Origin: Comamonadaceae bacterium OTU4NAUVB1
Lineage (GTDB): Bacteria; Pseudomonadota; Gammaproteobacteria; Burkholderiales; Burkholderiaceae_C
Assembly: GCA_024372625.1 (NCBI GenBank)
Contig: CP099605.1
Span: 1,860,001-1,924,000 of the forward strand
Reading direction: 5' to 3'
Length of the DNA stretch: 64,000 nt
Below the pieces are notes generated by a model, which saw nothing but the letters and a program-made list of their open reading frames with translations, was not told where the DNA came from and ran no database searches. Of the stretch, positions 1-64,000 are shown piece by piece. Position 1 is the first letter of the stretch. Each line of letters starts with the position of its first letter. The position numbers and the translations under genes were made by a program.

Positions 1-1487
1 CGCTGGCCAACCGGCACGGGTTGATCACCGGGGCCACCGGGACCGGCAAGACGGTCACGCTGCAGACCCTCGCCGAGCGGCTGTCGGGCATCGGGGTGCC
101 GGTGTTCATGGCCGACGTCAAGGGCGATCTCGCCGGCATCGGTCAGCCCGGCGCCATCGCCGGCAAGCTCGCCGCGACCCTGGCCGCGCGCGGCATCGCG
201 CCGCCGGCGCCGCTCGCCTGCCCCGTCACGCTGTGGGACGTCTTCGGCGAGCAGGGCCACCCGGTGCGCGCCACGGTCTCCGACATGGGCCCCCTGCTGC
301 TCGCGCGCATGCTCGACCTCAACGACACCCAGGCCGGCGTGCTCAACCTGGTCTTCCGCATCGCCGACGACCACGGGCTGCTGCTGCTCGATCTGAAGGA
401 CCTGCGCGCCATGCTGCGCCACGTGGGCGACAACGCGAGCGAGTTCACCACCGCCTACGGCAACGTCAGCGCCGCGAGCATCGGCGCGATCCAGCGCGGC
501 CTGCTGCAGATCGAGAGCCAGGGCGGCGACCGCTTCTTCGGCGAGCCGATGCTCGACGTCCGCGACCTGCTGCAGACCGTCGACGGCCGGGGCGTGGTCA
601 ACGTGCTGGCCGCCGACCGGCTCATGAACGCGCCGCGCCTCTACGCCACCTTCCTCCTGTGGCTGCTGTCGGAGCTGTTCGAGCACCTGCCCGAGATCGG
701 CGACCCCGACAAGCCCGTGCTGGCCTTCTTCTTCGACGAGGCGCACCTGCTGTTCAAGGACGCGCCCAAGGCGCTGGTCGAGCGCATCGAACTCGTCGTG
801 CGGCTGGTCCGCTCCAAGGGCGTGGGCGTCTACTTCGTGACGCAGAACCCCCTGGACATCCCCGACACCGTGCTCGCGCAGCTCGGCAACCGCGTCCAGC
901 ACGCCCTGCGCGCCTTCACCCCGCGCGACCAGAAGGCCGTGAAGGCGGCGGCCTCGACGATGCGCCCGAATCCCGGGCTCGACCTGGAGGCCGTGATCAC
1001 CGAGCTCGCCGTGGGCGAGGCGCTGGTCAGCCTGCTCGACGACCAGGGCCGCCCGAGCGTGACCGAGCGCGTGTACGTGCTGCCCCCGGGCAGCCGGATC
1101 GGGCCGGTCACGCCGGCCGAGCGCCAGGTGCTGCGGGACGGCTCGCTGGTCGCGGGCGTCTACGAGCAGGCCGTCGATCGCGAATCGGCGCACGAGAAAC
1201 TGCAGGCGCGCGCGGCGAGCGCGCCGGCCGCGCCCGCGCCGGCCGGCCGCGGTGGTGCCGTGGCCGGAGGCGCGGCGCCGGCCACGCCGGAAGCCGCCGC
1301 CGGCGGCGGGCTCGCGGGCGGTCTCGGCGACCTGCTGTTCGGCCACACCGGCCCGCGCGGGGGTCGCCACGACGGCCTGGCGCAGACCATGGCGCGATCG
1401 GCCGTGCGGACCATCGGCAGCAGCGTCGGCCGCGAGATCCTGCGCGGCGTGCTCGGCGGCATCTTCGGCGGCAAGCAGCGACGTTGA
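1..1487 (+). CDS. HerA-like ATPase, DUF853/YjgR type (5' truncated)
   Basis: Helicase HerA-like P-loop ATPase of the DUF853 (YjgR) family; its cellular role is poorly known. The frame is already open at the first bases of the window, so the N-terminus lies outside and the TTG at 21 is not the true start. Walker A (GATGTGKT) is encoded near bases 30-53 and Walker B (AFFFDEAH) near 722-745, the usual order for this family. The C-terminal quarter is an Ala/Gly/Pro-rich linker followed by a short basic tail with [15 protein letters not shown], which family members share. The stop is TGA at 1485-1487. The family assignment is firm; a DNA-translocation role is only inferred from HerA. Confidence 0.9.
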
Positions 1488-1701
1488 GCGAGGCGCGTGC
1501 GGTGGCGCGCACCGGCGCCGGGGTCGGACGCGGCCCCGACCGGCGACGCCATCGATGCCGCGACCTCGCGTAGGCGAGTGCCGGCAATGGGCCAGCCCCC
1601 TGGAAACCGGCGCTCGCCGCCACTAGGATGCCAGCACAGACCAGCAGCCGCCTCGGTGGCGGCAACGATAGGTCTGGTTCATCTCCAAGGAAAGTTGTCA
1701 C

Positions 1702-2289
1702 ATGCAAGTCACCTCGCGTTTCCGCACGTTCGCCACCATCGCCGCCGTCGCGGCCTGCAGCGCCGCCTTCGTCGGCTGCACCACCACCCGTCCCGGCGAC
1801 ATGGGTTCGAACGCGTCGAGCCGTTCCTCGCTCGACGCCCAGGCCGATGCGGCCCTGTCCAAGCTGTACGCGACGGTGCCGGGTTCGCGTGAACTCGTCG
1901 CCAAGTCGCAGGGCGTGCTGGTGTTCCCGGCGGTCGTCGGCGCCAGCCTGGGCGTGGGTGCCGAGTACGGCCGCGGCGTGCTGCGCACGGCCGGTCGCAC
2001 CCAGGCCTACTACAGCACCACGGCCGGCTCGATCGGCTTCCAGGCCGGCGCCCAGTCCAAGGCCGTGATCTACCTGTTCACCACGCAGGAGTCGCTCGCC
2101 AAGTTCCGCAACAGCAAGGGCTGGACCGCCGGTGCCGACGCCACCGTGGCCCTGGCCACGATCGGCGCCAACGGCTCGGTCGACACCAACACGGTCCGCC
2201 AGCCGGTCGTGGGCTTCGTGCTGACCAACGTCGGCCTGGAAGCCGGCGTGTCGGTCCAGGGCGCGAAGATCACCGAAATCTCGCTGTAA
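1702..2289 (+). CDS. SYLF-domain (Ysc84/DUF500) lipoprotein
   Basis: Putative lipid-binding lipoprotein of 195 residues. Residues 1-26 form a signal peptide ending in the lipobox-like FVGC with Cys26 as the likely acylation site. The rest is a SYLF/Ysc84 domain, with the typical LVFPAVVGASLGVGAEYGRG stretch and a C-terminal GLEAGVSVQGAKITEI. In eukaryotes this domain binds phosphoinositides and actin; in bacteria the function is unknown. The start is supported by a purine-rich ribosome site at 1687-1694, seven bases before the ATG. It stands alone, between the HerA-like gene and the efflux regulator, and a long hairpin follows it at 2366-2413. Confidence 0.88.
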   Translation: MQVTSRFRTFATIAAVAACSAAFVGCTTTRPGDMGSNASSRSSLDAQADAALSKLYATVPGSRELVAKSQGVLVFPAVVGASLGVGAEYGRGVLRTAGRTQAYYSTTAGSIGFQAGAQSKAVIYLFTTQESLAKFRNSKGWTAGADATVALATIGANGSVDTNTVRQPVVGFVLTNVGLEAGVSVQGAKITEISL

Positions 2290-2365
2290 GCCGCGACGTC
2301 GTCCCGCTCCCGCGCGCCTTGCGCGGATGCAGGCGACCCGGCGCGTTCCCGCGCGCCACCCCCCC

Positions 2366-2413
2366 GAAGGCCGGCCATGGCGTTCCGACACCGGAACGCG
2401 ATGGCCGGCCTTC
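2366..2413 (+). terminator. 22-bp hairpin after the SYLF gene
   Basis: Arms 2366-2387 and 2392-2413 pair at 21 of 22 positions (one G-G mismatch, 2379/2400) around a four-base loop. It lies about 75 bases after the SYLF stop codon. There is no real T-tract (TTCTCG follows), so termination would be weak or Rho-assisted; it may instead protect the mRNA 3' end. Confidence 0.5.
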
Positions 2414-2444
2414 TCGCGTCCGCCGACGGCAGCTCGCATGGCGC

Positions 2445-2476
2445 GCACAAGATCAATCGATCGATTGATCTTGTGC
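2445..2476. promoter_or_regulatory. 32-bp perfect palindrome, probable TetR operator
   Basis: Bases 2445-2460 are the exact reverse complement of 2461-2476, with the core ATCAATCGATCGATTGAT. The palindrome ends 14 bases before the ATG of the TetR-type gene at 2491. Size, symmetry and position are what is expected of an autoregulatory operator for the repressor and the coupled efflux operon. The AT-rich core stands out in high-GC surroundings. No binding evidence is available from sequence alone. Confidence 0.75.
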
Positions 2477-2490
2477 TGTAATCCGCGTCC

Positions 2491-3210
2491 ATGCCGAACG
2501 TCGCCCCCGCCTCCGACCGCCCCCCGAACCCGCCCCCTTCCCCCGCGCCGCGCGCCATGCGCAGCGACGGCATCGAGGCGCGCGGCCGCCTGCTCCACGC
2601 GGCCCTGGCCCTGTTCGCGGAGAACGGCTTCGCGCGCACCTCCACGCGCGAGATCGCCCAGGCCGCCAACACCAACATCGCCGCCATCAGCTACTACTTC
2701 GGCGACAAGGCCGGGCTCTACGCGGCGACGTTCAACGAGCCCATGGGCGGCAGCGTGGACGAACTGGTGGCGCTGATCGACGCGCCCGACGGCGCCACCT
2801 CGCCGACCCTGCGCCGGTTCTTCGAGGCCTACGTGGCGCCCCTCAAGCACGGCGAGACCGCGCGGCAGTGCATGCGCCTGCACATGCGCGAGATGATCGA
2901 GCCGACCGGCCGCTGGGCCCGGGAGGTCGAACGCGACATCCGGGGGCCGCACGAGGCGATGGTGCGCCTGCTGTGCCGCCACCTCGGGCTCGCCCGCGCC
3001 GACGACGACGTGCACCGGCTGGCGCTGGCCGTGGTCGGCCTGGCGGTGCAGCTGTTCGTGATGCAGGACGCCATCGGCGCGATCCGGCCGGCGCTGCTCG
3101 CATCGCCCGAGGCCGTCGACGCGTGGTCGCTGCGCCTGCACGGCCACGCGATGGCGCTGATCGAGGCCGAGGCCGAGCGGCGCCGCGCGCCGCGGGAGGA
3201 CCGGTCATGA
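2491..3210 (+). CDS. TetR-family regulator with CecR/CerR-type C-terminal domain
   Basis: Transcriptional repressor of 239 residues, first gene of the RND efflux operon. The TetR N-terminal helix-turn-helix lies at about residues 51-75 (STREIAQAANTNIAAISYYF), preceded by a Pro-rich extension of about 22 residues. The C-terminal part resembles the DUF1956/CecR ligand-binding domain. The stop overlaps the start of the outer-membrane gene (ATGA, 3207-3210), so regulator and pump are co-translated. A 32-bp palindrome just upstream is the likely operator, giving derepression when the unknown inducer binds. The N-terminal tail makes a downstream start possible (Met23), but the ATG at 2491 fits the operator spacing. 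Confidence 0.88.
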   Translation: MPNVAPASDRPPNPPPSPAPRAMRSDGIEARGRLLHAALALFAENGFARTSTREIAQAANTNIAAISYYFGDKAGLYAATFNEPMGGSVDELVALIDAPDGATSPTLRRFFEAYVAPLKHGETARQCMRLHMREMIEPTGRWAREVERDIRGPHEAMVRLLCRHLGLARADDDVHRLALAVVGLAVQLFVMQDAIGAIRPALLASPEAVDAWSLRLHGHAMALIEAEAERRRAPREDRS

Positions 3211-4913
3211 CGCGGGCACCCGGCGCCCTCGCACCGTGCGGGCTGCGCCCGGCGCCGTTCGCAAAGGCGTCGATGCTGGTCGCCTGCGCGCTGCTGTCGG
3301 CGTGCGGGCTCACCCGACCGCCCGCGCGGGTCGACGCGGCGGCGCCGGCGCGATGGAACGCGCCCCTGCCGGACGCGCGGGCCCCTCGGCCGATGCCGGC
3401 GGCATCGGTCCCGGTCGGGGCCGGCGCGGTGCCCGAGGCGGCGCCCGGAACGGCGCCGCCGGGCGACGCCGGCGTCCCGGCATCGGCCCTGCCCCACGAG
3501 GGCTCGACGGCGGCGCTCGCGGCGTGGTGGCGCCGGCTCGGCGATCCGGCGCTGTCCGCGCTGATCGATGCCGCGCAGGCCGCCAACCCGACCGTCGCCA
3601 GCGCCGCCGCGCGCATCGCCGAAGCCGACACGGCCCGCACGCAGGCCGGTGCCGCGCTGCTGCCAACGCTCGACGGCACGCTGTCGGCCCAGCGCAGCAA
3701 CTCGCCGTTCGGCACCGGGGTCGCGGCCGGCGGCGGCGCCACCACGCTCCCGGGGCTCACGACGCTGCAGGGCGGCCTGCAGTCGCGCTGGGAGCTGGAC
3801 CTCTTCGGCGGCCTGCGCGCCGGCCGCGACGCGGCCGATGCCCGCCGGCGCGGCGCGGACGCCCGCTGGCACGACGCGCGCGTCTCGGTGGCGGCGGAAG
3901 CCGCCAACCTGTACTTCGGCGAGCGCTCCTGCCGGCGCCAGCTCGCCGTCGCGACCTCCGACGCGCGCTCGCGCGCCGAGACCGCGCGCCTGACCGGCCT
4001 GTCGGCCGATGCCGGCTTCAGCGCGCCGGCCAGCGCCGCGCTGACGCGTGCGAGCGCCGCGGACGCATCGGCCCGCCTGACGCAGCAGCGCGTCCAGTGC
4101 GACCTGCAGCGCAAGGCCCTGGCCGCGCTGACCGCCATCGACGGCGGCGCGCTCGACGCGCTGCTCGACGCCGCGCCGGCCGAGCGCGATCTGCCGCCGG
4201 TGCCGTCCGTGGCCAGCGTGCCGGCCCGGGTGCTGGCCCAGCGGCCGGACGTCTACGTGGCCGAGCAGGCCGTGGCGGCGGCGAGCGCCGACGTCGGCGC
4301 GGCCGAAGCCGAGCGCTATCCGAGCCTCGGGCTGCAGGGCTCGATCGCCGCGCTGCAGCTGCGCAGCGGCGGCGCGCGCCAAGCGCTGCAGACCTGGACG
4401 ATCGGCCCCGTGGCCATCGGCCTGCCGATCTTCGACGGCGGCGTGCGGGCGGCCAACGCCCGCGCCGCCCGCGCCCGCTACGAAGAAGCCGTGGCGCTCT
4501 ACCGCGCCGGCGTCCGCCAGGCGGTGCGCGAGGTCGAGGAGGCGCTGGTCAACCTGCGGGGCACCGAAGACCGCACGGGCGATGCCGACACCGCCGTGCG
4601 CAACTACCAGGTGTCGTTCGACGCCACCCAGGCGCGCTACGACAGCGGCCTGGCCAGCCTGTTCGAGCTGGAGGACGCGCGCCGCACGCTGTTCGCCACC
4701 CAGACCGCGCGCGTGGCGCTGCAGCGCGAACGCGCCGCGGCCTGGGTCGCGCTCTACCGCGCCACCGGCGGCGGCTGGACGCGCCCGGGCGAGACCGCCA
4801 CGGCCGCGGCCGACGGTCCACTCCCCCTGGCCGCGCTGCCCGTCGCGACCGCCGACACCGGCACCGACACCGGCGCCACCGCGCGCCCTCCGTCCTCCCC
4901 CCGACTGCCATGA
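3207..4913 (+). CDS. RND efflux outer-membrane factor, NodT family
   Basis: Outer-membrane channel lipoprotein (TolC/OprM-like, NodT family), 568 residues, exporting drugs or other small molecules with the two following proteins. The ATG at 3207 overlaps the TetR stop. A lipobox LSAC with Cys33 ends the signal peptide; the internal ATG at 3273 (MLVACALLSAC) would give a more normal signal length and is a real alternative. Two OEP repeats are visible, each beginning with helices typical of the coiled-coil barrel (for example AAARIAEADTARTQAGAALLP and VAAASADVGAAEAERYPSLG). An unusual Pro/Ala-rich insert fills residues 40-95. The stop overlaps the next ATG by ATGA at 4910-4913. Confidence 0.88.
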   Translation: MTRAPGALAPCGLRPAPFAKASMLVACALLSACGLTRPPARVDAAAPARWNAPLPDARAPRPMPAASVPVGAGAVPEAAPGTAPPGDAGVPASALPHEGSTAALAAWWRRLGDPALSALIDAAQAANPTVASAAARIAEADTARTQAGAALLPTLDGTLSAQRSNSPFGTGVAAGGGATTLPGLTTLQGGLQSRWELDLFGGLRAGRDAADARRRGADARWHDARVSVAAEAANLYFGERSCRRQLAVATSDARSRAETARLTGLSADAGFSAPASAALTRASAADASARLTQQRVQCDLQRKALAALTAIDGGALDALLDAAPAERDLPPVPSVASVPARVLAQRPDVYVAEQAVAAASADVGAAEAERYPSLGLQGSIAALQLRSGGARQALQTWTIGPVAIGLPIFDGGVRAANARAARARYEEAVALYRAGVRQAVREVEEALVNLRGTEDRTGDADTAVRNYQVSFDATQARYDSGLASLFELEDARRTLFATQTARVALQRERAAAWVALYRATGGGWTRPGETATAAADGPLPLAALPVATADTGTDTGATARPPSSPRLP

Positions 4914-6070
4914 AGACACCGAAACGTTCCCTCCTGATCGTCGCGCTCGCGGCCGTGCTCGTCGTGGCCGGCGGCGTCGCGTACTGGACCGCGCGCGGCC
5001 GGCCGGCCGAAGGCGCCGCAGCGGCCCCGTCGGTCGAGGCGGGAAAGGCGGCGCCGGCGCGCCCGGTGCTCGCCGTCACGGTCGCCGCGCCCGAGACCAC
5101 CGAACTCGCCGTCACCCTCGCGGCCAACGGCAACGTCGCGGCCTGGCAGGAGGCCATCGTCGGCTCCGAGTCGAACGGCCTGCGCCTGGCCGAGGTGCGC
5201 GCCAACGTCGGCGACGTGGTGCGCAAGGGCCAGGTGCTGGCGCGCTTCTCGCCGGAGACGGTGAACGCCGAGGTCGCCCAGTCCCGCGCCTCGCTGGCCG
5301 AGGCCCGCGCCACGGCCGCCGACGCCGCCGGCAACGCCGCGCGCGCGCGCACGCTGGCGCAGACCGGCGCCCTGAGCCAGCAGCAGATCAACCAGTACCA
5401 GACCGCCGAGCAGACCGCCCGGGCGCGCGTCACGGCCGCCGAGGCGGTGCTCGCGGCGCAGCAGGTGCGCGGGCGCAACACGCAGGTGCTGGCGCCCGAC
5501 GACGGCGTGATCTCGGCCCGCGCGGCCACCGTGGGCGGCGTGGTGGGCGCCGGCACCGAGCTGTTCCGCCTGATCCGCCAGGGCCGGCTCGAATGGCGTG
5601 CCGAGGTGACCGCCGCCGAACTCGGCCGCATCGCCATCGGCACGCCGGCGGTGGTGGTGGCCGCCAGCGGCGCGCAGGTGCAGGGCAAGGTGCGCAGCAT
5701 CGCGCCGACGGTCGACCCGCAGACGCGCGCCGCGCTGGTCTACGTCGACCTCCCGGCCGTGCCGCAGGCCACGGCCTCGGGCGGCGGCGGCGGCAGTTTC
5801 AAGGCCGGCATGTTCGCGCGCGGCGACTTCCAGCTCGGCCGCACGAACGCGGCCACCGTCGCGCAGGCCTCGGTCGTGCCGCGCGACGGCTTCAACCACC
5901 TGATGCTGATGCAGCCCGACGGCCGCGTCGCGCAGTTGCGCATCGAGACCGGACGCCGCGTCGGCGACCGGGTGGAGGTGCTGACGCCGCTGCCGGCGGA
6001 CGCGCGCGTGGTCGTGCAGGGCGCGGGCTTCCTCAACGACGGCGACCTGGTGCGGGTGGTGGCACCGTGA
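4910..6070 (+). CDS. RND efflux periplasmic adaptor (membrane fusion protein)
   Basis: HlyD-like adaptor, 386 residues, linking the inner-membrane pump to the outer-membrane channel. A membrane anchor occupies residues 8-25, followed by a Pro/Ala linker. The lipoyl half-motif VGDVVRKGQVLARF and its partner VLAPDDGVISARAATVGGVV flank an alpha-helical hairpin rich in Ala and Gln. A beta-barrel domain follows, with a Gly-rich loop (about GGGGGS) before KAGMFARGDFQ. It starts within the previous stop codon (ATGA) and ends in GTGA with the pump gene, so the four genes 2491-9213 form one coupled operon. Confidence 0.92.
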   Translation: MKTPKRSLLIVALAAVLVVAGGVAYWTARGRPAEGAAAAPSVEAGKAAPARPVLAVTVAAPETTELAVTLAANGNVAAWQEAIVGSESNGLRLAEVRANVGDVVRKGQVLARFSPETVNAEVAQSRASLAEARATAADAAGNAARARTLAQTGALSQQQINQYQTAEQTARARVTAAEAVLAAQQVRGRNTQVLAPDDGVISARAATVGGVVGAGTELFRLIRQGRLEWRAEVTAAELGRIAIGTPAVVVAASGAQVQGKVRSIAPTVDPQTRAALVYVDLPAVPQATASGGGGGSFKAGMFARGDFQLGRTNAATVAQASVVPRDGFNHLMLMQPDGRVAQLRIETGRRVGDRVEVLTPLPADARVVVQGAGFLNDGDLVRVVAP

Positions 6071-9000
6071 ACGTCTCGGCCTGGTCCATCCGCAACCCGA
6101 TCCCGGCGGTGATGCTGTTCGTGCTGCTCACCTTCGGCGGGCTGCTGTCCTTCAACGCCATGAAGGTGCAGAACTTCCCCGACATCGACCTGCCTACCGT
6201 GACGGTGTCGGCGGCGCTGCCCGGCGCGTCGCCCTCCCAGCTGGAGACCGACGTCGCGCGCAAGCTGGAGAACTCGATCGCCACCGTCACGGGCCTGAAG
6301 CACATCACCACCAAGGTGCAGGACGGCGCGGTCACGCTGATCATCGAATTCCGCCTGGAGAAGCCGGTGCAGGAAGCGGTCGACGACGTGCGCTCGGCCG
6401 TGCAGCGCGTGCGGGCGGACCTGCCCGCGGACGTGCGCGACCCGGTCATCACCAAGCTGGACTTCGCGGCCCAGCCGGTGCTGGCCTTCACCATCGCCTC
6501 GTCGCGGATGGACGACCAGTCGCTGTCGTGGTTCGTCGACAACGACGTGACGAAGAAGCTGCTGGCGCTGCCCGGCGTGGGCGCGGTCAACCGCGTGGGC
6601 GGCGTCACCCGCCAGGTCCATGTCGACCTCGACCCGGGCCGGCTGCAGGCCCTCGGCGCGACGGCCTCGGACATCTCGCGCCAGCTGCGCCAGGTGCAGA
6701 CCGAGAGCGCCGGCGGGCGCACCGACCTGAGCGGCAGCGAGCAGCCGGTGCGCACCCTGGCCACCGTGCGCTCGGCCGACGCCCTGCGCGACATCCAGAT
6801 CCCGCTGTCGGACGGCCGGCGCATCCGGCTCGATCAGGTCGCGCGCATCACCGACACCATCGCCCAGCCGCGCGCGGCGGCCCTGCTCGACGGCAAGCCG
6901 GTGGTCGGCTTCGAGGTCGCGCGCAGCCGCGGCCAGAGCGAGGTCGCCGTCGGCGCCCTGATCCAGCAGGCGCTGCTGGAGCTGCGCGCGCAGCACCCCG
7001 ACATCCAGCTGACCGAGGCCTTCAACTTCGTCGAGCCGGTGCAGGAGGAGTACGACGGCTCGCTGCACCTGCTCTACGAGGGCGCCATCCTGGCGGTGGT
7101 CGTGGTGTGGCTGTTCCTGCGCGACTGGCGCGCGACCTTTGTCTCGGCCGTGGCGCTGCCGATGTCGGTGATCCCGGCGTTCGTGGGCATGCACCTGCTG
7201 GGCTTCTCGATCAACGTGATCTCGCTGCTGGCGCTGTCGCTGGTGATCGGCATCCTGGTGGACGACGCCATCGTGGAGGTGGAGAACATCGTGCGCCACC
7301 TGCGCATGGGCAAGAGCCCTTACGACGCGGCCATGGAGGCGGCCGACGAGATCGGCCTGGCGGTGATCGCCACCACCTTCACGCTGATCGCGGTGTTCCT
7401 GCCCACGGCCTTCATGAGCGGCGTGGCGGGCAAGTTCTTCAAGCAGTTCGGCTGGACCGCCTCGCTGGCGGTATTCGCCTCGCTGGTGGTGGCGCGGGTG
7501 CTCACGCCGATGATGGCGGCCTACCTGCTCAAGCCCATCGTCACCGAGGAAAAGGAAGCCGGCTGGCTGCGCGTCTACATGCGCATGGCCGAGTGGTGCA
7601 TGCGCCACCGGCTGGCCACGGTGGCGATGGCGACGCTGTTCTTCATCGGCTCGATCGCCATGATCCCGCTGCTGAAGACCGGCTTCATTCCGCCCGACGA
7701 CAACTCGCAGACGCAGGTCTACCTCTCGCTGCCTCCCGGCGCCACGCTGGCCCAGACCCGCGCGACGGCCGAGGACGCGCGCCTGCGCCTGATGGCGGTG
7801 GCCCACGTGCGCAGCGTCTACACCACGGTGGGCGGCGGCAGCGCCGGCGGCGACCCGTTCGCCGGCTTCGGCACGCCGGAGACGCGCAAGGCCACGCTCA
7901 CGGTCAAGCTCGACCCGCGCGGGGACCGGCCGCGCAAGCAGGTGGTGGAGAACCGGATCCGCGCGGCGCTGGCCTCGCTGCCGGGCGTGCGCAGCACGGT
8001 CGGGCTGGGCGGCTCCGGCGAGAAATACATCCTCGCGCTCAGCGGCGAGGACCCGGTGGCGCTCACCACGGCCGCGCGCGCCGTCGAGCGCGACCTGCGC
8101 ACCATCCCGGGCCTGGGCGCCATCACCTCCACCGCCAGCCTGATCCGCCCGGAGATCGCCGTGCGTCCGGACTTCGCGCGCGCCGCCGACCTCGGCGTGA
8201 CCAGCTCGGCCATCGCCGAGACCCTGCGCATCGCCACCGTGGGGGACTACGACCAGCTGCTGCCCAAACTCAACCTGGCCCAGCGCCAGGTGCCGATCGT
8301 GGTCAAGCTGGAGGACTCGGCGCGCCAGGACCTGGCGCTGCTCGAACGCCTGGCCGTGCGCGGCGCGCGCGGGCCGGTGATGCTCGGCCAGGTGGCCGAG
8401 CTGACGATGGAGGGCGGCCCGGCCGTCATCGACCGCTACGACCGCTCGCGCAACGTCAACTTCGAGATCGAGCTGTCCGGCGTCGGCCTGGGCGACGCCA
8501 AGACGGCCGCGATGGCGCTGCCCTCGATCCGCGCGCTGCCCCCGGGCGTGCGCGTGGCCGAGGTCGGCGACGCCGAGGTCATGACCGAGCTGTTCAACAG
8601 CTTCGGCCTGGCGATGCTGACCGGCGTGCTGTGCATCTACATCGTGCTGGTGCTGCTGTTCAAGGACTTCCTGCAGCCGGTGACCATCCTGTGCGCGTTG
8701 CCGCTGGCGCTCGGCGGCGCCTTCGTCGGGCTGCTGCTGGGGCAGAAGGCGCTGTCGATGCCCTCCCTCATCGGATTGATCATGCTGATGGGCATCGCGA
8801 CCAAGAACTCGATCCTGCTGGTGGAGTACGCCATCGTCGCGCGGCGCGGCAACGACGGGACCGACGGCCACCCGGTGGTCGAGCCCATGAGCCGCTGGGA
8901 CGCCCTGCGCGACGCCTGCCACAAGCGCGCCCGGCCCATCGTGATGACCACCATCGCCATGGGCGCCGGCATGATGCCGATCGCCTTCGGCTGGAGCGCG

Positions 9001-9213
9001 GCCGACTCGAGCTTCCGCTCGCCGATGGCGATGGCGGTGATCGGCGGGCTCATCACCTCGACGGTGCTGAGCCTGCTGGTGGTGCCGGCCGTCTTCACCT
9101 ACGTCGACGACCTGGAGCAGTGGCTGCGGCGCGTCGTGCGGCGCCTGCGCGGGCATGCCGGCGAGACGCGGCCGGCCGCGGCACGCCCTGCGCCGCCGCG
9201 CGGGCCGCCATGA
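6067..9213 (+). CDS. RND efflux inner-membrane pump, HAE1/AcrB-like
   Basis: Proton-driven multidrug efflux permease of 1048 residues, the usual size of the HAE1 family. It starts with GTG at 6067, overlapping the adaptor stop by GTGA. N-terminal IRNPIPAVMLF begins the first membrane helix; the fourth-helix motif LVDDAIVEVENI carries the paired Asp residues needed for proton relay. A second membrane bundle begins near base 8610 and includes MGIATKNSILLVEYA. The sequence resembles the MdtB/MexF-like branch that begins SIRNP and lacks the long AcrB-type N-terminus. Substrate cannot be told from sequence. Confidence 0.94.
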   Translation: MNVSAWSIRNPIPAVMLFVLLTFGGLLSFNAMKVQNFPDIDLPTVTVSAALPGASPSQLETDVARKLENSIATVTGLKHITTKVQDGAVTLIIEFRLEKPVQEAVDDVRSAVQRVRADLPADVRDPVITKLDFAAQPVLAFTIASSRMDDQSLSWFVDNDVTKKLLALPGVGAVNRVGGVTRQVHVDLDPGRLQALGATASDISRQLRQVQTESAGGRTDLSGSEQPVRTLATVRSADALRDIQIPLSDGRRIRLDQVARITDTIAQPRAAALLDGKPVVGFEVARSRGQSEVAVGALIQQALLELRAQHPDIQLTEAFNFVEPVQEEYDGSLHLLYEGAILAVVVVWLFLRDWRATFVSAVALPMSVIPAFVGMHLLGFSINVISLLALSLVIGILVDDAIVEVENIVRHLRMGKSPYDAAMEAADEIGLAVIATTFTLIAVFLPTAFMSGVAGKFFKQFGWTASLAVFASLVVARVLTPMMAAYLLKPIVTEEKEAGWLRVYMRMAEWCMRHRLATVAMATLFFIGSIAMIPLLKTGFIPPDDNSQTQVYLSLPPGATLAQTRATAEDARLRLMAVAHVRSVYTTVGGGSAGGDPFAGFGTPETRKATLTVKLDPRGDRPRKQVVENRIRAALASLPGVRSTVGLGGSGEKYILALSGEDPVALTTAARAVERDLRTIPGLGAITSTASLIRPEIAVRPDFARAADLGVTSSAIAETLRIATVGDYDQLLPKLNLAQRQVPIVVKLEDSARQDLALLERLAVRGARGPVMLGQVAELTMEGGPAVIDRYDRSRNVNFEIELSGVGLGDAKTAAMALPSIRALPPGVRVAEVGDAEVMTELFNSFGLAMLTGVLCIYIVLVLLFKDFLQPVTILCALPLALGGAFVGLLLGQKALSMPSLIGLIMLMGIATKNSILLVEYAIVARRGNDGTDGHPVVEPMSRWDALRDACHKRARPIVMTTIAMGAGMMPIAFGWSAADSSFRSPMAMAVIGGLITSTVLSLLVVPAVFTYVDDLEQWLRRVVRRLRGHAGETRPAAARPAPPRGPP

Positions 9214-9362
9214 GCCTCGGGCGGTGACCCGCGCGCGACGGGCCGCCGGCCGGCGACGGCCCACGACCGGCCTTCTTCCTACCGCCGCACGCTGCGGCCA
9301 CGCACCCGCACCGCGCGGCCGGCCGGCGACCCTGCCGTTCCACCCAGTCCCCGGAGTCCGCC

Positions 9363-9743
9363 ATGCCCGTCGCCATCCGCCTACCGTACGCCCTCGCCGG
9401 CGCCGCCCTCGTGACGGGGCTCGGCGCCTTCGCGCAGCAGCCGTCCGCGGACGGCGACGCGGCGCAGGCCCAGCGGCGCTACGAGGCGCGCATCGCCGAG
9501 TGCAACCGCAGCGACCTGCCCGCGCCGGCGCGCAACGGCTGCGTGCGCGCGGCCGGCGCGGCGCTCGACCGCACGCTGGGCGGCCCGCCCCCCAACACGG
9601 AGATCGACACGCGGGACGGGCGTGCCACCGTGATCGCGCCCAGCGGTTCGATCGCGCCGCGCTCGGGATCGAACACCGTGACCTCCGACGACGGCCGCGC
9701 CACCATCGTCGTGCCAGCCGACGGCATCGGCGTGCCGCGCTGA
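9363..9743 (+). CDS. small secreted protein of unknown function
   Basis: 126-residue predicted periplasmic protein I do not recognise. Residues 1-24 look like a Sec signal peptide ending GAFAQ. The mature part has two Cys residues (in IAECNRSD and RNGCVRAA), which could form a disulfide, then a repeated motif: DGRATVIAP and DGRATIVVP about 30 residues apart. A CGGAG-type ribosome site is at 9352-9357, about five bases before the ATG. It is 149 bases downstream of the pump gene and could be a weak extension of that operon. It converges on tctA, and the hairpin at 9790-9826 lies between them. Confidence 0.7.
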   Translation: MPVAIRLPYALAGAALVTGLGAFAQQPSADGDAAQAQRRYEARIAECNRSDLPAPARNGCVRAAGAALDRTLGGPPPNTEIDTRDGRATVIAPSGSIAPRSGSNTVTSDDGRATIVVPADGIGVPR

Positions 9744-9789
9744 GCCGGCGGCCGGCGGCCGCCGCAGGTCGCTTCCGGTGAAGGCCCCG

Positions 9790-9826
9790 AAAAGAAACGC
9801 CCCGCACCCATGAAGGGTGCGGGGCG
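9790..9826 (-). terminator. intrinsic terminator of tctA
   Basis: A perfect 12-bp stem (9798-9809 with 9815-9826) with a five-base loop is followed, on the minus strand, by TTTCTTTT (9790-9797). It lies 34 bases beyond the tctA stop and ends the tctCBA transcript. Confidence 0.85.
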
Positions 9827-9859
9827 TCGCGCGAGTGGCCGCTCGGGCGGCCCGGCCCG

Positions 9860-11383
9860 TCAGGCGTCGATCTGCGCCAGTGCCTTCATCTTGCGGTCGC
9901 TCATGCGCTTGGCCAGGCGCGGCAGCACCAGCACCGCCAGCACGACGATCACCAGCGCGATCGACATCGGGCGCTGCAGGAACACCAGCGCGCTGCCCTC
10001 GCCGATCGACATGGCGTTGCGCAGCTGCGCCTCGGCCAGCGGGCCGAGGATCATGCCCACGACCACCGGGGCGGTCGGGAAGTCGAAGCGCCGCATGATC
10101 ACGCCCAGCACGCCGATGGCGTAGAGCAGGAACAGGTCGAACGCGCTCTGGCGCATGCCGTAGGCGCCGACCGTCGCGAAGATCAGGATGCCGGCGTAGA
10201 GCTGGGGCTTGGGGATCTTCAGCAGCTTGACCCACAGGCCGACCAGCGGCAGGTTCAGCACCAGCAGCATGACGTTGCCGATGTAGAGCGAGGCGATCAG
10301 CGCCCAGACCAGCGCGGCGGAGGTGGTGAAGAGCTGCGGACCGGGCTGGATGCCGTAGTTCTGGAACGCGCCCAGCAGGATGGCGGTGGTGTTGGAGGTC
10401 GGAATGCCCAGCGTGAGCAGCGGGATCAGCGCGGCCGTGACGGTCGCGTTGTTCGCCGCCTCGGGGCCGGCCACGCCCTCGATGGCGCCCTTGGTGCCGA
10501 ACTCGGCGCGGTCCTCCGGGTTCTTGACCAGCTTCTTCTCCATCGCGTAGCTCAGGAACGTCGGGATCTCGGTGCCGCCGGCCGGAATGCAGCCGAAGGG
10601 CGTGCCGATGGCGGTGCCGCGCAGCCAAGCCGGGATCGAGCGCTTCCAGTCGCGCGCGCTCATGTGCACGCGGCTGAGCTTGTTCTGGCCCTCCACGACG
10701 CGCCCTTCGTAGAGCACCGCGTAGAGCACCTCGGCCACCGCGAACAGGCCCACGGCGACCAGCACGATCTCGATGCCGTCGAGCAGTTCGGGCACGCCGC
10801 CGGTGTAGCGGCCCTGGCCGGAGATCTGGTCGAGGCCGATGCAGCCCGCGGCCAGGCCGATGAACAGCGCCGTCATGCCGCGCAGCGTGCTCTTGCCTAG
10901 CACCGCGCTCACGGTGGTGAAGGCCAGCAGCATCAGCAGGAAATACTCCGGCGGGCCGAGCTTGACCGCGAACTCCGCCACGAAGGGCGCGAACAGGGTG
11001 ACGACGACCGTCGCGATGCTGCCGGCCACGAACGAGCCGATGGCCGCCGTCGCCAGCGCCGCCCCGGCGCGCCCGCTCTTGGCCATCTTGTTGCCCTCCA
11101 TCGCCGTCACCATGCTGGCGGTCTCGCCGGGGGTGTTGAGCAGGATCGAGGTGGTGGAGCCGCCGTACATGGCGCCGTAGTAGATGCCCGAGAAGAAGAT
11201 CATCGAGGCCGTGACGTCGACCTTGCCGGTGATGGGCAGCAGCATCGCCACCGCCACCGCCGGGCCGATGCCCGGCAGCACGCCGACGGCGGTGCCCAGG
11301 GCGCAGCCGACCAGGCACCACAGCAGGTTCGCCGGGGTGATGGCCGCGGCGAATCCGGCCATGAGCGCGTTGAAGATTTCCAT
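9860..11383 (-). CDS. tctA: tripartite tricarboxylate transporter, large membrane subunit TctA
   Basis: Large permease subunit of a tripartite tricarboxylate (TTT) transporter, 507 residues with about 10-12 membrane helices. The family signatures [20 protein letters not shown] and [21 protein letters not shown] are intact near the N-terminus, and the second half repeats the pattern with [15 protein letters not shown]. It works with TctB and the binding protein TctC to import a carboxylate such as citrate or an aromatic acid, driven by an ion gradient. Its start is one base from the tctB stop, so the two are coupled. Regulation by TctD/TctE, encoded divergently, is inferred from context. Confidence 0.95.
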
Positions 11384-11384
11384 G

Positions 11385-11945
11385 TCAGAGCCACCCCGTC
11401 GAAGTCAGGCCCGGCAGGTTGATGGCCAGGAACTGCGTGAACATCCAGAACACCGGCGCGGCGATCAGCAGCCCCGTGACGGCGTCCATGACCCAGGCGC
11501 GCGGCGAATTCGCCTGCGGCTGGCCGGCGGCGCGCCGCAGGCCCTGCACGGCCAGCAGGTAGCACAGCGTGCAGCTGAAGATGAAGCCGAGCGTCGTGAT
11601 CAGCGCCGCGTTGAGCAGCAGGCCGGCCGTGACCCAGACGAAGCCGGGCCAGTAGGCGCCGACCGCGTCCGAGGGCGGGTCCATCTCGCGGAAGCCGCCG
11701 GTGCGCGACTCCCAGACGATCCAGGCACCGCACAGCGTGAGCACGATCGACACCAGCCAGGGCAGGAAATTGGGGCCGACGCCGCCGTAGCCGGCCTCCG
11801 AGGAGATGCTCAGCGCGCCGAAGGCGAGCCCCAGGCCGGTGAGGAGCACGCCGAGCCCGACCAGCGTCTGGGGCCAGGTCGCCACCGGGACGGGGGGTGG
11901 ATCGTGCGGCGCGAAGGGATTCGCAGAAGCGTCGGCAGGGGTCAT
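11385..11945 (-). CDS. tctB: tripartite tricarboxylate transporter, small membrane subunit TctB
   Basis: Small membrane subunit of the TTT transporter, 186 residues. Four hydrophobic segments are visible, at about residues 25-45, 60-80, 103-133 and 155-175, the TctB pattern. An N-terminal Pro-rich cytoplasmic tail of about 22 residues precedes the first helix. It lies between tctC and tctA, separated from tctC by an intrinsic terminator (11978-12005) and from tctA by a single base. TctB sequences vary widely, so the call rests mostly on topology and position. Confidence 0.9.
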   Translation of the reverse strand: MTPADASANPFAPHDPPPVPVATWPQTLVGLGVLLTGLGLAFGALSISSEAGYGGVGPNFLPWLVSIVLTLCGAWIVWESRTGGFREMDPPSDAVGAYWPGFVWVTAGLLLNAALITTLGFIFSCTLCYLLAVQGLRRAAGQPQANSPRAWVMDAVTGLLIAAPVFWMFTQFLAINLPGLTSTGWL

Positions 11946-11977
11946 GGGGGCTGCTCCGGAACAACGGAAGGGGATTG

Positions 11978-12005
11978 AAAAAAGGCACGTCGCGCGACGT
12001 GCCTT
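11978..12005 (-). terminator. intra-operon intrinsic terminator between tctC and tctB
   Basis: On the minus strand a perfect 10-bp stem (12005-11996 with 11991-11982) and a GCGC loop run into six T (11983-11978). It is 34 bases after the tctC stop and 33 bases before the tctB start, so it acts inside the operon. Partial read-through would make more binding protein than membrane subunits. Confidence 0.85.
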
Positions 12006-12038
12006 CGGGGAGACCGGCGGGTCGTGGAACCCGCGGGG

Positions 12039-12998
12039 TCAGACCATGCCGGACTTGGTCATGGTCGCGCGCAGGCTCGCGAACTCGTCGTCCACGAACT
12101 TGGCGAAGGGCTCGCCGGCCAGCACGGCGGGCGTCCAGTCGTTCTTCTTCGATGCCTCGGCCCACGACGGCGTCTTGAGGGCGGCCAGCACCAGATCGGT
12201 CAGGGCCTTGCGCTGGTCGGCCGAGATGCCCGGGGCGCCGTACACGCCGCGCCAGTTGCCGATCTCGACGTCGATGCCCTGTTCCTTGAGCGTGGGCACG
12301 TCGATGCCGGGCAGCCGGTTGGCCGACGTGACGGCGATGGCGCGCATCTTGCCCGCGGCGATGTACTCGGCGAACTCGCTGTAGCCGCTGCCGCCGACGG
12401 TGACGTTGCCGCCGAGCACGGCCGCCGTCGCCTCGCCGCCGCCACGGAAGGCGACGTAGTTGATCTTGGACGGGTCGGCGCCGACCTTCTGGGCGATCAT
12501 GGCCGCCGCGATGTGCTCGGTGGAGCCGCGCGAGCCGCCGCCCCACTTGACGCTGCCCGGGTCCTTCTTGAGCTGGGCGACAACGTCGGCCATGGTCTTG
12601 AAGGGCGAGTTCGCCGGCAGCACGAACACGTTGTATTCGCTGGAGATGCGCGCGATGGGCGTGGCCTGCGACAGGTTCACCGGCGGCTTGCCGGTGATGA
12701 TGCCGCCGAGCATCACGGCGCCCATGACCATCAGCGCGTTCGGGTCGGCCTTGGAACCGTTGATGAACTGCGCCAGGCCCAGCGCGCCGGCGGCGCCGCC
12801 CTTGTTGTCGTAGGTCACGGTGTCGGCGAGCTTGCCGTCGGTCATGGCCTTGCCCAGCGCGCGGCCGGTGGTGTCCCAGCCGCCGCCCGGGTTCGCCGGA
12901 ATCATCATCTTGACGTTGGTGGCGGCACGGGCCGACAGCGGGAGGGCGCCGGCCGCGGCGAGTGCGGCCAGTGACTTGAGGAAGGTATCGCGACGCAT
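12039..12998 (-). CDS. tctC: TctC/Bug-family periplasmic solute-binding protein
   Basis: Periplasmic receptor of the TTT transporter, 319 residues. The N-terminus MRRDTFLKSLAALAAAGALP is an RR-containing signal peptide of the kind common in Bug proteins, possibly Tat-dependent, cleaved near SARA. The mature protein starts ATNVKMMIPANPGGGWDTTG, the Bug ligand-contact loop, and ends with the family pattern LTDLVLAALKTPSW. A strong AGGAG ribosome site precedes the ATG. It is the first gene of tctCBA and diverges from tctD across 116 bases, which must hold both promoters and any TctD sites; CGGCAATGCCG at 13025-13035 is one small palindrome there. Confidence 0.95.
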   Translation of the reverse strand: MRRDTFLKSLAALAAAGALPLSARAATNVKMMIPANPGGGWDTTGRALGKAMTDGKLADTVTYDNKGGAAGALGLAQFINGSKADPNALMVMGAVMLGGIITGKPPVNLSQATPIARISSEYNVFVLPANSPFKTMADVVAQLKKDPGSVKWGGGSRGSTEHIAAAMIAQKVGADPSKINYVAFRGGGEATAAVLGGNVTVGGSGYSEFAEYIAAGKMRAIAVTSANRLPGIDVPTLKEQGIDVEIGNWRGVYGAPGISADQRKALTDLVLAALKTPSWAEASKKNDWTPAVLAGEPFAKFVDDEFASLRATMTKSGMV

Positions 12999-13114
12999 GA
13001 TGGGTGTCTCCTGATGGTGTTTGTCGGCAATGCCGCCGGTCGGCCGCTATGATGCGCCGCGCTCCTGTCAGTTGGCTGTCCATCGGACTGGGGTTAACAC
13101 TCACCCGGACCTCC

Positions 13115-13807
13115 ATGAAGCTCCTGCTCGTCGAAGACGACGTGTCGATGCAGGCGACGCTGCAGCGCGCGCTCGAGCGCCGTCGCATCGACGTGCGCGT
13201 GTGCGGCGACGGCGCCCTGGCGCTGGCGCAGTGGCAGGCGCTGGAGCCCGATGTCGTCGCGCTCGACCTGAGCCTGCCCCACGTCGACGGCCTCCAGGTG
13301 CTGGCCGCCGCCCGCGCCGCCGGCCTGCGCACGCCGGTGCTGCTGCTGACCGCGCGCGGCACGGTCGGCGACCGCATCGTCGGGCTCAACGCCGGCGCCG
13401 ACGACTACCTGCCCAAGCCGTTCGACCTCGACGAGCTCGAAGCCCGCCTGCGCGCCCTGCGCCGGCGCCACCAGGGCACGGCCGGCGACCCGCTGCCCGG
13501 TCCCCAGGACGTGGGCGGCCTGCGCTACGAGGCATCGAGCGGCGCCGTCTACCACCGCGCCGCGGTGCTCGAACTCACCCCCCGCGAACTGGCCCTGCTG
13601 ACGGCGCTGATGGTGCGACCCGGGCACGCGATGACCAAGGAGCGCCTGTTCGAGCTGGTGTTCCCGGGCGCGACCGAGGTGCAGTACGAGGCCATCGAGG
13701 TCGTCGTCTACCGCCTGCGCAAGAAGCTCGCGGGCACCGGCGCCGTGCTGATGACGCTGCGCGGCCTGGGCTACCTGCTGCGCGAAGACACGGCCGCCGC
13801 CGCATGA
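13115..13807 (+). CDS. tctD: response regulator TctD
   Basis: OmpR-type response regulator, 230 residues. The receiver domain begins MKLLLVEDD; phosphate-accepting Asp51 lies in VALDLSLP and the switch Lys101 in LPKPFD. The winged-helix effector domain (about residues 130-222) ends with RLRKKLAGTG and MTLRGLGYLL. I start it at 13115 because the receiver fold begins there; the upstream in-frame ATG at 13004 would add 37 unrelated residues. It overlaps tctE by ATGA and diverges from tctC. In known systems TctD with TctE activates tctCBA in response to the substrate; here this is inferred from position. Confidence 0.94.
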   Translation: MKLLLVEDDVSMQATLQRALERRRIDVRVCGDGALALAQWQALEPDVVALDLSLPHVDGLQVLAAARAAGLRTPVLLLTARGTVGDRIVGLNAGADDYLPKPFDLDELEARLRALRRRHQGTAGDPLPGPQDVGGLRYEASSGAVYHRAAVLELTPRELALLTALMVRPGHAMTKERLFELVFPGATEVQYEAIEVVVYRLRKKLAGTGAVLMTLRGLGYLLREDTAAAA

Positions 13808-15210
13808 CGGCGTCGCTGCGCGTCCGGCTGCTCGCGGGCATCCTGCTGCCGGTGGCGACGGTGATCGGCGTCAACAGCGTCATCCTCTACCGCGACAGCC
13901 TGGCCGCGGCGACCCTGGCCTACGACCGCACCCTGCTGGCCTCGGCCAAGACCATCGGCGAGCAGCTCGACGTCGAGGGCTACGACGAGCGGTCGCTGCT
14001 GCGATCGGTGGTGCCCTACTCCGCGCTCGAGGCGTTCGAGGCCGACAACCAGAGCCACATGTACTACCGTGTCTCGGCGCTCGACGGCCAACTGGTCTCG
14101 GGCTTCGACGACCTGCCTTTCTGGCGCGGCCGCCTGCCGGTGAAGTCGCCCTATGCCGCCCTGGTCGACTTCTACGACGACGCCTTCCGCGGCCAGCCGG
14201 TGCGCATGGCCGTGCTGTTGCAACCGGTGTCGAGCGGGCGCGGGCGCGGCACGGCGGTGGTGCAGGTGGCCGAGACGCTGGAGTTGCGCGAGACGCTGGC
14301 GCGCACCCTGCTCGTCGACACGCTGTGGCACCAGCTGCTGCTGCTGGGCGTGATCGCGGCGGTGACGGTGATCGTCGTGCAGCGCGCCACGCAGCCGGTG
14401 CGTCGCCTGGGCGAGGCGATCGAGCGGCGCGCCGCCGACGACCTCTCGCCGGTGGAGGCACCCGACGCGCCGCGCGAACTGCGTCCCCTGATCGATGCCA
14501 CCACCCGCGTGATGGGTCGCCTGCAGGGTCTCATCGATCACCAGAACCGCTTCGTGCGCGACAGCGCCCACCAGCTGCGCACCCCGCTCGCGGTGCTCAA
14601 GGTGCAGGTGCAGTCGGCGCGGCGCGGCGATCTGCCGGCCGAACAGGCGCTCGCCGACATCGATCGCACCGTGACACGCGCGACGACGCTGGCCAACCAG
14701 ATGCTCTCGCTGGCCAAGGTCGAGCAGTTGCGCCAGCAGCCCGACTCCCAGCCGCTGGACTTCGGCGACATCGTGCGCCAGGTGGTGCTGGACGTCTCGC
14801 CCCTGATCGCCGAACGCGCGCTGGATTTCGGGTTCGACGCCGAAGTCGTCCCGGTGACCGTCCGCGCCCACCGCTGGATGCTGGAGGAACTCGCGCGCAA
14901 TCTGCTGCACAACGCCATCCGCCACAGCCCTGCGGGCGGCGCGCTGACCGTCGAGGTGCGTCGCGAAGGCACGGCGACGGCGCTGCTGCGGCTGCGCGAC
15001 GCCGGCCCCGGCATCGCGCCCGACCTGCGCGCGCGGCTGTTCACGCCGTTCGCCACCGGCGGCATGCCGGGCGGCTCGGGCCTGGGACTGACCATCTGCC
15101 GGGAGATCGTCCGGGCCCTGGACGGGCAGATCGCGCTGGACAATCATCACGCCGGTGGCCGCATCGCAGGACTCGACGTCACGGTGCGCCTGCCGCGGCA
15201 ATCCGATTGA
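13804..15210 (+). CDS. tctE: sensor histidine kinase TctE
   Basis: Membrane sensor kinase, 468 residues, partner of TctD. Two membrane helices (about residues 10-30 and 175-193) enclose a periplasmic domain of about 145 residues, the 2CSK_N type. A HAMP linker follows, then the dimerisation and phosphorylation motif SAHQLRTPL with His256, an N box (ELARNLLHNAIRHS), and ATP-lid glycines (DAGPGIAP and GGSGLGLTI). All catalytic motifs are present. The start overlaps the tctD stop. The signal is presumably the transported carboxylate; which one is unknown. Confidence 0.94.
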   Translation: MTASLRVRLLAGILLPVATVIGVNSVILYRDSLAAATLAYDRTLLASAKTIGEQLDVEGYDERSLLRSVVPYSALEAFEADNQSHMYYRVSALDGQLVSGFDDLPFWRGRLPVKSPYAALVDFYDDAFRGQPVRMAVLLQPVSSGRGRGTAVVQVAETLELRETLARTLLVDTLWHQLLLLGVIAAVTVIVVQRATQPVRRLGEAIERRAADDLSPVEAPDAPRELRPLIDATTRVMGRLQGLIDHQNRFVRDSAHQLRTPLAVLKVQVQSARRGDLPAEQALADIDRTVTRATTLANQMLSLAKVEQLRQQPDSQPLDFGDIVRQVVLDVSPLIAERALDFGFDAEVVPVTVRAHRWMLEELARNLLHNAIRHSPAGGALTVEVRREGTATALLRLRDAGPGIAPDLRARLFTPFATGGMPGGSGLGLTICREIVRALDGQIALDNHHAGGRIAGLDVTVRLPRQSD

Positions 15211-15253
15211 GGCGCCGTTCGCGCCCTTCGCTTCGACATCAACCAGGGAACAG

Positions 15254-15679
15254 ATGGATCGACTCCGCATCGACAAATGGCTGTGGGCCGCACGGTTCTA
15301 CAAGACGCGCTCGCTGGCGGCCGAGGACATCGGCAAGCACCGCGTGCAGGTCAACGGCGACATCGCGAAGGCCTCGCGCGAGGTCAAGGCCGGCGACACG
15401 GTGGCGATGCGCCACAACGCAACGGTCCGCACGGTCGTCGTGCGCGGCCTGAGCAAGCAACGCGGGCCCGCGCCCGCGGCCCAGCTCCTGTACGAGGAGA
15501 CCCCGGAGAGCCTGGTGGCCCAGGCGCAGGCCCGCGAGGCGCGCCGGCTGGGCAGCGAACCCGCGCTCACGATCGCGCAGGGCCGGCCGACCAAGCGCGA
15601 ACGGCGCGACCTGGACGACGCATCGCGCGGCTGGGGCACCCGCTGGAGCGCGAGCTTGGAAGACGGCGAAGGGGGGTGA
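15254..15679 (+). CDS. hslR: RNA-binding S4-domain protein, Hsp15 (HslR) family
   Basis: Small basic RNA-binding protein, 141 residues. The S4 domain fills residues 1-65, with RIDKWLWAARFYKTRS, HRVQVNGDIAK and VKAGDTVAM, the classic Hsp15 pattern; a charged tail follows. E. coli Hsp15 rescues stalled 50S subunits carrying peptidyl-tRNA after heat shock. An AGGGAA ribosome site at 15245-15250 sets the start. It follows tctE by 43 bases but is functionally unrelated to it. Confidence 0.9.
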   Translation: MDRLRIDKWLWAARFYKTRSLAAEDIGKHRVQVNGDIAKASREVKAGDTVAMRHNATVRTVVVRGLSKQRGPAPAAQLLYEETPESLVAQAQAREARRLGSEPALTIAQGRPTKRERRDLDDASRGWGTRWSASLEDGEGG

Positions 15680-15875
15680 CCCGGCCGCTCGGTTCGCCCG
15701 ACCGCCGTGCGGGCGGATCGATCGAGGCCAGACAACGCCCAAAGAAATCTTTCGGCTGTAGCACGAATGTTTTCATCGACATCCCAGGCGCTACTTTGTC
15801 AATTCACTGTGAAGAATTTGACAGGCCCCTCGCGAACAGCCCACGGATACTGGCCGCCATCAGCTCGGAGTGACG

Positions 15876-16259
15876 ATGAACCAGTGGGAAACCGATTTCA
15901 GCAAGGCAGTGGCGGCGTTGGAGATCGCATACGACAGCGATGTCCGCGCCTGTGCCACCCTGAACGACGACAGCAGATCGTCCTGGGGCCTGCAGCCGGT
16001 GCCGAAGTGGCCGGAGGCGGCCAGGAACGGCGCGATGGCCCGCGCGCGCGCCGCCCTGATCGCCGCCGAGGACGCGGTGCGAGCCGTCGTCGCGCGTCGC
16101 AGCCTCGCCTTGCGTCAGGCCCGCGAGCGCCGTGCGGCGCTCCACGACTTCGGCGCGTTCGCGCCGACGATGCCGGTGGGCCTGGAGCCCGCCCGGGTCG
16201 TCCCGGCCGGTATGTTCCCCTTCGAGCGCGATCTCCCGCGCAGCATCGGCCGCCACTGA
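15876..16259 (+). CDS. small protein of unknown function
   Basis: 127-residue protein that I do not recognise. It begins MNQWETDFSKAVAALEIAYD, has a central helical Ala/Arg-rich region with coiled-coil character (residues 45-90), and ends with hydrophobic and Pro-rich segments. No signal peptide or membrane helix is visible. CGGAG at 15866-15870 lies five bases before the ATG at 15876, which I prefer to the GTG at 15870. The 196 bases before it are noticeably AT-richer than the surroundings and contain an imperfect inverted repeat (about 15796-15823). The frame could be a chance frame, but start site and codon pattern favour a real gene. Confidence 0.5.
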   Translation: MNQWETDFSKAVAALEIAYDSDVRACATLNDDSRSSWGLQPVPKWPEAARNGAMARARAALIAAEDAVRAVVARRSLALRQARERRAALHDFGAFAPTMPVGLEPARVVPAGMFPFERDLPRSIGRH

Positions 16260-16311
16260 CCCGGGCGCGCCGTTCAAGGAACGGCCGTCCCGACGTTGGC
16301 GCGCAAGCGGC

Positions 16312-16596
16312 CTATTGCAGGGTGCCGCTCCCGATCGATTCCAGCGAGGGATTGATGAACAGCGGCGATTCCTGCGAACCCTGGCGCGGCCCCGAAGGTC
16401 CGCAGAGGGCCTGCAGCGCCATGTAGCCCGCCGCGAGCGCGGCATGGTAGCTCGCGAAGGGGAGCTGCGCCGATTCGATGGGCTCGTAGATCCCCATCTC
16501 CTCGTCCTCTTCCTGCACCACCCAGAAATAGAGGCCCGAGGCGGGTTCGTCGACCGTCAGCGCGATGCGTCGCAATTCAGCAGGGTTCTTCGTCAT
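16312..16596 (-). CDS. small conserved-looking protein of unknown function
   Basis: 94-residue cytoplasmic protein. It opens MTKNPAELRRIALTVDEPAS and contains FYWVV-like aromatic residues and an acidic EEDEEMGIYEP segment, followed by a helical stretch (ASYHAALAAGYMALQAL). No known domain is recognised. A GGAG ribosome site nine bases before the ATG supports it. It converges on the preceding small gene with 52 bases between them. The acidic strand followed by an amphipathic helix suggests a compact alpha/beta fold; function unknown. Confidence 0.65.
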   Translation of the reverse strand: MTKNPAELRRIALTVDEPASGLYFWVVQEEDEEMGIYEPIESAQLPFASYHAALAAGYMALQALCGPSGPRQGSQESPLFINPSLESIGSGTLQ

Positions 16597-16741
16597 TTCT
16601 TCGGCTCCGGTGGCGAAGCCTCGTTTGTAAAAGGCAGACCGAAGAAAACGAAGTGTTTAGTTCACATTTTTGACCCAATTCTTGCTCGATGAACGATTTT
16701 GTCGATGCGTTCCATTCGCCGGGCCCCGTGGACCCGGTCGG

Positions 16742-17089
16742 TCAGCGTGACGAGGACGCCGGCAGCGCGCGTGGCGCCGTCGTGGGAGCCGTCACGGGAT
16801 TTTCCGGCGTGGCGGGCGTGCGCGACGGCACCCCGGTGGTGGGCGCCATCTGCGTGGCGCTGACGGCCGGAGACTGGGTCTGGACGGCTTCGCCGGCGAC
16901 GCCGAACCAGACCTTCACGCCCTTGTGCGCGGTGCAGGCGGCCGTGCGCCGCGCTTCGCTGGAGTAGCTGCCGTCGTTGCACTGGGCCGTGCTGCCGGCC
17001 GGTGCCTTGGCCGCGCTGGGCTGGGCCTGTGCGTGGAGCGCGGTGGCCGCGAGGATCGAGCACAGTGCGAGCGTGGTGAGGTATTTCAT
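16742..17089 (-). CDS. DUF3761-type secreted protein
   Basis: 115-residue periplasmic or secreted protein with a Sec signal peptide (residues 1-22, cleaved after LHAQA). The core QCNDGSYSSEARRTAACTAHKGVKVW matches the short DUF3761 pattern with two Cys residues. The C-terminal half is low-complexity Pro/Thr/Ala. An AGGAG ribosome site lies directly upstream. The function of the family is unknown. It diverges from the GGDEF-EAL gene, with 84 bases between the two starts. Confidence 0.75.
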   Translation of the reverse strand: MKYLTTLALCSILAATALHAQAQPSAAKAPAGSTAQCNDGSYSSEARRTAACTAHKGVKVWFGVAGEAVQTQSPAVSATQMAPTTGVPSRTPATPENPVTAPTTAPRALPASSSR

Positions 17090-17173
17090 GGCGGTCTCCT
17101 GGACAGGTAACGATGGAAAGCACAGCGTGCTGCGCGTGTTTCACCGGCTTGTAGGTGCGTTCAGCGGATCACG

Positions 17174-20100
17174 GTGGGCAAAGCCGACAAAAGTCCTCAA
17201 GCCGCCCGCGTGGATGCCGATACACAGGCAGATCCCCCTGGCCCCGCCATGAACCCCGCACTCACCCCACGCCCCGTCCCCGCCGAGTTCGACGACGCAC
17301 CCGCGCCGACGGTCCACAAGGGGCTGGTCCTGCAATCGTCGGAAGAACTGCGCGCGCTCAACAACAGCTTCGCGAGCCTGGTGATGCATCCGTCCGGACG
17401 GATCATTCGTGCCAACAACCGTTTCCTGCGCGAATGCGGCTACGAGCCGGAGGACATCGCCGGCATCGACATCGCCGTGCTGAGCCCGACCGCGGACGGT
17501 CTGGCGGAGAGCGCGGCGCGCGACTGGCGCTGCGTGCTCGACGGCCGGGCGTCCGGTGTCGAGCGGCTGCGCCTGCACAAGGACGGCACCCTGCACTGGA
17601 TCGAGGCGTTCTACACGCTGCTCAAGGATGGCGAGGGACGGATCGCTCAGGTCGTGGAACTCTCCCGCGACATCACCGAGCGGGTCCTGCGCACGGCCGA
17701 CGAGCAGGGACAGGTCCGCGCCATCAACGCATCGCAGGCGGTGGTGGAATTCGCGCTCGACGGCACCGTGCTCGACGCCAACGCGATCTTCCTCGATGCG
17801 ATGGGCTACCGGCTGGAGGACGTCGTCGGGCAACACCACCGACGCTTCGTGGCGCCGGACGAAGCCGACAGCCCGTCGTATGCCGGGTTCTGGTCGCGGC
17901 TCGCGGCGGGCCACCATCACGCCGGCGAATACCGCCGCATCGCCAAGGACGGGCGGGAGGTCTGGCTGCAGGCGACCTACAACCCCATCCGCGATCCCCT
18001 GGGTCGCCCGCTGAAGGTCGTGAAGTACGCCGCCGACGTGACCCGCGAGCGGCTCATGCTGGCGGAATTCCAGTGGCAGGTCATGGCGTTGCGCAAGTCC
18101 CACTGCGTCATCACGTTCGACATGCACGGCGTGGTGCTCGATGCGAACGATCATTTCCTGCAGGCGCTGGGCTATCGCCTGGAGGAGATCGTCGGCCGCC
18201 ATCACCGGATCTTCGTCGACCCGGCGCACACGCACGGCGCGGAGTACGCGGCCTTCTGGCATGCGCTCGAGGCCGGCCACCACCAGTCGGGCCAGTACCT
18301 GCGGATCGGCCGCGACGGCCGCGAGGTCTGGCTGCAGGCCAACTACAGCCCGGTCTTCGACATGGCCGGTCGCTTGATCAAGGTGGTCAAGTACGCCACC
18401 GTCATCACCGAGGAAAAGCGCCGGCAGGCCGAGCACCAGGGGCAGATCGCCGCCATCCACAAGGCCCAGTCGGTGGTCGCCTTCCATCTGGACGGCAGCG
18501 TGATCGACGCCAACGAGAACTTCCTCGACCTGATGGGCTACCGCCTGTCGGACGTGCGCGGTCGCCATCACCGCATGTTCGTCGAGCCGGAACTGGGCGC
18601 CTCGGCGGGCTACGCGGCGTTCTGGCAGGCGCTCGGTCGCGGCACCTATCAGTCCGGTGAATTCAAGCGCATCGGCAAGGACGGGCGCGAGGTCTGGCTG
18701 CAGGCGACCTACAACCCGATCATGGACGTGACGGGGCGCCCCACCAAGGTCATCAAGTACGCCACCGACATCACGCGGGAGAAACTCCGGGGGGCGGACT
18801 TCCAGAGCCAGATCACGGCCATCGACAAGTCCCAGGGCACCATGACGCTGTCGCTGGAGGGCGTCATCCTGAACGCGAATGCCAACCTCCTGGCCACGCT
18901 GGGCTACCGGCTCGAGGACATCGTCGGGCGCGACCACGCCATCCTGCTGGAGCCGGAGGTGGCCGGCACGCCGGCCTACGAAGCGTTCTGGGACACGCTG
19001 CGCTCGGGGCAATTCGTCTCGGGACGCTACAAGCGCATCGGCCGCGACGGCCGCGAGATCTGGCTGCAGGCTTCCTACAACCCGATCTTCGACCTCGACG
19101 GCGAACTCGACCGCGTAATGAAGTTCGCCATCGACATCACGGCCGACGTCGCGATGGCCGAAGCCTTCGAGGACGCCCGGCGCCAAGCGCACCACGACGC
19201 GGCCACCTCGCTGCCCAACCGTATCCGCCTGGCCAGCTTTCTCTCCACGCACCTGACCGACGAGCGCTCGCGCCTGGCCGTCATGTACCTCGACCTGGAC
19301 CGCTTCAAGGCGATCAACGACACGCACGGTCATCACGTGGGCGACAAGGTGCTCGGCGCGGTCGCCGATCGGCTGAGGCGGTCGCTGCGCGCCGACCAGA
19401 TCGCCGCGCGCATCGGTGGCGACGAGTTCGTCATCGCCGCCCCCCACCTCAACGAGGAGGAGATCACGCGCTACTGCCAGCACGTGCTGGAACTGCTGGC
19501 GGCGCCGATCGTGCACGACGGCGGCGAACTCTTCATCGGCGCGTCCATCGGCATCGCGATGGCGCCCAACGACGGCACCAGCCCCGACGAACTGCTGCGC
19601 GCGGCCGACACCGCGCTCTACCGCTCCAAGCACAACGGCCGCGGCACCTACTGCTTCTTCTCGACCCGCATGAACGACCGGCTCCAGGCCAGCCGGCGCC
19701 TGACCGACGACATGCGACGCGGCATCGCCGCGGGCGAGTTCTACCTCGAATTCCAGCCACGCTTCGATGCCCACACCCAGACGATCCGCAGCGCCGAGGC
19801 GCTGGTGCGCTGGCACCATCCGGAACACGGCAGGATGGCTCCCGACCTCTTCATCCCGCTGGCCGAGCGCAGCGGACTGATCCTGCCGCTGGGCGACTGG
19901 GTGCTGCTGACGGCGTGCCAGACCGCGCGCGACTGGCCGGGCATCGGCGTTTCCGTCAACGTGTCCCCGGTGCAGTTCCGCGATGGCCGTCTGGTCGAGC
20001 GCGTGCGCCACGCGCTCGAGGCGAGCGGTCTGGCCCCCGGCCGCCTGGAGATCGAGCTGACCGAGGGCGTGCTGCTCGAGGATGCCAAGCGCGCCGGCGC

Positions 20101-20506
20101 GACGATGCGCGAACTCAAGGAAGTGGGCGTGCGCCTGGCGGTCGACGACTTCGGCACGGGCTACGCGTCGCTCAGCTACCTGCGCTCGTTCCCGTTCGAC
20201 GTCATCAAAATCGATCGCCAGTTCATCGGCGACCTCGAACCCATCACCGGTGGCCGCGCGATCGTGCAGGCGATCCTGGCGCTGGGCAAGGCGCTCGGGC
20301 TCACGGTGACGGCCGAGGGCGTGGAGACCGACCGCCAGCTGGAGATGCTGGTGGAAGACCACTGCAGCGAGGTCCAGGGCTTCCTGCTCGCGCGTCCGAT
20401 GGCCGCGGCCCAGCTGGGCGCGCTGTACTGGAACGACGACGACGACGCGCGCCCCACGGGTCCGAGGAAGACGCCCCGGGACGCGACGCTGCGACTGATC
20501 GGTTGA
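17174..20506 (+). CDS. five-PAS GGDEF-EAL cyclic-di-GMP protein
   Basis: 1110-residue cytoplasmic protein joining five PAS domains (about residues 60-660) to a diguanylate cyclase domain (GGDEF at 748-752 in ARIGGDEF) and a phosphodiesterase domain (EAL at 875-877, DDFGTG at 991-996, KID, AEGVE). Both catalytic motifs are intact, so either activity is possible. No I-site RxxD is evident just before GGDEF. The PAS units resemble those of BdlA/Aer-type sensors (GYRLEEIVGRHH, REVWLQATYNPI) and keep an exact 122-residue period. No membrane helix is present. The GTG at 17174 has AGCGGA five bases before it; the ATG at 17249 is an alternative. A GAF gene follows after 25 bases. Confidence 0.9.
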   Translation: MGKADKSPQAARVDADTQADPPGPAMNPALTPRPVPAEFDDAPAPTVHKGLVLQSSEELRALNNSFASLVMHPSGRIIRANNRFLRECGYEPEDIAGIDIAVLSPTADGLAESAARDWRCVLDGRASGVERLRLHKDGTLHWIEAFYTLLKDGEGRIAQVVELSRDITERVLRTADEQGQVRAINASQAVVEFALDGTVLDANAIFLDAMGYRLEDVVGQHHRRFVAPDEADSPSYAGFWSRLAAGHHHAGEYRRIAKDGREVWLQATYNPIRDPLGRPLKVVKYAADVTRERLMLAEFQWQVMALRKSHCVITFDMHGVVLDANDHFLQALGYRLEEIVGRHHRIFVDPAHTHGAEYAAFWHALEAGHHQSGQYLRIGRDGREVWLQANYSPVFDMAGRLIKVVKYATVITEEKRRQAEHQGQIAAIHKAQSVVAFHLDGSVIDANENFLDLMGYRLSDVRGRHHRMFVEPELGASAGYAAFWQALGRGTYQSGEFKRIGKDGREVWLQATYNPIMDVTGRPTKVIKYATDITREKLRGADFQSQITAIDKSQGTMTLSLEGVILNANANLLATLGYRLEDIVGRDHAILLEPEVAGTPAYEAFWDTLRSGQFVSGRYKRIGRDGREIWLQASYNPIFDLDGELDRVMKFAIDITADVAMAEAFEDARRQAHHDAATSLPNRIRLASFLSTHLTDERSRLAVMYLDLDRFKAINDTHGHHVGDKVLGAVADRLRRSLRADQIAARIGGDEFVIAAPHLNEEEITRYCQHVLELLAAPIVHDGGELFIGASIGIAMAPNDGTSPDELLRAADTALYRSKHNGRGTYCFFSTRMNDRLQASRRLTDDMRRGIAAGEFYLEFQPRFDAHTQTIRSAEALVRWHHPEHGRMAPDLFIPLAERSGLILPLGDWVLLTACQTARDWPGIGVSVNVSPVQFRDGRLVERVRHALEASGLAPGRLEIELTEGVLLEDAKRAGATMRELKEVGVRLAVDDFGTGYASLSYLRSFPFDVIKIDRQFIGDLEPITGGRAIVQAILALGKALGLTVTAEGVETDRQLEMLVEDHCSEVQGFLLARPMAAAQLGALYWNDDDDARPTGPRKTPRDATLRLIG
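17351..19180 (+). repeat. five tandem PAS-encoding units, 366-bp period
   Basis: Within the GGDEF-EAL gene, the GY(R/E)xxD/E motif starts at 17438, 17804, 18170, 18536 and 18902, exactly 366 bases apart. The tryptophan of the W(L/I)(Q/E)A motif follows the same step (residues 142, 264, 386, 508, 630). Unit boundaries given here are approximate. The first unit is the most diverged; units 2-5 are close to one another. This points to tandem duplication without later insertion or deletion. Confidence 0.85.
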
Positions 20507-20531
20507 CCCCCTCCCTCCCCTTCATCGATCC

Positions 20532-21245
20532 ATGCCCAACGCCCGCCACCTGTCCGACCAGGAACTCATCGACATCTCGCACCACTGGCGCCGTCTCGCG
20601 CTCGCGGGCGACGCCAGCGCCCGTGACGAGGCCCGCCGTCACGAGGTCGAACTCCGCCGCCGCCTCGGTGTGCCCGATCCCTCGGAGGCGCTGCTGCAGG
20701 CTTCCAGCGGTGGCGCGAGGAACGCCGAACGGGAGGCCGGCCTGCCGCTCGCGGCGGCGGACATCGCCAGCCAGTTCATCATCGCCACCGCCGATGCGTC
20801 GACGCGGTCGGCCGAGGCGCTGCAGGACCTGCTGCACAACCTGCGCATCCTGCTGGACATGGACATCGCGTTCGTGGCGGAGTTCGTCGAAGGCCGGAAG
20901 GTCTACCGGCGCATCGACCACGCCCAGGGAGATGCCTTCGCCGTCAAGGCCGGCGACTCGGCACCGCTGGAGAGCACGCTGTGCCAACGCGTGGTCGACG
21001 GTCGCCTGCCGTCGCAGCTCGGCGACACCTCGACCGAGCCGATGCTCTCGACGCTGGCCGTGCAGAAGGCCCTGAACATCGGCGCCTACCTCAGCGCGCC
21101 GGTGGTCCTGCGCGACGGCAGCGTCTACGGAACCCTGTGCTGCATCAGCCACTCGACGCGCACGGCCCTCGGCAGCCGGCAGATCGACGCCCTGCGTTAT
21201 GTCGCGGGCATCGTCGCGGCCGAACTCGACAAGCACCGGGGCTGA
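20532..21245 (+). CDS. GAF-domain protein
   Basis: 237-residue cytoplasmic protein. The N-terminal 60 residues are helical and charged (MPNARHLSDQELIDISHHWR). A GAF domain fills about residues 90-235, with LRILLDMDIAFVAEFVEG, the internal ESTLCQRVVDGR and YLSAPVVLRDGSVYGTLCC, a common arrangement in GAF sensors that bind small molecules or contact signalling enzymes. There is no output domain. It lies 25 bases after the GGDEF-EAL gene, probably in the same transcript, so a link to cyclic-di-GMP signalling is plausible but inferred from position. Confidence 0.82.
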   Translation: MPNARHLSDQELIDISHHWRRLALAGDASARDEARRHEVELRRRLGVPDPSEALLQASSGGARNAEREAGLPLAAADIASQFIIATADASTRSAEALQDLLHNLRILLDMDIAFVAEFVEGRKVYRRIDHAQGDAFAVKAGDSAPLESTLCQRVVDGRLPSQLGDTSTEPMLSTLAVQKALNIGAYLSAPVVLRDGSVYGTLCCISHSTRTALGSRQIDALRYVAGIVAAELDKHRG

Positions 21246-21272
21246 CCGGGCGACCGCCGGTGCGGCGTCGGA

Positions 21273-21509
21273 TCAGTCCAGGGTCGTTCGCGAGAACCAT
21301 GCCCTGACCTCTTCGGCAAAGGCGTCCTGGGCGGCACGCGATGCCTCGTGGGCCTGCTGCCAGGCACGGGTTTCCTCGTGGCCGGCGCCGGTGCGGCGTC
21401 CGAGCGCTTCCCAGGCGCTTCGCTCGGCATCCGCGGCGGCGTTCGCCTTTTCGCGTGCCGCCAGAAACGAGGCGGAGAACCCGGACGATGGCGTAGTGAT
21501 GTCGTTCAT
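21273..21509 (-). CDS. small helical protein of unknown function
   Basis: 78-residue Ala-rich, mostly helical protein starting MNDITTPSSGFSASFLAARE, with many charged residues and one or two coiled-coil-like heptads; it ends AEEVRAWFSRTTLD. I start at 21509; the frame is open to an ATG at 21548, which would add 13 residues unlike the rest. No clear ribosome site is seen at either. No signal or membrane segment. It converges on the GAF gene. I do not recognise the family. Confidence 0.5.
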   Translation of the reverse strand: MNDITTPSSGFSASFLAAREKANAAADAERSAWEALGRRTGAGHEETRAWQQAHEASRAAQDAFAEEVRAWFSRTTLD

Positions 21510-21690
21510 GGCTGGTTTATTGCAGAGACCCGCCACCCGCCATGTCATCGAAAACCCCGGGATGGCATGGATTCACGACCCCATGAAGGAAGCACCGCCA
21601 CCAATGCGCGAAACAGCCCGGCCAAGCATGGTCAGCGAACAGCGAGGCGTACTGGATATTTGCCAATCGCCGAACAGCACGCCAGACGTG

Positions 21691-21725
21691 AAAATGCCCT
21701 GCTACCGGTTCGATAGCAGGGCATT
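21691..21725 (-). terminator. intrinsic terminator of tRNA-Asn
   Basis: A perfect 12-bp stem (21725-21714 with 21704-21693 on the minus strand) and nine-base loop, with a short T run (TTTT, 21694-21691). It lies 23 bases beyond the 3' end of the tRNA. Confidence 0.8.
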
Positions 21726-21747
21726 CAGTCGCCTTGCGGCTTGTAGG

Positions 21748-21823
21748 TGGCTCCTCGACCTGGGCTCGAACCAGGGACCTACGGATTAACAGTCCGGCGC
21801 TCTACCAACTGAGCTATCGAGGA
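21748..21823 (-). tRNA. tRNA-Asn (GUU)
   Basis: A full cloverleaf can be read on the minus strand: acceptor TCCTCGA pairing with TCGAGGA, D arm with AGCTCAGTTGG, anticodon loop CTGTTAA with anticodon GTT, T arm GGTTCGAGCC, discriminator G and an encoded CCA (21750-21748). Length 76 with CCA. It has its own promoter and terminator; no integrase or duplicated 3' end flanks it. Confidence 0.96.
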
Positions 21824-22125
21824 ACAAGCCTCAGATTATAGCGTTGCTTTTTTCACTTTGTCCAGTGCGGGTCGAAGCGAAACGAAATTCCAACAGCACG
21901 CAGGTGGACGATGATGATTCGACCGTCATGACCCTGTGCGAGCGTCTTCGATGCCATGATGAGTTCATTGCTGCTCGCCAATTCGCGTCACCCGTTCACA
22001 GCGATCGCGAACCAGCCTGCTGGCTGTCCGACGAACCTCCCCTCCATGTCGATTCCAACCAACGCACATTTCCCACTCGACACACCGCGAGATACTCGGA
22101 CCGGGTCGTCTTGGTGGCAGGCGAC
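21824..22125. other. 302-base gap between tRNA-Asn and aat
   Basis: The first 40 bases hold the tRNA-Asn promoter on the minus strand. The rest is AT-richer than most of the window and must hold the aat promoter; I see no convincing promoter, RNA or small gene in it. A frame open from 21844 joins aat in phase, but its extra 94 residues look unlike Aat proteins. Confidence 0.5.
21835..21864 (-). promoter_or_regulatory. promoter of tRNA-Asn
   Basis: On the minus strand TGGACA (21864-21859) and a perfect TATAAT (21840-21835) are 18 bases apart, with the tRNA 5' end 11 bases after the -10 box. This is one of the best sigma-70 promoter matches in the window. Confidence 0.75.
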
Positions 22126-22884
22126 ATGACGAAACCGCTTCCCTGGCTCGAACCCGGTCAATGCGTCCCGGACGCCGCATCGGCATGGGGGCCGGACGAT
22201 CCCGCGCCAGGACTGCTGGCTGCCGGGGGCTCGCTCGATGTCCAGACGCTGCGCGATGCCTATGGCAAGGCCGTCTTTCCATGGTTCAGCGACGGGCAGC
22301 CTATTCTGTGGTGGAGTCCCGACCCCAGGATGGCGCTGGAGCCGGCGTCCTTTCGTCTGCATCGATCGTTCCGGAAGACCTTGCAGGCATTCCGCACGGA
22401 CACGCGTTGCGAGGTCCGCATCGATCATGACTTCGAAGCCGTGATTCGCGCGTGCGCAACCACGGCGCGGCCAGGCCAGCCAGGGACGTGGATCGTGCCA
22501 TCGATGATCGAGGCCTACGTGGCGCTGCATCAGGCCGGCTTCGCGCACAGCATCGAGACGTGGATCGATGGAAAAATGGTCGGTGGCCTCTACTGCGTGG
22601 CCCTGGGACGCGCGGTGTTCGGCGAATCGATGTTCGCGCATCGTCCGGATGCCTCCAAGACGGCCTTGGCCGCGCTCGTCTGTCTCTGCCTGCACGAGCA
22701 CGTCGAGCTGATCGACTGTCAGCAGTACACCGCTCACCTCTCCAGCCTCGGCGCCCGGGAAATCTCACGCCCGCAGTTGCTGACGCACGTCGCAGGGGCC
22801 CGGAACCAGACGGCGCTCGATTGGCATTTCGACCCCGTATACTGGTCCGGACTGTTGCAACGGCCACCTGCTTCATCGACGTGA
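22126..22884 (+). CDS. aat: leucyl/phenylalanyl-tRNA--protein transferase
   Basis: N-end-rule enzyme of 252 residues that adds Leu or Phe from tRNA to proteins with N-terminal Arg or Lys, marking them for ClpAP. Family motifs are clear: LPWL near the start, [53 protein letters not shown] and [17 protein letters not shown] start at 22126 (MTKPLPWL) because homologues begin there. Its stop overlaps the bpt start by GTGA, so both N-end-rule transferases are made from one transcript. Confidence 0.95.
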
Positions 22885-23630
22885 CGCACCTCAAGGACCT
22901 TCCTTTCCACGCCTTGCAGTTCTACGCGACGGCGTCCTATCCGTGCAGCTACCTGCCCGACCGACAGGCTCGCTCCCAAGTCGCCACCCCCAGCCATCTG
23001 ATTCACAGCGACGCGTATTCCGATCTGGTGCGTCAAGGTTTCCGACGCAGTGGCATGTTCACCTACCGCCCCTATTGCGACGGCTGCAATGCTTGCACGC
23101 CCCTTCGGGTGCCGGTCGACCGCTTCAAGTCCAATCGCAGTCAACGTCGCGCCTGGACGAGGCACGGCGATCTGCAGGTGCGCATTCTCAAGCTGTGTTT
23201 CATTCCGGAGCACTACAAGCTCTATCTCCGCTATCAGAGTCATCGCCATGCGGGCGGGGGCATGGACCACGACAGCATCGATCAGTACACCCAGTTCCTG
23301 CTGCAGAGCCGTGTCAACTCGAGGCTCGTCGAGTTTCGCGAAACACTTCCCAACGGCGATGCGGGTGAGTTGAAGATGGTGTCGATCCTCGACGTGCTCG
23401 ACGATGGCCTCTCAGCCGTCTATACCTTCTATGAGACGGATGCGGGCGCTGCCTACGGCACCTATGGCGTGCTGTGGCAGATCGAACAGGCGCGTCGGTT
23501 GTCGCTGCCTTATGTCTACCTCGGTTACTGGATCGCCGAGAGTCCCAAGATGGCTTACAAGAAGCACTTTCGTCCGTGCGAGATGTTGATCGAGGGGCAG
23601 TGGAAAGACGAAAGCGATTTCACCAAGTAA
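22881..23630 (+). CDS. bpt: aspartate/glutamate leucyltransferase (arginyltransferase family)
   Basis: Bpt-type leucyl transferase, 249 residues, adding Leu to proteins with N-terminal Asp or Glu in the bacterial N-end rule. Starts with GTG at 22881 inside the aat stop (GTGA). The ATE N-terminal domain carries [14 protein letters not shown], including the conserved Cys residues, preceded by [10 protein letters not shown]; the C-terminal GNAT-like domain has [10 protein letters not shown] and [17 protein letters not shown]. Aat and Bpt act on complementary residues, and their coupling here fits joint control of protein turnover. Confidence 0.94.
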
Positions 23631-23633
23631 AAT

Positions 23634-23659
23634 TGCAACCTGGCTTTCTTTGGGTTGCA
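23634..23659. promoter_or_regulatory. short inverted repeat before the IclR gene
   Basis: TGCAACC (23634-23640) and GGTTGCA (23653-23659) are exact inverted repeats separated by 12 bases, ending three bases before the iclR-type ATG. It could be an autoregulatory operator or part of the bpt mRNA end. Seven-base arms can occur by chance. Confidence 0.3.
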
Positions 23660-23662
23660 TCC

Positions 23663-24475
23663 ATGACAAAACCACATTCAGACATACCCGCAACGCCCGT
23701 CATCCAGGTGATCGAACGGATGTTCGCCCTCATCGATGTACTGGCATCCAGACCGGATGCGATCTCGCTGAAGGAGATCAGCGAGAAGACGGGTCTCCAT
23801 CCGTCGACCACCCATCGGATCCTCAACGATCTGGCCGTCGGACGCTTTGTCGATCGTCCTGCCGCTGGCAGCTACCGTCTCGGGATGCGATTGCTCGAAC
23901 TCGGCAACCTCGTCAAGGGACGCCTCAGCGTCCGTGATGCCGCATTGGTTCCGATGCGCGAACTCCACAAGCTCATCCAACAGCCGGTGAACTTGAGTTT
24001 TCGACAGGGCGACGAGATCGTCTACATCGAGCGAGCCTTCAGCGAACGCTCAGGCATGCAGGTCGTGCGCGCGATCGGTGGCAGAGCCCCCCTGCACCTG
24101 ACGTCCACCGGAAAGCTTTTTCTGGCGGCGGAAGAACCACAGCGCGTTCGCAGCTATGCGGCACGCACCGGTCTCTCCGGCCACACACGCAACAGCATCA
24201 CGCAACTCTCGGTCCTGGAAAAGGAATTGGCCAGAGCAAGACAGCAAGGCATCGCGCGAGACAACGAGGAATTGGAACTCGGTGTGCGTTGCATGGCCGC
24301 CGGCATCTACGACGACCAGAACAAGCTGATCGCAGGTCTCTCCATCTCGGCACCGGCAGACCGGCTCGACGACAACTGGCTGCCGAAACTACAGGCGACC
24401 GCCGACGAGATCTCGAATGCACTGGGCTTCAGCGCCGACACGATCTCCAGCGACATCGGATCGCATCACTCCTGA
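23663..24475 (+). CDS. IclR-family transcriptional regulator
   Basis: 270-residue regulator. A winged helix-turn-helix occupies about residues 12-75 (SLKEISEKTGLHPSTTHRIL), followed by the IclR effector-binding domain (about 90-255) with RAPLHLTSTGKLFLA, LGVRCMAAGIYDD and LIAGLSISAPADRL. The ATG at 23663 is chosen because homologues begin just before the helix-turn-helix. It sits 32 bases after bpt and no catabolic gene is nearby, so its target and ligand are unknown. No clear ribosome site precedes it. Confidence 0.9.
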   Translation: MTKPHSDIPATPVIQVIERMFALIDVLASRPDAISLKEISEKTGLHPSTTHRILNDLAVGRFVDRPAAGSYRLGMRLLELGNLVKGRLSVRDAALVPMRELHKLIQQPVNLSFRQGDEIVYIERAFSERSGMQVVRAIGGRAPLHLTSTGKLFLAAEEPQRVRSYAARTGLSGHTRNSITQLSVLEKELARARQQGIARDNEELELGVRCMAAGIYDDQNKLIAGLSISAPADRLDDNWLPKLQATADEISNALGFSADTISSDIGSHHS

Positions 24476-24514
24476 TCAACGGCGGACCGGGTCCTTTGTC
24501 GGGCGACCCAGCGA

Positions 24515-25684
24515 TCAATCGCCTGCGGAGTGCGGCATCCCGGCAGTCTGCAGACCCGGCGACATCAGATGCGTCGCTTCCACCCAGCGGCGCACACGCT
24601 CGGCATCGCCGATGCGACTGAGTTTGCCCGCCGAATCCAGAAAGACCATGATGAGCTTGCGACCAGCGATCTTGGTCTGCATGACCAAGCACTGCCCGGC
24701 CTCGGAGATGTACCCGGTCTTCTGAACGCCGATGTTCCAGTCCGGACTCCTCACCAACCGGTTCGTCGTGTTGTATTGCAATGTCCGATTGCCCACGGCC
24801 ACTTGGTAATTGGGCGAGGTCGAGAGTTCGCGAACGGTCGGATTGGAAGAAGCGGCATTCACCAGAAGCGCGAGATCCTGCGCGCTCGATTGGTTCCGAC
24901 TCGACAGTCCGGTCGGCTCGACATAGACGGTATCGCGCATGCCCAGCATCTTCGCCTTGGCGTTCATCATGCTCACGAACGTCGACAGGCCACCGGGATA
25001 GGTCCGTCCCAGCGCGTGAGCGGCGCGATTCTCGCTGGACATCAGCGCGAGATGCAGAAGTTCGCCTCGGGACAATGTCGTGCCGATGCGCAGGCGGGAA
25101 CTGCTGCCTTTTTCCGTGTCGACGTCATCCTGGGTGATGGCCACCAGTTCGTCCATGGGCAGCCGCGCCTCGCTCACCAGCAATCCGGTCATGAGCTTGG
25201 TGATCGAAGCGATGGGCAGCACGGCATGGTCGTTCTTGCTGAAGAGCACTTCGCGCGTGTCCTGATCGATGACGAGGGCTGCGCTCGACTTGAGGTCCAG
25301 CGCATCCTCGGTGCCATGGAGACCCGCGATCTGGCCGTACGACAGACGCGGCGATTCGGCGAAACGCGCGACCGATCGGCGCTCGACGGCAACGACGGTC
25401 TTGCCTCCGCGCTTGCGCAGCGTGGCCACGATGTTGCGGCCAGCACTGACCGACTTCTCCACCGTGGCGGACGCCTTGCCGGACCTGGGCACGGCAACCA
25501 CCGACGCCGCGCTCCTGCGCTTCGTCTCGATCGAGACTTGCGCTTTCTTGGCGATCACCGGTTTTTTGGTCGCAGCCTGGACACCTGACGCCAACAACAC
25601 CGTTGCACACAATGCGGCGATGGTCATGCGGACGCCAGACATCAGACGCTGGTTCGAAACTCGATTTCTACGGGCTTCCGACAT
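24515..25684 (-). CDS. pbpG: D-alanyl-D-alanine endopeptidase, PBP7 type
   Basis: Periplasmic penicillin-binding endopeptidase, 389 residues, that cuts DD cross-links in peptidoglycan. Signal peptide at residues 20-38 (ending GVQAA). A basic, low-complexity region of about 85 residues precedes the S11 peptidase domain, with active-site SITK (Ser160, Lys163), SEN (217-219) and KTG (322-324) all present. The start at 25684 has GGAG eight bases upstream; an in-frame ATG 72 codons further up adds sequence unlike the family. A weak promoter (TTGCAT, 17 bases, TACACT) lies about 60 bases upstream. The long basic insert is larger than in E. coli PBP7. Confidence 0.9.
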   Translation of the reverse strand: MSEARRNRVSNQRLMSGVRMTIAALCATVLLASGVQAATKKPVIAKKAQVSIETKRRSAASVVAVPRSGKASATVEKSVSAGRNIVATLRKRGGKTVVAVERRSVARFAESPRLSYGQIAGLHGTEDALDLKSSAALVIDQDTREVLFSKNDHAVLPIASITKLMTGLLVSEARLPMDELVAITQDDVDTEKGSSSRLRIGTTLSRGELLHLALMSSENRAAHALGRTYPGGLSTFVSMMNAKAKMLGMRDTVYVEPTGLSSRNQSSAQDLALLVNAASSNPTVRELSTSPNYQVAVGNRTLQYNTTNRLVRSPDWNIGVQKTGYISEAGQCLVMQTKIAGRKLIMVFLDSAGKLSRIGDAERVRRWVEATHLMSPGLQTAGMPHSAGD

Positions 25685-26008
25685 CAAAAGTTCTCCAGCG
25701 ACAACGACCATGGCTCCGCAGTGTATCGAAATCAAAAAAAGCATGCAATGACAATTACTTGCGCTTCTTTCTTCATTCGAAACCAAAAGGCTACTTAAAG
25801 CTGGAGTCGGCGTGTAAATCTCAGGGAATTCGGCTCGCGGAGATGCGCTGACATCGATTACGCTGAGGAATCGAGCACGACGAGTCCAGAAGAAGGACAA
25901 CGCTCTTCATTGCGTCGTCGCCGACGTGCAGAGCACCGATGAAGAGGCAACATTGAAATTCAATGCGCCCCTTCCCGGCCGCGGGAGGCGACCGGGCGCG
26001 GGTGTCGA
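25685..26008. other. 324-base gap between leuA and pbpG
   Basis: The region is AT-rich for this genome. Near 25740 it holds a probable pbpG promoter on the minus strand. At 25951-25965 there is a CATTGAA-A-TTCAATG palindrome, and 8-bp arms (CTCTTCAT/ATGAAGAG) flank about 25910-25945. No T-tract hairpin that would clearly end the leuA transcript is visible, and I see no gene in it. Confidence 0.4.
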
Positions 26009-27715
26009 TCAGTCTTGAACGACGGTCGTCGCCCTCGCTGCTGCGATGCCTTGACCGCGGGCGCGCTCGACGCCGGAGACGATGGCCTTGAGTGACGCCG
26101 AAATGATGTTCGCGTCCTGCCCGACGCCAAAAAGCGTGTGCTTCTCGTCGACACGCAGTTCAAGGTACGCCATCGCCTGCGCATCCGCACCTTCGCCGAT
26201 CGCGTGTTGGTGATAGTCGACCACACGGATCGAGTGTCCGGTCATTTGCGACAGGGCATGAATGAAGGCATCGATCGGACCGTTGCCGCGGCCCTCGATC
26301 TTGTGTGTCTCGCCATCCCAGGCAAGTTCGGCCCGCAGGATCACCGTCGATGCACTGCCTTCCCCGACCTCCTCCAGCACCCGATGCTGCGGACCCGCGA
26401 CCGTGCGCACGTGGTACTCGTCCTCGAAGAGTCGCCACAGATCGGCGGCGTTGAGTTCCTTGCCTGCCACGTCCATCACCCGTTGAACGACTTGGCTGAA
26501 CTCCATCTGAAGTCGCCGGGGCAATTCGAGTCCGTACTCGCTCTCGAGCAGGTAGGCAATGCCGCCCTTGCCCGACTGGCTGTTCACGCGAATCACGGCT
26601 TCATAGCTCCGACCCACGTCCTTGGGATCGATCGGGAGGTAGGGCATGTCCCAGATGTCGCCGTCCTTCCGGGCCGCGAAGGCCTTCTTGATGGCGTCCT
26701 GGTGCGATCCGGAGAAAGAGGTATAGACCAGATCGCCCACATAGGGATGGCGCGGATGCACGGCCATCTGGTTGCATCGCTCGACCGTGGCCCTGATCTC
26801 ATCGATGTTGGAAAAGTCGAGTCCGGGTGCGACCCCTTGCGTGTAGAGATTGAGCGCGACGTTCACGAGATCGAGGTTGCCGGTCCTCTCGCCATTGCCG
26901 AAGAGACATCCCTCGATGCGGTCAGCTCCCGCCATCAGCGCGAATTCACCGGCCGCCGTTCCGGTTCCGCGGTCGTTGTGGGGATGGACGCACAACACGA
27001 TGGCATCGCGCCGCTCCAGATGGCGGTGCATCCACTCGATCATGTCCGCGAAGATGTTCGGCGTCGAGTGCTCGACGGTGGACGGGAGGTTGACGATGCA
27101 TTTGCGCTCGGACGTCGGCGCCCAGACCGCGGTGACGGCATCGACCACGCGCTTGGAAAATGCGAGATCGGTGCCGGAGAACATCTCCGGTGAATACTGG
27201 AATGTCCATTGCGTCTCCGGCTGCTTGGCGGCGCAGTCGTCGAACATGCGGGCGTGCGTGGTGGCGAGCTCGACGATCTCGTCCTCGTTCATGCCGAGCA
27301 CCACACGACGCATGATCGGTGCCACCGCGTTGTAGAGGTGGACGATGGCACGTGGCGCACCCTGCAGCGATTCGAACGTCCGCGTGATCAGGTGATCGCG
27401 CGCCTGCGTCAGCACCTGAATCGTGACGTCATCGGGAATTCGATCCTCCTCGATGAGCTTGCGGACGAAGTCGAACTCCACCTGCGACGCGGATGGGAAT
27501 CCGACCTCGATTTCCTTGAATCCTATGGACACCAGCGTTTCGAACATGCGCATCTTGCGTGCGATGTCCATTGGCTCGACGAGGGCCTGGTTACCGTCGC
27601 GCAGGTCCGTCGACAACCAGATCGGCGCCTTCGTCAGGACGGCATCGGGCCAGGTGCGGTCCTTCAGACCGATGGGTGCGAAGGCGCGGTACTTGGTGTC
27701 GGGTTGCTTCAACAT
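26009..27715 (-). CDS. leuA: 2-isopropylmalate synthase
   Basis: First committed enzyme of leucine synthesis, condensing acetyl-CoA with 2-oxoisovalerate. 568 residues, the long LeuA class. The HMGL-type TIM barrel carries [15 protein letters not shown] near the start, the metal site [14 protein letters not shown] and [10 protein letters not shown]; a C-terminal regulatory domain (about residues 430-550) has [14 protein letters not shown] and would bind leucine for feedback control. It is last in the minus-strand run ilvI-ilvH-ilvC-pssA-leuA, but a leader peptide and attenuator (27756-27867) directly upstream show it has its own leucine-sensitive control. Confidence 0.97.
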
Positions 27716-27755
27716 GACGGTTCTTTCGATGAAAGGAAAAATCCATCAGCAACCC

Positions 27756-27793
27756 CAAACAAAACGGCCCGTTGCTGATGCGAACGGGCCGTT
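27756..27793 (-). terminator. leuA attenuator (terminator hairpin)
   Basis: On the minus strand an 11-bp perfect stem (27793-27783 with 27773-27763) and nine-base loop runs into TTTTGTTT (27763-27756), 40 bases before leuA. Its left arm contains GCCCGTT, which can instead pair with AACGGGC (27831-27825) inside the leader-peptide gene, giving the competing anti-terminator expected for attenuation. Confidence 0.88.
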
Positions 27794-27813
27794 GGTACAG
27801 GGACGCGCGTGCG

Positions 27814-27867
27814 CTACCTTATCCGCCCGTTGGGAAGGAGTAGTAGGGCTAGCGAAATCTTGCTCAT
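27814..27867 (-). CDS. leuL: leucine leader peptide
   Basis: 17-codon reading frame that reads MSKISLALLLLPNGRIR and stops with TAG. Five of its residues are Leu, four of them consecutive, encoded CTA, CTA, CTA, CTC and CTT; CTA is rare in such a GC-rich genome, which would sharpen ribosome stalling when leucyl-tRNA is short. The codons after the Leu run contain AACGGGC, able to pair with the left arm of the downstream terminator. No ribosome site is visible; TACATT ten bases before the ATG could be a -10 box, so translation may be leaderless. Function is inferred from structure and position before leuA. Confidence 0.85.
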   Translation of the reverse strand: MSKISLALLLLPNGRIR

Positions 27868-27895
27868 GGAGCGGGAGAATGTAGCACAGGCCATT

Positions 27896-28720
27896 TCACT
27901 TGTGCAGCCCCCGCTCGTCGGGCTCATCGGTCGAGATGCTGATCAAACTGACCGGCTCGCCCTTGACCTTGCGCCACCCATAGACCACGAAGCCGCTCAG
28001 CCCGTAGGCCACGAAGACGCCGAACAACACGGTGGGCGGGTGGATGTTGACCACCGCGATGCCGAGAGCGATCAGCACGATCGACGCGAAAGGCACGCTC
28101 TTCTTCATCTGCACGTCCTTGAAGCTGTAGAAAGGCGCATTGGTGACCATGGTCAAGCCGGCATACAGCGTGAAGGCGAAGGTGATCCACGTGATCTGCT
28201 TCCAGGACAGGAACAGGACCTCGTCGCCACGCCTTCCCCACTCCGTCATGAGCCAGATGAAGCCCGCCACTAGGGCGGCTGCCGCTGGCGAAGGCAGGCC
28301 CTGGAACCAGCGCTTGTCGACCGTGCCGGTATTGACGTTGAAACGCGCCAGCCGCAAGGCGGCGCAGGCGCAGTAGACGAACGCGGCGATCCAGCCCCAG
28401 CGCCCCAGGCCTTTGAGCGACCATTCGTAGGCGATGAGCGCCGGGGCCGCGCCGAAGGAAACCATGTCGGACAGCGAATCCATCTGCTCGCCAAAGGCAC
28501 TCTGCGTGTTCGTCATGCGCGCGATCCGGCCATCGAGGCTGTCGAGCACCATGGCGGCGAAGACGCCCATGGCCGCGAGATCGAAGCGGCCATTCATGGC
28601 CATCACGACGGCATAGAAACCACCGAACAGCGCCGCCAGCGTGAACAGGTTGGGCAGGATGTAGATGCCCTTGCGGCGCTTGCGCGGCACGAGTTCATCG
28701 GCCAGCGTATCGTCATGCAT
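27896..28720 (-). CDS. pssA: CDP-diacylglycerol--serine O-phosphatidyltransferase
   Basis: Membrane enzyme making phosphatidylserine, the precursor of phosphatidylethanolamine; 274 residues with about eight membrane helices. The CDP-alcohol phosphotransferase motif is complete: DGRIARMTNTQSAFGEQMD continuing to SLSD. I start at 28720 (MHDDTLADELVPRKRR); an ATG at 28762 would add 14 residues. It lies between ilvC and leuA as in many Burkholderiales, although its product has no part in amino acid synthesis. An intrinsic terminator after ilvC (28836-28860) separates it partly from the ilv genes. Confidence 0.94.
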   Translation of the reverse strand: MHDDTLADELVPRKRRKGIYILPNLFTLAALFGGFYAVVMAMNGRFDLAAMGVFAAMVLDSLDGRIARMTNTQSAFGEQMDSLSDMVSFGAAPALIAYEWSLKGLGRWGWIAAFVYCACAALRLARFNVNTGTVDKRWFQGLPSPAAAALVAGFIWLMTEWGRRGDEVLFLSWKQITWITFAFTLYAGLTMVTNAPFYSFKDVQMKKSVPFASIVLIALGIAVVNIHPPTVLFGVFVAYGLSGFVVYGWRKVKGEPVSLISISTDEPDERGLHK

Positions 28721-28835
28721 CGTGGGAGCCCCCCGAACGCGGAAGAAGCGCATCGACGGCACGCGGACGCACGTCCAGACAGGGTGTGAAGTTCATCGCA
28801 GGCAGTGTAGTTGAGCGTCCTGGGCACACAGAACG

Positions 28836-28860
28836 GAAAAAGCCACCTCGAGGGTGGCTC
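28836..28860 (-). terminator. intrinsic terminator after ilvC
   Basis: Minus-strand stem AGCCACC/GGTGGCT (28859-28853 with 28847-28841), five-base loop, followed by TTTTT. It is about 20 bases after the ilvC stop and would end most ilvIHC transcripts before pssA. Confidence 0.85.
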
Positions 28861-28879
28861 CGAAGACCGAATCCGAAGA

Positions 28880-30533
<1,654 letters not shown>

Positions 30534-30665
30534 GAGTGCGGACTCCTCTTTTCGCCGCCCTCCCCCACGCACGGTAATGCGCGGGCTTGGCGGACGATAG
30601 ATTCGTCTAAAGGATGTGCAAGAAATCGGAAGGCAGTCGGCGTCGACCGCTCCCGAGCGAGGATG

Positions 30666-32450
30666 TCAGAGGTCTTCGGAGCCGAGCAGCATCTCGGTGA
30701 TGCCCATGCCGGCCTTCACCATCGGAAAGACGTTCTCGGTCGGATCGGTACGGAAATCCATGAACACCGTGCGGTCCTTGAGCCTGCGCGCTTCGCGCAA
30801 TGCCGGCTCCACGTCCTGGGGACGTTCGATGAGCATGCCGACGTGTCCATAGGCCTCGGCAAGCTTCACGAAATCAGGCAACGCGTCCATGTAGCTGTGG
30901 CTGTAGCGACCGGAGTACTCGATCTCCTGCCACTGACGCACCATCCCCAGGTAGCGATTGTTCAGAGAGCAGATCTTGATCGGCGTGTTGTATTGCAGGC
31001 AGGTGGACAGTTCCTGGATGCACATCTGCACCGAGCCTTCGCCGGTGATGGTGAACACCTCGGCGTCGGGCTTCGCCAGCTTGATGCCCATCGCATAAGG
31101 GATGCCCACGCCCATCGTGCCCAGTCCGCCGGAATTGATCCAGCGACGCGGTTCGTCGAAACGGTAGTACTGCGCCGCCCACATCTGGTGCTGGCCCACG
31201 TCGGACGTGATATAGGTGTCGGCGTCCTTGGTCATGTTCCAGAGCGTCTCGACCACGAACTGCGGCTTGATGACCTCGGTATTGCCTCGGTCGTAGGCGA
31301 GGCAATCGCGACCGCGCCAGGACTCGACCGTCTTCCACCAGTCGGACAGCGCGCCCGCATCGGGCTTCTGGGTGGCCTCGCGGATCATCGTGATCAACTC
31401 GGTCAGCACATCCTTCACGTCGCCGACGATCGGCACGTCGACCTTCACGCGTTTGGAGATGCTCGACGGGTCGATGTCGACGTGGATGATCTTTCGCTCG
31501 TTCTGGGCGAAATGCTTCGGGTTGCCGATCACGCGATCGTCGAAGCGCGCGCCCACCGCCAGCAGCACGTCGCAGTTCTGCATCGCGTTGTTGGCTTCGA
31601 TGGTGCCGTGCATGCCCAGCATGCCAAGGAACTTGCGGTCGCTCGCCGGATAGGCGCCCAGGCCCATCAGCGTGCTGGTGACCGGGTAGCCCAACATGTC
31701 GACCAGCGTGCGAAGTTCGTTGGTAGCGTTGCCCAGCAACACGCCACCACCGGTGTAGATGTAGGGCCGCTTGGCGTTGAGCAGCAACTGCAGCGCCTTG
31801 CGGATCTGGCCGCCATGTCCCTTGCGCACGGGGTTGTACGAGCGCATCTCGACCTTGTCCGGATAGCCGGTGTAGGTCACCTTCTTGAAAGACACGTCCT
31901 TGGGCACGTCCACGACCACCGGACCCGGGCGACCGCTGCGTGCGATGTGGAAAGCCTTTTTCATCGTCATCGCCAGATCCTTGGGATCCTTGACGAGAAA
32001 GTTGTGCTTGACGATGGGTCGCGTGATGCCGACGGTGTCACATTCCTGGAACGCGTCGAGGCCGATGGCGGCCGTCGGCACCTGTCCCGAGATGATCACC
32101 ATCGGGATCGAATCCATGTAGGCCGTGGCGATGCCCGTGACCGCGTTGGTCAGGCCCGGCCCGGATGTGACCAGTGCCACCCCCACCTCGCCCGTCGCCC
32201 GCGCGAAGCCGTCGGCCGCATGCACGGCAGCCTGCTCGTGGCGCACGAGCACGTGCTGGATGGTGTCTTGCTTGTAGAGCGCGTCGTAGATGTAGAGGAC
32301 CGCGCCGCCCGGGTAACCCCAGACGTATTGGACGTTCTCGGCCTGAAGCGCCTTGATCAGCACCTCGGCCCCCATGAGTTCCTGGGACGGATGACCTGCG
32401 CTGTTGGATGCGGCAGCTGCGGAAGCGAGTTCCACCTTTGAAATTTCCAT
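30666..32450 (-). CDS. ilvI: acetolactate synthase large (catalytic) subunit
   Basis: Thiamine-diphosphate enzyme making acetolactate or acetohydroxybutyrate, 594 residues. The activating Glu lies in LVRHEQAAVHAADG, the ThDP/Mg motif in GEGSVQMCIQELSTCLQYN with the closing NN, and the FAD-binding middle domain is present. The start at 32450 gives MEISKVELASAAAASNSAGH, a polar N-terminal extension; a start at the Met near residue 25 is closer to short homologues. It heads the ilvIHC transcript. I looked for a Leu/Ile/Val-rich leader peptide upstream and found none. It diverges from the sigma factor gene across 262 bases. Confidence 0.96.
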   Translation of the reverse strand: MEISKVELASAAAASNSAGHPSQELMGAEVLIKALQAENVQYVWGYPGGAVLYIYDALYKQDTIQHVLVRHEQAAVHAADGFARATGEVGVALVTSGPGLTNAVTGIATAYMDSIPMVIISGQVPTAAIGLDAFQECDTVGITRPIVKHNFLVKDPKDLAMTMKKAFHIARSGRPGPVVVDVPKDVSFKKVTYTGYPDKVEMRSYNPVRKGHGGQIRKALQLLLNAKRPYIYTGGGVLLGNATNELRTLVDMLGYPVTSTLMGLGAYPASDRKFLGMLGMHGTIEANNAMQNCDVLLAVGARFDDRVIGNPKHFAQNERKIIHVDIDPSSISKRVKVDVPIVGDVKDVLTELITMIREATQKPDAGALSDWWKTVESWRGRDCLAYDRGNTEVIKPQFVVETLWNMTKDADTYITSDVGQHQMWAAQYYRFDEPRRWINSGGLGTMGVGIPYAMGIKLAKPDAEVFTITGEGSVQMCIQELSTCLQYNTPIKICSLNNRYLGMVRQWQEIEYSGRYSHSYMDALPDFVKLAEAYGHVGMLIERPQDVEPALREARRLKDRTVFMDFRTDPTENVFPMVKAGMGITEMLLGSEDL

Positions 32451-32712
32451 GATGAACCTTAGTGTTTTTTCGGGCACGAAAAACCTTGGGTGCCCCTTGC
32501 CAGCCCTCGTGAGGCCGCGTCGGGACTTGAGGCCAAAGCCATGGACGAACTCGATGCGTTTCGCCGGACCGTGACCCGTTTGCCTTTTGACTTGCAACGC
32601 GCATTATGACATCGACGCCAGACGGACCGATGTCCTGGACGAGGCCGGTGCCATAATCCGCGCCGAAAAGAATTCGATTGCCGCGAAAGACCGACCCTCC
32701 CACGGCGCCGCG

Positions 32713-33294
32713 ATGCGCCCTCGCGATTTGGCTACCGAACAAGAACTTTCAGATTTCCTCAAGAGCGTCGAGCGCCGGGCCTTCAAGCGCTCGGTCTATC
32801 ACGTGAAGGATCAGGAAGCGGCACTCGACATCGTGCAGGACAGCATGATGAAACTGGCCGAGCACTACGGCGACAAGCCGCCCGGCGAGTTGCCGATGCT
32901 GTTTCAGCGGATCCTCTCGAATTGCACGCTCGACTGGTTTCGACGGCAGAAGACGCGGCGCGCGCTGTTCTCCAACCTGAGCGATTTCGACGCACCGGAC
33001 GGCGACGGCGATTTCGACCTGCTCGAGAATCTGGCTTCACCGGTCGATTCGCGCGAATCGGAGAGTGCGGAGGACGCCACCCGCCGGTCGCAGATCTTCA
33101 GTCAGATCGAAGAAGAGATCGCTGCCCTGCCGGGTCGTCAACGCGAGGCTTTCCTGATGCGTTACTGGGAAGAAATGGACGTGGCGGAAACCGCCGCGGC
33201 CATGGGCTGCTCGCAAGGCAGCGTCAAGACCCACTGTTCGCGTGCCGTCCACGCGCTGAGCAAAGCGCTCACGGCCAAGGGAATATCGCTATGA
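32713..33294 (+). CDS. ECF-type RNA polymerase sigma factor
   Basis: Sigma-70 family factor with only regions 2 and 4, 193 residues. Region 2 contains ALDIVQDSMMKLAEHY and a tryptophan-containing WFRRQKTRR; region 4 has LPGRQREAFLMRYWEEMDVA and the recognition helix MGCSQGSVKTHCSRAVHAL. The ATG at 32713 is chosen from where region 2 homology begins. An extended -10 box (TGCCATAAT, 32649-32657) lies upstream. Its stop overlaps the DUF3619 gene by ATGA, which suggests a sigma/anti-sigma pair. The regulon and signal are unknown. Confidence 0.92.
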   Translation: MRPRDLATEQELSDFLKSVERRAFKRSVYHVKDQEAALDIVQDSMMKLAEHYGDKPPGELPMLFQRILSNCTLDWFRRQKTRRALFSNLSDFDAPDGDGDFDLLENLASPVDSRESESAEDATRRSQIFSQIEEEIAALPGRQREAFLMRYWEEMDVAETAAAMGCSQGSVKTHCSRAVHALSKALTAKGISL

Positions 33295-33743
33295 ACACGT
33301 TGCCGATCAACTCCGGAAAAATCCTGTCGCGGCCCGCGGCCGGTTCGGCTTCGGATGCGATGGACGAGTGCTATGCTCGCCGGCTGACCGCTCGCCTGTC
33401 GGCAGGCACGAGCGAGTTGCCTCATGACATCGTCGAGCGCCTTCGGGTGGCACGAACCCAGGCGGTCGCCCGACGCCGGCATTCGACCCGGCAGGCCACG
33501 AGCCAGGGCAACGGCACCGCTTCGCCGGGCCTCGGTCGCGTCTGGTGGAGCCGGCTGGGAGCCCTGGTCCCGCTGGTCGCGCTGGTGGCCGGACTGCTGG
33601 CGATCAGCATCGTGCAGGACGACGACCGCCTGAGCGAACTCGCCGACGTGGATTCCGCCCTGCTTGCCGACGACCTTCCACCCACGGCCTACGCAGATCC
33701 CGGCTTCGCCCAGTTCCTCAAGCGCGACGCTGCCACGCACTGA
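33291..33743 (+). CDS. DUF3619 protein, possible anti-sigma factor
   Basis: 150-residue single-pass membrane protein. A cytoplasmic half of about 85 residues with basic helices is followed by one membrane helix (about 88-108, LGALVPLVALVAGLLAISIV) and a short acidic periplasmic tail. This topology and the ATGA overlap with the sigma factor gene are typical of anti-sigma factors, but no zinc-binding ZAS motif (HxxxCxxC) is present, so the role is inferred from context only. DUF3619 proteins occupy the same place in related genomes as far as I recall. Confidence 0.82.
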   Translation: MNTLPINSGKILSRPAAGSASDAMDECYARRLTARLSAGTSELPHDIVERLRVARTQAVARRRHSTRQATSQGNGTASPGLGRVWWSRLGALVPLVALVAGLLAISIVQDDDRLSELADVDSALLADDLPPTAYADPGFAQFLKRDAATH

Positions 33744-33829
33744 CGGCGGCAACCCAGGAATCGGTCGATCGGCAGGGCCGCCTTTCCTCGCATCCTCGTT
33801 TTCTCTTCCGGCCTACACGGTTATCCACG

Positions 33830-34480
33830 TTGTCCTCCATCTTCATTTCGCTGCGTTGCGGTCTGTGCGTCGCGCTGCTGGGCGGCAGCGTGGTCCTGGC
33901 CGTGCACGGCAGCGTGCAAGGCCAGCCGGCACCGGTACTCCAGTCCGCCGGTGGTGCCTCTCAAGCGGTGTCATCCACGACCCGCACGGCCTTCTCCCGA
34001 CCCGCGTGGCGCGAACTGACGACCGACCAGCAGCAAGCGCTCCACCCACTGGCACCGGTATGGGACCAACTGTCGGAGCAGCACAAGCGCAAGTGGCTGG
34101 CGCTCTCGCGCAACCATGCCAGGCTCTCGCCTGCCGAGCAGGCCATCCAGCACAGCCGCATGACCGAATGGGCCACGATCAGTCAGCGTGAACGCGCACG
34201 GGCGCGCTTCAATTTTGCCGAGGTGAAACAGTTTCCTGCCGACGAGCGCAAGGCCAAGTGGGAGGCCTATCAAGCACTCAGTGCCGATGAGAAGCGTCAA
34301 CTCGCCGAACGTGCGCCGCCCCGTCCGCCGGGCGTGGCACCGACGATCTCTCCCGTTCCAGCGCGCAAGCTCGCGCCGGTCACCATTCCCCACCATCGCA
34401 ACGGCGCACCGGCGGCGGCGCCGGGTTCGTCGACGTCCACGCAGTCTTCGCCGGCAGCGAGCGGCGAGCGGCCGCTTTGA
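33830..34480 (+). CDS. DUF3106 secreted protein
   Basis: 216-residue exported protein. I start it at the TTG at 33830, which gives a normal signal peptide (SSIFISLRCGLCVALLGGSVVLA). No ATG occurs in frame before the domain, and longer versions overlap the DUF3619 gene with unlike sequence. The DUF3106 core has repeated Trp and LSxxEK motifs (WDQLSEQHKRKWLALS, FPADERKAKWEAYQALSADE), then a Pro-rich tail. Function unknown. Third gene of the sigma factor cluster, so probably part of the same envelope-related response. Confidence 0.8.
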   Translation: MSSIFISLRCGLCVALLGGSVVLAVHGSVQGQPAPVLQSAGGASQAVSSTTRTAFSRPAWRELTTDQQQALHPLAPVWDQLSEQHKRKWLALSRNHARLSPAEQAIQHSRMTEWATISQRERARARFNFAEVKQFPADERKAKWEAYQALSADEKRQLAERAPPRPPGVAPTISPVPARKLAPVTIPHHRNGAPAAAPGSSTSTQSSPAASGERPL

Positions 34481-34493
34481 AGCCGAGACTTCC

Positions 34494-35069
34494 ATGATCG
34501 ACGACACGGTCGCTCCCAGGAGCGAGACGGCCACGCGCCCGGAAGCGGTCGATCGGTCGGTGGACGTTCCGGGGTCCGTCGCCGAGACGCCCGGCCTGTG
34601 GCGGCGCATGGCATGCTGGCTCTACGAGGGCATGCTGCTGTTCGCGGTCGTGTTCGTGGCCGGATGGCTGTTCAGCACCCTGGGCCAGATGCGTCACGCC
34701 ATGGACGATCGCCGCCACCTGCTGCAGGCCTTCCTGTTCGTCGTCTTCGGCATTTATTTCGGCTGGTTCTGGTCGCGGGGTCAGACCCTCGCGATGAAGA
34801 CCTGGGGATTGCGCCTGGTGGACCGCCGGGGTCGGCCAGTCTCGCAAGGTCGCGCGACGCTGCGCTACCTCCTGTGCTGGACCTGGTTTCTGCCACCGCT
34901 GGCGGCGCTCTCGCCGTTCCACCTGTCGGGTGGCGAGTCGGCATTGATCGTCGCGGGATGGGTGATCGTGTGGGCCTTGCTCGCCCGCTTCCATCCGGAG
35001 CGCCAGTTCTGGCACGACGCATGGGCCGGCACCCGGCTCGTGACCTCGAAACCCATGAGCCGGCACTGA
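34494..35069 (+). CDS. RDD-domain membrane protein
   Basis: 191-residue membrane protein with an RDD domain: an N-terminal polar tail, RRMACWLYEGMLLFAVVFVA as the first helix, then two to three more helices, with WSRGQTLAMKTWGLRLVDRR between. RDD proteins are of uncertain function, some proposed to transport ions or solutes. It follows the DUF3106 gene by 13 bases and is fourth in the run from the sigma factor, with dgkA 16 bases further on. Confidence 0.85.
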   Translation: MIDDTVAPRSETATRPEAVDRSVDVPGSVAETPGLWRRMACWLYEGMLLFAVVFVAGWLFSTLGQMRHAMDDRRHLLQAFLFVVFGIYFGWFWSRGQTLAMKTWGLRLVDRRGRPVSQGRATLRYLLCWTWFLPPLAALSPFHLSGGESALIVAGWVIVWALLARFHPERQFWHDAWAGTRLVTSKPMSRH

Positions 35070-35085
35070 AAGCCCCGGTGTGTCC

Positions 35086-35538
35086 ATGAACCCTCGCGTC
35101 GATCAGGATCGGGACGAAAGCGACCGCGAAAGAAACGGCTCGCCACCCGCCGGTCCGGTCAATCCCCAGAAGACGAGGCGTGGACTGGACCGCATTTTCC
35201 ACGCCGGGCTGATCTCGCTCGCGGGTCTGCGTGCGGGCTGGGGCGAAACGGCCTTCCGTCAGGAAGCCATCGCCGCCATGGTGCTGGTGCCGGCAGCTTT
35301 CTGGGTAGGACGCGGCTGGGTCGAGGTTTCCCTGCTGGCAGCCTGCGTGATGCTCGTTCTCGTCGTCGAACTGCTCAACAGCGGGATCGAGGCCGCCATC
35401 GATCGCATCGGCCCGGAATGGCATGCACTGTCCAAGAAGGCCAAGGACCTCGGCAGCGCGGCCGTGCTGCTGTCCCTGCTGCTGTGTGGTGGCGTATGGG
35501 CGGCCGCCCTCTGGCAACGCCTCGGAACGACGGCGTAG
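35086..35538 (+). CDS. dgkA: diacylglycerol kinase (prokaryotic type)
   Basis: Small integral-membrane kinase, 150 residues with three helices, that phosphorylates diacylglycerol to recycle it into phospholipid. The signatures ETAFRQEAI, the catalytic ELLNSGIEAAIDRI and HALSKKAKDLGSAAV are all present. The N-terminal 35 residues are hydrophilic and variable. ATG at 35086 preferred; GTG at 35080 is two codons earlier. It shares the strand and tight spacing of the sigma factor cluster. Confidence 0.94.
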   Translation: MNPRVDQDRDESDRERNGSPPAGPVNPQKTRRGLDRIFHAGLISLAGLRAGWGETAFRQEAIAAMVLVPAAFWVGRGWVEVSLLAACVMLVLVVELLNSGIEAAIDRIGPEWHALSKKAKDLGSAAVLLSLLLCGGVWAAALWQRLGTTA

Positions 35539-35635
35539 CCGTGGTCCGGTCATCGCGACAACCACCGGAGCGGTGGTCGGGGAGATCGACCGTCAGGCCT
35601 CGCCATCCGTCACACATTGCCGGCATGATGGCCGC

Positions 35636-36226
35636 ATGAACCCTGCTTTTTCGATTTGCGTCTATTGCGGCTCGCGCTCTGGTGAGCGTGCCGAATTCAC
35701 TTCGTCCGCCCGCGAGGTGGGGCACTGGATCGGCGAGCGGCAAGGTCAGTTGGTCTACGGCGGTGGCCGGACCGGGCTGATGGGCGTGGTGGCCGAAGCC
35801 ACCCGCGAAGCCGGTGGCCGCGTCGTCGGCATCATTCCCCAGGCGCTGGTGGACAAGGAAGTCGCCAACCACGATTGCGACGAACTCCTGGTGGTCGACA
35901 CCATGCACGAACGCAAGGCGCTGATGGGCGAGCGCGCCGATGCCTTTCTTGCATTGCCCGGAGGCATCGGCACCTTCGAGGAATTGTTCGAGATCTGGAC
36001 GTGGCGCCAGCTCGGCTATCACGACAAGCCGATCGGCCTGCTGAACGTGGCGGGCTACTACGACGGCTTGCTCGCCTTCATGGCGCACAGCGTGCGCGAG
36101 GGCCTGATGTCGTCCTGGCAGATGGGTTTGATCCGCAGCGGTGATGTGCACGACCCCCTGATGGAAGCCCTGATCGAGGAATCGCACCGCCGTCCGGGCA
36201 GCGATCGCCTCGCCAAAGTCGTCTGA
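35636..36226 (+). CDS. LOG-family nucleotide phosphoribohydrolase
   Basis: 196-residue Rossmann-fold enzyme of the LOG/TIGR00730 family, once called lysine decarboxylase-like. It has the signature ALPGGIGTFEELFE and the nucleotide loop YGGGRTGLMGVVAEA. Related enzymes remove ribose phosphate from cytokinin nucleotides or other nucleoside monophosphates; the in vivo substrate in free-living bacteria is unclear. The ATG at 35636 gives the usual SICVYCGSRSG start. It converges on glnK with 16 bases between stops. Confidence 0.92.
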   Translation: MNPAFSICVYCGSRSGERAEFTSSAREVGHWIGERQGQLVYGGGRTGLMGVVAEATREAGGRVVGIIPQALVDKEVANHDCDELLVVDTMHERKALMGERADAFLALPGGIGTFEELFEIWTWRQLGYHDKPIGLLNVAGYYDGLLAFMAHSVREGLMSSWQMGLIRSGDVHDPLMEALIEESHRRPGSDRLAKVV

Positions 36227-36242
36227 GCCGGCGCGAGGCGCT

Positions 36243-37684
<1,442 letters not shown>

Positions 37685-37688
<4 letters not shown>

Positions 37689-38899
37689 CTCAGCCGATCC
37701 TGCGCATTCACGACGACCCGTCCGGCATCGAGGCCGCCACCTGGAATGGCTTGCTCGCCACGCAGGCTGCGCCCAGTCCGTTCATGCGCCACGAATACCT
37801 CGCCGCCCTGCACGCCAGCGGCAGTGCGACGCCCGCGAGCGGATGGACGCCCCAGTTCGCGACGCTGTGGCGTGGCGACGTGCTGGTGGCGGCCTGCCCC
37901 CTCTATGTAAAAGACCATTCCTATGGCGAATACGTCTTCGATTGGGCCTGGGCCAACGCCTACGAGCAGCATGGGCTGAGCTACTACCCCAAGGCGGTCG
38001 TGGCGGTTCCCTTCACGCCGGTGCCGGGGTCCCGGCTGCTGGCGCGCGATGCGCAGAGCCGCACGCTGCTCGTCGACGGCCTCGTCCAGTGGTGCCGACA
38101 GGCCGGCGTGTCGTCCCTGCACCTGCTCTTCGGTGCCGACGACGATGTCGCCGCCGCGAGCGAGGCCGGCCTGATGTTGCGCAACACCGTGCAGTTCCAC
38201 TGGCACAACGCCGGCTACGCCGACTTCGACGCGTTTCTGACCAGCCTGTCTCAGGAAAAGCGCAAGAAGATCCGCCAGGAACGCCGGAAGGTCCACGATG
38301 CGGGTGTGACGTTTCGCTGGTCGCGCGGCACCGGCATCGCCGATGCCGACTGGGACTTCTTCTACCGTTGCTATTCCCGCACCTACCGGGAGCACGGCAA
38401 CGCGCCATACCTGACGCGCGACTTCTTCCAGAGGATGGCCGGGACCCTGCCGCAAGCCTGGCTGTTGTTCATCGCCGAACGGGAGGGCCGCCCGATCGCG
38501 TCGAGCCTGATCGCGCTGTCGGTCGACGAGGGCATGGAAGACCGTCCGCGGGTGGCCTACGGCCGCTACTGGGGTGCCGTCGAGCGCGTCGACTGCCTGC
38601 ATTTCGACGCCTGCTATTACCAGCCGCTGGCGTGGTGCATCGCCCACGGGGTCGAACGGTTCGAGGGGGGGGCCCAGGGCGAGCACAAGATGGCACGTGC
38701 CCTGATGCCGGTGAAGACGACCAGCGCGCACTGGCTCGCACATCCGTCGTTCGCGGACGCCGTGGAGCGGTTCCTGGAACGCGAGGGGGCCGGCATCGGC
38801 GATTACCTGGAGCACCTGGAGGAACGCAGTCCCTTCAGGATGCCGATGCCTGCCAAGTCGGTTTTACGACACGGGACGTCGGAGACGGGCACGGACTGA
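37685..38899 (+). CDS. GNAT-like protein, DUF482/peptidoglycan-recognition type
   Basis: 404-residue cytoplasmic protein matching the DUF482 family, annotated elsewhere as GNAT or FemAB-like. Recognisable pieces are FMRHEYLAALHASG, PLYVKDHSYGEYVFDWAWAN, LSQEKRKKIRQERRKV and FDACYYQPLAWCIAHG followed by GGAQGEHKMARALMP. The true reaction is unknown; FemAB-like enzymes transfer amino acids from aminoacyl-tRNA. It is translationally coupled to the DMT exporter, suggesting a shared metabolite. Confidence 0.9.
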
Positions 38900-38929
38900 A
38901 TCGTTTCCAGACCGCCCCCGCCAAAGCCC

Positions 38930-39457
38930 TCACTTGGCGTAGTTGGCGATGCCGTCCAGGATTTCCTTCTTCGCGGCGTCCAGGCCCTCCCAGCCCAGGA
39001 CCTTCACCCACTTGCCCGCTTCCAGGTCCTTGTAGTGCTCGAAGAAGTGGCTGATGGCCTTCAGACGCATCGGATTCACGTCGTCGATCGAATTCCAGTG
39101 GCTATAGATGGGCAGCACCTTGGTGGTCGGCACCGCCAGCACCTTGCCGTCGACGCCGGCCTCGTCCTCCATCATCAGGATGCCCAGCGGGCGGCACGGC
39201 ACCACCACGCCCGGCAGCAACGGGTACGGCGCGATGACCAGCACATCGACCGGATCGCCATCGCCCGACAGCGTCTGCGGCACGAAGCCGTAGTTCGCCG
39301 GGTAGTACATGGCGGTCGTCATGAAGCGATCGACGAACAGCGCGCCGGAATCCTTGTCCACCTCGTACTTGATCGGATCGGAGTTCATCGGAATTTCGAT
39401 GACCACGTTGAAGGCGTCGGGGACGTTCTTGCCAGGAGAGACTTTGTCGAGGGACAT
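38930..39457 (-). CDS. ppa: inorganic pyrophosphatase
   Basis: Soluble family I pyrophosphatase, 175 residues, hydrolysing pyrophosphate to drive biosynthesis. Active-site pieces include [20 protein letters not shown], the metal-binding DGDPVDVLV and [14 protein letters not shown]. The ATG at 39457 (MSLDKVSPG) matches homologues; a further in-frame start 48 codons upstream adds unlike sequence. It is monocistronic and converges on the GNAT-like gene. Confidence 0.97.
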
Positions 39458-39659
39458 GTTCGTTGTCGGTGAGTGGAAAAAAGGAAAGACGGGCCGCACG
39501 CGCTGCGCGGCCGGACCGGAACCGCCCCGCAGTTTACTTTCCGGAATGCCTTTGTTTCCTGCGCGCAAGTTTCTCCCGGCTCGAAGCACCGCTTCACTCA
39601 CCCGACGCTGCTAGGGTGACCGCTCAACCGAACAGGCCGGTCATCGCCCCCCAGCGTGA

Positions 39660-39938
39660 TCAGCCTTCGGTCGCAGGGGGCAGCGTGGGTGCCACGCCGC
39701 TGTCGCCGGCGTCCAGGGCCTCTTGGAGGGCCTTGCACGACGGTGCGCAGACGCTCTGCGACTTGCCCAGCACCTGACGAGTCCGCATCTGCGAGCGCAG
39801 ACGATGCTTGCCACACATGAAACAGGACATGGTCGCGCCGCTGAACGACGCCGACGCCCGGAAGGGCGAGCCCGAAGGCTTCGACTTGTAACGCAAGCCG
39901 TCGGCCACCACGGCCGTCTTGACATCAGCCTTGGACAT
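39660..39938 (-). CDS. small four-cysteine protein, putative zinc-binding
   Basis: 92-residue protein with C39-x2-C42 (SCFMCGKH) and C64-x3-C68 (VCAPSCKAL) separated by a basic segment (HRLRSQMRTRQVLGKSQ), a layout that could bind one zinc ion and nucleic acid. A basic N-terminal stretch (LRYKSKPSGSPFRAS) adds to that impression. It starts inside the 3' end of the upstream gene (14-base overlap) and is probably co-translated with it. I do not recognise a named family. Confidence 0.75.
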   Translation of the reverse strand: MSKADVKTAVVADGLRYKSKPSGSPFRASASFSGATMSCFMCGKHRLRSQMRTRQVLGKSQSVCAPSCKALQEALDAGDSGVAPTLPPATEG

Positions 39939-40296
39939 CGGTGGCACCCCGGGTGTCGATGTCCTTGCGGCGCATGGCCCGCGCGATGACGTCGCGCGCC
40001 CGCATCTCGGCGGAAAGCGACACGTCCAGGGCCGTGCGGCACAGGCCCGCGTGCGCGTAGTTGACGTTCTCGTAGAGCTCGGCCGCGGCCGGGTAGCTGT
40101 CGAGCAACCGACCGAGCGCCGGGCTGGCTTCGACATCGGCGAATTCATGCACCAGGTGCATCACGACCGAGCGGTACTGGTCGGCACCGACCGGCACCGC
40201 GCTGCCGTCGAGCCGTTCGAGCAGGTGCGCCAGCCTTTCGGCAATGTCCAGACCGGCGCGGGGCGACTTGGGAGTGGAAGAGCGTGTTGCATTCAT
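39925..40296 (-). CDS. small protein of unknown function, coupled to the Cys protein
   Basis: 123-residue helical protein. Core segments are LAHLLERLDGSAVPVGADQY, MHLVHEFADV, LGRLLDSYPAAAELYENVNY, AGLCRTALD and AEMRARDVIARAMRRK. No signal peptide or membrane helix. The start at 40296 (MNATRSS) is one of several Met codons close together (40302, 40305). The last 14 bases overlap the start of the four-cysteine gene. Function unknown; codon pattern and the overlap support a real gene. Confidence 0.7.
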   Translation of the reverse strand: MNATRSSTPKSPRAGLDIAERLAHLLERLDGSAVPVGADQYRSVVMHLVHEFADVEASPALGRLLDSYPAAAELYENVNYAHAGLCRTALDVSLSAEMRARDVIARAMRRKDIDTRGATDVQG

Positions 40297-40443
40297 GCGC
40301 ATCATCTGGGGCACTTCGGAGACTTTGCAAGTGGCGCGGCGAGTCGCCCTCGCCTTACGATGCACGCGCGGGAGACCAGCCGGAGCGACGCGTCGAACTC
40401 CCGGACCCGCTCCTCCGTTCATTCCGTTTCCTCTGTTCCCACC

Positions 40444-41877
40444 ATGCAGCTCAACCACATCGCCAACGCCGCCGTGCCATCGTCCTCCGGACGCACGATT
40501 CCCGTCATCGATCCGTCCGACGGGCAGCCGTTCGACGAGATCCAGCGTGGCAACGCCGAGGACATCGATGCCGCGGTGCGTGCCGCGCGGGATTGCTTCG
40601 AAGGCGTCTGGCACAAGGTCAGCGCCGCCGAACGCGGTCGCCTCCTCCAGCGGCTGTCGCAGAAGATCGCCGAGCACGCCGACGAACTCGCCGGGCTGGA
40701 GCAGCGCGACTGCGGCAAGCCCGTGAAGCAGGCGCGCGCCGACGCCCTGGCGCTGGTGCGCTACTTCGAGTTCTATGCCGGGGCCTGCGACAAGTTCCAT
40801 GGCGAGACCATCCCCTACCAGGACGGCTACAGCGTCTTCACCTGGCGCGAGCCGCACGGCGTGACCGGCCACGTCATCCCGTGGAACTACCCGATGCAGA
40901 TCTTCGGGCGCAGCGTGGGCGGCGCGCTCGCCGCAGGCAACGTCTGCGTGGTCAAGCCGGCCGAGGACGCCTGCCTGTCGCTGCTGCGCGTCGCCCAGTT
41001 GGCGACCGAGGCGGGCTTTCCGGCCGGTGCGATCAACATCGTCACCGGCTACGGCCACGAGGTCGGCGATGCGCTGGCACGTCACGAAGGCATCGACCAC
41101 ATCAGTTTCACGGGCAGCCCGACCGTCGGCACCCTGATCCAGCAGGTCGCGGCCGAACGCCACTGTCCGGTCACGCTGGAACTGGGGGGCAAGAGCCCGC
41201 AACTCATCTTCGGCGACGCCGACCTGGACGCGGCCGTGCCGACGATCGTCAACGCCATCGTGCAGAACGCCGGCCAGACCTGCTCGGCAGGCTCCCGCGT
41301 GCTGATCCAGCGGGACATCTACGAGCCGCTGCTCGATCGCCTCGGCCGCGCCTTCGAGGCGTTGCGCGTCGGACCGGCGGCCATGGACCTGGACGTCGGT
41401 CCGCTCATCCGCCAGACCCAGCAGCAGCGCGTCTGGGACTTCCTGTCGGACGCCCAGGTCGCCGGCATCCCGATGGTGGCGCAGGGCGTGGTGGTCGACG
41501 AGGCGCCCGAGACCGGCTTCTACCAGGCGCCGACGCTGCTGCGCGACGTGCCGGTCGACCATCGGCTGGCGCAGGAGGAGGTCTTCGGTCCGGTGCTCGC
41601 GGCGATAGCGTTCCACGACGAGGACGAGGCCATCGCGCTGGCCAACGCGACGCAGTTCGGTCTGGTCTCGGGTGTCTGGACGCGCGACGGCGCGCGCCAG
41701 TTCCGCATGGCCAAGCGCCTGCGCGCCGGGCAGGTCTTCATCAACAACTACGGTGCCGGTGGCGGTGTCGAACTGCCTTTCGGCGGCGTGAAATCATCGG
41801 GTTACGGTCGGGAAAAGGGTTTCGAGGCCCTGTACGGCTTCACCACGCTCAAGACCGTGGCCATCCGCCACGGCTGA
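40444..41877 (+). CDS. aldehyde dehydrogenase family protein
   Basis: NAD(P)-dependent aldehyde dehydrogenase, 477 residues. Cofactor loop GHVIPWNYPM, catalytic Glu in TLELGGKSPQLIF and nucleophilic Cys in NAGQTCSAGSR are intact, with the C-terminal FGGVKSSGYGREKG. The sequence most resembles betaine or gamma-aminobutyraldehyde dehydrogenase types, but the substrate cannot be fixed from sequence. It diverges from the two small genes upstream and stands alone. No clear ribosome site precedes the ATG at 40444. Confidence 0.93.
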   Translation: MQLNHIANAAVPSSSGRTIPVIDPSDGQPFDEIQRGNAEDIDAAVRAARDCFEGVWHKVSAAERGRLLQRLSQKIAEHADELAGLEQRDCGKPVKQARADALALVRYFEFYAGACDKFHGETIPYQDGYSVFTWREPHGVTGHVIPWNYPMQIFGRSVGGALAAGNVCVVKPAEDACLSLLRVAQLATEAGFPAGAINIVTGYGHEVGDALARHEGIDHISFTGSPTVGTLIQQVAAERHCPVTLELGGKSPQLIFGDADLDAAVPTIVNAIVQNAGQTCSAGSRVLIQRDIYEPLLDRLGRAFEALRVGPAAMDLDVGPLIRQTQQQRVWDFLSDAQVAGIPMVAQGVVVDEAPETGFYQAPTLLRDVPVDHRLAQEEVFGPVLAAIAFHDEDEAIALANATQFGLVSGVWTRDGARQFRMAKRLRAGQVFINNYGAGGGVELPFGGVKSSGYGREKGFEALYGFTTLKTVAIRHG

Positions 41878-41904
41878 GCCGGTCGCCGCCCAGGCCGGCC
41901 CCGC

Positions 41905-42813
41905 TCAACCCAGGGCGGTGTCCAGCAGCATCATCACCACGAAGCCGACCATGAGGCCGGCGGTGGCGAAGGCTTCGTGGCCCTTGCGATGCGATTCCGG
42001 GATGATCTCGTGGCTGATGACGAACAGCATGGCACCCGCGGCGAAACCCAGGCCCCAGGGCAGCAACGCCGCCGAGTAACCCACGATGGCAGCGCCGAAC
42101 ACCGCTCCGATCGGCTCGACCAGCCCCGACGCCATGCCCAGCGCCACCGCGAACGTCCGCCGATAGCCAGCCGACAGCAGCGCGACGGCCACCACCAGCC
42201 CCTCGGGAACGTCCTGGATGGCGATGCCGGTGGCGAGCGCGTTGGCCCGCACGCCCTCGTTGCCCGCATACCCCACGCCGATCGCGAGGCCCTCGGGCAG
42301 GTTGTGAAGCGCGATCGCGATGACGAAGAGCCAGGTGCGGCGCAGCTTCTGCGCCGACTGCCCCTCGCGTCCCTTGATGAAATGCTCGTGCGGCAGCAAG
42401 CGGTCCATGGCGAGCAAGGCCGCCGCGCCCAGCAAGATGGCGATGCCGATCACGCTGCCCGCAGCCCAGCGCCCGCCGCCGAAGACACCGATGGACTTGG
42501 CGGCCTCCAGGCCCGGGATGACGAGCGAGAACGCGCACGCCGCCAGCATGACGCCAGCACCGAAACCGAACAGCGTGTCCTGCACCCGGTCCGACAGCCG
42601 CTGCGAGAACATCACCGGCACGGTTCCCAAGGCCGTTGCCATGGCGGCGATGGAGCCCCCGACCAACGCCTGCATGATCACGGGGTTGGCGCTGGCGAGC
42701 AGCCATGTCTGGGTCACGACCCAGACCCCACCGGCGATCAGGAACCCCAGCGCGATGCGTTCGCGCATGGAACGCGGCAGGCGCGCCGTCTGCGCCGAAG
42801 TGTGGTCTTCCAT
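41905..42813 (-). CDS. ZIP-family metal transporter
   Basis: 302-residue inner-membrane protein with about eight helices, ZIP family. The metal-binding helices carry ALHNLPEGLAIGVG and IQDVPEGLVVA, with HEIIPESHRKGHE near the end; these residues bind zinc, iron or manganese. The start at 42813 (MEDHTSAQTARLP) avoids a less likely N-terminal extension. It follows Mn-type sodA after a strong hairpin (42849-42881), so manganese is an attractive but unproven substrate. Confidence 0.92.
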   Translation of the reverse strand: MEDHTSAQTARLPRSMRERIALGFLIAGGVWVVTQTWLLASANPVIMQALVGGSIAAMATALGTVPVMFSQRLSDRVQDTLFGFGAGVMLAACAFSLVIPGLEAAKSIGVFGGGRWAAGSVIGIAILLGAAALLAMDRLLPHEHFIKGREGQSAQKLRRTWLFVIAIALHNLPEGLAIGVGYAGNEGVRANALATGIAIQDVPEGLVVAVALLSAGYRRTFAVALGMASGLVEPIGAVFGAAIVGYSAALLPWGLGFAAGAMLFVISHEIIPESHRKGHEAFATAGLMVGFVVMMLLDTALG

Positions 42814-42848
42814 CTGACGATTCGCCTTCAGCGTTGCAGGATTCGCAA

Positions 42849-42881
42849 GCGGGGCCGGGTGCACACGACACCCGGCCCCGC
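42849..42881 (-). terminator. 13-bp hairpin between sodA and the ZIP gene
   Basis: Arms 42849-42861 and 42869-42881 are perfectly complementary and very GC-rich around a seven-base loop, 20 bases after the sodA stop. The minus strand continues TTGCGAAT, so there is no proper T-tract; termination may be partial. Confidence 0.6.
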
Positions 42882-42900
42882 GCAAACGAACGTGAACCGG

Positions 42901-43524
42901 TCAGCCGCGGGCTGCGGCGAAACGCCGGGACACTTCATTCCAGTCCACCACGTTGTAGAACGCGGAGATGTATTCGGGGCGACGATTCTGATACTTCAGG
43001 TAGTAGGCGTGCTCCCACACGTCCAGACCCAGGATCGGCGTGTTGCCCGAGCCGATGCCGGTCATGAGCGGGCTGTCCTGGTTGCCGCTGCTCTCCACCG
43101 CCAACTTGCCGTCCTTGCTCACCGTCAGCCAGGCCCAGCCGCTGCCGAAACGCGTCAGCGCGGCCTTGGTGAAGGCTTCCTTGAAGGCATCGAGGCCGCC
43201 GAGGTCGGCATCGATGGCCTGGGCCAGCTCGCCGGTGGGGGCGCCGCCGCCCTGGGGCGACATCACGGTCCAGAACAGGCTGTGATTGGCGTGACCGCCA
43301 CCGTTGTTGCGCACGGGCGCGCGCAGCTTCTCGGGCAGCTGCTCGACCCCGGCGATCAGTTCCTCGACCGGCCGGCCGGCGTGCTCGGTGCCCTCGAGCG
43401 CGGCATTCAGGTTGTTGATGTAGGTCTGGTGGTGCTTCGTGTGGTGGATTTCCATCGTCTGCGCATCGATGTGCGGCTCGAGCGCGTCGTAGGCATAGGA
43501 AAGCTTGGGCAATGCGTAGGTCAT
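42901..43524 (-). CDS. sodA: superoxide dismutase, Mn type
   Basis: Cytoplasmic superoxide dismutase, 207 residues. Metal ligands lie in [24 protein letters not shown] and [18 protein letters not shown]. The sequence has GGGHANHS rather than the Fe-type AAQxWNH, and a Gln in [10 protein letters not shown], both marks of the Mn (or cambialistic) group. AAGGA lies six bases before the ATG. It diverges from moaA and is followed by the ZIP transporter, fitting oxidative-stress and metal supply genes side by side. Confidence 0.94.
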
Positions 43525-43696
43525 GAAAATCCTTCTTTGACGTTGATGGCGGAATTCGACATCACATGATAGTTACTCCCGGCAAGGGTGTCAGACACCC
43601 CGCACAGGCCTTGCAAGGCGTCATCGGCGCCTACAGCCGGGCAGTAACCACGCGAAGCGGAGCGCCTGGAGCGTTGGGTTAAATTGCCTCGCCTCC

Positions 43697-44875
43697 ATGA
43701 TCGAAACCTTCGTTCCCGTCACCGACATACGCCGCATGGCGGTTCGGACCCCACCCTTCGTCGCGGGGCCGCGGCCCGGGACGGGCGTCCTGCTCGACCG
43801 GCTCAGACGCCCCCTGACCGACCTGCGCATCAGCGTGACGGACCGCTGCAACTTCCGCTGCAGCTACTGCATGCCCAAGGAGGTGTTCGACAAGGACCAC
43901 TCCTACGTGCCGCACGCGGCGCTGCTGAGCTTCGAGGAGATCACCCGGCTCGCGCGCCTGTTCGCCGCGCAGGGCGTGCGCAAGATCCGCCTGACGGGGG
44001 GCGAGCCCCTGCTGCGCAAGAACATCGAGGCCCTGGTGGCGCAGCTCGCCGAACTGCGCACGCCCGACGGTGCGCGGCTGGACCTGACCCTCACCACCAA
44101 CGGCTCGCTGCTCGCGCGCAAGGCGAAGGCACTGAAGGCGGCAGGCCTGGACCGTGTCACGGTCAGCCTCGATGCGCTCGACGACGCGGTGTTCCGCCGC
44201 ATGAACGACGTCGACTTCCCGGTGGCCGACGTGCTCGCGGGCATCGACGCGGCGCTCGACGCGGGACTGGGCCCGGTCAAGATCAACATGGTGGTCAAGG
44301 GCGGCACCAACGCGCAGGAGATCGTGCCGATGGCACGCCGCTTCCGCGGTTCCGGCGCCACGCTGCGCTTCATCGAATACATGGACGTCGGCGCCACCAA
44401 CGGCTGGCGGATGCACGAGGTCGTGCCCTCGGCCGAGGTGGTGCGCCGCATCGCCGAGGAATTTCCGCTGGTGCCGCTGGAAGCCAGCGCGCCCGGTGAG
44501 ACCGCGCAGCGCTGGGGCTACACGGGTGCCACGGGCGAAGCCGACCCGGCCCTGGGCGAGATCGGCGTCATCAGCAGCGTGACGCGGGCGTTCTGCGGCG
44601 ACTGCAGCCGCGCCCGTCTGTCGACCGAAGGCCAGCTGTACCTGTGCCTGTTCGCCGGGCGGGGTCACGACCTGCGACCGCTCGTGCGAGAGCACGTCGG
44701 CACCGACGGCCAGCGCGTGCCGGCGGCGAGCGACGAACGTCTTCTCGACGAGATCGCCGGGATCTGGCAGGGCCGCGCCGACCGCTATTCGGAACTGCGC
44801 GCCTCGCGACCGAGCGAGCCGGACGGCGGCGGCGCCGCGCCGCGCCGCGTCGAGATGAGCTACATCGGCGGATGA
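43697..44875 (+). CDS. moaA: GTP 3',8-cyclase
   Basis: Radical-SAM enzyme starting molybdenum cofactor synthesis from GTP, 392 residues. The SAM cluster is C51-x3-C55-x2-C58 (CNFRCSYC), the second cluster is in [19 protein letters not shown], and the required C-terminal Gly-Gly ends the protein (SYIGG). An N-terminal extension of about 40 residues precedes the barrel. Its stop overlaps the mobA start (ATGA at 44872-44875), giving the coupled operon moaA-mobA-moeA. Confidence 0.97.
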
Positions 44876-45552
44876 GTCCGATCGCCCCGCAGGACGTCAC
44901 GGGCCTCGTGCTCGCCGGTGGTCTCGGCACGCGCATGGGCGGCGCCGACAAGGGGCTGCAGGTGTTCGACGGCCTGCCGCTGGCGCTCCACGCGCTGCGT
45001 CGCCTGCGGTTGCAGGTCGGTGGCGTCGCGCTCAATGCCAACCGGAACCGAGCGGTCTACGAATCGTTCGGCGCGCCGGTGTGGTCCGACGATCTGCCCG
45101 ACCACCCGGGGCCGTTGGCCGGGTTCCTGGCCGGTCTCGATCGGTGCGGGACGCCCTTTCTGCTCGCGGTGCCGTGCGACACGCCCTTGTTCCCATCCGA
45201 TCTCGCCGAGCGGCTGGCGCGCTCGCTCGTCGCGCACGATGCCGAGCTGGCCGTGGCGGCGGCGTCGCAGGCCGACCGCCACGGTGTCGTCTCGCTCCGG
45301 CCACAGCCGGCGTGCTGCCTGCTGCGCACCGGACTGCGCGAGAGCCTGCGGCGGTTCGTCGCCGGCGGCGGTCGCAAGATCGACGCCTGGACCGCCGGGC
45401 ACCGGCGCGTGGTCGTGCCGTTCGACCGGCCGGGCGACGACCCGGACGCGTTCCGCAACGCCAACACGTTCGACGAACTCGATGCCCTGCGCGGTCGCGG
45501 CGCCAGCGTGGCCGAAGGTCCGGCGCGCGCGTCGGACCCGCTCCGCCCATGA
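44872..45552 (+). CDS. mobA: molybdenum cofactor guanylyltransferase
   Basis: Attaches GMP to molybdopterin to make the MGD cofactor; 226 residues. The nucleotide-binding loop [18 protein letters not shown], the [17 protein letters not shown] motif and VPCDTPLFP are intact. It overlaps moaA and moeA at both ends (ATGA each), so all three are co-translated. The C-terminal 20 residues are low-complexity. Confidence 0.95.
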
Positions 45553-46919
45553 GCCGCCTGGACGCCATCGCCGCCGCCCTGCCCGGCTACGACCCGGACG
45601 ACCTGGACGTCGACGTCGCGCTCGCCTTCCTCGATCGCCTCGCGCGGGAACCGGCCGCGCTGGATTGCCGCGAGCTGCCGCTGCGCGACGCGCTCGACCG
45701 CGTGCTCGCGCACGACATCGTCGCGCCCGTGGACGTGCCGCCGCACGACAACGCGGCCATGGATGGCTATGCGTTCGACGGCGCCGCGCTGTCCGACACC
45801 GCATCGGGCGATGGCGACATCGTCCGGCTGCGCATCGTCGGAGGCACCGTCCTCGCCGGCACCGTGCGCGCCGGCCGCACCGGGCACGGCGAGGCGGTCC
45901 GCATCATGACCGGCGCGGTGATGCCGAATGGCCTTGACACCGTCGTGCCGCAGGAGGCCTGCCACGTCGGCGACGGCATGCTGAGCTTTGCCCGGACGGC
46001 TGTCGCGCCCGGCGCCCACCGGCGGCACGCCGGCGAGGACCTGCGCGCCGGACAGCCGGTGCTGCGTGCCGGCGACCGCCTGACCCCCGCCGCGCTGGGA
46101 CTGGCGGCGAGCGTCGGCCGGGCCACGCTGCCGGTCCTCGACCGCCTGAAGGTGGCGTACTTCTCGACCGGCGACGAACTGCTCGGTCCGGGCGAGGCCC
46201 CCCGCGCCGGCGCCATCTACGACAGCAACCGCGCCGCCATCGGCGGCCTGCTGGCGCGCCTGGGCTGCGAGGTGATGGACCTCGGTCCGGTACCGGACCG
46301 GCCCCGGGCGCTCGAAGCGGCACTGCGTCGCGCGGCGCGGGATGCCCACGCGATCGTCACCACCGGCGGCGTCAGTGCCGGCGACGCCGACCACACCCGC
46401 CGCACGATGCGCGAACTGGGCGATGTCGCCTTCTGGCGCCTGGCGATGCGTCCGGGCCGACCGATGGCGGTCGGCGTGATCGCCACGGACACCCCGGCGG
46501 CGGAGACCGCCGGTGCCGGGCGGCCGCCGTCGGGCGCACCCGGCGCCGACCGCCACGCCCTGCTCTTCGGGCTGCCCGGCAATCCCGTGGCGGCGATGGT
46601 CGGCTTCCTGGTGTTCGTGCGGCCCGCGTTGCGCAGGCTGATGGGCTGCAACGACGCCGCGCGGTCCGCGTCGCCGCCGCTGCTGCGCGCGCGCCTCGCG
46701 ACGCCGGTGCGCAAGCGCGCGGGCCGCACCGAATTCCCGCGCGGCCTCGTGACGACGGTGCCCGGCGACTGGCCCGTCGTCCATCTGGCCGGGGAGCAAG
46801 GCTCGGGCGTGCTCCGTTCGATGGCGTCGGCCAATGCCCTGGTGGTGCTCGGCCCGGCGGTCGAAGCCGTCGCGGCGGGCGAACTGGTCGACGTGATGCT
46901 GCTCGACGACCCGGCCTGA
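45549..46919 (+). CDS. moeA: molybdopterin molybdenumtransferase
   Basis: Inserts molybdate into adenylated molybdopterin; 456 residues. Motifs in order: PPHDNAAMDGYAFDG, TGAVMPNGLDTVVPQE, FSTGDELLGPGEAPRAGAIY, TTGGVSAGDADHTR and LFGLPGNPVAAMVGF. An insert of about 20 residues before LLFGLPGN (PAAETAGAGRPPSGAPGAD) is longer than usual. Third gene of the moaA-mobA-moeA operon, starting inside the mobA stop. Confidence 0.95.
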   Translation: MSRLDAIAAALPGYDPDDLDVDVALAFLDRLAREPAALDCRELPLRDALDRVLAHDIVAPVDVPPHDNAAMDGYAFDGAALSDTASGDGDIVRLRIVGGTVLAGTVRAGRTGHGEAVRIMTGAVMPNGLDTVVPQEACHVGDGMLSFARTAVAPGAHRRHAGEDLRAGQPVLRAGDRLTPAALGLAASVGRATLPVLDRLKVAYFSTGDELLGPGEAPRAGAIYDSNRAAIGGLLARLGCEVMDLGPVPDRPRALEAALRRAARDAHAIVTTGGVSAGDADHTRRTMRELGDVAFWRLAMRPGRPMAVGVIATDTPAAETAGAGRPPSGAPGADRHALLFGLPGNPVAAMVGFLVFVRPALRRLMGCNDAARSASPPLLRARLATPVRKRAGRTEFPRGLVTTVPGDWPVVHLAGEQGSGVLRSMASANALVVLGPAVEAVAAGELVDVMLLDDPA

Positions 46920-47051
46920 AGCGCGGGCGCGCGAGGAAGGACACGCCGGATCGCGCCGGGATGGGGAGACATTCGTCATAGCTGGTAGTACCTTGGCGTC
47001 CTGTCCGCCGCCGGCCCCCCGGCCCAGAATGCGCGCAGGAAGACCCAACCC

Positions 47052-47921
47052 ATGACCATCGGCCACGACACCCTGCGCGACGTCAGCGCCCAGCTCTACG
47101 ACCGCTCGCTGCGCGGCATCCCCAAGGACACCGACGCGGCCCTGCGCCGTGCCCTGGCGCGCGACGGCAACGAGACGGCGCGCCACACGCTAAAGATCAT
47201 GCTGCAGAGTGCCGAGGCGGCGGCGCGCACGCAGCACTTCGTCTGCTCCGATGCGGGCGTGCCGGTGTACTTCGTGCGCGTGGGCACCCAGGCGCGCTTC
47301 GCCGGCAACGTGCGCGAGGCGATCACCGAGGGCTTCGAGCGGCTCGTGGAGACCATCCAGCCGCCGCTGCTGCCCCACGTGACGCACCCCCTGACCCTGG
47401 CGCGCGGCCACCGGGGCAAGGGCATGCCCATCATCACCTTCGACCTGGTCGACGACTGCGACTTCGTCGACATCACCTGCTCGCCCAAGGCGCTGGGCTC
47501 CGGGCGCTGGGCGGCACTGGAGATCTTCAGCTTCCCGGACCTGGCCACCATCGAGCGCTTCGTGCTGGAGACGGTCGTCAAGGCCGGCTCGCAGCCCTGC
47601 CCGCCGGTGGTGATCGGCGTGGGCGTGGGCGGCACCTTCGACTACGCGGCCAAGATGGCCAAGGAGGCGACGCTGCGCCCGATCGGCCAGCCGCATCCCG
47701 AGCCGATGGTGGCCGCGATGGAACAGCGCCTGGTGGAGGCGGTCAACAGCACCGGCTTCGGGCCGATGGGCACGGGAGGCGACAGCACCGCGCTGGCGGT
47801 GCACGTCGACTACTGCGCCGGCCACGGCTTCACGCCCGTGGCTGTGGCCTTCAACTGCTGGATCAACCGCCGGACCCGTGCCCGCCTCTACAACGACGGC
47901 CGCGTCGAGACGGTCGAATGA
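47052..47921 (+). CDS. class I fumarase / tartrate dehydratase, alpha subunit
   Basis: Iron-sulfur hydro-lyase subunit of 289 residues. Three Cys expected to hold a [4Fe-4S] cluster are at C65 (FVCSDAG), C183 (QPCPPVVIG) and C269 (FNCWINRR), and GVGVGGTFDYAAKMAKEA is a family signature. Such enzymes hydrate fumarate or dehydrate tartrate; the split alpha/beta form is used for both, so the substrate is open. The beta gene follows after ten bases. Confidence 0.9.
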   Translation: MTIGHDTLRDVSAQLYDRSLRGIPKDTDAALRRALARDGNETARHTLKIMLQSAEAAARTQHFVCSDAGVPVYFVRVGTQARFAGNVREAITEGFERLVETIQPPLLPHVTHPLTLARGHRGKGMPIITFDLVDDCDFVDITCSPKALGSGRWAALEIFSFPDLATIERFVLETVVKAGSQPCPPVVIGVGVGGTFDYAAKMAKEATLRPIGQPHPEPMVAAMEQRLVEAVNSTGFGPMGTGGDSTALAVHVDYCAGHGFTPVAVAFNCWINRRTRARLYNDGRVETVE

Positions 47922-47931
47922 GCCGGACACC

Positions 47932-48555
47932 ATGACCATCCGCACGCACCGCCTGAACTTTCCCCTGAGCGAGGCCGACGCGCGCGCGCTGCGCGCCGGC
48001 GACCTGGTCGTCATCGACGGCGAGGTCATCGTCACCGCCGGCATCCCGACCCACGAGCGCATGCTGCGCTGCCTCGACGGCCACGAGGCGCCGCCGATGG
48101 ACCTGCGCGGCGCGTCCATCTTCCACCTGGGCAGCTTCAGCCGCGAGACCGACGGCCGCTTCGAGGTCCTCTACATCAACCCGACCACCAGCACGCGTTT
48201 CAATCCGGTCATGCCCCGGCTGATCGAGGGCTTCGGCTGGCATGCCATCGGCGGCAAGGGCGGGCTCGATGCCGCCAGCCTGCCGGCGATGCGCGCGGCC
48301 GGCTGCGTCTATCTCTCGTTCCTCGGCGGGGGCTGCACGCTGCTGTCGGCGGCGGTCAAGGAGGTGGTGCAGATCGGCTGGAGCGACATGCTCATGCATT
48401 ACCGGCTGGTGCGTCTGCGGGTGGAGGGCCTGGGGCCGGCCACCGTCGGCATCGACGCCCACGGCCGCAGCCTGTACGCGGAGGAACAGGCCAGCGCCAA
48501 GGAGCGCCTGCCGGAGATCCTGGCACGGCTGGCAGCGCGCCGCGCCGAGGCCTGA
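47932..48555 (+). CDS. class I fumarase / tartrate dehydratase, beta subunit
   Basis: 207-residue C-terminal (beta) domain of a two-subunit class I hydro-lyase. Landmarks are AGDLVVIDGEVIVTAG, the catalytic-loop region HLGSFSR, NPTTSTRFNPVMPRLIEGFG and AIGGKGGLD. It starts 10 bases after the alpha gene with no obvious ribosome site, suggesting coupling. Together the two match a full FumA-type enzyme divided into separate chains. Confidence 0.9.
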   Translation: MTIRTHRLNFPLSEADARALRAGDLVVIDGEVIVTAGIPTHERMLRCLDGHEAPPMDLRGASIFHLGSFSRETDGRFEVLYINPTTSTRFNPVMPRLIEGFGWHAIGGKGGLDAASLPAMRAAGCVYLSFLGGGCTLLSAAVKEVVQIGWSDMLMHYRLVRLRVEGLGPATVGIDAHGRSLYAEEQASAKERLPEILARLAARRAEA

Positions 48556-48571
48556 ACAGGCGACGAACGCC

Positions 48572-49021
48572 TCAGAGCCGGCCCTGGGCGCGCAGCACGC
48601 CCTTGTTGGCGAGCATGTCCGCGCGCTCGTTGCCCGGATCGCCCGAATGGCCCTTGACCCAGCGCCACTCGATCAGGTGCCCGCTCTCGTGCACCAGCTT
48701 GTCCAGCCGCTGCCAGAGTTCGGCGTTCTTCACCGGCTGCTTGGTGGACGTGCGCCAGCCCTTGGCCTTCCAGCCGTGGATCCACTCGGTGATGCCCTGG
48801 CGCACGTACTGGCTGTCGAGGTAGATGACGACCTTGCACGGACGCTTGAGCGCTGACAGGCCCTCGATGACGGCTTCGAGTTCCATCCGGTTGTTGGTGG
48901 TGACGAGTTCGCCGCCGAAGATTTCCTTCTCCGTCGCCCCCGACTTGAGCCAGGCGCCCCAGCCGCCCGGGCCGGGATTGCCCTTGCAGGCGCCATCGGT
49001 GTAGATCTGTACTTCGGTCAA
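48572..49021 (-). CDS. rnhA: ribonuclease HI
   Basis: Removes RNA from RNA-DNA hybrids; 149 residues. The catalytic acidic residues lie in [39 protein letters not shown] and NERADMLAN. The start is TTG at 49021, with GAGG ten bases upstream; no ATG fits. The gene ends 16 bases from the fumarase beta gene on the other strand, and its promoter probably lies in or after the methyltransferase gene upstream. Confidence 0.96.
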
Positions 49022-49119
49022 GGGTCGTGTCCTCGTGGGGTTGGGTGAATGTTTGGGGAATGCGGGGTCGCGCCGCCGGTCGGTCGAACACGCGCTCCGG
49101 CTGGCCGGAAGGTCCGCGG

Positions 49120-49905
49120 TCAGGGCGTGCCGGACGAGGGCGGCGGCCGCCGGTGGACCCGGCCGGCGATCGGGACCGGCGCGCCGGCGCGCTGCGCGCT
49201 GCGCCGCCAGTTGGCGCCGAGCAGCCGCAGCCCGCGCACCCGCTTGACCCCCACCATGAAATACACCGCCCCGAAGATCGGCCACCAGCGCTCGCCCGCG
49301 CCGTCGAGCCAGCGGAAACGCGCCAGCCAGGCCTCGGTGCGGAAGGCCGGCCGGTAGACGCCGAAACGCACCGACTCGACCTCGAAGCCCAGGAGCCGCA
49401 GCCAGTCGCGCATGCGCCAGTGGCCGATGGACTCGCCGGCTTCGGGCAGGAACAGCTCGCCCAGACCGAGCCGGCGACACAGGTGCGCGCGGCGCTGGCG
49501 CATGGCCCAGAGGCTGGCCGGATTGAAGCCGCACAGCATCACGCGACCCTCGGGCACCAGCACGCGCTCCACCTCGCGCAGCGTGGCGTGCGGATCGTGG
49601 CTCAGTTCCAGCGTGTGCGGCAGCAGCACCAGGTCCAGGCTCGAAGCCTGGAACGGCAAGGCGTCGAACTCGGTCAACAGCACCGCGGCCCGTCGTCCGC
49701 CCGCGTCGCCCGACGCATCGGCGACCCATCGGTGCGGCATGCGGTTGGCCCGCAGGCCGTCGACGCCCACCGAACCGAGCTGCAGCGCGTGGTAGCCGAA
49801 GACATCGGCCACCGCATGATCGAACTGGGCCTGTTCCCACGTCAGCAGGTGACGTCCGGGCGGGGTCTCGAACCAATCCTCCAAACCTATAATTTGACCG
49901 CTCAT
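49120..49905 (-). CDS. SAM-dependent methyltransferase (class I, type 11)
   Basis: 261-residue protein. A methyltransferase-11 domain spans about residues 45-160, with [21 protein letters not shown] and [15 protein letters not shown] as the post-motif I and motif III regions; the usual GxGxG of motif I is poorly conserved. The C-terminus ([28 protein letters not shown]) is specific to this family. Substrate unknown. The start codon overlaps that of the divergent gloB by two bases (CATG at 49903-49906), an unusually tight arrangement. Confidence 0.85.
49888..49893 (+). promoter_or_regulatory. perfect -10 box of gloB
   Basis: TATAAT lies ten bases before the gloB ATG and inside the first codons of the divergent methyltransferase gene. 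Transcription would start at about 49900, leaving almost no leader, so gloB mRNA is probably leaderless or nearly so. The -35 region is poor. Confidence 0.6.
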
Positions 49906-50692
49906 GACCCTCGTTCCGCTGCCCGCCCTCGCCGACAACTACATCTGGATGCTGCACGACGGAGGCCACGCGATCGTGGTGGATCCCGGGGAGGCCGAAC
50001 CGGTGTTCGAGGCGCTGGCGCGCGAGTCCCTGCAACTGGCCGCGATTCTAGTCACGCACCACCACGGCGATCACACCGGCGGCGTGGCCGCGCTGCGCGA
50101 GGCGACCGGCGCAAAGGTCTTCGGACCGGCGCGCGAACGCATTCCGGCCCCCTTCGTGCCGCTGGCCCAGGGCGACCATGCCGAGGCGCTCGGCCTGCGC
50201 TTCGAGGTGCTCGACATCCCGGGCCACACGGCCGGCCACATCGCCTTCTTCCTGCCGGCCACCACGGGCGCCGATGCCCGGGCGCCGCTCGTGTTCTGCG
50301 GCGACACGCTGTTCTCCGGCGGCTGCGGCCGACTCTTCGAGGGCACGCCGGCGCAGATGCTGGCCTCGCTCGACGCGCTCGCCGCCCTGCCCGACGCCAC
50401 CCGCGTGTGCTGCGGCCACGAATACACACTTGCTAACCTGCGCTTCGCCCGTGCGGTGGAACCGGACAACGCCGAGCTGACTCACTACACGGCGCGATGC
50501 GAGGCCCTGCGCGCGCGCGGACAGCCCACCCTGCCCGCGCAGCTGGGCCTCGAACGCCGAATCAACCCCTTTCTTCGCAGCCGCGAAGCCACCGTCCTCG
50601 ACGCACTGCAGGTGCATGACGGGCTTGCCGCCGACAGCGCGCAGGTCGACGTCTTCGCCGCGTTGCGCCAGTGGAAAAACGATTTCCGATGA
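49904..50692 (+). CDS. gloB: hydroxyacylglutathione hydrolase (glyoxalase II)
   Basis: Metallo-beta-lactamase-fold enzyme, 262 residues, splitting S-lactoylglutathione at the end of methylglyoxal detoxification. Metal motif [10 protein letters not shown], then [23 protein letters not shown] and [14 protein letters not shown], with the glyoxalase II C-terminal domain ([13 protein letters not shown]). The ATG overlaps the methyltransferase start on the other strand, and the stop overlaps mltD (ATGA at 50689-50692). Confidence 0.96.
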
Positions 50693-52335
50693 AACTTCAG
50701 ATCGCGGCCATCCTGGCCGGTGCCCTCTTCCTCACGGGCTGCGCCAGCACGTCCAATCCCGCCGCCATCGCCTCGCCCTCCGCCGGGGGCACCGCACTCC
50801 AGAGCGGCACCGCCGCGCCGGTGTATCCGGAAGGCTCCCTCACACCCATCACCGAGGGCGCCTTCGGCTCGCGCAGCGTCGCCAACCTGGCGCCGCCCGT
50901 CGACATGTGGGACCGCATCCGGCGCGGCTTCAAGATGCCCGACCTGGAGAACGACCTGGTGCAGGACCAGGTGCAGTGGTATTCCAGCCGCCCCGACTAC
51001 GTCCAGCGCATGACCGAGCGCTCCAACCGCTACATCTTCCACATCGTCGAGGAGCTGGAGCGCCGCAACATGCCCACGGAGCTGGCGCTGCTGCCCTTCA
51101 TCGAGAGCGCCTTCAACCCGCAGGCCGTCTCCAGCGCGCGCGCGGCCGGCATGTGGCAGTTCATGCCGGCGACCGGCACCGACTACGACCTCAAGCAGAA
51201 CATCTTCCGCGACGACCGACGCGACGTGCTGGCCTCGACCCGCGCCGCGCTCGACTACCTTCAGCGCCTCTACACGATGTTCGGCGACTGGCACCTGGCG
51301 CTGGCCGCCTACAACTGGGGCGAAGGCAGCGTCGGACGCGCCATCGCCAGGAACCAGCGCGCGGGGCTGCCCACCGGCTACACCGACCTCGCCATGCCGG
51401 CCGAGACGCGCAACTACGTGCCCAAGCTGCAGGCGGTGAAGAACATCGTCGCCGATCCCCAGCGCTTCCGGGTCGACCTGCCGGTGATCGCCAACCACCC
51501 CTACTTCCAGACCGTGGTGCTCACGCGCGACGTCGACGTGTCGCTCGCCGCCAAGCTCGCCGACGTGCGCGTCGAGGACTTCCGCGCGCTCAACCCGGCC
51601 GCCCACAAGCCGGTGCTGCTGGCCGCCGGCACGCCCCAGATCCTGCTGCCGTGGGACAACGCGGCCGTCTTCCAGCGCAACTTCGACGCCTACACGCAGG
51701 GCCAGTACGCGAGCTGGACAGCCTGGACCGTGCCCACCACCATGACCGTGGCCGACGCCGCCCAGCGCTCGGGAATGAGCGAGCCGGACCTGCGCGCGAT
51801 CAACAACGTGCCCCCGCGCATGCTCATCAAGGCCGGCTCGACGCTCATCGTGCCGCGCAACGCGCGCGTGCTGGAGGACGTGGACGCGCTGATCGCCGAC
51901 ACCGGCCACCTGAGCTTCCAGCCCGAGATCGTGACCCGCCGCACGCTCGTCAACGCCGGGCGCAATGAGAGCGTCGCCAGCATCGCGCGCCGCTTCCGCG
52001 TGAGCGCGGCCAGCGTCGCCGAGTGGAACGACGTGAAGCCCACCCATGCCTTCCAGCGCGGCTATCAGGTCGTGGTGTTCGTGCCCGTGCGCGCGGCGGG
52101 CTCGGCGCAGGTGGGCAGCGGCAACGCGGCCGCGCAACGCGCCGTCGTCCGGACGCCCGCCGCCGCGCCGTCCGTGGCGGTCCCGGCGCAGAAAGGCGGC
52201 TCCTTCAAGCGGACCGCATCGACGTCGACGGTCCGAAGGGTGCCCCCGGCGGCGGCCGCCGCGCGGCAGCCCGTCGTGCGGGAAAAGCGCGCGGCCGCCG
52301 TCGCGCCCACGGCGGCGGACAAGAAGAAGCGCTGA
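50689..52335 (+). CDS. mltD: membrane-bound lytic murein transglycosylase D
   Basis: Outer-membrane lipoprotein, 548 residues, cutting peptidoglycan glycan strands. Lipobox LTGC with Cys18; SLT domain with catalytic Glu139 (LLPFIESAFNPQA) and AAGMWQFMPATG. Two LysM domains follow at about residues 345-390 and 425-470, then a Ser/Ala/Lys-rich basic tail of about 75 residues that may bind the cell wall. It starts within the gloB stop. Many MltD proteins have similar LysM repeats, so the tail is the only unusual part. Confidence 0.94.
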   Translation: MKLQIAAILAGALFLTGCASTSNPAAIASPSAGGTALQSGTAAPVYPEGSLTPITEGAFGSRSVANLAPPVDMWDRIRRGFKMPDLENDLVQDQVQWYSSRPDYVQRMTERSNRYIFHIVEELERRNMPTELALLPFIESAFNPQAVSSARAAGMWQFMPATGTDYDLKQNIFRDDRRDVLASTRAALDYLQRLYTMFGDWHLALAAYNWGEGSVGRAIARNQRAGLPTGYTDLAMPAETRNYVPKLQAVKNIVADPQRFRVDLPVIANHPYFQTVVLTRDVDVSLAAKLADVRVEDFRALNPAAHKPVLLAAGTPQILLPWDNAAVFQRNFDAYTQGQYASWTAWTVPTTMTVADAAQRSGMSEPDLRAINNVPPRMLIKAGSTLIVPRNARVLEDVDALIADTGHLSFQPEIVTRRTLVNAGRNESVASIARRFRVSAASVAEWNDVKPTHAFQRGYQVVVFVPVRAAGSAQVGSGNAAAQRAVVRTPAAAPSVAVPAQKGGSFKRTASTSTVRRVPPAAAAARQPVVREKRAAAVAPTAADKKKR

Positions 52336-52341
52336 CGCCCC

Positions 52342-52378
52342 GGGCATGTCGCGGCCCCGTACGGCCTGCGACACGCCC
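52342..52378. terminator. long hairpin between mltD and the binding-protein gene
   Basis: Arms 52342-52356 and 52363-52378 pair along nearly their full length (one mismatch, one bulge) between two convergent stop codons. There is no T-tract on either strand. Position suggests a two-way terminator of the Rho-assisted kind. Confidence 0.45.
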
Positions 52379-52382
52379 TGGA

Positions 52383-53423
52383 TCAGGCGTGGAACCGGTC
52401 CTTGGCGCGCTGCGCGAAGCGGTTGGTGTAGGTCTTGTCGAGGTCGACCCGGTCGCCCTGGATCGCCGGATCGAAGCCGGTCAGCGCGGCCAGCGCCGTC
52501 CTGGGTCCGTCGGGCGGCACCAGACCGTCCACCGAAATCGCCTCGCGCATCTTGTCGAAGGCCGAGAGGTACAACGCGCGGTCCCCCAGCAGGTAGGCCT
52601 CCGGCACCGTCTTGATGATGTCGCCGGGACCGGCCGTCTGCAGCCACTTCAACCCGCGCACCACGGCATTGGCGATCGCCTGGCAGGTCCGGGGGTTCTT
52701 CTGCACGAACTCGATCGGCGCGTACACGCAGGACGCCGGCATCGGCCCGCCGAACAGGTCGAGCGTGCCCTTCTGCGTGCGCGTGTCGCACAGGATCTTC
52801 ACGTCGCCCTTCTGCTCGAGCATCGTCATGACCGGGTCGATGTTGCTGATGGCGTCGATCTGGCCGGCGCGCATCGCCGCCAGAGCCCCCGCCGCCACGC
52901 CGACGCCGACGTAGCTCACGTCCGCGCCATGCAGGCCGGCGCGTGACAGGAACAGGCTGGCGACCATGTGGGTCGAGGCGCCCGGCGCGGACACGCCGAT
53001 CTTGCGGCCGCGCAGGTCGGCGACGCCACGGTAGCCCGCGAGGGTCCGGGTCGACACGCCCACCGCGATCTGCGGCGCGCGCGCCTGCATCACGATCGAC
53101 TGGAAGACCTGGCCCTTGGACTGCAGGTTGATGGTGTGCTCGTACGCGCCGGCGCCCACGTCGGCGGTGCCGCCGATGACCGCCTGCAGGGCCCGCGCCC
53201 CACCGGCGAAATCGGTGACCTCGACGTCCAGCCCCTCGTCCTGGAAGTAGCCGAGCTGCTGGCTCACGGTCAGCGGCAGGTGATAGAACGCCGCCTTGCC
53301 GCCCACCGCCATCGCGATGCGGCCCTTCTCCAGCCTGGCCTGCGCCCGGACACCGGGCATCGCGAGGGAAGCGGCCCCCAGCACGGCGGCGGTGCCATGG
53401 AGAAAAGTGCGGCGATTCGTCAT
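52383..53423 (-). CDS. ABC transporter substrate-binding protein, NMT1/SsuA type
   Basis: 346-residue periplasmic protein. The N-terminus MTNRRTFLHGTAAVLGAASL is a Tat-like signal (NRRTFL). The mature part is an NMT1/THI5-like fold with YHLPLTVSQQLGYFQDEGLD, GTADVGAGAYEHTINLQSKG and GVSAPGASTHMVASLFL, typical of receptors for nitrate, sulfonate or pyrimidine precursors. No permease or ATPase gene is adjacent, so it must work with components encoded elsewhere. Ligand unknown. Confidence 0.9.
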   Translation of the reverse strand: MTNRRTFLHGTAAVLGAASLAMPGVRAQARLEKGRIAMAVGGKAAFYHLPLTVSQQLGYFQDEGLDVEVTDFAGGARALQAVIGGTADVGAGAYEHTINLQSKGQVFQSIVMQARAPQIAVGVSTRTLAGYRGVADLRGRKIGVSAPGASTHMVASLFLSRAGLHGADVSYVGVGVAAGALAAMRAGQIDAISNIDPVMTMLEQKGDVKILCDTRTQKGTLDLFGGPMPASCVYAPIEFVQKNPRTCQAIANAVVRGLKWLQTAGPGDIIKTVPEAYLLGDRALYLSAFDKMREAISVDGLVPPDGPRTALAALTGFDPAIQGDRVDLDKTYTNRFAQRAKDRFHA

Positions 53424-53623
53424 TGAGCGTTGACTCCCCCCGACGCAGCGCCCGTTCGTCGCGCCCCGTCCATTCGTCGTTGTGTTGTTCGGCGAGAGCT
53501 TAAATCGCGCGTCGGAGCCACGTCATCGGGAACATCCCCCTGCGGGTTTCCACGCGAGAACAAAGGCCTCGGACGTCGGCGGCCACACCCGCGCGCGACC
53601 GGCTCCGGCGCTGCGGGATCGAG

Positions 53624-54016
53624 CTAGCGCCCCGCGAAGAGGATCGCGACGTTGACCGCGAAGCCCAGCGCCCACACCGCGCTGCGCAAGCCTCCGGCGC
53701 CGGCCACGTAGAGGCTGACGTAGAGCACCCGCAACACGACGTAGGCACAGGCCAGCAGGTCGATGCGGCCCTGCGCGGCGCCGAGCTGGTGCGCGATCAC
53801 GACCGCGCCGATGAACAACGGCAGGCCTTCGAAGCCGTTGGCCTGCGCCGCGTTGGCACGCGAACGCCAGCCGCTCTGGCGCGACGCCCACTCGCGCGGC
53901 GCGGCGTTGTCGCGCGGTCCGTAGGCACCGACCTTGGCGAGGTAGGCGCTGAGATAAGGCAGCACGGCGGCCGCCAGCACGCACCAGTACGCCAGTGTCA
54001 GGGAAGGAATGTCCAT
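53624..54016 (-). CDS. MAPEG-family membrane protein
   Basis: 130-residue protein with four membrane helices. RANAAQANGFEGLPLFIGAVV is the MAPEG signature (glutathione-binding Arg/Asn/Glu), and AYVVLRVLYVSLYVAG follows. Eukaryotic relatives are glutathione transferases and leukotriene synthases; bacterial ones are uncharacterised. It lies 21 bases after recR on the same strand and may share its transcript. Confidence 0.88.
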   Translation of the reverse strand: MDIPSLTLAYWCVLAAAVLPYLSAYLAKVGAYGPRDNAAPREWASRQSGWRSRANAAQANGFEGLPLFIGAVVIAHQLGAAQGRIDLLACAYVVLRVLYVSLYVAGAGGLRSAVWALGFAVNVAILFAGR

Positions 54017-54037
54017 CGATGCGTTCTCGTTGTGTCC

Positions 54038-54628
54038 TCAGCGGCGATCGACCAGGGCGTGGGCGATGGTGCCCAGGTCGACGTACTCGAGTTCGCTGCC
54101 CGCCGGCACGCCGCGCGCCAGTCGCGTCACGGTCAGGCCGCGCTGGCGCAGCGCCTCGCCCACCACGTGCGCGGTGGCCTCGCCCTCGGCGGTGAAGTTG
54201 GTCGCGAGGATGACCTCGCTCACGACGCCGTCGAGCGCGCGGTCGAACAGCTTCTGCAGCCCGATATCGCGCGGCCCGATGCCGTCGAGCGGGCTCAGGC
54301 GTCCCATCAGCACGAAGTAGTAGCCCCGGAAGGCGCCGGTGCGCTCCAGCGCGGCCTGGTCGGCCGGCGTCTCGACCACGCACAGCTTGGTCGCGTCGCG
54401 GCGGGGGTCGAGGCACACGTTGCAGACCTGTCCCTCGGTGAAGGTGTTGCAGCGGTCGCAATGGCGCACCCGCGCGGCCGCCTGCTGCAGCGCGCGGGCG
54501 AGCAGGTCGGTGCCGGCGCGGTCGTGCTGCAGCATGTGGAAGGCCATGCGCGACGCGGACTTCACGCCCACGCCGGGCAACCGGCGCAAGGCCTCGACGA
54601 GGGCTTCGAGCGAACTGGCGTCAGCCAT
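54038..54628 (-). CDS. recR: recombination protein RecR
   Basis: DNA-repair protein of the RecFOR pathway, 196 residues. N-terminal helix-hairpin-helix ([19 protein letters not shown]), zinc finger C57-x2-C60-x8-C69-x2-C72, then a Toprim domain ([26 protein letters not shown]) and a Walker-B-like end ([11 protein letters not shown]). Last of the conserved dnaX-ybaB-recR run, 33 bases after ybaB. Confidence 0.97.
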
Positions 54629-54661
54629 GGCGTGGCGGCACGGTCGGTGTCACGGCGAACC

Positions 54662-54985
54662 TCAGAAAGGCATCTTCATGCCCGGCGGGAGGCCGGCGGT
54701 GAGCTTGCCCATCTTCTGCTCGCTCACCTCCTCGGCCTTGCGCACGGCGGCGTTGAAGGCGGCGGCCACCAGGTCCTCCAGCATGTCCTTGTCGTCGGCC
54801 AGCAGGCTGGGGTCGATGGTGATGCGCTTGACGTCGTGCTTGCAGGTCATCAGCACCTTCACCAGGCCGGCGCCCGATTCGCCCTCGACCTCGATGTGGG
54901 CGAGTTCCTCCTGCGCCTTCTTGAGGTTGTCCTGCATGGCCTGGGCCTGCTTCATGAGGCCGGCGAGTTGTCCCTTGTTGAACAT
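54662..54985 (-). CDS. YbaB/EbfC nucleoid-associated protein
   Basis: 107-residue DNA-binding protein forming tweezer-like dimers. [20 protein letters not shown] and the central [20 protein letters not shown] are the family pattern. It sits between dnaX and recR, the arrangement found in most bacteria, and is usually called ybaB there. It may bind DNA without sequence preference. Confidence 0.95.
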
Positions 54986-55089
54986 GGTCTTGATCCTGGA
55001 AAGGTTGGGGTTGAAATGAAAAGGTGCGAATCAGCGAATCGGTGGATCGGACGGGGCCCCGGCGCGGCGTTCCGCAGGAGGCGGCCGGG

Positions 55090-57132
55090 TCAGGCCGGCT
55101 TGAGCGATCCGGGGACGATCTTCGCATCCCAGTCGCGCATCATCGACTGCACCTCGGGGTCGTTGTGGATCGCTTCCTCGGCCGCGCGCTGGCGGGCCTC
55201 GGCGGCGAGCCGGTTGCGACGCGCGGGACTGTCGGTGACGCCACCGATCTCGATCGCGATCGTCACGCCGTGGCCGAGCGCGGCGAGCGCGGCCTGCAGG
55301 CGGTCGCGGCTCGACGGCTGGTTGAGGGATTCGCGCTCGACGCGCAGCAGCCAGCGGTCGACGTCGCGCGCGACCAGTTGCGACTGCAGCGCCAGTTCCC
55401 GCGCCAGCGCGGTGATGGCTTCGGCCACCACCATCCGCGTGACGGTGGCATGCCAGAAATCGCCGGCCTCGCTGGGCTCGACCGGCTGCGCGCCGGCCGC
55501 TCCGGCGCCGCCCGCCGCGACGCGACGCACCGCATCGCCGGCGTCCACCACCGACCGGTCGCGCGACGCCTCCCGGCCCGGGGGTTCGGGCTGCACGCGC
55601 ACCGGAATGGCCAGCACGCGGTCGGCCGGCGGCAGTTCGTCGGGTGGCTCGCCGTCGTCGGGATGCCGGACATCGACCGCCGACGCCGGCACGGACGCCT
55701 CGCGCACCGGCAGACGATGCCCGTGCGGCGCCGTGGCGCGGGACACGAAGGACGACGCCATCGTCGACGGCGCGGCGGGCGTGGCGGGCGTGGCGGCCAT
55801 CGGGCTCGTGGCGGCGATGGGCGATGGCGATGGCGCGGACGCCGCGACGCCGCTCACCGGCGCGGGACGTTCGACCTGCGCCTGGACACCGTCCGAAGCG
55901 GCCGTCGGCACGCGGCCGGTGGGCACCGCACGCGCCGCCGCATCCGGCATCGGACACTCACGCGGCGGAGTTTTTTTTTCCTGCTCGGACGGTGCCGTCC
56001 CTTCCTGCGCGCGCCCGCCCGGTGGCTTGAAGGCCAGCAGCCGCAGCAGCACCATCGTGAGCGCCGCGTATTCGTCGGGGGCCAGGCCGAGTTCGCCGCG
56101 TCCGTGCAGGCACAGGCTGTAGAGCAGTTGCGTCTCGTCGGGGGGCATGGCGGCGGCGAGGCGCGCGGTCTCGGCGGCATCGGGATCGGCGTCGTTCGAC
56201 GCCGCGGCGGCTGCGCGCGAGGGCACCGCCTGCAGCACGGCCATCGACTGCAGCACGGTGGTCATCTCCTCCAGCGTCGACGCCGCGGCGATGCCCTCGC
56301 GCCGCAGGGTCTCGGCGGTCTCGACGACCGTGCGGCCGTCGCCGCGCGCGAGCGCGTCGATCAGGCCGAAGACATGGCCGCGGTCGGCACTGCCGAGCAT
56401 CTGGCGCACGCCGTCCTCGCGCAGCGCGCCGTTGCCGAACGCGATGGCCTGGTCGGTCAGGGAAAGCGCGTCGCGCATCGATCCGCGCGCCGCCCTCGCG
56501 AGCAGGCGCAGCGCCTGCGGCTCGGCCTCGACCTGCTCGGTCGCGAGCACCTGCGTCAGGTGCTCCAGCACGGTCTCGGGCGCCATCGGGCGCAGGTTGA
56601 ACTGCAGGCAGCGCGACAGCACCGTGACCGGCACCTTCTGCGGATCGGTCGTGGCGAGGACGAACTTCAGGTACTCCGGCGGCTCCTCCAGCGTCTTGAG
56701 CATCGCGTTGAACGCGGTGTTCGTGAGCATGTGCACCTCGTCGATCATGAAGACCTTGAAGCGCCCCTGCACCGGCTTGTAGACCGCCTGCTCCAGCAGG
56801 GCCTGCACCTCGTCGACGCCCCGGTTGGACGCGGCGTCGAGTTCGGTGTAGTCCACGAAACGGCCGGCGTCGATGTCCCGGCAGGCCTGGCACACGCCGC
56901 ACGGATGCGCCGTGATGCCGCCCTGCCCGTCGGGTCCCTGGCAATTGAGGGACTTGGCCAGGATGCGCGAGACGGTGGTCTTGCCGACGCCGCGCGTCCC
57001 GGTGAACAGGTAGGCGTGATGCAGCCGACCGGTGGTCAGCGCGTTGGACAACGCCTGCACCACGTGCTCCTGGCCGACCATTTCCTCGAAGTTGCGGGGC
57101 CGGTATTTGCGAGCGAGCACGAGATAGGACAT
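55090..57132 (-). CDS. dnaX: DNA polymerase III subunit gamma/tau
   Basis: Clamp-loader ATPase, 680 residues for the full tau form. Walker A GTRGVGKT (45-52), a four-Cys zinc module (about 64-85), DEVH (131-134) and sensor 1 near SRC are in the first 220 residues; domain III ends near residue 370. A linker rich in Pro/Ala (375-520) leads to the tau-specific C-terminal domain. At residues 385-387 the mRNA has nine consecutive A, followed by a hairpin and a -1 frame stop four codons later, so a gamma form of about 391 residues is predicted. The ATG at 57132 gives the normal MSYLVLARKYRP start. Confidence 0.96.
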   Translation of the reverse strand: MSYLVLARKYRPRNFEEMVGQEHVVQALSNALTTGRLHHAYLFTGTRGVGKTTVSRILAKSLNCQGPDGQGGITAHPCGVCQACRDIDAGRFVDYTELDAASNRGVDEVQALLEQAVYKPVQGRFKVFMIDEVHMLTNTAFNAMLKTLEEPPEYLKFVLATTDPQKVPVTVLSRCLQFNLRPMAPETVLEHLTQVLATEQVEAEPQALRLLARAARGSMRDALSLTDQAIAFGNGALREDGVRQMLGSADRGHVFGLIDALARGDGRTVVETAETLRREGIAAASTLEEMTTVLQSMAVLQAVPSRAAAAASNDADPDAAETARLAAAMPPDETQLLYSLCLHGRGELGLAPDEYAALTMVLLRLLAFKPPGGRAQEGTAPSEQEKKTPPRECPMPDAAARAVPTGRVPTAASDGVQAQVERPAPVSGVAASAPSPSPIAATSPMAATPATPAAPSTMASSFVSRATAPHGHRLPVREASVPASAVDVRHPDDGEPPDELPPADRVLAIPVRVQPEPPGREASRDRSVVDAGDAVRRVAAGGAGAAGAQPVEPSEAGDFWHATVTRMVVAEAITALARELALQSQLVARDVDRWLLRVERESLNQPSSRDRLQAALAALGHGVTIAIEIGGVTDSPARRNRLAAEARQRAAEEAIHNDPEVQSMMRDWDAKIVPGSLKPA
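55935..55979 (-). other. dnaX A9 slippery site with downstream hairpin
   Basis: On the minus strand GAAAAAAAAAC spans codons 385-388 (A run 55979-55971). Two bases later CCGCCGC (55968-55962) can pair with GCGGCGG (55941-55935), with an inner TCCG/CGGA stem. A shift to the -1 frame reads N-S-A-A and stops (TGA ending at 55958). E. coli dnaX makes gamma by -1 frameshifting and Thermus dnaX by slippage on A9; this arrangement has elements of both. Confidence 0.8.
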
Positions 57133-57251
57133 CGGGGCGATTTTACGTGCCGCACGGGGCCCGCCCGGTCGCATGGCGATGCGTCCGCCGGGTCGCCGCA
57201 ACGCCCGTTTCGCAATCACCGAGGGCCATCAGGGTCAAACGTCCTTCGGTC

Positions 57252-57257
57252 TACAAT
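57252..57257 (+). promoter_or_regulatory. -10 box of the SRP RNA gene
   Basis: TACAAT lies about five bases before the expected start of the 4.5S RNA transcript region; the -35 region is weak. It lies between the divergent dnaX start and the RNA. Confidence 0.5.
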
Positions 57258-57261
57258 GGCG

Positions 57262-57361
57262 GTTGACGGGCCTCCCCGCATGGTGAAGCGGCCAACCGGG
57301 TCAGGTGGGGAACCAAGCAGCCCTAACTGCGTAGTCAGTGCCGGGGGTAAGGCTCGTCAAC
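57262..57361 (+). ncRNA. ffs: signal recognition particle RNA, small 4.5S type
   Basis: A long hairpin closes with GTTGACGGG (57262-57270) pairing with CTCGTCAAC (57353-57361). The apical half carries the Ffh-binding motif GTCAGGT, a GGAA tetraloop and AAGCAGCCC. It binds Ffh to target membrane proteins. Ends are judged from the base pairing. The poxB stop on the other strand is only about six bases away, so the transcript end must run into poxB. Confidence 0.93.
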
Positions 57362-57367
57362 CTCATT

Positions 57368-59092
57368 TCAGCGCATCAAGTTGGTCTTCGCCAGCTCCAG
57401 CACCTCGTCGCCACGCCCCGATAGGATCGCACGCAGCGCGTACAGGCTGAAACCCTTGGCCTGTTCGGCCTGGATCTTCGGCGGCATGATCAGTTCCTGG
57501 CGTGCCGCGACCACGTCCACCAGCACCGGACCGTCGTGCGCGAAGGCTGCCGCCAGCGCGGGCCGCAGGTTCTCCGAGTCCTCGACACGAAGTCCCAGCA
57601 GACCGATGGCGTTGGCCATCGCCGCGAAGTCCGGGTTCCTCAGCGCCACGTTGGTCGACAGGTAGCCGGCCGCCTTCATCTCCATCTCGACGAAATCGAG
57701 CGAGCCGTTGTTGAGCACGACGATCTTGATCGGCAGCTTCAACTGCACCGCGCTCAGCAGGTCGCCCATCAACATGGCGAAGCCCCCATCGCCCGACATC
57801 GAGATCACCTGCCGGCCCGGGAACGCGGCCTGCGCACCCAGGGCCTGCGGCATGGCGTTGGCCATCGAGCCGTGGTTGAACGAGCCGATGAGACGGCGCC
57901 GGCCGTTCATGCGGAAATAGCGCGCCGCCCACACCACCGGCGTGCCGACGTCGGCGGTGAAGATGGCGTCGTCCACCGCCATGGCGTCGACCATCTTCGA
58001 GACGTATTGCGGATGCAGGGGCTCGCCGGCCTCGCGCGGCGTCGCCAAGTCGTCGAGGCTCTTCTGCGCGGCCTGGAAGTTCTCCCGCGCCTTTTCCAGG
58101 AAGGTCCGCGAGCGGCCCTCGCCGATCTCCGGCGCCAGCAGCGCCGCGAACTCGCGCACGTCGGCGACCACGCCCAGGGCCAGCGGCGTGCGGCGGCCGA
58201 GCGCCGACGGATCGCGGTCGACCTGGATGACCCTGGCGTCCTTCGGATAGAAGGCGCGGTAGGGGAAGTCGGTGCCCAGCATCAGCAGCACCTCGCAGTC
58301 CATGACCGCCTCGTAGCCCGAGGACAGGCCGATCAGCCCGGTCATGCCGACGTCGAACGGGTTGTCCCATTCGACGTGCTCCTTGCCGCGATAGGCGTGC
58401 ACGACGGGCGCGGCCAGCCGGTCGGCCAGCGCCACAAGTTCGTCGTGCGCGCCCGCGCAGCCGGCGCCGGCGAGGATCGTCACTTTCGACGCGCCGTCGA
58501 GCAATGCGGCCGCGCGGGCGATTTCGGCCCGCGCCGGCACGAGGCGCGGCGCGGCGAGCGGGGGGAAGTCGGTCGACACGCCCTTGGGCATCTCCAGCAG
58601 CGACACGTCGCCCGGCACCACCAGCACCGCCACGCCGTTCTGTCCGATGGCCGTGCGCAGCGCGCGGTGCAGCAGTTCGGGCAGTTGCTGCGGACTGGTC
58701 AGCATCTCGCAGAAGTGGCTGCATTCGCGGAACAGCTCGGTCGGATGCGTTTCCTGGAAATACGACAGACCGATCTCCGAGGTCGGGATGTGGCTGGCGA
58801 TGGCCAGCACCGGCACGCGGCTGCGGTGGCAGTCGAACAGGCCGTTGATCAGATGCAGGTTGCCGGGGCCGCAGCTGCCCGCGCAGACCGCCAGACGGCC
58901 CGTGGCCGCCGCCTCCGCTCCGGCCGCGAAGGCGCCTGCCTCCTCGTGGCGCACGTGCATGAACTCGATGCCGCCATGCGCGCGCAGGGCGTCGTTGATC
59001 GCGTTGAGGCTGTCTCCGGTGACGCCCCACATGCGCTCGACACCGGCGCTGGCGAGGGTCTTGACGATGAATTCGGCGATCGTGTCGGCCAT
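57368..59092 (-). CDS. poxB: pyruvate dehydrogenase (quinone)
   Basis: Thiamine-diphosphate, FAD-dependent pyruvate oxidase, 574 residues, converting pyruvate to acetate and passing electrons to ubiquinone. HEEAGAFAAGAEA holds the ThDP-activating Glu, GDGGFAMLMGDLLSAVQLKL the ThDP/Mg motif. The C-terminal LYALRAILSGRGDEVLELAK closely resembles the membrane-binding tail of E. coli PoxB, which supports this call over other ThDP enzymes. Start at 59092 (MADTIAEFIVKTL). It converges on the SRP RNA gene. Confidence 0.95.
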   Translation of the reverse strand: MADTIAEFIVKTLASAGVERMWGVTGDSLNAINDALRAHGGIEFMHVRHEEAGAFAAGAEAAATGRLAVCAGSCGPGNLHLINGLFDCHRSRVPVLAIASHIPTSEIGLSYFQETHPTELFRECSHFCEMLTSPQQLPELLHRALRTAIGQNGVAVLVVPGDVSLLEMPKGVSTDFPPLAAPRLVPARAEIARAAALLDGASKVTILAGAGCAGAHDELVALADRLAAPVVHAYRGKEHVEWDNPFDVGMTGLIGLSSGYEAVMDCEVLLMLGTDFPYRAFYPKDARVIQVDRDPSALGRRTPLALGVVADVREFAALLAPEIGEGRSRTFLEKARENFQAAQKSLDDLATPREAGEPLHPQYVSKMVDAMAVDDAIFTADVGTPVVWAARYFRMNGRRRLIGSFNHGSMANAMPQALGAQAAFPGRQVISMSGDGGFAMLMGDLLSAVQLKLPIKIVVLNNGSLDFVEMEMKAAGYLSTNVALRNPDFAAMANAIGLLGLRVEDSENLRPALAAAFAHDGPVLVDVVAARQELIMPPKIQAEQAKGFSLYALRAILSGRGDEVLELAKTNLMR

Positions 59093-59230
59093 GGGGGGCG
59101 AAGCTCCAGTGGATGGGAAGGCGCCGATTCTCGAAGCGCCGCATGCTGCACCGCGGCAGGACCGGGCCGCGTCGCCGTGTCTGCGCAAGGGCCGGGACCC
59201 GCGCGGCAGCCCCTACAATCCGTCTCCGAC

Positions 59231-59304
59231 GCGGGTGTAGCTCAATGGCAGAGCTGTTGCTTCCCAAGCAACTGACGAGGGTTCGATTCCCTTCACCCGC
59301 TCCA
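59231..59304 (+). tRNA. tRNA-Gly (CCC)
   Basis: Acceptor GCGGGTG pairs with CACCCGC, the anticodon stem GTTGC/GCAAC encloses TTCCCAA with anticodon CCC, and the T arm GGTTCGATTCC is regular; discriminator T and encoded CCA end at 59304. 74 bases with CCA. A TACAAT box at 59214-59219 is a likely -10 element. No integrase or duplicated end is nearby. Confidence 0.95.
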
Positions 59305-59542
59305 CGGATCCGACGGCGCCCGCCGTCTTGCAGATGCCCCGGTCCCCCGCTCCACGCGCAGCGCGGTTCCTCCCCGCCTTCCTTCCAGCCTCCTCCTCCA
59401 CCGCGAATCGCCGGCCGTCGGTGCGCCGGCAGGGGAACGGCGCCCCGCCTTCCCGCGCCGTCCGTGAACCGGCGGCAGGAATGAGGTAGGGTCCGGGACG
59501 GCGCCGGTCGTCGCGACCGGGCCCGGGACTTCGATCCTGGCC

Positions 59543-60889
59543 ATGTCTTCATCCCATCGGAGGCAAGAAAATGACGAACAGCTGTCCACCGGCAGGGCGT
59601 GCCGGATCGATGCCGGGATGGGCCGCGCGATGAAGCGGCTCGGCGAGGAGCTCCAGAAGCTCTCCAAGGAGGACATCGAGACGCTGTTCAAGCAGATCCT
59701 GGACGCGGTGCCCGACATGGTGCTGCTCAAGGCGCCCGGCTCGCGGCTGGTGTGGGCCAACGCCGCCTTCCGCGCCGCCTACGGGATGTCGAAGGGGCAT
59801 TTCGAGCAGGTGGTGGACAGCTCGCACTACCGCCCGGAATACACGCGCCAGTACATCGAGGCCGACGCCGCCGTCTTCAACGACCACCAGACGATCGTCG
59901 TTCCCAACGAACCCATGACGCGCGCCGACGGCGAGGTGATCCGGGTGCACACGACCAAATCGCCGATCCACGACGAGCAGGGCCGCGTCGTGATGCTGGT
60001 GGCGGTCTGCCACGACCTGGCCGAGCGCAACCGGCTGGAGGCGCGGCTGCGGCTGGCCGACCGGATGGCGTCGGTCGGCACGCTGGCCGCGGGCATCGCG
60101 CACGAGATCAACACGCCGATCCAGTTCGTCAACGACAGCGTGCATTTCCTGCAGCAGGCCTCCGAGGACCTGCTGGGCTGCCTGCAGCACGTCGAAGCAC
60201 TGCGTCGCCAGCTGGGCGACGGCGGCGCGGCGGCCACGCCGGGGGGCCTGGACCCGGCGGCCCGCGCGCTGGTGGCGGACGCCGACACGATCGACATCGC
60301 CGACCTCGCCGAGCACATCCCCAAGGCCTTCGCGCGCTGCCAGGACGGCCTGGACCGCGTGAGCGCGATCGTCCGGGCGATGCGCGTCTTCGCGCATCCG
60401 GCCAACGACGTCATGGCGCCGTCGGACCTGAACCAGGCGATCCAGAGCACGCTGACGATCGCGCGCAACGAATACCGGTTCGTCGCCGACCTGACGACGG
60501 CGTTCGGCGAGCTGCCGCCCGTGCACTGCCTGATCGGCGACATCAACCAGGTCGTGCTCAACCTGGTGGTGAATTCGGCCCATTCGATCGCGCAACGCAA
60601 CGCCGGCACCGACCGCAAGGGACGCATCGACATCCGCACGACCTGCGACGCGACGAACGCGTTCATCGCCATCGCCGACACCGGAACAGGCATCGCGCCG
60701 GACATCGCCTCGCGCGTTTTCGAGATGTTCTTCACCACCAAGGAAGTCGGCAAGGGCACCGGCCAGGGCCTGGCGATGGCCTGGTCGGTGATCACGGAGA
60801 AGCACGGCGGAGAGATCCGGTTCGAGAACAACGCCGACGGCGGCGTGACATTCACCCTGCAACTGCCCATCGCCGGCAAGGCGTCGTGA
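59543..60889 (+). CDS. PAS-domain sensor histidine kinase
   Basis: 448-residue cytoplasmic kinase without membrane helices. A PAS domain (about residues 50-160) is followed by a HisKA region with His187 (GIAHEINTPIQFV), N box (DINQVVLNLVVNSAHS), G1 (DTGTGIAPDI) and G2 (GTGQGLAMAWSV). The start is uncertain: ATG codons at 59618 and 59630 are plausible, and the first 29 residues look less protein-like. It is followed after 49 bases by a response regulator that probably receives its phosphate. Confidence 0.9.
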   Translation: MSSSHRRQENDEQLSTGRACRIDAGMGRAMKRLGEELQKLSKEDIETLFKQILDAVPDMVLLKAPGSRLVWANAAFRAAYGMSKGHFEQVVDSSHYRPEYTRQYIEADAAVFNDHQTIVVPNEPMTRADGEVIRVHTTKSPIHDEQGRVVMLVAVCHDLAERNRLEARLRLADRMASVGTLAAGIAHEINTPIQFVNDSVHFLQQASEDLLGCLQHVEALRRQLGDGGAAATPGGLDPAARALVADADTIDIADLAEHIPKAFARCQDGLDRVSAIVRAMRVFAHPANDVMAPSDLNQAIQSTLTIARNEYRFVADLTTAFGELPPVHCLIGDINQVVLNLVVNSAHSIAQRNAGTDRKGRIDIRTTCDATNAFIAIADTGTGIAPDIASRVFEMFFTTKEVGKGTGQGLAMAWSVITEKHGGEIRFENNADGGVTFTLQLPIAGKAS

Positions 60890-60938
60890 ATCCGGCGCGG
60901 CGCGGCGCGCGAACCACCAGGGAACCGATCGGAAAGTC

Positions 60939-62102
60939 ATGTCGATGAATCCAGCCACGAAACCGCACATCCTGTGCGTGGACGACGAACCGCAGGTGCT
61001 GGAGTCGCTGCGGCTCAACCTGCGGCGCACCTGCACGGTGTCGACGGCCACCAGCGGCGCCGAGGCGCTGGCCCTGCTCGCGCCGGAAAGCGACGTCGCG
61101 GTCATCGTCTCGGACATGCGCATGCCGTCGATGAACGGCGCGGTGTTCCTGGCGCAGGCGCGCGTGAAGGCGCCCGACGCGGTGCGCCTCCTGCTGACCG
61201 GCCAGTCGGACATCGATTCGGCCATCGCGGCGGTGAACGACGGGCAGATCTTCCGTTTCCTGAGCAAGCCGTGCGCGCCGACCGTGCTGCTCGAGGCGGT
61301 GGCGTCGGCCGTCGCGCAGCACCGGCTGGTCACCGCCGAACGCGTGCTGCTGCAGCAGACGCTCCACGGCAGCATCCAGGCGCTGACCGAGATGCTGGCG
61401 ATGGTCAATCCGATCGCCTTCGGCCGCTCCGTGCGGATCCGCAAGCTGGCCAGCGAACTGGCCGAACAGCAGCGGATGAAGGAGCGCTGGCAGCTCGAGG
61501 TGGCGGCGATGCTCTCGCAGATCGGGCACGCCACGCTCCCGCCCCAGGTCGCGGAGAAGGCGTACTACGGCCTGCCGCTGTCGGCCGAGGAGGACCGGCT
61601 GATCCAGGGCCTGCCGGTGCTGGTGGAAAGGCTGCTGGCCCACATCCCGCGCCTGGAGACGGTACTGGCCATCCTGCGCAACCACCCCGTCGGCCACGAC
61701 GGCGCGTTCGATGCCCGCGGGCTCGCCCCCGCCGACGTGCCGGTCGCGCGCCAGGGCGCGGGCATGCTGCGCCTGGCCATCGACTTCGACATCCTGGAGT
61801 CGGCCGACAACGGAACGCCCTTCGACGTCGTGCTGGGCACCCTGCGGCGGCGTGGCGGCACCTACGCCCCGGGCCTGCTCGACGCGCTGGAGGCGGTGCG
61901 CGGCGCCGAGGCGGCGCCCGACGTCCAGCACCTCACCCTGCACGAACTCGACGTCGGCATGGTCTTCGCGGAGGACATCAAGACCCCCGCCGGGGTGCTG
62001 CTGGTGGCGCGCGGCTACCAGATCACGGCGCGGGTGCTCGAGCGCATCCAGGATTTCTCGACGGTCGGCGGGACGCAGGTCCGCTGGGCGGTCTTTCGCT
62101 AG
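60939..62102 (+). CDS. response regulator with degenerate HD output domain
   Basis: 387-residue regulator. Receiver domain with acidic pocket VDDE, Asp59 (VSDMRMP) and Lys110 (SKPCAP). The C-terminal 250 residues have the spacing of RpfG-like HD domains (SVRIRKLASELAEQQ, then MLSQIGHATLP), but the His-Asp pair expected in the last motif is Ser193-Gln194, and no GYP motif is seen. Phosphodiesterase activity is therefore unlikely; the domain may bind a nucleotide or a protein instead. Partner of the kinase upstream. Confidence 0.88.
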   Translation: MSMNPATKPHILCVDDEPQVLESLRLNLRRTCTVSTATSGAEALALLAPESDVAVIVSDMRMPSMNGAVFLAQARVKAPDAVRLLLTGQSDIDSAIAAVNDGQIFRFLSKPCAPTVLLEAVASAVAQHRLVTAERVLLQQTLHGSIQALTEMLAMVNPIAFGRSVRIRKLASELAEQQRMKERWQLEVAAMLSQIGHATLPPQVAEKAYYGLPLSAEEDRLIQGLPVLVERLLAHIPRLETVLAILRNHPVGHDGAFDARGLAPADVPVARQGAGMLRLAIDFDILESADNGTPFDVVLGTLRRRGGTYAPGLLDALEAVRGAEAAPDVQHLTLHELDVGMVFAEDIKTPAGVLLVARGYQITARVLERIQDFSTVGGTQVRWAVFR

Positions 62103-62159
62103 GCCGGCACGGGCGGACCATGCGCGCGGCGCGGGGTCCGCGGCCCGGTGGCTTCCGGA

Positions 62160-63284
62160 TCAGTCCCGTGGCGCGTCGTCGCGCGTCAGGCGGGCCATCA
62201 CGTCGCCACCCCGGCGCGGTGGCAGCGCATCGCCCTGCCCGGGCAGGTCCAGCAGCAGGTAGGACGCGACCGCGCGCAGGCGCGGCGCGTAGGTGCGTCG
62301 CAGCCGCGCGAAGCGCTCGGCGCCGGACGCATCGCCGCGCCAAGCGGGCCACGTCGCGCGCAGGGCCGGGGCCAGCCCGGCGTCCCACGCCATCGGGTCG
62401 CCCGCTTCCGGCGTCCATCCGGGCCCATCCGGCGGCGCCACCGCGACCTCCAGCGATTCCGTCACCACCCCGAGCGCGCGCCGGGCGGCCGCGAAGGTGG
62501 CCTCGGCCTGGGGCGGACCGCCGGCCTCGTCGCCCGCGATCAGCAGCGCGCAGACGTCCATCAGCACGGCCAGCGCGGCCAGCCACGAATGGCCCTCGTG
62601 CTGGGACCGGTAGAACGCCAGCATCGGATAGGCCGCGTGGCTCTCGACCAGGTCGCCGGCCCACAACTCCCACTCGCGCAGCCATGCGACGAGCGCGTCG
62701 GGATCGGCCACCGCCGCGTGCCACGCCACCAGGGCCGCCACCGTGGGCGGCGTGCCGGCGCGCGCGGCCAGGTCGACGAGCTGGTAGTCGCGCCGCGAGA
62801 AGTGCTGGTAGAGCACCGGCAGGTAGGAGATCGTCAGCGCGATGAAGCCGAAACCGGTGCCGGCTTCCACGATGACCAGCAGGCGCCCGGTCGTGTGGTG
62901 CGGCACCACGTCGCCGTAGCCCAGGGTGAAGAAGGCGTCGCCGCTCACGCCCATGGCCTGCGCCAGCGTCATCGACGGCTCGCCGCCCAGCAGCTGCTGC
63001 AGCGCCCAGTGCAGCAGCCCGAAGCCGAACATCAGCAGGATGGCCCAGGCGCTGAAGAGCGCCACCATCGACAGCGGCCCGAACACGCCGGCGAAGTCCT
63101 CGCGCTGGCGTCCCGGCCGCAGCCGGCGCGCCAGCCCGGCCCACGCGGCCCATGCGAGCGTGAAGAACACCCGGTTGATGCGCCAGCGGCGGCGCACCGG
63201 GCGCGGCAGCAGCACGACCTCGAAGGCGTCGAGCAGCGTGAGCGTGACCAGGACCAGCCCGACGAGCGCGCCGAACCAGGCCAT
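62160..63284 (-). CDS. potassium channel family protein
   Basis: 374-residue membrane protein. Helices at about 5-25, 35-50 and 72-95 are followed by a pore loop with selectivity filter TLGYGD (120-125) and a last helix (135-157). The C-terminal 215 residues are soluble and do not show an RCK/TrkA nucleotide motif. It probably conducts K+; the cytoplasmic domain has no function I recognise. It lies five bases before the end of the GntR gene on the same strand. Confidence 0.87.
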   Translation of the reverse strand: MAWFGALVGLVLVTLTLLDAFEVVLLPRPVRRRWRINRVFFTLAWAAWAGLARRLRPGRQREDFAGVFGPLSMVALFSAWAILLMFGFGLLHWALQQLLGGEPSMTLAQAMGVSGDAFFTLGYGDVVPHHTTGRLLVIVEAGTGFGFIALTISYLPVLYQHFSRRDYQLVDLAARAGTPPTVAALVAWHAAVADPDALVAWLREWELWAGDLVESHAAYPMLAFYRSQHEGHSWLAALAVLMDVCALLIAGDEAGGPPQAEATFAAARRALGVVTESLEVAVAPPDGPGWTPEAGDPMAWDAGLAPALRATWPAWRGDASGAERFARLRRTYAPRLRAVASYLLLDLPGQGDALPPRRGGDVMARLTRDDAPRD

Positions 63285-63289
63285 GGTCC

Positions 63290-64000
63290 TCAGGCGCCCT
63301 GCCCGCCGCGCCGCGCCATGTGCATCTGGTGCAGCGTGATCTTGCGCACCTCGGCCTGGCTGGTCTCGATGTGGGCGCGCAGCAGCATGGCGGCCTGGTC
63401 GCCGCGATGGGCGCGCACGGCCCCGAGGATCTTGGCGTGCTCGTCGTAGGTGGCGTCGATGCGCGGCTGCTGCGTGAAGTCGAGCCGGCGGATGATGCGG
63501 ATGCGCTCGGTCACCTCGCGGTGCACCCGCGCCATCTCGGCATTGCCCGCGGCGGCGACGAGCGCGCAGTGGAAGTCCTCGTCCCACTGCGCGACCTGCG
63601 CGGTGGCGCCGCTGCGTTCGGCCACGGGCACCAGCCAGATGGCGGCCAGACCGTCGAGCCGCGCGTGGTCGATGCGGCGGTCGGTCTCGCACAGGCGGTG
63701 CACGGCGGTGGTCTCCAGCACCATGCGCAGGTCGTAGAACTGCTCGAACTGGTCGAAGTCGAACGGCAGCACGCGCCAGCCGCTGCGGAACAGCACCTCG
63801 ACGAAACCTTCCTGCTGCAGCCTGAACAGCGCCTGGCGCACCGGCGTGCGCGACACGCCCAGGCGCTCGCCGATCTCGTTCTCGGTGAAGCGGTCGCCCG
63901 GCACGAGCCTGAATTCGGCGATGTCGCGCTTGAGCTGCGCGTGCACCTCGTCGGCCCGCGTGCGGAAGACGGCGACTTCGGCGGGGGCTGCGGAGAGGGG
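63290..64000 (-). CDS. GntR-family regulator, FadR subfamily (5' truncated)
   Basis: The frame stays open to the window edge, so the start is missing; the GTG at 63946 lies inside the helix-turn-helix region and is not the true start. The winged helix reads TENEIGERLGVSRTPVRQALFRLQ, followed by an all-helical FCD effector domain (about 130 residues) with DEDFHCALVAAAGN, HREVTERIRIIR and DEHAKILGAVRAHRG supplying metal-binding His residues. FCD regulators usually respond to carboxylates. Next to it on the strand is the potassium channel gene. Confidence 0.9.
   Translation of the reverse strand, partial: PLSAAPAEVAVFRTRADEVHAQLKRDIAEFRLVPGDRFTENEIGERLGVSRTPVRQALFRLQQEGFVEVLFRSGWRVLPFDFDQFEQFYDLRMVLETTAVHRLCETDRRIDHARLDGLAAIWLVPVAERSGATAQVAQWDEDFHCALVAAAGNAEMARVHREVTERIRIIRRLDFTQQPRIDATYDEHAKILGAVRAHRGDQAAMLLRAHIETSQAEVRKITLHQMHMARRGGQGA

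Follow-up and report, generated by a model that had tools for sequence, protein, structure and literature searches.

A conserved run of nine adenines in dnaX of Comamonadaceae, a predicted transcriptional slippage signal for a gamma-like product

The window analysed in this study, a stretch of 64,000 nt from Comamonadaceae bacterium OTU4NAUVB1 (contig CP099605.1, positions 1,860,001 to 1,924,000), carries dnaX on its minus strand. A single open reading frame holds the clamp-loader ATPase, domain III (Pfam match at residues 239-367) and tau domain V (551-672), and it is followed on the same strand by ybaB/ebfC and then recR. A bacterial small SRP RNA (57265-57361, plus strand) adjoins dnaX and is divergent from it. 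The features of the gene that are discussed below are as follows.

57132..55090, minus strand: dnaX, DNA polymerase III tau, 680 codons and 680 aa (open reading frame and Pfam domain matches)
55971..55979, minus strand: putative A9 slippage run, codons 385-388, in the frame GAA AAA AAA ACT
55926..55968, minus strand: GC-rich hairpin downstream of the run, by folding, -25.7 kcal/mol
55958..55960, minus strand: TGA, first stop in the -1 frame, after AAC TCC GCC GCG; reached by mRNAs with A10, A7 or A13, or by a -1 ribosomal shift
55854..55856, minus strand: first stop in the +1 frame, 38 codons past the run; reached by mRNAs with A8 or A11

Both the nine A's and the -1 frame stop four codons after them lie where a sequence-only reading of this DNA had placed them. 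The run is found about 57% along the gene, 18 residues beyond where the domain III match ends. A product shifted into the -1 frame would consist of DnaX residues 1-387 and the tail NSAA, so ending in EKKNSAA; at 391 aa and 42.1 kDa (computed), it agrees with the earlier prediction of a form of about 391 residues with the tail KKNSAA, ending just after domain III. The predicted +1 frame product has 425 aa and 46.5 kDa. Its Arg-rich tail of 38 residues is encoded at 55854-55970 (minus strand), and the computed pI of the whole product is 9.1.

No A9 run was expected in the window and one was found. Across the 4.66-Mb genome there are seven separate runs of at least nine, and the six outside dnaX each adjoin a GC-rich inverted repeat of the terminator type, as judged by eye. 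Next to the dnaX run, too, there is an inverted repeat, namely the hairpin, yet the run sits in a conserved coding frame, and its presence there is not due to chance. On the plus strand the same sequence is a T9 following a GC inverted repeat, the form of an antisense terminator; a terminator scan of the window, which covered loops of 3-8 only, gave no match.

Three samples of relatives were read at this position. Among genomes of named species, the best 80 of at least 584 relatives, A9 was present in 79/80 and A10 in 1/80, at the same position in each, in a sample biased by the fact that one of the six search patterns spanned the A9 site. The genera in this sample are Variovorax, which a taxonomy lookup places in the Comamonadaceae, and Xenophilus, Pseudacidovorax, Rhodoferax, Curvibacter, Acidovorax, Paracidovorax, Polaromonas, Caenimonas, Ramlibacter and Hydrogenophaga, which we take to belong to the same family. 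A whole-protein search of the window's own genus (51 genomes, 49 matched and 48 readable, the match in G121 being of only 130 residues) gave A9 in 47/48 dnaX genes and A8 in the other one (L093); four dnaX genes of this sample are identical to loci titled Variovorax. With one genome taken per genus of the family (60 genomes, 57 matched, 57 read), exactly nine A's in the same frame were seen in 34/57 dnaX genes, and 23/57 were without them. Outside the family and within the order, 39 dnaX genes were matched and 37 read (G089 and G111 were left out), and none of the 37 had a run in the window's frame at codons 340-410.

On a tree of DnaX residues 1-365 (95 rows), the run changes three times (bootstrap range 2-3), a pattern that can be read as one gain (node support 100/99) and two losses, in L152 and L156, the genera of which show the same or a partial loss. 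Changes that break the run had been named in advance as what would speak against a programmed site. They are seen in L152 and L156, and L093 has its A8, while 34 of the 36 genes in the family clade keep the run. In L093 the A8 lies at codon 384, the zero frame meets TGA immediately, and relatives of about 90% identity carry A9; our guess is a homopolymer error in the assembly, and possibly the gene is a variant in which tau is made by slippage.

Stops in the shifted frames were counted in 151 unique A9 genes, and control positions were taken 15-115 codons downstream. A stop in the -1 frame comes within 10 codons in 150/151 genes, compared with 19% at control positions. The sequence-only reading had suggested checking relatives for the A run and the early -1 stop, and both are conserved. 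The +1 frame stops within two codons in 143/151 genes (4.4% at control positions), and both frames stop within 16 codons in 149/151 (9.6%). When one gene per genus is used, both stops are present in 32/34, against a mean of 3.0 and a maximum of 8/34 in 300 codon shuffles. The +1 stop is built in various ways, as CTG-A (120 genes), CTA-A (7), CTA-G (4) or GTA-A (3). Exceptions to the rule of two stops are L125 and the window's own gene, in which the -1 stop comes after four codons and the +1 stop only after 38, and which by comparison has evidently lost the nearby +1 stop common to its relatives. It is because of this loss that the mechanism had seemed open and the gene E. coli-like, and since the nearby +1 stop is missing, the window's gene alone cannot tell slippage from -1 frameshifting.

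The run opens with GAA or CAA as its first codon, or with AAA in the gene that has A10, and its fourth codon is ACT, ACA, ACC, ACG, AGT or AGC. Outside the run, AAA accounts for 31% of Lys codons and GAA for 40% of Glu codons in the 151 A9 genes, and there are only eight adjacent Lys-Lys pairs elsewhere in all of them. Since the encoded residues differ from gene to gene but the A's persist, selection seems to keep the A's rather than the amino acids. In A9 genes outside the window's genus, the codon before the run shows a bias of its own, being GCT in 57 of 83 Ala codons compared with 11% gene-wide.

The earlier proposal, which saw in the site features of the two known mechanisms, ribosomal frameshifting with a hairpin and polymerase slippage, included a hairpin two bases past the run. 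The hairpin exists, in a stretch of 74-77% GC, and its folding energy was equalled or bettered by 8 of 200 dinucleotide shuffles (z -1.97). In a comparison with codon shuffles of the downstream sequence, with the stem constrained to start 3-10 nt after the run, the window's hairpin did not stand out (p 0.32); only 4 of the 34 family genes gave a stem better than the shuffles (p ≤0.05) and 30 did not, with a mean p of 0.44 and mean energies of -11.5 kcal/mol compared with -9.8 kcal/mol for shuffled sequence, and one of the 34 control-position means, that of L124, was undefined. Windows of 42 nt placed 5 nt past the run had a mean z of -0.83 (control means -0.46 to 0.65), and 45-nt windows placed 0 and 15 nt past it gave z values of -0.51 and -0.45. 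The hairpin in the window is probably incidental, and a conserved frameshift stimulator at this place is unsupported. There may be a weak downstream stimulator, because the downstream sequence is mildly more structured than the controls. Of the earlier proposal, the programmed event is strongly supported, with the A9 conserved, and the idea of a site with features of both mechanisms is weakened, p for the hairpin being above 0.05 both here and in 30/34 genes.

Upstream of the run, 54-nt windows ending 5 nt before it had a mean z of -1.23, with 13/34 below -1.5 and a lowest control mean of -0.57. A slippage cassette of a Roseiflexus IS, as described in excerpts of a review (PMC5009743), has a stem-loop that abuts the run upstream. 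A Roseiflexus-like arrangement was considered for dnaX and rejected, as no stem was found whose 3' end kept a constant position beside the run, and the upstream excess of structure is a hint only.

As judged from sequence, a programmed event at the A9 run, giving a gamma-like product, is strongly supported. The run is predicted, with good though not full confidence, to be a site of programmed slippage (realignment) in transcription, like the one found in dnaX of Thermus thermophilus. Polymerase slippage is favoured because the exact length of nine and both stops are conserved and the hairpin is not consistent; stops in both frames point the same way, as a -1 ribosomal shift requires only the -1 stop, whereas a polymerase that gains or loses A's has a use for the +1 stop too. 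RNA polymerase would stutter on the nine A's and produce dnaX mRNAs of differing run length, those with 9 (or 9 ± 3n) A's specifying full-length tau and those in the -1 frame stopping after NSAA to give gamma, with 391 aa and DnaX domains I-III but lacking the C-terminal tau domains. In almost every A9 relative the +1 frame also stops at once, and every out-of-frame mRNA would give gamma, while in the window's genome, the second stop being lost, +1-frame mRNAs would specify the form of 425 aa. That slippage occurs, how efficient it is and that gamma is used are inferred from the comparisons. Nine A's are described as efficient for polymerase slippage in vivo in excerpts of a review (PMC5009743). 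The window's genome has both tRNA-Lys UUU and tRNA-Lys CUU. An argument from these tRNAs is loose, because the CUU form was found by exact pattern in only 25/34 A9 genomes, with none in 9/34, incomplete genomes among them.

In Thermus, dnaX has an A9 with stops in both non-zero frames and is subject to transcriptional slippage (PMC1088944, PMC5009743), and there are said to be two tRNA-Lys genes (PMC5009743; both sources in excerpt). The likenesses to the window are the A9 on the sense strand, tau encoded in one open reading frame, two tRNA-Lys genes and, in the window's relatives, nearby stops in both non-zero frames. The differences are that Thermus belongs to another phylum, that its run is said to lie seven-eighths through the gene (excerpts of PMC1088944), that the +1 stop in the window is 38 codons off, and that slippage here is a prediction from sequence. 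With dnaX of E. coli the window shares the gene, the kind of end product, the early -1 stop and an in-frame slippery A heptamer. Unlike E. coli, where the heptamer is A_AAA_AAG, the window has A_AAA_AAA within the A9, followed by ACT, and there is no consistent stem, while a +1 stop is also conserved in its relatives. In the window an AGGA stands immediately upstream of the run, presumably too close for the Shine-Dalgarno spacing of E. coli. Poly-A runs are also known from dnaX genes split over two open reading frames (a GeneTack cluster with Chlorobium, Chloroherpeton and others), for which transcriptional realignment has been proposed (excerpts of PMC3711429); in those genes tau needs the shift, whereas here tau is unshifted, except possibly in L093. 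In Blochmannia dnaX, poly-A slippage has likewise been proposed, but there the poly-A carries an indel, and the effect of slippage would be to restore a tau region that is out of frame beyond the gamma site (excerpts of PMC3017870).

Other explanations of the run were weighed against the same data. A programmed -1 shift of the ribosome like that of E. coli, with a slip on A_AAA_AAA, aided by the hairpin and ending at the -1 TGA, is unlikely. It can call on the heptamer, which lies in the right frame within the A9 and counts against a reading of slippage alone, on the nearly universal -1 stop in A9 genes (150/151), on the hairpin in the window with the mild mean excess of downstream structure in relatives, and on the presence of an E. 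coli-type site in one genus of the clade. Left unexplained by it are the +1 stops (within two codons in 143/151 genes) and the use of nine A's rather than seven; the hairpin it needs is inconsistent, with 4/34 genes at p ≤0.05, and A_AAA_AAA is reported, in excerpts of a review, to shift far less readily in E. coli than A_AAA_AAG does (PMC5009743). Stops in both frames would be accounted for if ribosomes slid both ways on the A run, or if polymerase slippage and ribosomal shifting were mixed, so that both frames were fed, and poly(A) sliding that ends at out-of-frame stops has been demonstrated in an E. coli system (excerpts of PMC4363877). The same excerpts describe little truncated product on A9 or A10 in E. 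coli cell-free sliding, and robust product on A11, and the dnaX run is kept at nine, the length reported for efficient polymerase slippage in vivo (PMC5009743, in excerpt); we regard sliding or a mixture as quite improbable.

It might also be that nothing is programmed here, and that a Glu-Lys-Lys linker motif with unusual codons has been kept by inertia. The run does lie in a low-complexity linker and has been lost in some lineages. Yet it is missing in only 2 of 36 clade genes although AAA is the minor Lys codon, Lys-Lys pairs elsewhere number only eight in 151 genes, stops in both frames are far above those of codon shuffles, and the genome's six remaining runs of nine resemble terminator tracts, all of which makes inertia very hard to believe.

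Within the A9 clade, the genus g38 shows an apparent switch from polymerase slippage to another mechanism. In L152 there is no A9; the gene has TCA AAA AAG CCT GA at codon 379, which places the E. coli heptamer A_AAA_AAG in frame and a -1 stop one codon after it. This site is present in 5/5 g38 genomes (L152; L234-L238), and eight successive codons, AGT GCC GCC GAG CCG TCA AAA AAG, are identical in all five, against a background in which a single codon is kept at only 102 of the 321 conserved residues among the first 365. About 15 nt upstream of the heptamer is a GGAG, within GGG AGT in four genomes and AGG AGT in the fifth. No consistent downstream stem was found in the g38 genes (p 0.12-1.00 against codon shuffles). 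In the five genomes (completeness 78-99%), exact-pattern matches to tRNA-Lys were all UUU, and tRNA-Lys(CUU) was not found, the four candidates for it among matches with two mismatches being no tRNA. The set of Lys tRNAs may favour one or the other mechanism, according to excerpts of a review (PMC5009743), and g38 agrees with this idea. A tie between this set and the g38 switch is suggestive only, because 9/34 A9 genomes are also without CUU by exact pattern, and loss of tRNA-Lys(CUU) as the cause of the switch is, for the same reason, only partly supported. It could be proposed that most of the family, which its named members mark as Comamonadaceae, makes gamma by polymerase slippage and that one genus, in which no tRNA-Lys(CUU) was found, has switched to E. 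coli-type A_AAA_AAG frameshifting near the same place, a natural experiment in which gamma itself is selected and the tRNA-Lys set permits the switch; our judgement of this proposal is evenly balanced. If it is true, selection keeps gamma itself and not the route to gamma.

Among the papers listed in the literature searched, no report of dnaX slippage in Comamonadaceae was seen, one paper that mentions both dnaX and Burkholderia bringing in the latter solely for a different gene, and an earlier mention is possible; what we infer is a conserved Thermus-type slippage signal for gamma in a family without such a report among those sources. According to excerpts of a review (PMC3290774), a frameshift signature in dnaX has not been kept in most bacteria, and these may produce no gamma. 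Strong selection across a family for a gamma-making signal, probably one of polymerase slippage, is an argument that the family benefits from gamma, and whether it does becomes testable through the apparent swap of mechanism in one genus.

Two further sets of genes show runs in other states. In genus g33 (L239-L248), A9 is present in 3/10 genes, each with the stop of one frame at least 19 codons off, and 6/10 are without it, while in L242 a contig end cuts the gene near the site; the slippage system seems to be decaying in this genus. In other families of the order, runs in the third phase occur in L176 (A9, codon 389) and L230 (A8, codon 379), and others lie further along the dnaX linker, in L101 (A9, codon 519), L178 (A8, codon 421) and L181 (A10, codon 427). 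Some of these runs of 8-10 A's have a stop right after them in a shifted frame, and they are possibly independent inventions.
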